From the IMG/VR virus record IMGVR_UViG_3300032223_002329, positions 1 through 24,110 of that record: a DNA stretch of 24,110 nucleotides; one strand, given 5' to 3'. The translations under genes were made by a program, and so were the position numbers. Position 1 is the first letter of the stretch. Each line of letters starts with the position of its first letter. The notes beneath the pieces are model-generated. The model searched no databases. It was not told the DNA's origin and worked only from the letters and a program-made list of their open reading frames with translations. Below, in pieces: positions 1-24,110 of this stretch. The DNA is from a virus.

Positions 1-825
1 ACAACCCAAACTATTTCGGGTGCAAAAACATTTTCAAATACAGTAAGTTTTACAAATGCATCAGTTACTTTTCCTTCTGGATTTGCTTTACCTGTAAATA
101 GAGGTGGTACAGGTAGTGCTACTGCTTCAGATGCTAGAACAGCTTTAGGTTTAGTCATTGGTACGGATGTTCAAGGTTACGATGGAGATTTGCAAGCTAT
201 TGGAGCATTGACTGGAACTACTGGACTTCTTAAAAAGACCGCTGCAAATACATGGTCTTTAGATACTACTGCATATGGAACAGGTACAGTTACTTCCGTT
301 GGAGTTTCTGTTCCTACATCGATTCTTTCTGTTTCTAATACACCAGTAACAACAACAGGAACTATTGCATTAGCATTAGCAACTCAAACTGCGAATTATG
401 TTTGGTCAGGCCCAACAACAGGTGCTGCATCAACGCCTACTTTTCGTGCATTAGTTGCTGCTGATATTCCAGCATTAAGTTATTTGTCTACATCTGGAGG
501 TACAGTATCTGGTAATGTGGTTGTTACTGGTACATTGGAAGTCCAAGGTACTACTACCACAATTAGCTCTAGTACATTAGTTGTGGCAGACAAGAACATT
601 GAACTTGGAAAAGTTGCTACACCAAGCGAAAGCACTTGCGACGGTGGTGGTATAACTTTGAAATCAGTTTCAGATCATACGATTATATATACTGCTGCAA
701 CAACTTCTTGGGATTTCTCCGACCATGTTAATTTAGCTACTGGAAAAGCATTTAAAATTAATGGAACTACTGTATTATCTGCAACAGTTCTTGATGGTGT
801 GATCGTTGACGGAGGAACTTTTTGA
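1..825 (+). CDS. Phage tail fibre protein, C-terminal part (5' end outside window)
   Basis: The reading frame is open from base 1, so the gene starts upstream of the window; 274 residues are visible. The visible start contains classic phage-fibre repeat motifs: 'QTISGAKTF' followed by 'NRGGTGSATASDARTALGL', the pattern of trimeric tail-fibre repeats. Further on are 'GTVTSVGVSVP' and 'PTFRALVAADIPALS', also common in fibre shafts. The composition is Thr/Ser/Gly/Val rich with almost no Cys, as expected of beta-structured trimeric fibres. The C-terminal part (about residues 180-274) carries a 'LEVQGTTTTISSSTLVVADKNIELG' type segment often found near fibre tips, described here only by pattern. 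The stop TGA overlaps the next start (TGATG). A virion host-contact role is inferred from family resemblance; the receptor is unknown. Confidence 0.85.
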   Translation, partial: TTQTISGAKTFSNTVSFTNASVTFPSGFALPVNRGGTGSATASDARTALGLVIGTDVQGYDGDLQAIGALTGTTGLLKKTAANTWSLDTTAYGTGTVTSVGVSVPTSILSVSNTPVTTTGTIALALATQTANYVWSGPTTGAASTPTFRALVAADIPALSYLSTSGGTVSGNVVVTGTLEVQGTTTTISSSTLVVADKNIELGKVATPSESTCDGGGITLKSVSDHTIIYTAATTSWDFSDHVNLATGKAFKINGTTVLSATVLDGVIVDGGTF

Positions 826-1943
826 TGTCAGTAACAGTAAAACCAAAACGATCTTACACAACTACTAATGTTCCTACATTAGCGAGTGGAGAACTAGGGA
901 TTAATGCTGCTGATGGTAAGATATGGATTGGAAACGCTGCTGGGAACACTAGTATTTTGGTTTCTTCTTTAGCTCATTCAGATCACACAGGAATTTTAAC
1001 TGTTGCAAATGGTGGTACGGGTTTAGGAACATTAACAGCAAACAATGTGATTCTTGGAAATGGAACTTCTACCCCAAGTTTTGTTGCACCTAGTACAAGC
1101 GGTAATGTTCTTACGAGCAATGGAACAACTTGGTCGAGTCAAGCATCAGTATCTGGAATGCCTACAGGTGCTATTATGCCTTTTGCAGCAATTTCCCCAC
1201 CAACAGGGTATTTGCTATGTGATGGATCTGCTGTATCTAGGTCTACATATGCAACTTTGTTTTCTACGATAACACCTAACAGGGGTTCAGCAACAATTAC
1301 TATTGCTTCACCAGCAGTAGTAACATTATCAGCACACGGATTTCAAACTGGTGATATTGTTTACTTTACTACAACAGGTGCATTGCCAACTGGATTGACA
1401 ATAAATACGCTTTATTATGTTATTTATGTAAATGCTACTACTTTTAGATTAGCAACATCAGCAGCAAATGCAGCAGTTCCAACACCAATTAATACATCTG
1501 GAACACAGTCTGGAACGCACACCTTGTTTCATTGCCCATATGGTTTAGGTGATGGAAGCACTACATTTAATGTGCCTAACTTATTACAAAGAATTCCAAT
1601 GATGGCAGGTTCAACAGGTGCTGGATTAACTGCAAGAGTAATAGGAACAACTTATGGAACCGAAACGCATACTCTTGCTGCTGCTAATATACCTACATTA
1701 ACTACGGGAAACATGAGTGCAAACTCAACTCATACGCATACATCAAATCTTCCGGCATTATGGGCAGAAACTGGTGCTAGTAGGGGTGGTATAAATGCGG
1801 GTACAAGTTTTCAAACTTATAACACTAATAGCGTAATGCAAAATGCAGACATACAGCATTCGCATACATACACAAATGCTTCACCTACAGCAATAAACCA
1901 TGTATCACCAACATTAACCATCAATTACATTATCAAGACTTAG
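825..1943 (+). CDS. Tail-collar domain fibre protein with an inserted FCCH-like domain
   Basis: This is a 372-residue tail protein. The ATG at 825 is chosen because GGAGGA (811-816) lies 8 bases upstream; it overlaps the previous stop. The N-terminus ('KPKRSYTTTNVPTLASGELGIN', residues 7-27, then 'ADGKIWIGN') is the usual start of tail-fibre proteins. 'NGGTG' repeats follow. Residues about 113-150 ('GAIMPFAAISPPTGYLLCDGSAVSRSTYATLF') plus 239-255 ('YGLGDGSTTFNVPNL') form a phage tail collar domain. Between them, residues about 155-233 are an inserted block ('HGFQTGDIVYFTTTGALPTGL', 'TFRLATSAANAA') that resembles the FCCH-like domain seen in phage proteins. The C-terminus has HTHT and HSHT motifs, possibly metal-binding, and ends 'LTINYIIKT' as in collar-domain proteins. 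It probably acts at the baseplate or fibre tip in host recognition. Confidence 0.85.
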   Translation: MSVTVKPKRSYTTTNVPTLASGELGINAADGKIWIGNAAGNTSILVSSLAHSDHTGILTVANGGTGLGTLTANNVILGNGTSTPSFVAPSTSGNVLTSNGTTWSSQASVSGMPTGAIMPFAAISPPTGYLLCDGSAVSRSTYATLFSTITPNRGSATITIASPAVVTLSAHGFQTGDIVYFTTTGALPTGLTINTLYYVIYVNATTFRLATSAANAAVPTPINTSGTQSGTHTLFHCPYGLGDGSTTFNVPNLLQRIPMMAGSTGAGLTARVIGTTYGTETHTLAAANIPTLTTGNMSANSTHTHTSNLPALWAETGASRGGINAGTSFQTYNTNSVMQNADIQHSHTYTNASPTAINHVSPTLTINYIIKT

Positions 1944-1953
1944 GAGAAAAAAA

Positions 1954-2154
1954 ATGGAAATTCAAATAAGTGAGCAAACTTCTACAGATGCAAATGGGGT
2001 TGTTTCTGTTATTGGTTATTATGTAACTTTTGTTAATCGAAATAAAAAACGATCTATAAATGAAAGTGATTTATTTATTACTGGAACAGATGTAGAAGCA
2101 AAAATAAGCCAATTAAAAAAATTATTGAAAACTTACTTTGATGCACAGGTATAA
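1954..2154 (+). CDS. Small hypothetical protein in the tail-fibre operon
   Basis: This encodes 66 residues. AGGAG (1942-1946) lies 7 bases before the ATG, and the gene starts 10 bases after the collar protein and ends 2 bases before the next gene, so it sits in the same operon. The N-terminal half alternates hydrophobic residues as expected for beta strands ('VVSVIGYYVTFVN'); the C-terminal half is a Lys-rich amphipathic helix ('AKISQLKKLLKTYFDAQ'). There is no signal peptide or membrane segment. I do not recognise a family. By position it could be a fibre-assembly helper or a small virion protein, but nothing in the sequence proves that. Confidence 0.7.
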   Translation: MEIQISEQTSTDANGVVSVIGYYVTFVNRNKKRSINESDLFITGTDVEAKISQLKKLLKTYFDAQV

Positions 2155-2156
2155 AA

Positions 2157-2846
2157 ATGCCAACAGATATTTTTGCAAATGTGACTGTTCAAGAAGAACC
2201 CTTTATGGTTTCCGTAAACAACCAAAGTGTTGTTGTTACGGCTTCAGACCCTGTTTCTAAAGTTACAACTATTGATGATACTCATGTTGCTGTATTCCGT
2301 TATGAAAGCACAACACCATCAACCAGTTCGTTTGGAATCACCGCACCTTCTATTTTTGATGTTGCGGGAAGCCCGATAGTTTCTAGCGGTGTTATTGACA
2401 TAACATTTAAAACTGTTGCAAAAAATACAGTTCTGTGCGGTAAAACTAATGCTACTGGAATCCCTTCTTTTCGCAATTTAGTTTCTAGTGATATCCCTGA
2501 CCTGTCTTCAATTTATCTTCCATCAGTTTCCCATGATGCTAGTTTAAAAGGTGATGGAACAGAAGCATCACCTTTGCAGATTGTTACTGGTGGAATTATT
2601 GGAAGCGTAAGCTCGGTGGCAATAGATTCTACTGATCTTATGGTTTACGATTCACCAATTACAGATTCTGGAACTATCACCTTGGCAATTGCAAATACTG
2701 GTGTTACTTCTGGAAAATATGGTTCTGTAACAGCAATTCCTGTTTTGACTGTAAGTTCTAAGGGGCAAATTACAAACGCTTCAACAGTTTCAATTCCAGA
2801 TTTTGCAACAAATATTTTTCATCCATTTTTATTCGGGGGAATGTAA
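2157..2846 (+). CDS. Phage tail fibre-like protein
   Basis: A 229-residue Ser/Thr/Val-rich protein. It shares with the first fibre gene the shaft motif 'PSFRNLVSSDIPDLSS' (about residues 100-116; compare 'PTFRALVAADIPALS') and the 'GSVSSVAIDSTDLMVYDSPITDSGTITLAI' type segment (about 150-180), followed by 'GSVTAIPVLTVSSKGQITNAS', a repeat common in phage fibres. No catalytic motif is visible. The N-terminus ('MPTDIFANVTVQEEPFMVSV') is not the usual collar-type start. The ATG follows the previous stop by 2 bases with only a weak AGG upstream, suggesting translational coupling. The product is probably a virion surface protein; its exact position in the particle is unknown. Confidence 0.75.
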   Translation: MPTDIFANVTVQEEPFMVSVNNQSVVVTASDPVSKVTTIDDTHVAVFRYESTTPSTSSFGITAPSIFDVAGSPIVSSGVIDITFKTVAKNTVLCGKTNATGIPSFRNLVSSDIPDLSSIYLPSVSHDASLKGDGTEASPLQIVTGGIIGSVSSVAIDSTDLMVYDSPITDSGTITLAIANTGVTSGKYGSVTAIPVLTVSSKGQITNASTVSIPDFATNIFHPFLFGGM

Positions 2847-3175
2847 TGGCACAAGTCCATAAGGTTTTAGGTCAGGTTATACCTACAGCAGCAACATTAA
2901 CTAATCTTTATACTGTTCCAGCAGCAACCAGTACTATTGTTTCCACTTTGGTTATTTGCAACCAAACTGCATCAGCAAAGACATTTCGGATAGCTGTAAA
3001 AAAGTTAGGTGTATCAATTTCCGATGAAATGTATATTGCTTATGATTCACCAATTGCAGCATCAGATTCAATTTTCCTTACAATAGGAATTACACTATCT
3101 GCAACAGATGTTATATCTGTTTATTCTGCTGATGGTTCTGTTGGATTTTCTTTATTTGGTGCGGAGATTTCATAA
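2846..3175 (+). CDS. Conserved phage tail-associated small protein (unknown function)
   Basis: Length is 109 residues. The start overlaps the previous stop (TAATG) and GGGGGA (2835-2840) lies 5 bases before it. The pattern '[31 protein letters not shown]' (around residues 21-51), then '[32 protein letters not shown]' and a 'FSLFGAEI' end, matches from memory a common family of small beta-sandwich proteins found beside phage tail-fibre genes. The role is undefined; a virion accessory or fibre cap is plausible. There are no membrane segments or catalytic motifs. The gene is in the middle of a rightward run of overlapping fibre genes, and its assignment as a real gene is firm. Confidence 0.8.
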
Positions 3176-3176
3176 C

Positions 3177-3812
3177 ATGACAGTAACTAATTTTACAAAC
3201 AGAGTGGTAAATATAAAAAATGTTGCACCTACACCTACCCCTAGTCCAAGTCCTACTCCTACACCTACTCCAACTCCTACACCTACACCTACACCTACAC
3301 CAACACCTACACCAACCCCTACACCAACCCCTACACCAACCCCTACACCAACACCTACGCCAACACCTACACCTACTCCAACACCTACTCCAACACCTAC
3401 ACCTACACCTACTCCTACTCCGACTCCAACACCAACACCTAGCCCTACTCCTACACCAAATTTAGTCAAAATTTCAGAGACTGGTAGTAGTCATACAGTT
3501 TCTGGTGATGGTTCGATGATGTCTCCATTAACAGGGTATGTTAATGATTCGTTGACAATAAATTATCAAGCTTCGGTTAGTGGAACACTTTATTATAATT
3601 TTAGTCTGTATGACATGATGTCTAGCGGTGCAATCGGTTATGTTACTATTAATGGAACTTACATAGAAGGTGTTTTGTATGCCAACGGCATGAATTTTAC
3701 TGGAACAATAGGAATTTCTTCTGGTGACTCTTTGTCTATACTTTTTAGCATGGGTTCTGGGTATCCTGGAATGACTTATCTTACAATAACTTCAATTTAT
3801 ATTTCTGTTTAA
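3177..3812 (+). CDS. Fibre-like protein with long Thr-Pro linker and C-terminal beta domain
   Basis: The ATG at 3177 follows the previous stop by 1 base, with GCGGAG at 3161-3166; it gives 211 residues. The architecture is unusual: a short N-terminal stub (about 16 residues), then 77 residues of almost perfect Thr-Pro dipeptides (3228-3458, a few Ser replacing Thr), then about 118 residues of a Gly/Ser/Thr/aromatic-rich beta domain. Such Pro-Thr tracts form stiff extended spacers. The C-terminal domain ('[11 protein letters not shown]', '[11 protein letters not shown]', '[23 protein letters not shown]') resembles the end of the 10238 gene product, which also follows a Pro/Thr linker. I infer a virion-anchored stalk displaying an adhesin-like head. 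No signal peptide is seen. The antisense Gly-Val frame here is a repeat artefact. Confidence 0.75.
3228..3458 (+). repeat. Thr-Pro coding repeat, about 38 imperfect hexanucleotide units
   Basis: A 231-base tract made of alternating Thr (ACA/ACT/ACC/ACG) and Pro (CCT/CCA/CCC) codons. The unit is six bases, but synonymous codons are mixed, so no long perfect DNA repeat exists; 'ccaacccctaca' type blocks recur around 3310-3350. This mixing suggests selection on the protein linker, with past slippage or unequal recombination in steps of 6 or 12 bases that keep frame. Confidence 0.95.
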
Positions 3813-3847
3813 AAAGCCAAAAAACTGTTCCAATTTTGGGCCTTAAA

Positions 3848-3856
3848 TGATAAAAT
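3848..3856 (+). promoter_or_regulatory. Candidate extended -10 promoter for the holin-like/peptidase operon
   Basis: TGATAAAAT (TG-n-TAAAAT) lies 24 bases before the ATG at 3881, in the only gap (about 68 bases) between the fibre block and the next operon. The matching -35 position (3828-3833, TTCCAA) is poor, as is usual for extended -10 promoters. It resembles the boxes at 12110 and 22164. This is inferred from sequence alone. Confidence 0.4.
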
Positions 3857-3880
3857 GCTTATTTATTGGAGGCGATTCAA

Positions 3881-4150
3881 ATGATGTTCGCAGAAATAAA
3901 TATAATCGACATATTTGAGCGTTTCGGGGTTTCTTTAAGTTTTCTGATTTTTATGCTGTGGGCAACTTATAAAGGTTTTGGGTGGTTAGGAGGTAATATA
4001 TTATTGCCACTACATCAAAGACATATGTTGTTTATAGACAGGTTAGAAAACTCAATTGGCGAAGTAGCCAAGGCTCAAGCGGAAAGCTTGAGGATTTTAA
4101 CAGAGGTTTTGAATTACACTAGGACTTTAAAAAAGGAAGTGAAACAATGA
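3881..4150 (+). CDS. Single-TM small membrane protein, holin-like
   Basis: The ATG at 3881 is chosen because GGAGG (3868-3872) lies 8 bases upstream; a TTG further up overlaps the ribosome site itself. The 89-residue product has one hydrophobic span at about residues 15-37 ('SLSFLIFMLWATYKGFGWLG') followed by a long charged helix with heptad-like spacing ('RLENSIGEVAKAQAESLRILTEV') and a Lys-rich tail. This one-TM plus cytosolic coiled-coil layout resembles small phage holins of the BhlA/UviB type, but the same layout occurs in other membrane proteins and I see no decisive motif. It opens the operon leading to the cysteine peptidase. Its stop overlaps the next start (ATGA). Confidence 0.7.
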   Translation: MMFAEINIIDIFERFGVSLSFLIFMLWATYKGFGWLGGNILLPLHQRHMLFIDRLENSIGEVAKAQAESLRILTEVLNYTRTLKKEVKQ

Positions 4151-4464
4151 TTAATTTTCCGCAAGCTATGCCTACAGATGCCATGATGCTAGTTGTTGAC
4201 AAAGTGCGTGGCAAAAAAGATGTAGGTAATAAAGAATTTAGTAATGCACTTTGGAACATCGTTGGATACGCTGCTGATCAAGTTATTCCTGACGATAAGC
4301 AAATCTTTCAAGAATCTGAAGTTTCTCTTGAAGATTTTGCTGCAATTCTTGAACAAGCAATTCCACAGGGTGATTTCCACGGCAACCCAGTTACGATTGG
4401 AATTGTGCCTTGGGCAATCGTTCTTAAGACAGCATTAAAGCTACTGATCTCCGTTTTTTTATAA
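4147..4464 (+). CDS. Small hypothetical protein ending in a hydrophobic segment; may be frameshift-fused to the HNH
   Basis: Length is 105 residues, with the start overlapping the previous stop (ATGA). The N-terminal two thirds are mixed and acidic ('KVRGKKDVGNKEFSNALWNIVGYAADQVIP'), with no family I recognise. The last 20 residues are hydrophobic ('IGIVPWAIVLKTALKLLISVFL', about 84-105), possibly membrane-associated. The frame ends TTT TTA TAA in a run of seven T (4454-4460). Removing one T would carry the frame directly into the HNH domain that follows in the +1 frame and has no start codon of its own. It may therefore be the N-terminal half of a longer protein. Confidence 0.65.
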   Translation: MINFPQAMPTDAMMLVVDKVRGKKDVGNKEFSNALWNIVGYAADQVIPDDKQIFQESEVSLEDFAAILEQAIPQGDFHGNPVTIGIVPWAIVLKTALKLLISVFL

Positions 4465-4738
4465 TCGGGGATCACAATGGGCCAAGGTTAGAGCAGAACA
4501 TTTAGAAAAGAATCCTTATTGTGCTGCTTGCCTTGAAGATGATCCCGAATTGCTTCAAGTCCACCATCTGATACCATACTCGGTAGATCCTTCTAGAGAG
4601 ATGGAATCAGAAAATTTACTATCGTTATGCCGACCTTGTCATTTTCTTTTTGGTCACGCAAAAAAATGGGCCTCGGTTAATGTACATTGTTTGTCAGATT
4701 CTAGAATAATGGCAGAAAGAATAAGGAATAGACCATGA
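4448..4738 (+). CDS. HNH endonuclease without a usable start codon (+1 relative to the upstream gene)
   Basis: The frame opens after a TGA at 4445-4447 and ends at 4738. Translation reads 'NRGSQWAKVRAEHLEKNPYC', then 'AAC', then 'LLQVHHLIPYSVDP', 'NLLSLCRPCHFLFGH' and 'W'. This is a standard zinc-binding HNH nuclease: paired CxxC motifs (CAAC, CRPC), the HH of the beta hairpin, the N, and the final H. There is no ATG, GTG or TTG before the TTG at 4550, which would drop the first CxxC and the 'W..VR..HL' helix, so a start there would break the domain. Nor is there an in-frame ATT or ATC. The natural reading is a frameshift at the T7 run from the 4147 gene, or a one-base insertion or sequencing error. 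HNH enzymes often assist phage packaging, but this copy is far from the terminase. ATGA overlap with the next gene. Confidence 0.8.
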   Translation, partial: SPFFYNRGSQWAKVRAEHLEKNPYCAACLEDDPELLQVHHLIPYSVDPSREMESENLLSLCRPCHFLFGHAKKWASVNVHCLSDSRIMAERIRNRP

Positions 4739-5376
4739 TAAATCTTCTATTTTTAGTGTTTCTTCAAGTACCCACTATAGAGCTTCCTTTAAAAGTTTCT
4801 GGGCAACCAGGGGCGTTTATAAGCGTTCCCTCAAAGACTGAATCCAAGATTGTTAAATGGGTTTCAATTGATAAGGGTTTAAATATATTTCCTGTGGATC
4901 TGTTGAAGGATTCCAAAACTCTGGTAGTCACTTCGCAGATACAAGGTGTGTACAGATTGTTTGCTTATGTGGGTGATGGTTTTGGCCCTTCTGATCCAGC
5001 GTTTACATCTGTAGTAATTGGTGATGAACCCGCTCCCGCTCCCGCTCCACCTACTCCACCAGTAAATCCAGATGGAGATATTAAAGCAGCAGCAGCAAAA
5101 GAAGATAAAGACCAAGTAAAATGGTTGTCCATGTTTTACGATGAGCTTGCAAAAGAATGTCAGAAAAACGACTACGAATTTCTTACAGATGTTTTTAAAG
5201 CAGCAAAGGCAACCATCAATAAACAGTTCATGGAAAACGAACTTGCTAATCTCAGGGATGTAATTGGAAAAAGATTAAACCAAAAGCTTCCTAAAGACGG
5301 AACGCTTAAGCTTGATCAAAAACTCAGGGATCTTCTTACTAATGAATTTAACCAAATAGCAAAGGAGTTGAAGTAA
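4735..5376 (+). CDS. Exported beta-domain protein with Pro/Ala linker and helical C-terminus
   Basis: Length is 213 residues. The N-terminus ('MINLLFLVFLQVPTIELP') is a short hydrophobic stretch fitting a signal peptide or anchor. Residues about 18-95 form a beta-rich region ('VSGQPGAFISVPSKTESKIVKWVSIDKGLNIFP', 'TLVVTSQIQGVYRLFAYVGDG') resembling PKD/Ig-like domains seen in planctomycete and planctomycete-phage proteins; this is from memory, not proven. A 'PAPAPAPPTPPVNP' linker follows (about 98-112), then a highly charged, helical C-terminal half. The start overlaps the HNH stop (ATGA) and the stop overlaps the next start (TAATG), so it is translationally coupled to the peptidase gene. The function is unknown; an envelope role linked to the adjacent peptidase is an inference. 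Confidence 0.75.
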   Translation: MINLLFLVFLQVPTIELPLKVSGQPGAFISVPSKTESKIVKWVSIDKGLNIFPVDLLKDSKTLVVTSQIQGVYRLFAYVGDGFGPSDPAFTSVVIGDEPAPAPAPPTPPVNPDGDIKAAAAKEDKDQVKWLSMFYDELAKECQKNDYEFLTDVFKAAKATINKQFMENELANLRDVIGKRLNQKLPKDGTLKLDQKLRDLLTNEFNQIAKELK

Positions 5377-6371
5377 TGGAAGGAGCATTAAATTTCGGTG
5401 AAAGAAGAAAACCTAAAGCACCAGATTTACCAGTACAAGAAGAACCAATACTACCGAATAAATTTGGATGGTTTCCAATAAGTTTGCAACCTCAAGAATT
5501 GCAAGAAAAGTTTAATGCAAAGCTTGTTCCATTTCAAATTGCTGGCCCTCCCTTAGACCTGAAAGAATCGCTTCTTTATAAGGTTGTCAACAAAGCTGCT
5601 GGATATGAGTTTTTTCCGTGGAATCAAAAAACTGGGTCGTGTGTAGGTCATGGTGCTTTAGCTATGATGGCTACATTACAAGCAGTTGAAATCGTTACCC
5701 AAAAACAGACTTTTGAAGAATGGCGAGTTCCGTTCATTCTTTACAATTATGGACAGTCTAGAGTTAGGGGTGGGATGCATGGTACTGGAGAAGGTTCTTT
5801 TGGCAGTTCTATGGCTGAATCTTTGAATGAAGACGGATGCCCACCATTAGACGAAAGATGCCCACAACCCATTAAAGAACAGGATGGATCTTGGACTTTT
5901 GGAGCATCAGCAGAAACCGCTTGGTCAAATGGTGACAAGCCACCTGTTGATCTTTCTAATTCTGCCAATAAGTTCAAAGTTCAAAGCACCTCGAAGCTTA
6001 AAAATAGTGACGAGGTTAAACAGGCATTATCGCATGGATACCCTGTCACCATTGCCTCATCTTGGTGGGGATTTAGTGATGTTAAGATCAAGCCATCTGG
6101 AACCCCAGCTATTCAATTAGCATCAAGAAATCAAACATGGGGGCATCAAGAAGCTTGTTTAGGGTTTACTACGCACCCTGAATTTGGTCTAATATTCCTA
6201 ATCCAAAATTCATGGGGAAATGCTCATGGAACACCCCCAGGAAATTTTGGCGAGCCTAAAGGTTCGTACTGGATTAAAGCTAGCGATATGGATAGAATCT
6301 GTTTAGAGGAAGTGTTTTCTTTCTCGAATTTTGATGGATACCCTGCACGAACTATCGATTGGTCGATATAA
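5376..6371 (+). CDS. Papain-fold (C1 family) cysteine peptidase
   Basis: Length is 331 residues; AAAGGAG (5361-5367) lies 8 bases before the ATG. The catalytic set is visible: 'NQKTGSCVGHGA' with nucleophile Cys89 and a nearby Gln84 for the oxyanion hole, 'WGHQEACLGF' with His257, and 'IQNSWGNAHG' with Asn278. That is the C-H-N order and spacing of papain-like peptidases, and 'NSWG' is a strong signature. There is no signal peptide and no inhibitory propeptide that I recognise; the first 75 residues are Pro-rich. Such peptidases occur in some large phages. Possible jobs are virion protein maturation, digestion of a proteinaceous host envelope layer, or lysis. The company of a holin-like gene and a secreted protein makes an envelope role attractive but unproven. 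Confidence 0.88.
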   Translation: MEGALNFGERRKPKAPDLPVQEEPILPNKFGWFPISLQPQELQEKFNAKLVPFQIAGPPLDLKESLLYKVVNKAAGYEFFPWNQKTGSCVGHGALAMMATLQAVEIVTQKQTFEEWRVPFILYNYGQSRVRGGMHGTGEGSFGSSMAESLNEDGCPPLDERCPQPIKEQDGSWTFGASAETAWSNGDKPPVDLSNSANKFKVQSTSKLKNSDEVKQALSHGYPVTIASSWWGFSDVKIKPSGTPAIQLASRNQTWGHQEACLGFTTHPEFGLIFLIQNSWGNAHGTPPGNFGEPKGSYWIKASDMDRICLEEVFSFSNFDGYPARTIDWSI

Positions 6372-6408
6372 TGTGCTTGGTTACTTTTTTTCTTTAGGAG
6401 GAAGCAAT

Positions 6409-6618
6409 ATGTTTAGTTTAGTGTTAGCAGTTGGTATGGTGATCGATCTGCCTATTCGCAAGAGTTGTTCAAACGGACAATGTTCTGCACCCGCAGTACA
6501 AGTCGAAAAAAAGGTTGAAAAAACTATTAAAATTGAAACTGTGAAAACAGAATCACAAGTTTTCCGTGGAGGCAAACTTCGCTTTAGCCTTCGTGGATCA
6601 AGTTGCTGTGGTCGATAG
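6409..6618 (+). CDS. Small exported Cys-containing protein
   Basis: The ATG at 6409 is chosen over an earlier in-frame start because AGGAGG (6396-6401) lies 7 bases upstream. It encodes 69 residues: a short hydrophobic N-terminus ('MFSLVLAVGMVIDLP') that may be a signal peptide, then 'KSCSNGQCSAP', a Lys/Glu/Val-rich segment, and a basic Gly/Arg end with vicinal cysteines ('GSSCCGR'). Four cysteines in so short an exported protein suggest disulphides or metal binding. Small proteins with a 'CSNGQCSAP' motif and an Arg/Gly/Cys tail are, from memory, common in planctomycetes. It follows the peptidase by 37 bases and is followed by a strong terminator, so it is the last gene of that operon. Confidence 0.7.
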   Translation: MFSLVLAVGMVIDLPIRKSCSNGQCSAPAVQVEKKVEKTIKIETVKTESQVFRGGKLRFSLRGSSCCGR

Positions 6619-6631
6619 TTTTCGCTAAGAT
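6603..6631 (+). promoter_or_regulatory. Weak candidate promoter overlapping the terminator leader
   Basis: TTGCTG (6603-6608) and TAAGAT (6626-6631) are separated by 17 bases. The -10 region, GCTAAGATA, resembles GCTAGAATA at 12111 and 22165. A transcript starting about 6638 would begin just before the 6645-6677 hairpin and serve the gene at 6689. The matches to consensus are modest, so this is tentative. Confidence 0.25.
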
Positions 6632-6644
6632 ATATAGATAACCA

Positions 6645-6677
6645 CAGGACACAATTAAAACTGTGTCCTGTTTTTTT
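6645..6677 (+). terminator. Strong intrinsic (Rho-independent) terminator
   Basis: A perfect 9-base-pair stem, CAGGACACA (6645-6653) with TGTGTCCTG (6662-6670), encloses an 8-base loop and is followed at once by seven T (6671-6677). This is the textbook intrinsic terminator for rightward transcription. It closes the 3881-6618 operon. It ends only 11 bases before the ATG at 6689, whose AGAGG ribosome site starts within 2 bases of the T run. Confidence 0.92.
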
Positions 6678-6688
6678 AGAGGTAGCTA

Positions 6689-7159
6689 ATGCGTATACAA
6701 CCAGTACAAGGGAGCGGTGTAAATGTTGGCTTTGATGCTGCATCTAATAGCATTCAAATAAGCAACGAGGGCAACACTCCTTTTATTTATGTTGTAATAA
6801 ACGCAAGAATACCTGTTGATAATTCTGATGTTGCTGCTGGATACCACACATACCATGATTTTTATGAAGTTAATTGGACTGGTAGCACTTTTGAAAAAGT
6901 AATTGGCGGTTTATATGCCGACTACGACACTAGATCAACTTGTGTAAAAATGTTTTCGGTTCCATACAATTTGGATGCTACATTTAACAGAAGAAATTTT
7001 ACTGGAAATGGTTTGATATATCTTGCTAGATCAAGAGGTGTTGACAGGTCTGATGGTAGAGAAATTTATGAATTTCTTGGAGCAAGTTCTCCTGTTGGAT
7101 CTGTAACTAATGTTCAATGCGTTGGAAATGTTTTAAGAGTAACTTATGCAGCGGAGTAA
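6689..7159 (+). CDS. Hypothetical phage protein, probably virion-associated
   Basis: Length is 156 residues; AGAGG (6678-6682) lies 6 bases before the ATG. The product is rich in beta-prone and aromatic residues ('NTPFIYVVINARIPV', 'YHTYHDFYEVNWTGSTFEKVIGGLYADYD'), with two Cys and no membrane segment or enzymatic motif. The opening 'IQPVQGSGVNVGFDAASNSIQISN' has the look of a virion or fibre-base protein. I do not recognise the family. It is the first gene of a five-gene rightward block (6689-11161) that follows the terminator and precedes a fibre-like gene, so a structural role is likely but inferred from position. Confidence 0.7.
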   Translation: MRIQPVQGSGVNVGFDAASNSIQISNEGNTPFIYVVINARIPVDNSDVAAGYHTYHDFYEVNWTGSTFEKVIGGLYADYDTRSTCVKMFSVPYNLDATFNRRNFTGNGLIYLARSRGVDRSDGREIYEFLGASSPVGSVTNVQCVGNVLRVTYAAE

Positions 7160-7164
7160 TAAAA

Positions 7165-7659
7165 ATGCCAGAAGAAGTAAATGAAGATTTCAGTTGTTAC
7201 AATCCACATTCAAATCCAACTGGAGATGTACCACCAGTTCATTACAAGATTTATATGTGCGATTGGAAAGGTAAAACTCCAAAAGTTTTTTATGGAACAT
7301 GGAATTTAGTTTCTGCTCCTGTTGGGTTGTGTTATGACTATCCATTAGCTCCAACTGCTGTAGAATTTACAAGAACCACAAAGGATTGCGAACAAACATC
7401 TTTTTATACAGCAGCTTCCAGATCGCCTTTGCCACCAGTACCTTTTGCTGTAGCAATCATAGATCCTCTTGTTTATGAATACAGAACTTTTCCAGAACAA
7501 GCAAATGATGGGCTTGAAATTATTGGTGATGCCATCTCTGGCCCAACTGGAGATACACCAACAGGAGTAAATTGTAGTGCAACCACATTTACTATGAGCC
7601 AAAACTTCAATAACATGGATTGTAAATTTCACATTGAAATCACAGGAATTTCATTTTGA
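7165..7659 (+). CDS. Hypothetical Cys-rich phage protein
   Basis: The ATG at 7165 is chosen over an upstream in-frame ATG at 7117 because GCGGAG (7151-7156) lies 8 bases before it and the upstream stretch overlaps the previous gene. It gives 164 residues with seven Cys spread along the chain ('DFSCYNPHSN', 'IYMCDWKGK', 'GLCYDYPLAP', 'TKDCEQTSF', 'NMDCKF'). Aromatic and Pro content is high and there is no signal peptide. The family is not recognised. It shares Cys-rich character with the 8744 product, which suggests they act in the same assembly. The stop overlaps the next (TTG) start. Confidence 0.7.
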   Translation: MPEEVNEDFSCYNPHSNPTGDVPPVHYKIYMCDWKGKTPKVFYGTWNLVSAPVGLCYDYPLAPTAVEFTRTTKDCEQTSFYTAASRSPLPPVPFAVAIIDPLVYEYRTFPEQANDGLEIIGDAISGPTGDTPTGVNCSATTFTMSQNFNNMDCKFHIEITGISF

Positions 7660-8744
7660 AACACGGATATGGAATTAAAATTGATGGTACTTGTTATGGT
7701 AATGCAAGAAGGTTTTCCCCTATGGGGGATTGCACAGCTTATATTACATTTGATGATGACCCAGTATCAACTATTACAAGACCATTAACCCAATGGAAAA
7801 ACAGTACAGATAAAATGCCAGCACCATTTTATGACAATATACTTCCTAGCCTTTCATACAATGAAAAATATATTAAAAATACATTTTTTCCAAATTACTA
7901 TTTTGATATTAATGACATTAATAAATGGAATGTAAGAGGTATAAATTGTTATGGTGATCCACCATTATGTGATTATGAATTTTCTGGGCCAAAATTTAAA
8001 AACACTCTTGCGGTAATTCCTCTTTCAGAACACAAAACTAATCCAATAACAGCGTTAAAAAACGGGCGGTTATCTTATAACTTTTTAGATGCAGATCCTA
8101 CAGATATTCAATCTGATTTAATTGACCCTTTAGAATTTTCTGGTGTTTATCCTTATAGCCCAGAAGATTCTGAAACAATAAGAAAACCCGCTGGCTGGAT
8201 GTTTTCAAACAAAAATGTTCCAGAACCTTACTACACAGAAACAAATTATGAAGGTGGAAAAGGAAAAATAGATAGGTCTACTGCTAATACAACACAGCTA
8301 AATTTTATGCCTTTTACAGAATCACTTAATGTATTTGATTTAAATGAAAAACTAATTGGCGAGTTTGACGGATTAGCTTTTGTTTTATTTTATGGGGAAA
8401 TGGCTTATAAACTTCCTTTTGATGATTTTCCGCAATACAACGGATTAATATCAAATGTTTTACCTTCTTATCAAACTATTGGATTAGAGGTTAATATTTT
8501 TCTTGCTGGAAAAAATGTTTTAAGTCCTCGTATTGGAAGAATGAGGTTTTTTCTTCAAAACAGAGGTGTAAAAAACGATCCTGCAAATAATTATTTTACA
8601 ACATTTTTTATGAAAAATGAATCTGCAAGTTATTTAATGCCAATGAATTTCAACATTAGGCCATCACAGTTGAATGCTGGAGATGATTCAACAAAAACAG
8701 TAAATCTTCCTTTCAGTAATCTTAAAGTAATGGTTGGTGCTTAA
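7656..8744 (+). CDS. Hypothetical phage structural-like protein, TTG start
   Basis: Length is 362 residues. The TTG at 7656 is accepted because AGGAA (7644-7648) lies 7 bases upstream and it overlaps the previous stop (TTGA coupling); no ATG is available before the conserved-looking N-terminus 'HGYGIKIDGTCYGNARRFSPMGDC'. The protein is Asn/Phe/Tyr/Pro-rich with no transmembrane segment and no catalytic motif I can name. Segments such as 'LAFVLFYGEMAYKLPFDDFPQYNG' and 'VNIFLAGKNVLSPRIGRMRFFLQNRG' look like beta-rich virion protein. The family is not recognised; its location between small Cys-rich genes and fibre genes supports a virion role by inference only. Confidence 0.7.
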   Translation: MKHGYGIKIDGTCYGNARRFSPMGDCTAYITFDDDPVSTITRPLTQWKNSTDKMPAPFYDNILPSLSYNEKYIKNTFFPNYYFDINDINKWNVRGINCYGDPPLCDYEFSGPKFKNTLAVIPLSEHKTNPITALKNGRLSYNFLDADPTDIQSDLIDPLEFSGVYPYSPEDSETIRKPAGWMFSNKNVPEPYYTETNYEGGKGKIDRSTANTTQLNFMPFTESLNVFDLNEKLIGEFDGLAFVLFYGEMAYKLPFDDFPQYNGLISNVLPSYQTIGLEVNIFLAGKNVLSPRIGRMRFFLQNRGVKNDPANNYFTTFFMKNESASYLMPMNFNIRPSQLNAGDDSTKTVNLPFSNLKVMVGA

Positions 8745-10222
8745 TGGCATATGTGATAACAGGAACTGCTAATTTAAATAAAAACCATGTTTCTAGGGTA
8801 GCGTATAATTTATGCGATCCAGATGCTGTTGATACAAACAATTTTGACATTAATTGCAGTTTAGTTTGTTATTTAAAACAACCTTTTATTTCTGGCATGG
8901 CTTCTTTTTTTACTTATCGAGAAGATTGTAACAACAACCTTATAGGAACAAGACTGTATACACCTAATATGTTTTTCACAGCAATTGGTTGCCCTACCGA
9001 TTACAATGAAGAAAGTATAAATAATAATACTTGGGTAGGATCATCTAGTCACACAACTTCACATGGAGTTGTTGATGGTAATCCCGCTGGTTACAGAATT
9101 AAAATTGATGTTGTAATGACAGCAGTAACTGAAGGAAGATTAACCGCAAAATTCACGACATCCAGATTGATGCCTGGGAGTTTACAGTATGTTAGTTGCA
9201 ATTCAATTACAATGGAAATGACAGAAACAAAAGAATCTGCTTCTTCAGATGGTTATGATGCAAGGTATTACGAATCTCCTTTAATGGCAACTTCTTTTAA
9301 TCAAGATGATTGCGGTGGAGAAGTCAAGTATGTTAAATCAACAATAGCACTTTTAAGTTACCATTTTGGTTGTTCTATTTCTTATGAGCCATCTGCTTCA
9401 AAATGCAATTTAAGAACAAAACGAGGTGGATTCATTCGTGAATACTCTTGTTTAGTTGCTTTGACGATGCCAAAAGACAAAACATCTTGGAACCCTAAAG
9501 TTGTTCAGCTAGGTGTAAATACTGAGCATTGTTCTGACAATGATACTTGCGGATGTTATTATTGGGATGGGAATCAGCTTAATCCAGCAAGAAGCAACTC
9601 AATCGATTTAAGAAATGTTGGTTGTCCAGACGAATCCCCATCAAGCAATATACAAAGGATTCAACACGCTTTTCTTGCTAATTCTGGGTATGGATCATAT
9701 GAAGTTGTTTTAAAAACTATTGGGTTAAATTCTATTTGTGTTGCTGCAAGATTGGTTGGAATAAGTAATGGCCCTTGGGTTTTAGGAACATTAATTTATT
9801 TAAAATACACAAGTCCTTTAATTATGCAAGCGGACTTTACTGGACTTCTCGCTGGTGATCCAGTCTTTCAATTTTATGGTATGGAATTTCCAACTGCTTT
9901 AGTTGAAGATTGCCAAGTAAACCCAATTCAAGACTCTGTTTTTTTTGAACCACTAGAAGAAAAAAAATCTTTGGTCAAACTAGATGAAAAAATAAATCCT
10001 GTTTCAGATTCAAATTTGATGCAAGCTAGGGAAATGATACGAAAGATTTACAAGGTTAAACAAAAACCTTGTATTAGTTTGGGGATGGCATTAGAAGAAG
10101 TTGCTTCATGTGGTTGTGGTGGTAGCGTTCTGCACATCTGCAAAATACATAAAACCTGTAGACAGTCTGGTAATGATGATAAAGTTCAACTTTGCTGGAA
10201 GTGTCCAGATTATGTGGAATAA
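8744..10222 (+). CDS. Large Cys-rich hypothetical protein with a C-terminal zinc-ribbon-like cluster
   Basis: Length is 492 residues; the start overlaps the previous stop (TAATG). Cysteines are frequent throughout ('YNLCDPDAVD', 'INCSLVCYL', 'EHCSDNDTCGCYYWDG'), unusual for a cytosolic phage protein. Two similar segments may exist, since both halves begin with a Cys-containing beta block and contain a 'GDP..QF.G' or 'Y..ESP' pattern; this is weak. The last 55 residues form a distinct module: 'CISLG', 'CGCGGSVLHICKIHKTC', 'LCWKCPDYVE'. Its C..C.C / C..H..C / C..C layout looks like a zinc-binding tag, which from memory is common on planctomycete proteins. The function is unknown; it may be a host-contact or virion protein. 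Confidence 0.7.
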   Translation: MAYVITGTANLNKNHVSRVAYNLCDPDAVDTNNFDINCSLVCYLKQPFISGMASFFTYREDCNNNLIGTRLYTPNMFFTAIGCPTDYNEESINNNTWVGSSSHTTSHGVVDGNPAGYRIKIDVVMTAVTEGRLTAKFTTSRLMPGSLQYVSCNSITMEMTETKESASSDGYDARYYESPLMATSFNQDDCGGEVKYVKSTIALLSYHFGCSISYEPSASKCNLRTKRGGFIREYSCLVALTMPKDKTSWNPKVVQLGVNTEHCSDNDTCGCYYWDGNQLNPARSNSIDLRNVGCPDESPSSNIQRIQHAFLANSGYGSYEVVLKTIGLNSICVAARLVGISNGPWVLGTLIYLKYTSPLIMQADFTGLLAGDPVFQFYGMEFPTALVEDCQVNPIQDSVFFEPLEEKKSLVKLDEKINPVSDSNLMQAREMIRKIYKVKQKPCISLGMALEEVASCGCGGSVLHICKIHKTCRQSGNDDKVQLCWKCPDYVE

Positions 10223-10237
10223 TTAAAGGAATTGTTT

Positions 10238-11161
10238 ATGGCTTCATTTATACCTTTTAATTGTTTTGCAGCAGATTTTGCTGATGGCCAACATCTTTTA
10301 GACAAAGATGTTTTAAAAATGGCATTGGCAACAGGTGTTTACAATGCTGAAACTCAAGAATACGAACCTATCCCATTAAATAAAACGAATTGGAATAACA
10401 CCGATTTTCCAGAACCCTTTGGAAGTCTTTCGTATCCGTTTGGAGGATATGTATTAGAAAAAACTAAATACATTGAAAACGATAAAATCTACAGCTTGTT
10501 TTTAGGAAACATGGAATTTTTTTGTCCAGAAAACCAATTTTTTGGCCCATTCAGATATCTAGTTATTTACAATCATGCTATCAGCGACAGGCTAATGGGC
10601 TATTATGATTACACGGCAAATATAGAATTAAATTCTGGAGAAAGTTTTTTTATAGATTTTGATCCAGACAAAATTGTTCCAGCTATAAAAATAGATACCA
10701 CAGCGGGTGCAACACCACCAACCCCTGCACCAACCCCTACACCAACTCCACCACCTCCAATTTCTCCAGTTGGATTTACTTTTTTAGATCAAACTGGAAC
10801 AGGGGATTATGTTGGAACTTATTCAGGTAAAGGCATTGGGAATACCCCCCCTGTAAATCCTGAACCATTAGAAGTAAAAATGTTAAGTGATGGAAACATT
10901 AAATACATGAATTTTAAAGCAACAAGAAATGGGATTTTACACTACAAATATAGTGTTAAAGATCCTAACAAAACAGAAGCAACTGCATCAATGTCAATAA
11001 ATGGTTATCAACAAAGTTCTGCAAATAGATTTACAGGAACTGTTTCAAGTTCTGTAAATGTTAAAATTGATCAATTTGTTGTTTTTAGTTTTAATTCTGG
11101 TTACATTCCAGAAGGAACGACATCATCAGCATCAGCAAATTTTTCTGTTTATATTGATTAG
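10238..11161 (+). CDS. Phage virion-associated protein with Pro/Thr linker and C-terminal beta domain
   Basis: The ATG at 10238 has AAAGGA (10225-10230) 7 bases upstream; an in-frame TTG at 10232 is too close. The 307-residue product has three parts. Residues 1 to about 155 ('FIPFNCFAADFADGQHLLDKDVLKMALATG', 'GPFRYLVIYNHAISDRLMGYYDYTANIELNSGESFFIDF') match from memory a widespread phage protein family of unknown function found in tail/structural regions. About 160-180 is a Pro/Thr linker ('PPTPAPTPTPTPPPP'). The rest is a beta domain ('GILHYKYSVKD', 'ASMSINGYQ', 'RFTGTVSSSVNVKIDQFVVFSFNSG') resembling the C-terminal domain of the 3177 gene. It is the last rightward structural gene. Confidence 0.75.
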   Translation: MASFIPFNCFAADFADGQHLLDKDVLKMALATGVYNAETQEYEPIPLNKTNWNNTDFPEPFGSLSYPFGGYVLEKTKYIENDKIYSLFLGNMEFFCPENQFFGPFRYLVIYNHAISDRLMGYYDYTANIELNSGESFFIDFDPDKIVPAIKIDTTAGATPPTPAPTPTPTPPPPISPVGFTFLDQTGTGDYVGTYSGKGIGNTPPVNPEPLEVKMLSDGNIKYMNFKATRNGILHYKYSVKDPNKTEATASMSINGYQQSSANRFTGTVSSSVNVKIDQFVVFSFNSGYIPEGTTSSASANFSVYID

Positions 11162-11162
11162 A

Positions 11163-11256
11163 TGTCCGAATGAAACTTTTCACCCTGCCGCAATTCTACT
11201 TCGGGTGAAATTCGCCTCAGGAAATTGCTAAAACAAGTCCTAGAATCATTCGGACA
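11163..11256. other. Structured inverted-repeat element at a convergent gene junction
   Basis: A perfect 11-base inverted repeat, TGTCCGAATGA (11163-11173) and TCATTCGGACA (11246-11256), encloses 72 bases. Inside is a second perfect 8-base stem, TTTCACCC (11178-11185) with GGGTGAAA (11203-11210). The inner loop contains GCAATT (11190-11195), which can pair with AATTGC (11223-11228), and ATTCTA (11193-11198), which can pair with TAGAAT (11241-11246). It fills nearly all of the gap between the converging genes ending at 11161 and 11268. No T run follows on either strand, so it is not a standard intrinsic terminator. It could be a bidirectional terminator, a structured RNA, a protein-binding site or a small mobile element remnant. 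Confidence 0.6.
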
Positions 11257-11267
11257 ATGTTAATATA

Positions 11268-11573
11268 TCAAGCCTGTTTCTTATCTTCAAGCTTTTCAAC
11301 AGAAATATTTATTGAACCAGGTCGAAGCGATTTCATCAGCCCATCCGTAGGTGAACCCATGATAGATTGAAGTTCATGTCTAGCATCCGAAGCAGCATCA
11401 AGCTCTTTTTGCCATTCGGTGAATCTCATAAACATTTCTACTGCTTTTGTGTTTCCTCCACGCATACTTCTAATCAAGCAGTTTTTTACGATAGCCATAT
11501 CTTCCTTAGTGATGGATTCAACATAGAATCGTTTCATCTCTTGTATATGGCGATAGTATGGATTTAGGTACAT
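11268..11573 (-). CDS. Small helical hypothetical protein
   Basis: Length is 101 residues; the minus-strand GGAGG (11581-11585) lies 7 bases before the ATG and inside the end of the upstream gene. The protein is mostly helical and charged: 'PYYRHIQEMKRFYVESITKEDMAIVKNCLIRSMRGGNTKAVEMFMRFTEW'. The 'ITKED...V..CLI.....GN.KA.E....' pattern vaguely resembles small terminase-associated or head-accessory proteins, but a separate small-terminase candidate exists at 12346. There is no membrane segment and no Cys cluster. It forms a two-gene leftward operon with 11575-12090. Function is not assigned. Confidence 0.65.
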   Translation of the reverse strand: MYLNPYYRHIQEMKRFYVESITKEDMAIVKNCLIRSMRGGNTKAVEMFMRFTEWQKELDAASDARHELQSIMGSPTDGLMKSLRPGSINISVEKLEDKKQA

Positions 11574-11574
11574 A

Positions 11575-12090
11575 TTATAACCTCCAGTTTTGTTTTTTAG
11601 AAATTCTTGCGGAAGCCCTGCCTCTATCTCTTATGTTCTTAGGTATAGCGTTATACATTGTTCCTCGAACCTTCCTGTTTCTTACTGCTACAATTCCAAG
11701 CCTTCCTGACCCGCCTCTTCTAAATGGTCGAGCTTTTCTAGCAATGATTGAATAATCCTTTAAGCTAGGCGAACCATACCAGTATATAAAGCCACCCCTC
11801 CAGTTATTTGCCACCCATTTATTATAAGTAGCCTTACCTACTCTTGGGTAAATATAGCCGATATTTGGGCCTCTAGCTCGCATTACAACCGAACCTGACT
11901 GAGCCTTTGCCATAGGAAAGTATTCAAGCGATTTCATCCAAGCAGAAGGTGGTGTGTATATGATAGAATTACTGGTTGCTTCAATATCTGGGTTAGGTGC
12001 TGGATTAGTATTCGTAGCCCTGCCCACCCTCTTAGATCGGTCTTCTAAAAGTTTCTTCAATTTTTCTATCGCTCCTACTAAATCTGCCAT
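11575..12090 (-). CDS. Basic hypothetical protein
   Basis: Length is 171 residues; on the minus strand AGAGGG lies 7 bases before the ATG (cat at 12088-12090). The N-terminal 35 residues are a charged helix ('GAIEKLKKLLEDRSKRVGRAT') followed by a Pro/Asn stretch. The C-terminal half is strongly basic and aromatic: 'YIYPRVGKATYNKWVANNWRGGFIYWYG', 'ARKARPFRRGGSGRLGIVAVRNRKVRG'. The excess of Arg/Lys suggests nucleic-acid binding or a capsid-interior or connector role. The family is not recognised. It shares a short (about 67 base) divergent intergenic region with the terminase operon. Its stop lies 1 base before the ATG of the next leftward gene. Confidence 0.65.
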   Translation of the reverse strand: MADLVGAIEKLKKLLEDRSKRVGRATNTNPAPNPDIEATSNSIIYTPPSAWMKSLEYFPMAKAQSGSVVMRARGPNIGYIYPRVGKATYNKWVANNWRGGFIYWYGSPSLKDYSIIARKARPFRRGGSGRLGIVAVRNRKVRGTMYNAIPKNIRDRGRASARISKKQNWRL

Positions 12091-12109
12091 CGAAATCCCT
12101 CTTGATTTT

Positions 12110-12118
12110 TGCTAGAAT
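12110..12118 (+). promoter_or_regulatory. Candidate extended -10 promoter for the terminase operon
   Basis: TGCTAGAAT (TG-n-TAGAAT) lies 39 bases before the ATG at 12158, in the divergent gap between the leftward pair and the terminase genes. The identical nine bases recur at 22164-22172 upstream of another rightward operon, and both downstream genes share a TTTTGAAAGG leader next to the start. The -35 region is poor. Recurrence of the same box makes this better supported than a single match. Confidence 0.5.
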
Positions 12119-12157
12119 ACTGTTACCTATTTTACCTTGTTTTTGAAAGGATGCAAT

Positions 12158-12349
12158 ATGTTAAACAAAGCTGGAGCGGATTGGATGGTAGAAGCCATTG
12201 CTGCCTACGAAAAAGGAAAGCCTTCTCAATCAATAGCAGCAAGTTTGATCTATATCTCTGAGACACTTGAACTTATGAGAATGTTGATCGACCCAGAAAC
12301 ACCCGAAAATGTTGAATTTCCAGGGGGCAAGGAGTTTCCAAAATCATGA
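12158..12349 (+). CDS. Small helical hypothetical protein upstream of the terminase
   Basis: Length is 63 residues; GAAAGGA (12145-12151) lies 6 bases before the ATG. The sequence 'AGADWMVEAIAAYEKGKPSQSIAASLIYISETLELMRMLIDPET' predicts two or three amphipathic helices and an acidic/Pro end. I do not recognise a family. It begins the rightward packaging operon, and its stop overlaps the next start (ATGA), so it is co-translated with the small-terminase candidate. It could be a packaging accessory or an unrelated small regulator; the sequence does not decide. Confidence 0.65.
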   Translation: MLNKAGADWMVEAIAAYEKGKPSQSIAASLIYISETLELMRMLIDPETPENVEFPGGKEFPKS

Positions 12350-12804
12350 TCGACTCCGATAGTTTTTATGAAATGCTGGAAAATATCCAGCGTGGAATTG
12401 ATTTTAAACTGGCAATGAAGGCTTTCGGGATTTCCAGAAGGGATCTTGAACCTTGGCACAAGAAGGAGATGGTCAAAGCAAAAGCACAGGCCACTATTGC
12501 CATGCAACAGGTTATCCATGAACATGGAAGTGAAGATTGGCGAGCCATGCAATGGATCATCGAGAGAAATAATAAGGAACGAGATGATGAGCAAGAACTC
12601 CAAAAACTCCTCAACAAACAACTTGCAAAAGAAATGGCAAAGGGTCTTATCGAGTCCAATATTGCAGGGGAAACTTTCGGAAATCCAAGAAGTGAAGAGG
12701 GTGAATCGGGAGAATCAGAAGACTATAGTGATTCCGAAAAACCCAGGGGAGTATTGCGAATACCTAGGGATAAGCTTGACCCCCCAGCAGATGGAAATAT
12801 TTGA
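12346..12804 (+). CDS. Probable terminase small subunit
   Basis: Length is 152 residues. The N-terminal part has a helix-turn-helix look ('LENIQRGIDFKLAMKAFGISRRDLEPW', residues about 11-37), followed by long charged helices ('KKEMVKAKAQATIAMQQVIHEHGSEDWRAMQWIIERNN', 'EQELQKLLNKQLAKEMAKGL') and an acidic, disordered tail. A DNA-binding HTH plus helical oligomerisation core directly upstream of a large terminase is the usual form of TerS, which recognises phage DNA and loads the motor. No family motif is strong enough to be certain. The start overlaps the previous stop (ATGA), and the acidic tail overlaps the start of the large subunit in another frame. Confidence 0.65.
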   Translation: MIDSDSFYEMLENIQRGIDFKLAMKAFGISRRDLEPWHKKEMVKAKAQATIAMQQVIHEHGSEDWRAMQWIIERNNKERDDEQELQKLLNKQLAKEMAKGLIESNIAGETFGNPRSEEGESGESEDYSDSEKPRGVLRIPRDKLDPPADGNI

Positions 12805-14140
12805 TTCGGTTGCCAATGGTGCAAGAAAAGTTTTAGTCAGATCAGCACATAATCAAGGCAAAACTTTTTTGTGTGCTGTGATCGCTTCATGGTTTCACGA
12901 TCACTTTACACCATCAGAAGTTTTGATTTCAGCACCTGTTGCCCAGCAGATCAAAGATGGTGTGTTCAAAGAATTACGCAGGGTTAGACCAAGAGATCCA
13001 AACTGGATGCCCAAGGCTAATCGTCTTGAAAAGAATCCCTCGCATTACATCCAGGGTTTAACCGCTCAAAAGGCTGATGCTTTCCAAGGTAGACATTCCG
13101 CTGGTGGTTTGTGCATCCTGTTTGACGAGGCATCTGGTATTGAACCCACATTCTGGGAACGAGCAGAATCGATGCTTTCAGCCAGCAAAGAGAATTGTTT
13201 ATGGTTTTGTATTTTCAATCCATATGATGCTTCATCACCCGCCTATTTTGCTGAAAACTCTCCTGACTGGAAAGTGTTTCATTTATCCGCTCTTGACCAT
13301 CCTAATGTTGCTTTTAAGGCCGATCTTGTGCCAGGTGCTATTAATTATGAGTATGTAGAGAACCGCATCAAAAACGAGTGCAGATCCGCCAGAGAAGGTG
13401 AAGAATCTGAGCCAGGGTTTTTTACCTTCAATGATCGAAACTACATGGTTGAAGACCCGCTTTTTGACATCCAAGTTCTTGGAAGATACCCAAGTAAGGC
13501 GATCAACTCGGTATGGGGTGCTTTGGCACTTAAACAAATCCTTGATCCGATTCCGCTTAATAAGGATTGGGTGGTTCAGATTGGTGCTGACCCTGCAAGG
13601 TTCGGTGACGATAGATCCTGTTTAGTTGTCAGGCATGGATGTTGCATCATAGATGCGAAGGAGTATCGTGGATTGTCTACGAAAGAGTTCTCAGAAAAGA
13701 TTAAAGAGTATTGCCAAAAATATGAGAACCCAAGGCAATCGCAATACAAGATCCCTGTGCTTATTGATGAGGGTGGTGTTGGTGGTGGTGTGGTTGATAA
13801 CAAGGGTGATTATATGTTCTATGGTATTAATTCGTCTGGTGAAGCACCAAGGTGGCGGGAGTTCCCGAACATGAGATCCGCTCTTTGGTTTGAAGCAGCG
13901 GAGCTTGCGATGGAGGGTAAAGTTTCAATTGGGCATCTTCCACTTCATATGCGTGAAAGAATGATGGAAGAACTTAGAACTCCTGTATACATTGTGGATA
14001 CGAATGGCAGAAGAGTGGTTGAATCTAAGGACATGATGAAGCGAAGACTTAAGCACTCTCCTGACCTTGCAGATGCTTTTAACTTAGCTCTGATGTCGAT
14101 CCCTCGAATTGGGATCGAGAAGGTGATTGGTCATTTATAA
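12584..14140 (+). CDS. terL: Terminase large subunit (packaging ATPase-nuclease)
   Basis: This is the DNA-packaging motor. Visible motifs include 'LTPQQMEIFDSVANGARKVLVRSAHNQGKT' (adenine-motif region then Walker A of the SAHNQGKT type), 'GLCILFDEASGI' (Walker B, DE), and a C-terminal RNase H-like nuclease with 'IGADPARFGDDRSCLVV', 'VLIDEGGVGGGVVD' and 'HSPDLADAFNLAL' supplying the acidic residues. Both enzymatic halves look intact. The start is uncertain: ATG 12584/12587 has AAGGA (12574-12578) upstream but overlaps the small-subunit gene by about 220 bases in a low-complexity stretch; GTG 12728 would give a tighter protein that still retains all motifs. The 3' end overlaps the opposing primase-helicase gene by 62 bases. 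No portal gene follows, which is unusual. Confidence 0.9.
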   Translation: MMSKNSKNSSTNNLQKKWQRVLSSPILQGKLSEIQEVKRVNRENQKTIVIPKNPGEYCEYLGISLTPQQMEIFDSVANGARKVLVRSAHNQGKTFLCAVIASWFHDHFTPSEVLISAPVAQQIKDGVFKELRRVRPRDPNWMPKANRLEKNPSHYIQGLTAQKADAFQGRHSAGGLCILFDEASGIEPTFWERAESMLSASKENCLWFCIFNPYDASSPAYFAENSPDWKVFHLSALDHPNVAFKADLVPGAINYEYVENRIKNECRSAREGEESEPGFFTFNDRNYMVEDPLFDIQVLGRYPSKAINSVWGALALKQILDPIPLNKDWVVQIGADPARFGDDRSCLVVRHGCCIIDAKEYRGLSTKEFSEKIKEYCQKYENPRQSQYKIPVLIDEGGVGGGVVDNKGDYMFYGINSSGEAPRWREFPNMRSALWFEAAELAMEGKVSIGHLPLHMRERMMEELRTPVYIVDTNGRRVVESKDMMKRRLKHSPDLADAFNLALMSIPRIGIEKVIGHL

Positions 14141-16556
14141 CAATGTACATTGAACCAGCACCATTCGCATCTCGGCTTTTTCTAATTGAAATTTCACCGC
14201 AATCTTGAAGGTATCGGATTGCATCGTCAACACTTTGCCCGCTGTGTACGATCTTTCTTAGATGTCTCTTAGCATCGATCATTTTTACACCATACACATC
14301 TGGTTCGATTTCGTTTAGTGAGTCTTTGATCATGTTTAAAAGCTTGTCAGTAATTTCACCAAACTTAGTATCGCTTACCATAACTGTATTAGCGGTCTGT
14401 CGCTTGTTAACTTCACGCACAAATTTAAATCCAGAAGTTACTCCAGCTAGCGAAATCGTATCAGCGTTTATGTCTTGGCTTAATTCCCACAGGCAAGCTA
14501 TTTTTAAAGCTAACTCTGGAAGTCTAGCACATGAAGAGGCTTTTTCTTCTTCGCTGTTTTTTTGGTACTTGGAATAAAGATCATCGTTTTCCCACACTTG
14601 AGTTTGAAAAAACTCCAAAGCATCTTCATCAAGAAGAAGTATTTTTGAATCCCTTTCAATCTGGTTTAGTGGTGCATTTCCAAGTGCATCAAGCTTAGTA
14701 TCTTGCATAAATTCCTTGATGACTCCAGGAACAAGATTCTCATTCATGGCGATCAGTCTTGCAGCAACCTCAACCAAATATTCTGGAATTGGTTCTGATA
14801 CAGACATTCCACGAAGATTCATCCTACCTCTGATTGCAGATTGTAAAATCAGCAAACGATTGTAAAAACCTGACCGAAGCATCTTAGGCGATAAAGCTTT
14901 GAAATACTCTTCGGGGGTCGATGAAGTCATAATGGAAAGGAATGGATAGCGAATAAAATTTTCTGAATCCGCATCACCCGCTTTAGCTCTTCTCTTAATA
15001 TAATTTGATGTGAACAGTTCTAGCATTGTTCCCATGACATCATTGAACCTTGTGTCACCTGACTTTGCTTTCTCAAGATCAAATGCACCTTCATCAGCCA
15101 TAAGGAACTTCGGCCCTTGAATCACCTTTTCTTCAAGACCCTCTCTTGAACCTACCTTCGTCATTAGCAAGCTTGCGTTATCAATTTCCATACAGATTCT
15201 AGCGTTCAATTTTCGTGGAAAATCTTTGCCCGAAGCTGTCAAACCAAGCACAACAATGTATAGGTTAAGCTTTAATTCATTTGGCCCCATGATGCATCTT
15301 CCCACTAAAGCGGAGAACATACCTAATGCAGATGCAGCAGCAATTCGCTTCTCTGGGTATAGTGCGTTTCTCATACAGTAGTCGATGTATGTATCGATCC
15401 AACCAGGAAATGAAATCGCATCGTCAGGCACAATGTCTACAGTTCTGACCTGTTTAACTTTGCCCGACTTTGTTGTTTCAAGGAAATCCCATCTTGATTC
15501 ATTCACAGGCTCGTCTTCAATCTTGTCTATTGAATACTTAGCAAAAACCTGTGCGTAAAATGTTTTCCACTCTCTACTTCCAGGCTGCCAACCTCTACTC
15601 ATGCAGTAAACATAATCTTTGGTAAGTGGAATGTTTGGACTCAATCTCCAATCCAATGGACTGAAATTCCAATAGCGATCCATGCCACCATTTTTGCACC
15701 CTGCAATTGCGTTAGGTTCTCTTCCTGACGAATCGGGATGCCAAACTAAAAAGTAATCATGCCTGACTTCAACAACTCGATAGGAATCTGGAAGAATTTC
15801 GGGCCATGAAGTTTCCGCTCTCCATTGATCAAGGGCGGTTTTCTTTCCTATTTCTTTGTATTGGTAAGGTTCTTTATTTAACTCGATGAATCTCTTTGCT
15901 GCCTTTTGGTCATAAGATTGGGCAAATGACATTAGAAATTCATGCTCATCCGCAGTCAGGGTTGGAATAGTTGCCACATCCCCATGAATCATTTTATATG
16001 GCTTAACCAATCCATCAATTTTTGAGACTGCCTGAGAATAGAATCCAACCACATATCCACCCGCACCCCTTGTTTCAATCAATGGTGGAGCGATCTTTTT
16101 AGTAGATCCTTTAGCTTTAGCTTCGGCAAGCCATTTCTTTCCATTGTCCGTAGACATTACCGCCAATTCACGGCATTTTGATTTACCTAATGGCAAATAG
16201 TAGAAAATGTGTAAACCTTCAGATGGAGTGGTTTCCACGCATCCACACAGTTTATCGTGTAGCTCTTTGCTTGATGCTTCAAGGTCAGGAAGGAAATCTA
16301 GTGCCACTTTAGGGCAGTCGATATCAAGGCACTCAAGATCCTTGTTTTTTCCCACAACTGGGCCACAGTTGATGGCTATCCCTGCTACATTTGCATGACT
16401 GAAATCTATCTCAATTTCGAGGTCTGACAGCGGGTTAGCTCTAAGCTCAACTATGCGATTAGTTCGCTTAATTACTGGGGTTTTATCGACCTTAGTTGAG
16501 AAGACTGATAACCCTTGTTTACGAACTCGCAAAGCCTGTTTTTTTATTTCTTCCAA
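14079..16556 (-). CDS. Primase-polymerase / helicase fusion
   Basis: Length is 825 residues; TTG start (caa at 16554-16556), as no ATG precedes the conserved N-terminus 'ALRVRKQGLSVFSTKVDKTPVI'. Residues 1 to about 180 are an archaeo-eukaryotic-type Prim-Pol: 'CLDIDCP' with Asp78 and Asp80, 'PSEGLHIFYY' with His116, and 'ETRGAGGYVVG' at 161. A linker of about 200 residues follows. The C-terminal half is a P-loop helicase/ATPase of the DUF3987-like kind: 'VVLGLTASGKD' (Walker A, about 438-445), 'FLMADEGAF' (Walker B, about 484-489), 'SIMTSSTPEEYF' and 'LLILQSAIRGRMN' (likely Arg finger). It would prime and unwind phage DNA at the fork. It is the last gene of the leftward replication block; its final 20 codons overlap terL on the other strand. 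Confidence 0.85.
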   Translation of the reverse strand: MEEIKKQALRVRKQGLSVFSTKVDKTPVIKRTNRIVELRANPLSDLEIEIDFSHANVAGIAINCGPVVGKNKDLECLDIDCPKVALDFLPDLEASSKELHDKLCGCVETTPSEGLHIFYYLPLGKSKCRELAVMSTDNGKKWLAEAKAKGSTKKIAPPLIETRGAGGYVVGFYSQAVSKIDGLVKPYKMIHGDVATIPTLTADEHEFLMSFAQSYDQKAAKRFIELNKEPYQYKEIGKKTALDQWRAETSWPEILPDSYRVVEVRHDYFLVWHPDSSGREPNAIAGCKNGGMDRYWNFSPLDWRLSPNIPLTKDYVYCMSRGWQPGSREWKTFYAQVFAKYSIDKIEDEPVNESRWDFLETTKSGKVKQVRTVDIVPDDAISFPGWIDTYIDYCMRNALYPEKRIAAASALGMFSALVGRCIMGPNELKLNLYIVVLGLTASGKDFPRKLNARICMEIDNASLLMTKVGSREGLEEKVIQGPKFLMADEGAFDLEKAKSGDTRFNDVMGTMLELFTSNYIKRRAKAGDADSENFIRYPFLSIMTSSTPEEYFKALSPKMLRSGFYNRLLILQSAIRGRMNLRGMSVSEPIPEYLVEVAARLIAMNENLVPGVIKEFMQDTKLDALGNAPLNQIERDSKILLLDEDALEFFQTQVWENDDLYSKYQKNSEEEKASSCARLPELALKIACLWELSQDINADTISLAGVTSGFKFVREVNKRQTANTVMVSDTKFGEITDKLLNMIKDSLNEIEPDVYGVKMIDAKRHLRKIVHSGQSVDDAIRYLQDCGEISIRKSRDANGAGSMYIVINDQSPSRSQFEGSTSELS

Positions 16557-16604
16557 GGCACACCTATTCCTTTGATTTTGTTGTTAAATTAGTTAAGATA
16601 ATGA

Positions 16605-16628
16605 TGCTGGGTCTGCTTCCTCCCAGCA
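16605..16628. other. Hairpin between helicase and primase-helicase genes
   Basis: TGCTGGG (16605-16611) and CCCAGCA (16622-16628) form a perfect 7-base stem with a 10-base loop in the 86-base gap 16557-16642. On the minus strand no real T run follows (TCATTATCTT), so termination would be weak; partial attenuation or RNA processing between the two cistrons is possible. No promoter with good boxes is evident in this gap. Confidence 0.4.
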
Positions 16629-16642
16629 CAGGGGGGATGGTT

Positions 16643-18295
16643 TCACCCTTTCGCCATTCCCCCGCTTATTACTCGATTGCTCTGAAAGGAATAACTATCG
16701 ATATGATAGTACCCCTTTTCATTTATGTGTGCTTTAATAGCAGTTGGTTTGGGAATAGTATCCAGCCATTCTTGAGATTGCAAGCCTTCTTTATTCATAT
16801 TCCAATGCTTATCTGGTAACCCTTTTGCTCCAATAGACTTAAGCCATTTCCAAACTATAAATTCTAATCCATGCTTCAATGAGTGATAGCATCGAATTAA
16901 CTTACCTTCGAGCGTTTCGTGTGTTTCGAGTATGCAAGGATCGGATGCTGGAGTTTTACGATAAATCGTATATCCAGTAGCAACAATTTCGTATTGCTTT
17001 GGTTGTCTTCCCGCAAGTATTTCGCCATTGGTTTGACTCGCAGAAAGTTTCTCAGGGAATAAAGATTCTTCTTCCTTGGGTTTAAAGTACCCGCATGAAG
17101 GGCAAATAATATTGCCAATCCTGTGTATCAGATTACATGAAGGACAGCGTTTCACTTTAGCTGCTGGAAGTTCAATGCCTTGTGCATCAACTACAATTTG
17201 ATCGATGCAACCATGCCTGAGAGCATTGTCACCGAAATCAAGTATCAAGCAGTTTTCTTTATCTGGAGCTAATCGAAATCCTCTGCCAACCATCTGATAC
17301 CACAACCCCTTCGACATGGTTGGTCTCATCACCACAACGCAATCAATCCCAGGGGCATCAAAACCTGTTGTCAAAACAGCTACATTTACTAACCATTTAA
17401 AACTGTTAGCACGAAATCCATTGATTAAAAAATCTCTGATTGTTGAATGGGTTTCGCCTGTTATCATGTTTGCTGATTGGCCCTGCTTCTTTAATTCATT
17501 AAGAATCATTTCAGCGTGTTTAATCGATGAGGCAAACACTAACACAGATTTTCTTGAAGATGCTTTTGCGATTGCTTCTTTAACGCTTGATTGAACAAGA
17601 TCAGCGTTTTCAAGAATTGCATCAAGATCCTTTGAAAAGTATTCACCCGCTCTGATTCGGACATTTTTTAGGTCAGGTGAATCGCTTGTACCCATCGTAA
17701 CTAATGGAGAAAGAAATCCATCATCAATCAAATCTCGCACCCCGATTGCGTAGCAGCAATTGTCAAATGTCTTTTCCTTATGGCCAAAAATAATACCGCT
17801 CTGGAGTCTATATGGTGTAGCGGTTAAGCCAACAACCTTTACCCTAGAATTAGATATCTTTGCCTGAGACAAAAACTTTCGATACATGGTTTCTTTGTTC
17901 TGGCTTATCAGATGGCATTCATCAATCATAATGAAATCCAGATATCCAAAGTCAGCACCCTTTCTGTACACACTTTGAATCCCTGCAATCGTCAAAGGTT
18001 TTACTTCCCTTCGTTTTAATGCAGCGGAGTAAACCCCGATTGATTCAACAGGAAGACCTGTGGTTGTAGCGTAATGTGTACAAGTTTTGGATGATTGCTC
18101 AAGCAATTCTTTTACATGAGACAGAATCATTCCCCTGCAATTAGGATTGGCTTCAAATGATCGTCTGATTATTTCAGCCATAACTCTAGTTTTCCCGCCA
18201 CCAGTTGGAATTACTATTACAGATGAATGACCAGGGCAATCATTCTGGAATTGGAATAGCGAATCCACCGCATCTTTTTGATATTTTCTAAGCAT
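16643..18295 (-). CDS. SF2 DEAD/DEAH-type helicase, RadD-like with zinc ribbon
   Basis: Length is 550 residues; AAAGGA lies about 9 bases before the ATG and the start overlaps the upstream gene by 8 bases. All superfamily 2 motifs are readable: 'LRKYQKDAV' (Q-like), 'IPTGGGKTR' (motif I, 31-36), 'MIDECHLI' (motif II DECH, 125-128), 'GLTATPYRL' (III, about 157-163), 'VLTTGFDAPGIDCVV' (V, about 308-321) and 'YQMVGRGFRLAP' (VI, 333-344). A four-Cys zinc ribbon follows (Cys384, 387, 398, 401). The C-terminal 140 residues contain 'WLKSIGAKGLPDKHWN'-like text typical of phage relatives of RadD/T5 D10. Expected activity is ATP-driven branch migration or unwinding during replication and recombination. 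A cellular origin cannot be excluded, but the context is phage. Confidence 0.9.
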   Translation of the reverse strand: MLRKYQKDAVDSLFQFQNDCPGHSSVIVIPTGGGKTRVMAEIIRRSFEANPNCRGMILSHVKELLEQSSKTCTHYATTTGLPVESIGVYSAALKRREVKPLTIAGIQSVYRKGADFGYLDFIMIDECHLISQNKETMYRKFLSQAKISNSRVKVVGLTATPYRLQSGIIFGHKEKTFDNCCYAIGVRDLIDDGFLSPLVTMGTSDSPDLKNVRIRAGEYFSKDLDAILENADLVQSSVKEAIAKASSRKSVLVFASSIKHAEMILNELKKQGQSANMITGETHSTIRDFLINGFRANSFKWLVNVAVLTTGFDAPGIDCVVVMRPTMSKGLWYQMVGRGFRLAPDKENCLILDFGDNALRHGCIDQIVVDAQGIELPAAKVKRCPSCNLIHRIGNIICPSCGYFKPKEEESLFPEKLSASQTNGEILAGRQPKQYEIVATGYTIYRKTPASDPCILETHETLEGKLIRCYHSLKHGLEFIVWKWLKSIGAKGLPDKHWNMNKEGLQSQEWLDTIPKPTAIKAHINEKGYYHIDSYSFQSNRVISGGMAKG

Positions 18296-19013
18296 TTGAT
18301 TTTTTCCTTTTAAATTTAAATGAATTTGCTATTTCACAAGCTTTAATAGTACCTTCTTCTTGATCGCTTCCGTCATACATCATAAGGGCTCCAGGCCTTC
18401 CCCATTTTTCAAAACAATAAGAACATATTGAAAAATAATTTTCGCAAATTACATATTCATTAACATCTTCATTTTCACCTTCATTAATACACCCATGATT
18501 ACGAAAAACCGCACCATCTAATCCACAAGTAATATTTTTAGGATCTGGCTTCCCTATTGCAAAAACAATATTAAATTTGGATGCAATACATATTTTTATT
18601 GCACTATCTGTTTCATCTGGGGTTAAAGCGTGTTTACTCACTATGATCAAAAAATCTTCTTCTAATGCTTCAGGACAGCGAATTAAAAAACTCGGGTAAA
18701 TTACATATCTTTCTTCAAACTTAAATTCCATAGCAGGTACATATTCCCATTCCCATCCTATTTCGGTTAAATATATTGCCCATCTCGCATCCAATTCTGA
18801 ATTAAATGTTTTATCTTTGTATTCAAAACAAAATTCTTTTGGACTTCTTAATTTTTTTTTGTTATCACAATCAACCCCAAATATATTAACTACTTCTAAA
18901 AAATTTTTATACTCATCCTCGTTCATCACAAAAGGATATTCATCTTTGTTTAAATGAAGATAAATGTTTTCCAAAACCTTTTTTATTTTATTTTTGTCTC
19001 GTTTTGTCATCAT
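18288..19013 (-). CDS. Degenerate PD-(D/E)XK-like phage protein
   Basis: Length is 241 residues (two adjacent ATGs; the second, at 19010, has better spacing to GAAGGG). The segment 'TFNSELDARWAIYLTEIGWEWEYVPA' (about 69-94) matches the N-terminal pattern of a common phage protein family with a PD-(D/E)XK nuclease-like fold ('F.S.LEARWA.F....G..YEYEPE'), and the end 'KACEIANSFKF' fits the family's 'AR.ARFE' tail. The expected 'YLPDF' is 'YPSFL' here and the 'EVKG' is 'IIVSK', so the acidic catalytic residues look lost. A Cys-rich insert ('ENYFSICSYCFEKWG') is present. The gene is visibly more AT-rich, with more A/T homopolymers than its neighbours, hinting at a separate origin. Nuclease activity is doubtful. 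Confidence 0.65.
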   Translation of the reverse strand: MMTKRDKNKIKKVLENIYLHLNKDEYPFVMNEDEYKNFLEVVNIFGVDCDNKKKLRSPKEFCFEYKDKTFNSELDARWAIYLTEIGWEWEYVPAMEFKFEERYVIYPSFLIRCPEALEEDFLIIVSKHALTPDETDSAIKICIASKFNIVFAIGKPDPKNITCGLDGAVFRNHGCINEGENEDVNEYVICENYFSICSYCFEKWGRPGALMMYDGSDQEEGTIKACEIANSFKFKRKKSNA

Positions 19014-19387
19014 GCCCTTCCTAATTTGGAATAACCAAGAATTAAATTCGTTGCACCATAGTTATCCGTTGTTTCGCCTATTTCGACTAAAAAAGGTTTG
19101 TCCACAAGTTCTTCGGGTTTCATCACAGTAGTGATCCCGCATGAAGAAGCTAGTCGAGCTAGCTTCCTTCTTGAGTCTGCTCGAAACTTCGTGTCAGTTG
19201 AAAAGATGTGGAAATTCGCATCTAATGCCCTGCCCTGCTGCGATCCTTGAATGATCTGCATATCGCAAGCAAGGTACTTGTTTCCGGCCCTGCTGGTTTT
19301 AATCTCCGCTCGCATGATGCGAGCAGAGTAAGTTCCAGCGGGAATAGGTTTAGTTTCTTCGGGATCAAATAAAGGTTCATCACTCAT
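19010..19387 (-). CDS. DUF669-like protein, putative ssDNA-binding
   Basis: Length is 125 residues. The pattern 'PIPAGTYSARIMRAEIKTSRAGNKYLACDMQIIQGSQQGRALDANFHI' (about 14-61), followed by 'RRKLARLASSCGI', matches the DUF669 family, found in phage replication modules and thought to bind single-stranded DNA. The fold would be an OB-like beta barrel. It is 3 bases downstream of the 19391 gene and its stop overlaps the next ATG. A diverged second copy lies at 20078-20479, so the operon encodes two related proteins ('PAGTYSARIMRAEIKT' versus 'PAGEYPVTITRAEVRT'). The ssDNA role is family knowledge plus inference. Confidence 0.7.
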   Translation of the reverse strand: MSDEPLFDPEETKPIPAGTYSARIMRAEIKTSRAGNKYLACDMQIIQGSQQGRALDANFHIFSTDTKFRADSRRKLARLASSCGITTVMKPEELVDKPFLVEIGETTDNYGATNLILGYSKLGRA

Positions 19388-19390
19388 GAA

Positions 19391-19867
19391 TTACGCTCCA
19401 AATAGGGTTGGCGAATTGTCTACAAATTTCTTCCTTTTGATGGGGAAGCTAACAGGTTTGATTTTTCTTTCTTGCACCCGCTGAACAGGATCTGTCTCAA
19501 TTGATTTAAGAACCCGAATACCATTGTCATCTTCGATAATTAATCGGGATGGAGTTCTTGGAGTCCACAGAGCGATATCCAATGCATCTTCTAAACACTC
19601 TGGGTAGTCAGACTCAAAGGTATTTTTCCAAGATTCTTTATTAGACCATGTAGGCGGGAAGTTGAATTTTTCAACAATAGGTTCTGGGTCAACTGTCCAA
19701 TGATGTGCTACTAACTGACCATCTTCAGTAGACCAATCGGTATCAACAACTGAAGCAATTCGTGAGCGATACATTCCCCTGCGTTCTAAAGTTTCGATAA
19801 AACTTTTTTCACCAAAAGCATTTGTAACCGCTGCCCTTAATTCAAAAATGTTAGCAATAACTTCCAT
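19391..19867 (-). CDS. Hypothetical protein in the replication operon
   Basis: The ATG at 19867 is preferred over an in-frame GTG at 19876 because GGGAG (minus strand, about 19880-19876) lies 8 bases before the ATG. The product is 158 residues: mixed alpha/beta, acidic in the middle ('WSNKESWKNTFESDYPECLEDALDIALW') and basic at the end ('RKIKPVSFPIKRKKFVDN'). There is no catalytic motif or membrane segment, and I do not recognise the family. It starts 2 bases after the lipoprotein stop and ends 3 bases before the DUF669-like gene, so it is firmly inside the operon; a DNA-metabolism accessory role is only a guess from position. Confidence 0.7.
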   Translation of the reverse strand: MEVIANIFELRAAVTNAFGEKSFIETLERRGMYRSRIASVVDTDWSTEDGQLVAHHWTVDPEPIVEKFNFPPTWSNKESWKNTFESDYPECLEDALDIALWTPRTPSRLIIEDDNGIRVLKSIETDPVQRVQERKIKPVSFPIKRKKFVDNSPTLFGA

Positions 19868-19869
19868 GT

Positions 19870-20022
19870 CTACCACTCCCTTTTAAATTTTAAACTTACA
19901 TCCATTTTTTCGATCACAGGACTGTCAGACATCAACTGTGTTGACAATCCTGTTTCAATCGAATTTTTTGTTCCTTGGCATCCAACCAAAAAACACACTA
20001 ACAAAATAAAAAGTTTACTCAT
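19870..20022 (-). CDS. Very small lipoprotein (50 residues)
   Basis: This short ORF starts at an ATG (cat at 20020-20022) with a near-perfect AAGGAGG ribosome site 5-6 bases upstream and ends TAG 2 bases before the next gene. The product begins 'MSKLFILLVCFLVGCQGTKN': a Lys, a hydrophobic core, and the lipobox L-V-G-C with Cys15, so it should be a lipoprotein processed by signal peptidase II. The mature part is only about 36 residues, polar, ending 'LKFKREW'. Phage lipoproteins this size include Rz1-type spanins and superinfection-exclusion proteins, but this one lies in the replication operon, which favours an early envelope function such as exclusion. That role is inferred. Its start codon is inside an inverted repeat (20018-20071). 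Confidence 0.75.
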   Translation of the reverse strand: MSKLFILLVCFLVGCQGTKNSIETGLSTQLMSDSPVIEKMDVSLKFKREW

Positions 20023-20071
20023 GCTGCACCTCCTTACCTTTCTTATCGGTTGCTTCCAAGCACAGCATGAG
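20018..20071 (-). promoter_or_regulatory. Inverted repeat covering the lipoprotein start codon
   Basis: CTCATGCTG (20018-20026) and CAGCATGAG (20063-20071) are a perfect 9-base inverted repeat. On the minus-strand mRNA the downstream arm contains the lipoprotein ATG, and the strong AAGGAGG site lies in the loop next to it. Folding would hide the start codon, so translation may depend on ribosomes arriving from the upstream gene (stop at 20078, just outside the hairpin). No T run follows, so it is not a terminator. Confidence 0.5.
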
Positions 20072-20077
20072 CAAAGA

Positions 20078-20479
20078 TTAGATAGCTTTCAAGAATTTTT
20101 CTACATTCTCATATGTAGCACCATTCTTCTCGCTATTCTTGATTTTAACTACACAGGACTGACCAATGATATTGGTCAGGGTCATCCGATCTAACCCAAG
20201 AGCAGCATCAAGACTCTGCCTTAGTTTTGCGTGAATATTGCAAACCTGTGGGTTAGGATGACCATCCTTGATATACAGCGTAAAGGTTTTAAACCTCCCC
20301 TGCATATCATGTGGGGCATCGATCTGACAACCAAGAGACAACCATTTTTTGTCATCTTTGGTGCGGACTTCAGCCCTAGTGATTGTTACTGGATATTCCC
20401 CCGCAGGGAGGATATCGGATTTCTGAAGTTCCTTCGCTTCATCAACCCCAAAGATTTCAAAGTCATCTGATAAGCTCAT
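20078..20479 (-). CDS. DUF669-like protein, second copy, putative ssDNA-binding
   Basis: Length is 133 residues. 'DILPAGEYPVTITRAEVRTKDDKKWLSLGCQID' (about 22-54), then 'MQGRFKTFTLYIKDGHPNPQVCNIHAKLRQSLDAALGLD' and 'IIGQSCVVKIKNSEKNGATYENVEKFLKA', follow the same layout as the 19010 gene: Pro-Ala-Gly start, beta strands, a 'G R' turn, a helix, and a final beta pair ('V.VKI....NG..YENV..F'). This last part is typical of OB-fold or DUF669-type phage proteins. It follows the Sak4-like ATPase gene by 2 bases; ATPase plus ssDNA-binding partner is a common pairing in phage recombination modules. Biochemical function is inferred. Confidence 0.7.
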   Translation of the reverse strand: MSLSDDFEIFGVDEAKELQKSDILPAGEYPVTITRAEVRTKDDKKWLSLGCQIDAPHDMQGRFKTFTLYIKDGHPNPQVCNIHAKLRQSLDAALGLDRMTLTNIIGQSCVVKIKNSEKNGATYENVEKFLKAI

Positions 20480-20481
20480 AA

Positions 20482-21219
20482 CTACTTCCCTTTCTTAAAA
20501 ATTTCATTGATCTTAGTAACAAAACTATCAACAGTCATGGTTCCAGTTACGCCTGGAATCCTTGATTTCGCAGTCAAACCGCCCCTTGGTGTAACAGTAA
20601 TGGTTCTGCGAACCTCATTACCATCTTTCTTAATAATCGGTTTACCATCGTCACCCACCATTAGGTCGATTTCAATAAATCCAATTAAATCAGCCCAAGA
20701 AGTAACCCATTCAGACATGGCTTTATCAGCCCGAACCCCAAAAGAAGCGTATTCACCTCTTGTTGGATCATTTACAGACTTTACTGTTGAATGACATAAA
20801 AAGTAAACACCAAGATCCTTCTTAGCATTAAGCGAGTTAATAAGCAGAGACATCTGCGTTACAGACTCAACAAGACCTTTACCATACCCACCGCAAGCTA
20901 GCACGATTGACGATGCTCCACTCGTTTGGCAGATGTGCTGATGTAGCAATCTTTCCAAAGCGGTCAAAGAATCGATGACAATATTTTCGTAGGAAAACTC
21001 TGTAGATGTTACGATTTCTTTGATCGTAGCTACAAATTCTGCCCATGTTTTGATTGCCACGCAATCAATGTCTATGCCTGAGATACCACCCTCTACATCA
21101 AGAAACAAAGCTTTTGTAAGCTTCGATCCCATCGTAGATTTACCCGAACCTTCAGCCCCGAAAACAACTGCTTTCGGTTTGTTAAGCTGGCCAAAACCAA
21201 CAGGCTTCCCAATTTTCAT
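20482..21219 (-). CDS. RecA-like P-loop ATPase, Sak4-type single-strand annealing protein
   Basis: The start at 21219 is preferred over an in-frame ATG at 21249 because AAGAGG lies 6 bases upstream and the longer form overlaps the previous gene. It encodes 245 residues of a single RecA-fold domain: Walker A 'GAEGSGKST' (21-29), 'ALFLDVEGG' after it, Walker B 'NIVIDSLTALE' (79-89), then 'GVYFLCHSTVKSVNDPTRGEYASFGVR' (motif region with H and R) and a C-terminal beta-rich part. The short length and layout match phage 'AAA family / Sak4' proteins, which act with SSB-like partners in recombination. The DUF669-like gene immediately downstream fits that pairing. A distant RadB/RecA assignment would imply much the same role. 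Confidence 0.85.
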   Translation of the reverse strand: MKIGKPVGFGQLNKPKAVVFGAEGSGKSTMGSKLTKALFLDVEGGISGIDIDCVAIKTWAEFVATIKEIVTSTEFSYENIVIDSLTALERLLHQHICQTSGASSIVLACGGYGKGLVESVTQMSLLINSLNAKKDLGVYFLCHSTVKSVNDPTRGEYASFGVRADKAMSEWVTSWADLIGFIEIDLMVGDDGKPIIKKDGNEVRRTITVTPRGGLTAKSRIPGVTGTMTVDSFVTKINEIFKKGK

Positions 21220-21220
21220 G

Positions 21221-21673
21221 TTAACCTCTTCCTTTAAAAGTAACTTCAAGCTCGTACTTCTTTAAGCCGTGATACAACGATATCACTTTGACCGATTCAA
21301 CATTTGCCCCGAATTGGGTGCGAAGTCCAATCCTTACAATTTCTTCAAGCTGTTCGTTTGATAATTCAATAGAAACAACTGTGTTTAGATCGCCCATTTT
21401 CATTCTCACTTTTATGATCGTGTCAGAATACGATCCTCTGCCCGAAGTGATGTCATCTATGCTAGTTATGCTCATCATCTTGTTTTGGCCAATAGCATGG
21501 GTGCTAATACCATTAAACAAAAGAAACTTCAAAAGCTGCTCGTCAGCGTTAACAACACCTGTTATGGTTAGCGGTTCCACAGATACATCGTCATTAAGAC
21601 TGCATGGTGGACTAAAACTCGGAGCAACAATTTGCCTCAACTCTCGATCAATCATGGTAATTTCATCTTCCAT
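21221..21673 (-). CDS. Hypothetical protein upstream of the Sak4-like ATPase
   Basis: Length is 150 residues, starting at an ATG with AAGGGG 6 bases upstream. It is mixed alpha/beta without Cys clusters or membrane segments. The middle ('TLDSVNADEQLLKFLLFNG'-like region and 'IGQNKMMSITSIDDITSGRGSYSDTIIKVRMKMGD') and the C-terminus ('LEEIVRIGLRTQFGANVESVKVISLYHGLKKYELEVTFKG') look like a compact domain with a final beta strand pair. I do not recognise the family. Its stop is 1 base from the ATPase start, so the two are coupled; a recombination-accessory role is possible. Confidence 0.65.
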   Translation of the reverse strand: MEDEITMIDRELRQIVAPSFSPPCSLNDDVSVEPLTITGVVNADEQLLKFLLFNGISTHAIGQNKMMSITSIDDITSGRGSYSDTIIKVRMKMGDLNTVVSIELSNEQLEEIVRIGLRTQFGANVESVKVISLYHGLKKYELEVTFKGRG

Positions 21674-21773
21674 GACATCCCCTTTCGTTAAAAAAAAAGT
21701 AAAAACTAGCGGTGCGTGTGCTAGACTCGGTAAAATCTAGTGTCTTTTTAAGGTTTGCAACGAGCTTACCCAT
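21663..21773 (-). CDS. Possible 36-residue protein or leader peptide
   Basis: The ATG (cat at 21771-21773) has GGTGG 4 bases upstream and starts 11 bases after the previous gene's stop; the frame ends in a TGA overlapping the first codons of the 21221-21673 gene. The peptide 'MGKLVANLKKTLDF' ... 'TASFYFFFNERGCHGR' has a basic helix and an aromatic tail. It fills the only sizeable gap in a tightly packed operon, which favours a real gene. The same DNA can also be read as a hairpin with a T-rich tail (see 21690-21788), so the call is tentative. Confidence 0.4.
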   Translation of the reverse strand: MGKLVANLKKTLDFTESSTRTASFYFFFNERGCHGR

Positions 21774-21788
21774 ATGACCACCGCTAGT
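21690..21788 (-). terminator. Possible long-loop attenuator/terminator in the early operon
   Basis: On the minus strand ACTAGCGGT (21788-21780) can pair with ACCGCTAGT (21713-21705), a perfect 9-base stem with a 66-base loop, followed at once by TTTTTAC and nine T (to about 21690). A smaller stem (CTAGA 21721-21725 with TCTAG 21736-21740) lies inside the loop. A GC-containing stem plus T run resembles an intrinsic terminator, but the loop is very long and the T run can equally be Phe codons of the short ORF. Attenuation of the leftward operon is a possibility. Confidence 0.3.
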
Positions 21789-22026
21789 CATCATCATCAT
21801 CCAGATGTATCTCCGCATCTGGATAAGATTGTGGTTCTGTTTTAGAAGCGTGTTTTTTATCTCTTGGAATTATTGGTATCGTATTATCACCTGAGTGATA
21901 CAGATCAATTCCATAATAAAGCCTAGCTTCCAAAACAATTATTTTTTCTGTGCTTCCAGGGGGATGTGGACAAAAGCTTGCAGCTTCGTCATACGAGAGA
22001 AGTTTATGTTTTTGCTTCTTAGGCAT
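21784..22026 (-). CDS. Small hypothetical protein, first gene of the leftward operon
   Basis: Length is 80 residues; GGAG lies 8 bases before the ATG. It begins basic ('MPKKQKHKLLSYDEAASFCPHPPGSTEKIIVLEARLYYGIDLYHSGD') and ends in an acidic tail ('EIHLDDDDD'). The segment 'PPGS.EK..VLEARL..G..L.H..D' matches, from memory, a pattern found in small proteins of planctomycete genomes and phages. There is no signal peptide and no recognised domain. It is the promoter-proximal gene after the 22069-22097 promoter, so it should be among the earliest expressed; an early takeover or regulatory role is an inference. Confidence 0.65.
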   Translation of the reverse strand: MPKKQKHKLLSYDEAASFCPHPPGSTEKIIVLEARLYYGIDLYHSGDNTIPIIPRDKKHASKTEPQSYPDAEIHLDDDDD

Positions 22027-22068
22027 CGTGCCAACTCCAAACTCAGTTCCACTCCCACCACATCGTCT

Positions 22069-22097
22069 ATCCTACGATTAGATAATTTAAAAGTCAA
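22069..22097 (-). promoter_or_regulatory. Sigma70-type promoter for the leftward replication operon
   Basis: Read on the minus strand, TTGACT (22097-22092) and TAGGAT (22074-22069) are separated by exactly 17 bases. The -35 matches consensus at 5 of 6 positions and the -10 at 4 of 6. It is correctly placed about 43 bases before the first leftward ATG (22026), in the 185-base divergent gap 22027-22211. It probably drives the early block down to 14079. This is the best promoter match I see in the window. Confidence 0.65.
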
Positions 22098-22163
22098 ACC
22101 CAAATCAGAAAAAAAAAGAAAATAAAGGAAAATAAAAGATTCTGTGGTAATTAATAATATTTA

Positions 22164-22172
22164 TGCTAGAAT
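22164..22172 (+). promoter_or_regulatory. Candidate extended -10 promoter for the rightward recombination operon
   Basis: TGCTAGAAT, identical to the box at 12110-12118, lies 39 bases before the ATG at 22212. The distance from box to start is also identical (39 bases in both). The leader in both ends TTTTGAAAGG then TGC and ATATG. The rest of the 22027-22211 gap holds an A-rich tract (about 22110-22140) and no other clear feature. Confidence 0.5.
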
Positions 22173-22211
22173 AATAATGTTGGAAATTTAATCTTTTGAA
22201 AGGGGTGCTAT

Positions 22212-22406
22212 ATGTGGTACGCAATCCACGATAATCTTCTCGCTTTAGCTCGATGGCTGAAGGAAGAAGGACAATGGGATGGTGCTGGTGGTGTGGGAAA
22301 TCTGATTTACTATTTTGAAAAACCTTGGAAATATGATGCTGAATGGAATGCCTATCAAGCATCACTAGAGAAGGAGAAGGGAAATGCCAAAAAGACACGG
22401 GTCTAA
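22212..22406 (+). CDS. Small hypothetical protein
   Basis: Length is 64 residues; AAAGGGG (22199-22205) lies 6 bases before the ATG. Sequence: 'WYAIHDNLLALARWLKEEGQWDG', a Gly-rich turn, then 'NLIYYFEKPWKYDAEWNAYQASLEKEK'. It is Trp/Tyr-rich with two amphipathic helices. The 'FEKPW.....EW..Y' pattern occurs in small phage proteins of unknown role. It opens the rightward recombination operon and its end overlaps the Arc-like gene by 23 bases in another frame. Function is not assigned. Confidence 0.65.
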   Translation: MWYAIHDNLLALARWLKEEGQWDGAGGVGNLIYYFEKPWKYDAEWNAYQASLEKEKGNAKKTRV

Positions 22407-22554
22407 AAAAGATAGGCAGAAACTCACAGTAGTTTTTCGACCTAATTCGGATTTAAAAGAACAGTTGAATTTTCTGGCTTTGTCCCAGAATAGAACTATG
22501 AATGGTCAGGTTTTAGATATCCTTGAGAAATTTTTTAAAGAAAGAGCAATCTAA
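22384..22554 (+). CDS. Arc-like ribbon-helix-helix DNA-binding protein
   Basis: This 56-residue gene starts at ATG 22384 (GGAGAAGGGA just upstream) and ends TAA at 22552-22554, overlapping both neighbours. The N-terminus is basic ('MPKRHGSKKDRQ'), followed by a single beta strand 'KLTVVFRPN' and two helices 'DLKEQLNFLALSQN' and 'TMNGQVLDILEKFFKER'. That strand-helix-helix order, with a hydrophobic pattern like 'F.lRlP..L...l..lA...grS.N.e....Le', is the Arc/MetJ ribbon-helix-helix fold. It would bind operator DNA as a dimer of dimers. Being second in the rightward operon beside the divergent promoters at 22069 and 22164, it is a good candidate regulator of that switch; the target is inferred. 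Confidence 0.75.
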   Translation: MPKRHGSKKDRQKLTVVFRPNSDLKEQLNFLALSQNRTMNGQVLDILEKFFKERAI

Positions 22555-23339
22555 TGTTTCCAATTGAATATGTGTCTCACTCCCGCCTTGAATTGTTTAG
22601 AAAATCACCTGTTCTGTATAAGAAGACTTATATAGACAAGGTTGTGGTTCGTGATCCTTCTCCAGCTATGATTTTAGGTTCCTTAGTTCATGCAATGTTG
22701 CTGGAACCAGATAAAGTTGCGGAACGATTTTCCGTTGCCCCAGTCTGTGATAAGCGAACTAAAATTGGCAAAGAGACTTGGGATAATTTTAAAACATCTT
22801 TAGCAGATGGCGTTGAAATTATAACCCATGATGATGTCGAGCAAGCTAATAAAATGATTGCTGCGATTGCAGAAAATTCTGCATCACAGTATTTCAATTG
22901 TTCTGGCGTTATCCGTGAACAAGAGATTTTAACCACTATTGAATTTGATGGACAACCATTGCAGATCAAATTCATTCCTGATATGTATTGCGTAGAAAAG
23001 GGTTTCTTGGTCGATCTAAAAACAGTTGGTTCTTACGATCCTATGGATTGGGCCAAGGAATGTGTATTTAATGGATACTTAAGGCAGATGGCTTTATATC
23101 GATTCTGCCTTAGATCGATGCAAATTCCAATCAATGATGTGTACCATATCATCGTAGACAAGAACGAGTATCCTTCATGTATGATTTGCCAGTTTGATTC
23201 TAGCGATTTAGATCGTGCTGAAAATCAAGTCTTTGAAGCGATTCGCAAGTATCTTTCCGCTCACCAAACAGGTACATTTGTGCCTGAGTATTATGGCATT
23301 GTGCCAAAGATTACTGCACCAGCATGGTCATGGAGATAA
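22554..23339 (+). CDS. PD-(D/E)XK exonuclease, RecE/DUF3799 type
   Basis: Length is 261 residues; the start overlaps the previous stop (TAATG). Nuclease motifs in order are 'LGSLVHAMLLEP' (His46), 'IREQEILTTIEF' (Glu122/Glu124 region), 'IKFIPDMYCV' (Asp143), 'FLVDLKTVGS' (Asp154-x-Lys156) and 'GYLRQMALYRF' (Gln178...Tyr182). This is the active-site set of RecE/exonuclease VIII-like and DUF3799 phage nucleases, all residues present. It would degrade one strand from DNA ends to make 3' tails for annealing. The usual partner annealase is not adjacent; the Sak4-like ATPase with DUF669-like proteins across the divergent promoter could fill that role. RusA follows directly. Confidence 0.88.
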   Translation: MFPIEYVSHSRLELFRKSPVLYKKTYIDKVVVRDPSPAMILGSLVHAMLLEPDKVAERFSVAPVCDKRTKIGKETWDNFKTSLADGVEIITHDDVEQANKMIAAIAENSASQYFNCSGVIREQEILTTIEFDGQPLQIKFIPDMYCVEKGFLVDLKTVGSYDPMDWAKECVFNGYLRQMALYRFCLRSMQIPINDVYHIIVDKNEYPSCMICQFDSSDLDRAENQVFEAIRKYLSAHQTGTFVPEYYGIVPKITAPAWSWR

Positions 23340-23340
23340 T

Positions 23341-23712
23341 ATGCCAGTTGATCCAATACTCTTTACCCTTCCTCCATCAGCAAATAGCTGCTGGAGGAAT
23401 TATAAAGGTCGAGTTATCCTTAGTGAAAAGTATCGCCAATGGAGGGAGGAAAACCTTCACCATGTGAATGATCGAAACAAGATAGAAGCCTGTTTGTTTC
23501 CTGTGGATGTACTTATTATGGTGTACCCTGGAAAAAACTGGAGAAAATCTGATCTGGATAATCGCATTAAGCCGATATTAGACCAACTCCAGCATTGTGG
23601 GTATCTGCTTGGTGATGATACTGATTGTGTTAAATCTATTACTATTAAGCTGTGTCAAAAGCTTAAAAATGACGATGAATCTTATGTGGCAATTGAGCTT
23701 ACCAAAAACTAA
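23341..23712 (+). CDS. rusA: RusA-family Holliday junction resolvase
   Basis: The ATG at 23341 is 1 base after the nuclease stop, with GGAG about 5 bases upstream; a longer in-frame ORF from 23215 overlaps the previous gene and is not needed. The 123-residue product matches RusA throughout: 'LPPSANSCWRNYKGRVILSEKYRQWREE' (10-37), 'KSDLDNRIKPILDQLQ' with Asp71 and Asp73, and 'LLGDDTDCVKSITI' with Asp92/93, the acidic metal-binding set, plus Lys77-region basic residue. RusA dimers cut four-way junctions formed during recombination and replication, clearing branches before packaging. Length is normal for the family. Confidence 0.92.
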   Translation: MPVDPILFTLPPSANSCWRNYKGRVILSEKYRQWREENLHHVNDRNKIEACLFPVDVLIMVYPGKNWRKSDLDNRIKPILDQLQHCGYLLGDDTDCVKSITIKLCQKLKNDDESYVAIELTKN

Positions 23713-23726
23713 AAGGAAAGGTTATA

Positions 23727-24110
23727 ATGTTCTTTAATAAAGATTCGGGGAATGGAAGCCCAGAGGATAACAAAATGGCAAAAATTTCTAAAGTTGCAGC
23801 AGTTCAAACCTGTGCTAGAAGAGCTTGCTTTATCGCAAGAGAACTCACAGGGCTTGAAATAATGCCTGACGAGATGTTTGCTGCTGCCTCAGAAGCTTTG
23901 GCTAATCTATCGGTGCTTTGGGAAGATTCAGAAGTAGCTAAACGCAAGCCCGATTCCTACATTAATTTTGCTGCTTGTATGGCTTGCTGTGAATGGTCTA
24001 AGTCTGTCAGGAAGGTTGACAGTAACGAGCCTTACGAGCTTAATAAGAAGCGTATTGCTGACCTATTGGAAGAGGTTGCAGAAATTGTAGATGGTTTGTT
24101 TCCTGGGTTA
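23727..24110 (+). CDS. Hypothetical phage protein, 3' end outside window
   Basis: Open from the ATG at 23727 (AAGGAAAGG upstream, about 6 bases) to the end of the window: 128 codons and no stop. Sequence starts 'MFFNKDSGNGSPEDNKMAKISKVAAVQTCARR', continues 'ACFIARELTGLEIMPDEMFAAASEALANLSVLWEDSE', 'YINFAACMACCEWSK', and is helical throughout with Cys scattered. An internal ATG (the 'MAKISK' Met) is a possible alternative start. The family is not recognised. It follows rusA by 14 bases and belongs to the same operon. Confidence 0.65.
   Translation, partial: MFFNKDSGNGSPEDNKMAKISKVAAVQTCARRACFIARELTGLEIMPDEMFAAASEALANLSVLWEDSEVAKRKPDSYINFAACMACCEWSKSVRKVDSNEPYELNKKRIADLLEEVAEIVDGLFPGL

Follow-up and report, generated by a model that had tools for sequence, protein, structure and literature searches.

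A start-less HNH nuclease frame behind a phage gene, probably reached by ribosomal frameshifting on a conserved T run

The window, meaning the whole stretch of DNA that was analysed, is a virus record of 24,110 bases (IMG/VR IMGVR_UViG_3300032223_002329, positions 1 to 24,110). At the junction studied here, a gene that we call X ends on a run of seven T residues (T7) and is followed by an HNH nuclease frame without a start codon. The features of the junction are listed below.

4147-4464, + strand: gene X, a 105-aa zero-frame product with four predicted helices and a hydrophobic C-terminal helix (ORF; AF2 models)
4448-4738, + strand: start-less HNH open frame, in the +1/-2 frame relative to X; domain (CxxC, HH, N, CxxCH) from 4466
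4454-4461, + strand: putative slippery run UUUUUUUA, zero frame GUU UUU UUA with U UUU UUA inside; kept in all T7-type contigs
4462-4464, + strand: zero-frame stop TAA, abutting the run
4462-4467, + strand: 6-nt spacer separating the stem from the run; the T6 clade has a spacer of equal length
4468-4474, + strand: 5' arm of the stem, GGGATCA, from folding of the aligned region
4540-4546, + strand: 3' arm of the stem, TGATCCC; pairing in 99% of cells, two-sided changes in 8
4483-4535, + strand: possible nested helices in the loop (4483-4488/4530-4535 and 4491-4496/4524-4529), weaker in distant subclades
4445-4474, + strand: alternative hairpin UGAUCUCCG / CGGGGAUCA with T7 in its loop, sharing the GGGGAUCA arm
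4735-5376, + strand: next gene, whose ATG overlaps the HNH stop (ATGA)

The 3' end of X reads ATC TCC GTT TTT TTA TAA, and the T7 run spans exactly 4454-4460. The original prediction had placed this run inside the end of X and the HNH in the +1 frame, and an ORF and sequence check confirmed both. Coding of the HNH domain begins two bases past the X stop, and the frame, which translates as SPFFYNRGSQWAKVRAEHL..., closes at its own stop at 4736-4738. The predicted lack of a start also held: no ATG, GTG, TTG, ATT or ATC was found in this frame, open from 4448, upstream of the TTG at 4550. This first ordinary start lies past the first zinc CxxC, and gene callers would either miss this conserved phage nuclease or truncate it there. 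Joining the two frames at the run produced the expected fusion of X to HNH, ...KLLISVFYNRGSQWAKVRAEHL... We also considered the TATAAT at 4460-4465 as an HNH promoter and rejected it: it did not appear in the scan output, reads TATTGT or TGTAAT in relatives, and supplies no start codon. Elsewhere in the window, a long Thr-Pro repeat is present in an upstream gene near fibre-like genes (3108-3812; also in contig L042 at 99-1502, with a different length), and the minus strand at 14079-16556 encodes an 825-aa protein with an N-terminal Prim-Pol domain (PF09250).

By profile and residues, the start-less frame encodes an HNH endonuclease (PF01844), its activity being predicted. In a profile search the product scored 28.8 bits against the Pfam HNH model PF01844 (cut-off 21.4), a homolog from a sister clade (L049) scored 35.0 bits, and several PHROG HNH families also matched the window protein. 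Residues C19, C22, H33, H34, N50, C55, C58 and H59, which represent the metal and catalytic positions, were invariant among aligned relatives. The dN/dS values for HNH were mostly about 0.09-0.35, and dS was mostly >1 between subclades, as is expected of a protein under purifying selection whose silent sites are near saturation. X is a conserved family as well, with about 90 loci. It had no match in Pfam and a single weak, unnamed match in PHROGs. Neither the fusion nor X matched a solved structure in fold searches, and the best viral model match was an unnamed 114-aa phage protein (E 7e-4). Modelled alone, X formed four helices. In the fusion model (mean pLDDT 74.6), a single continuous helix of residues 89-121 spanned the junction and linked the hydrophobic C-terminal helix of X with the first HNH helix. 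Because the pairing of X with HNH persists in a large family of phages, a role for X in positioning or restraining the nuclease is probable, and this unnamed protein family is now linked to an HNH enzyme. Packaging aid, attack on rival DNA and a homing-type enzyme are all candidate roles for the HNH, and the choice among them is undecided; a free-standing homing endonuclease would be expected to show empty-site relatives and block transfer of its gene, and what was observed is that HNH-less sister phages exist and that the HNH block is exchanged between phages. Between near-identical phages (L001 versus L012/L023), HNH positions 0-240 were swapped, with the boundary at the T7/GGGGATC junction: identity was ~76-100% upstream, 96-100% just before the junction, 46-80% inside HNH and ~85% after it. 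An exchange so sharply bounded shows HNH behaving as a module. In a separate case, the X homolog of L055/L064 (1587-2379), without HNH directly behind it, carries a long EGEHKPEGEH-type repeat inserted between its N- and C-terminal parts.

Two IMG/VR searches with HNH identified 21 relatives with the same junction, at 57-99% identity over the full HNH length. In all 21, X was upstream, T7 was present, HNH was in the +1 frame and a usable start was absent. When X was the query, another T7 group came to light (L059-L063, with UUUUUUUG), as did L072, a MAG contig. Altogether, X, T7, the +1 frame and the absent start were kept in 27/27 other T7-type contigs found, derived from many samples. When genome contigs were searched with X, only two MAG contigs matched; these (L072 and L073, filed under Flavipsychrobacter and Rhodobacteraceae MAGs) carry the X-HNH pair, and their binning is doubtful. 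The junction T7 run was kept in 21 of 22 aligned relatives, the lone exception being a member of the T6 clade. For other homopolymers of at least 7 within coding DNA nearby, retention among aligned relatives was 0/3, 0/4, 11/21, 7/20 and 0/5, and these counts led us to reject the idea that such runs are equally conserved. Two runs taken as intergenic, at 6385 and 6671, were also kept (13/17 and 8/9); around the latter, a strong terminator-like stem followed by T7 (6644-6677) was kept in 8/9 aligned relatives. Judged by these comparisons, the combination of run, frame offset and missing start exceeds chance.

A sister clade differed at the run itself. In L049, L050, L056, L057 and L058, the end of X reads GCT TTT TTA TAG and HNH lies in the -1 frame. 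Here U UUU UUA is followed by a 6-nt spacer and a GGGGCU/GGCCCC stem. In L058 the stem is GAGGCU/GGCCUC, one pair being altered on both sides through two synonymous substitutions, i.e., a compensatory change. This clade clearly fits -1 slippage, and would reach the same HNH via a canonical-looking site. Its run differs from that of the T7 clade by one 5' base (GCT vs GTT/CTT/ATT), and a separate one-base difference lies between the run and HNH. This observation suggested that run length and the required slip changed together: extension of the T run (GCT to GTT/CTT/ATT) accompanies a change in the needed slip from -1 to -2.

Five other phages (L039-L043) have X, its C-terminal ISVFL and the same next gene, with no HNH behind X. 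They write Val-Phe-Leu as GTT TTC TTA (TTTTCTTA), so the T run is broken. Phe is mostly encoded by TTT in these genomes (0.67-0.87), and a single TTC is therefore modest evidence on its own, though in the right direction. These phages were placed among T7 phages on the X tree, and so probably lost HNH. An HNH domain search of their contigs, several of which are fragments, found none in four and one elsewhere in the fifth.

The original prediction had left two possibilities, recoding or a single-base insertion. For the second, in which a sequencing error or recent inactivating insertion left HNH as a pseudogene, the broken frame in the window is the only point in favor. We consider its probability practically nil and the insertion ruled out, because 28 T7-type contigs conserve the junction with saturated silent sites, because the run is broken in HNH-less sisters, and because a related clade reaches the same HNH via the -1 site described above. 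The identical state in 27 other contigs from many samples, purifying selection, and the invariance of all metal and catalytic residues also argue against it. Programmed recoding was the part that gained support.

Folding of the aligned T7-clade region revealed a 7-bp stem that begins 6 nt past UUUUUUUA, and 99% of its 105 cells paired. At one pair, with both bases at codon wobble positions, G-C, A-U and U-A types were all seen; another occurred as A-U, G-U and G-C. None of 500 shuffles matched the stem in pairing, two-sided-cell count or covariation score, and versions slid along the alignment dropped to 22-61% paired. In five subclade representatives 35/35 stem pairs were intact, and, with lineages treated as independent, 0/20,000 synonymous randomisations equalled this and 0/3,000 gave an equally good stem at any nearby position. 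This covarying stem is a putative stimulator, its 6-nt distance falling within the 5-8 nt spacing usual for -1 sites (PMC4066793). No conserved pseudoknot partner for the stem loop stood out. The alternative hairpin with T7 in its loop was stable in the window; it was rejected as the signal because it showed no two-sided changes. Its 5' arm sits in conserved Ile-Ser codons that are retained in HNH-less phages too, and it is probably an incidental or competing pairing.

Taken together, programmed ribosomal frameshifting probably appends HNH to X. The candidate slip site combines features by which frameshift sites are recognized: a conserved run that allows re-pairing, a downstream stem and purifying selection on the downstream frame. 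T7 or T6 was present in all HNH-bearing members of the recoding clade and broken in the HNH-less sisters. Most ribosomes would end X at the stop at 4462 and make the 105-aa protein, and a fraction, held by the stem 6 nt downstream, would slip on UUUUUUUA into the HNH frame and make an X-HNH fusion of about 196 aa. Recoding would set a low nuclease-to-X ratio; both fusion production and this ratio are what we infer from the sequences. In the T6 clade, a -1 slip on U UUU UUA would yield the same nuclease.

The slip direction in the T7 clade is undecided, as -2 and +1 reach the same frame. On balance, the slip would be -2: P-site Phe-tRNA and A-site Leu-tRNA on UUU UUA could re-pair on UUU UUU, joining ...LLISVFL-YNRG... 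Three observations favor this direction over +1, namely that the sister clade fits -1 on the same run, that the stem geometry is that of a backward slip, and that the third-position T before TTT is kept in GTT, CTT, ATT and GCT contexts, although its presence in four lineages could be chance (product about 0.03). Programmed +1 frameshifting, a rival regarding direction only, is unlikely but deserves attention. In it, P-site Phe-tRNA would move forward on UUU U while a UUA/UUG in the A site is slowly read, giving ...LLISVF-YNRG... The U7 run lets P-site Phe-tRNA shift in this way, UUU re-pairs perfectly in +1, the frame offset fits, and +1 slippage is the commonest known route into the +1 frame, -2 being rarer among known cases (PMC5009743). 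However, a +1 slip has no need of the first T's of the run, yet the preceding T is present in all four lineages; moreover, placement of a stem 6 nt on the 3' side is typical of backward slippage, and the sister clade clearly fits -1. The UUUUUUA of the T7 clade should also permit -1 slippage, which would lead into a short frame that stops soon in most contigs and is not conserved. HNH is in the -1 frame only in the five T6 contigs; in the window it is in +1/-2.

Ribosomal and transcriptional slippage had both been proposed at the outset. Slippage of RNA polymerase on T7, dropping one U or adding two so that the mRNA itself encodes the fusion, would agree with retention of a homopolymer run among relatives, and a one-base deletion does give the right frame. 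Nevertheless, we view it as improbable. With 7 residues, and 6 in the sister clade, the run is shorter than the length of about nine at which many bacteria begin to show selection against A/T runs (PMC1088944); the window tolerates other T7-T9 and A7-A9 runs, some of them in coding ORFs; and a covarying downstream stem would be unexpected. This stem, unnoticed earlier, points to the ribosome, with slippage most likely backward.

More distant homologs suggest how the arrangement arose. About 45 distant X genes (28-43% identity) were found, and nearly all are followed by an HNH of the same type with its own start, usually an ATG or GTG at -11, overlapping the X stop in +1, or just after the stop. 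L092, L104/L108 and L082-L085 have another distance or frame and still have ATG starts. On the X tree, which is poorly resolved inside the recoding clade, a branch with support 87/96 separates the T7, T6 and HNH-less phages, together the recoding group, from the others. The +1 offset was probably inherited from an overlapping gene pair, and we infer that, with frameshifting supplying the nuclease, HNH then lost its own start. The position of the former HNH start is now CCG, CTG, CGC or CGA, depending on the subclade, which indicates that reinitiation there was not maintained. This bears on another explanation, in which HNH is translated separately, with ribosomes that terminate on X reinitiating at a non-standard codon close to its stop. 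The coupled HNH starts of distant relatives, at -11 or just past the stop, lend it some plausibility, but no near-cognate start is common to the subclades, and it leaves unexplained the T run, the loss of the run in HNH-less phages and the -1 frame of the T6 clade; we find it very improbable. Under programmed frameshifting, a fuller scenario, evenly balanced between likely and unlikely, is that a separately started HNH became frameshift-dependent: one branch would use -1 on T6 and the other branches -2 on T7, and in each a separate covarying stem would sit at 6 nt.

These phages offer a natural series, consisting of an own start, T6 with -1, T7 with -2 or +1, and a lost run with a lost nuclease. 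Along it, changes in run length are accompanied by changes in stem and frame, which would allow the determinants of slip distance to be tested with short reporters. Among the papers searched, none brought together programmed ribosomal frameshifting, HNH endonuclease and bacteriophage, and the titles and abstracts listed by wider searches included nothing on the X-HNH case. If true, the reading in which slip direction switched between clades describes a rare phage nuclease with recoding as its only expression route. The phage HNH endonucleases of PHROG 144/589 and PF01844 share with it the core domain, the zinc CxxC pairs and the HH/N/H residues. In contrast, the window HNH is start-less and would be attached to X by recoding, whereas the X-paired distant relatives have ordinary starts.

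Among known recoding signals, the U UUU UUA -1 sites (HIV-1 gag-pol; bacterial IS elements and phages) share the heptamer, 6-nt spacer, stem and an enzyme behind a shorter protein. The T6 clade is a full match to these, whereas in the window the enzyme is in the +1/-2 frame behind T7. Tail genes of dsDNA phages use -1, -2 or +1 in different phages (PMC5009743), and the tail-assembly chaperone pair G/GT is likewise a phage gene pair whose direction varies by phage (PMC5009743). It differs in that the extension here is a nuclease, and X and HNH were unlike tail chaperones in all searches made. Two-base backward slippage is known from very few systems; -2 frameshifting occurs in phage Mu, arteriviruses and Trichomonas vaginalis virus 1 (TVV1), and TVV2-4 use -1 (PMC5009743). 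The Mu tail gene pair, arterivirus nsp2TF and TVV1 share with the window access to the +1 frame by a probable two-base backward slip. Here the product is an HNH nuclease, the run is U7 and the case is known from sequence alone. Among the Trichomonas viruses, too, relatives differ in direction, TVV1 using -2 and TVV2-4 using -1 (PMC5009743), in the way proposed for the T7 and T6 clades, and a direction switch in these phages, if real, would extend the short list of known -2 systems by a case from a bacterial virus.
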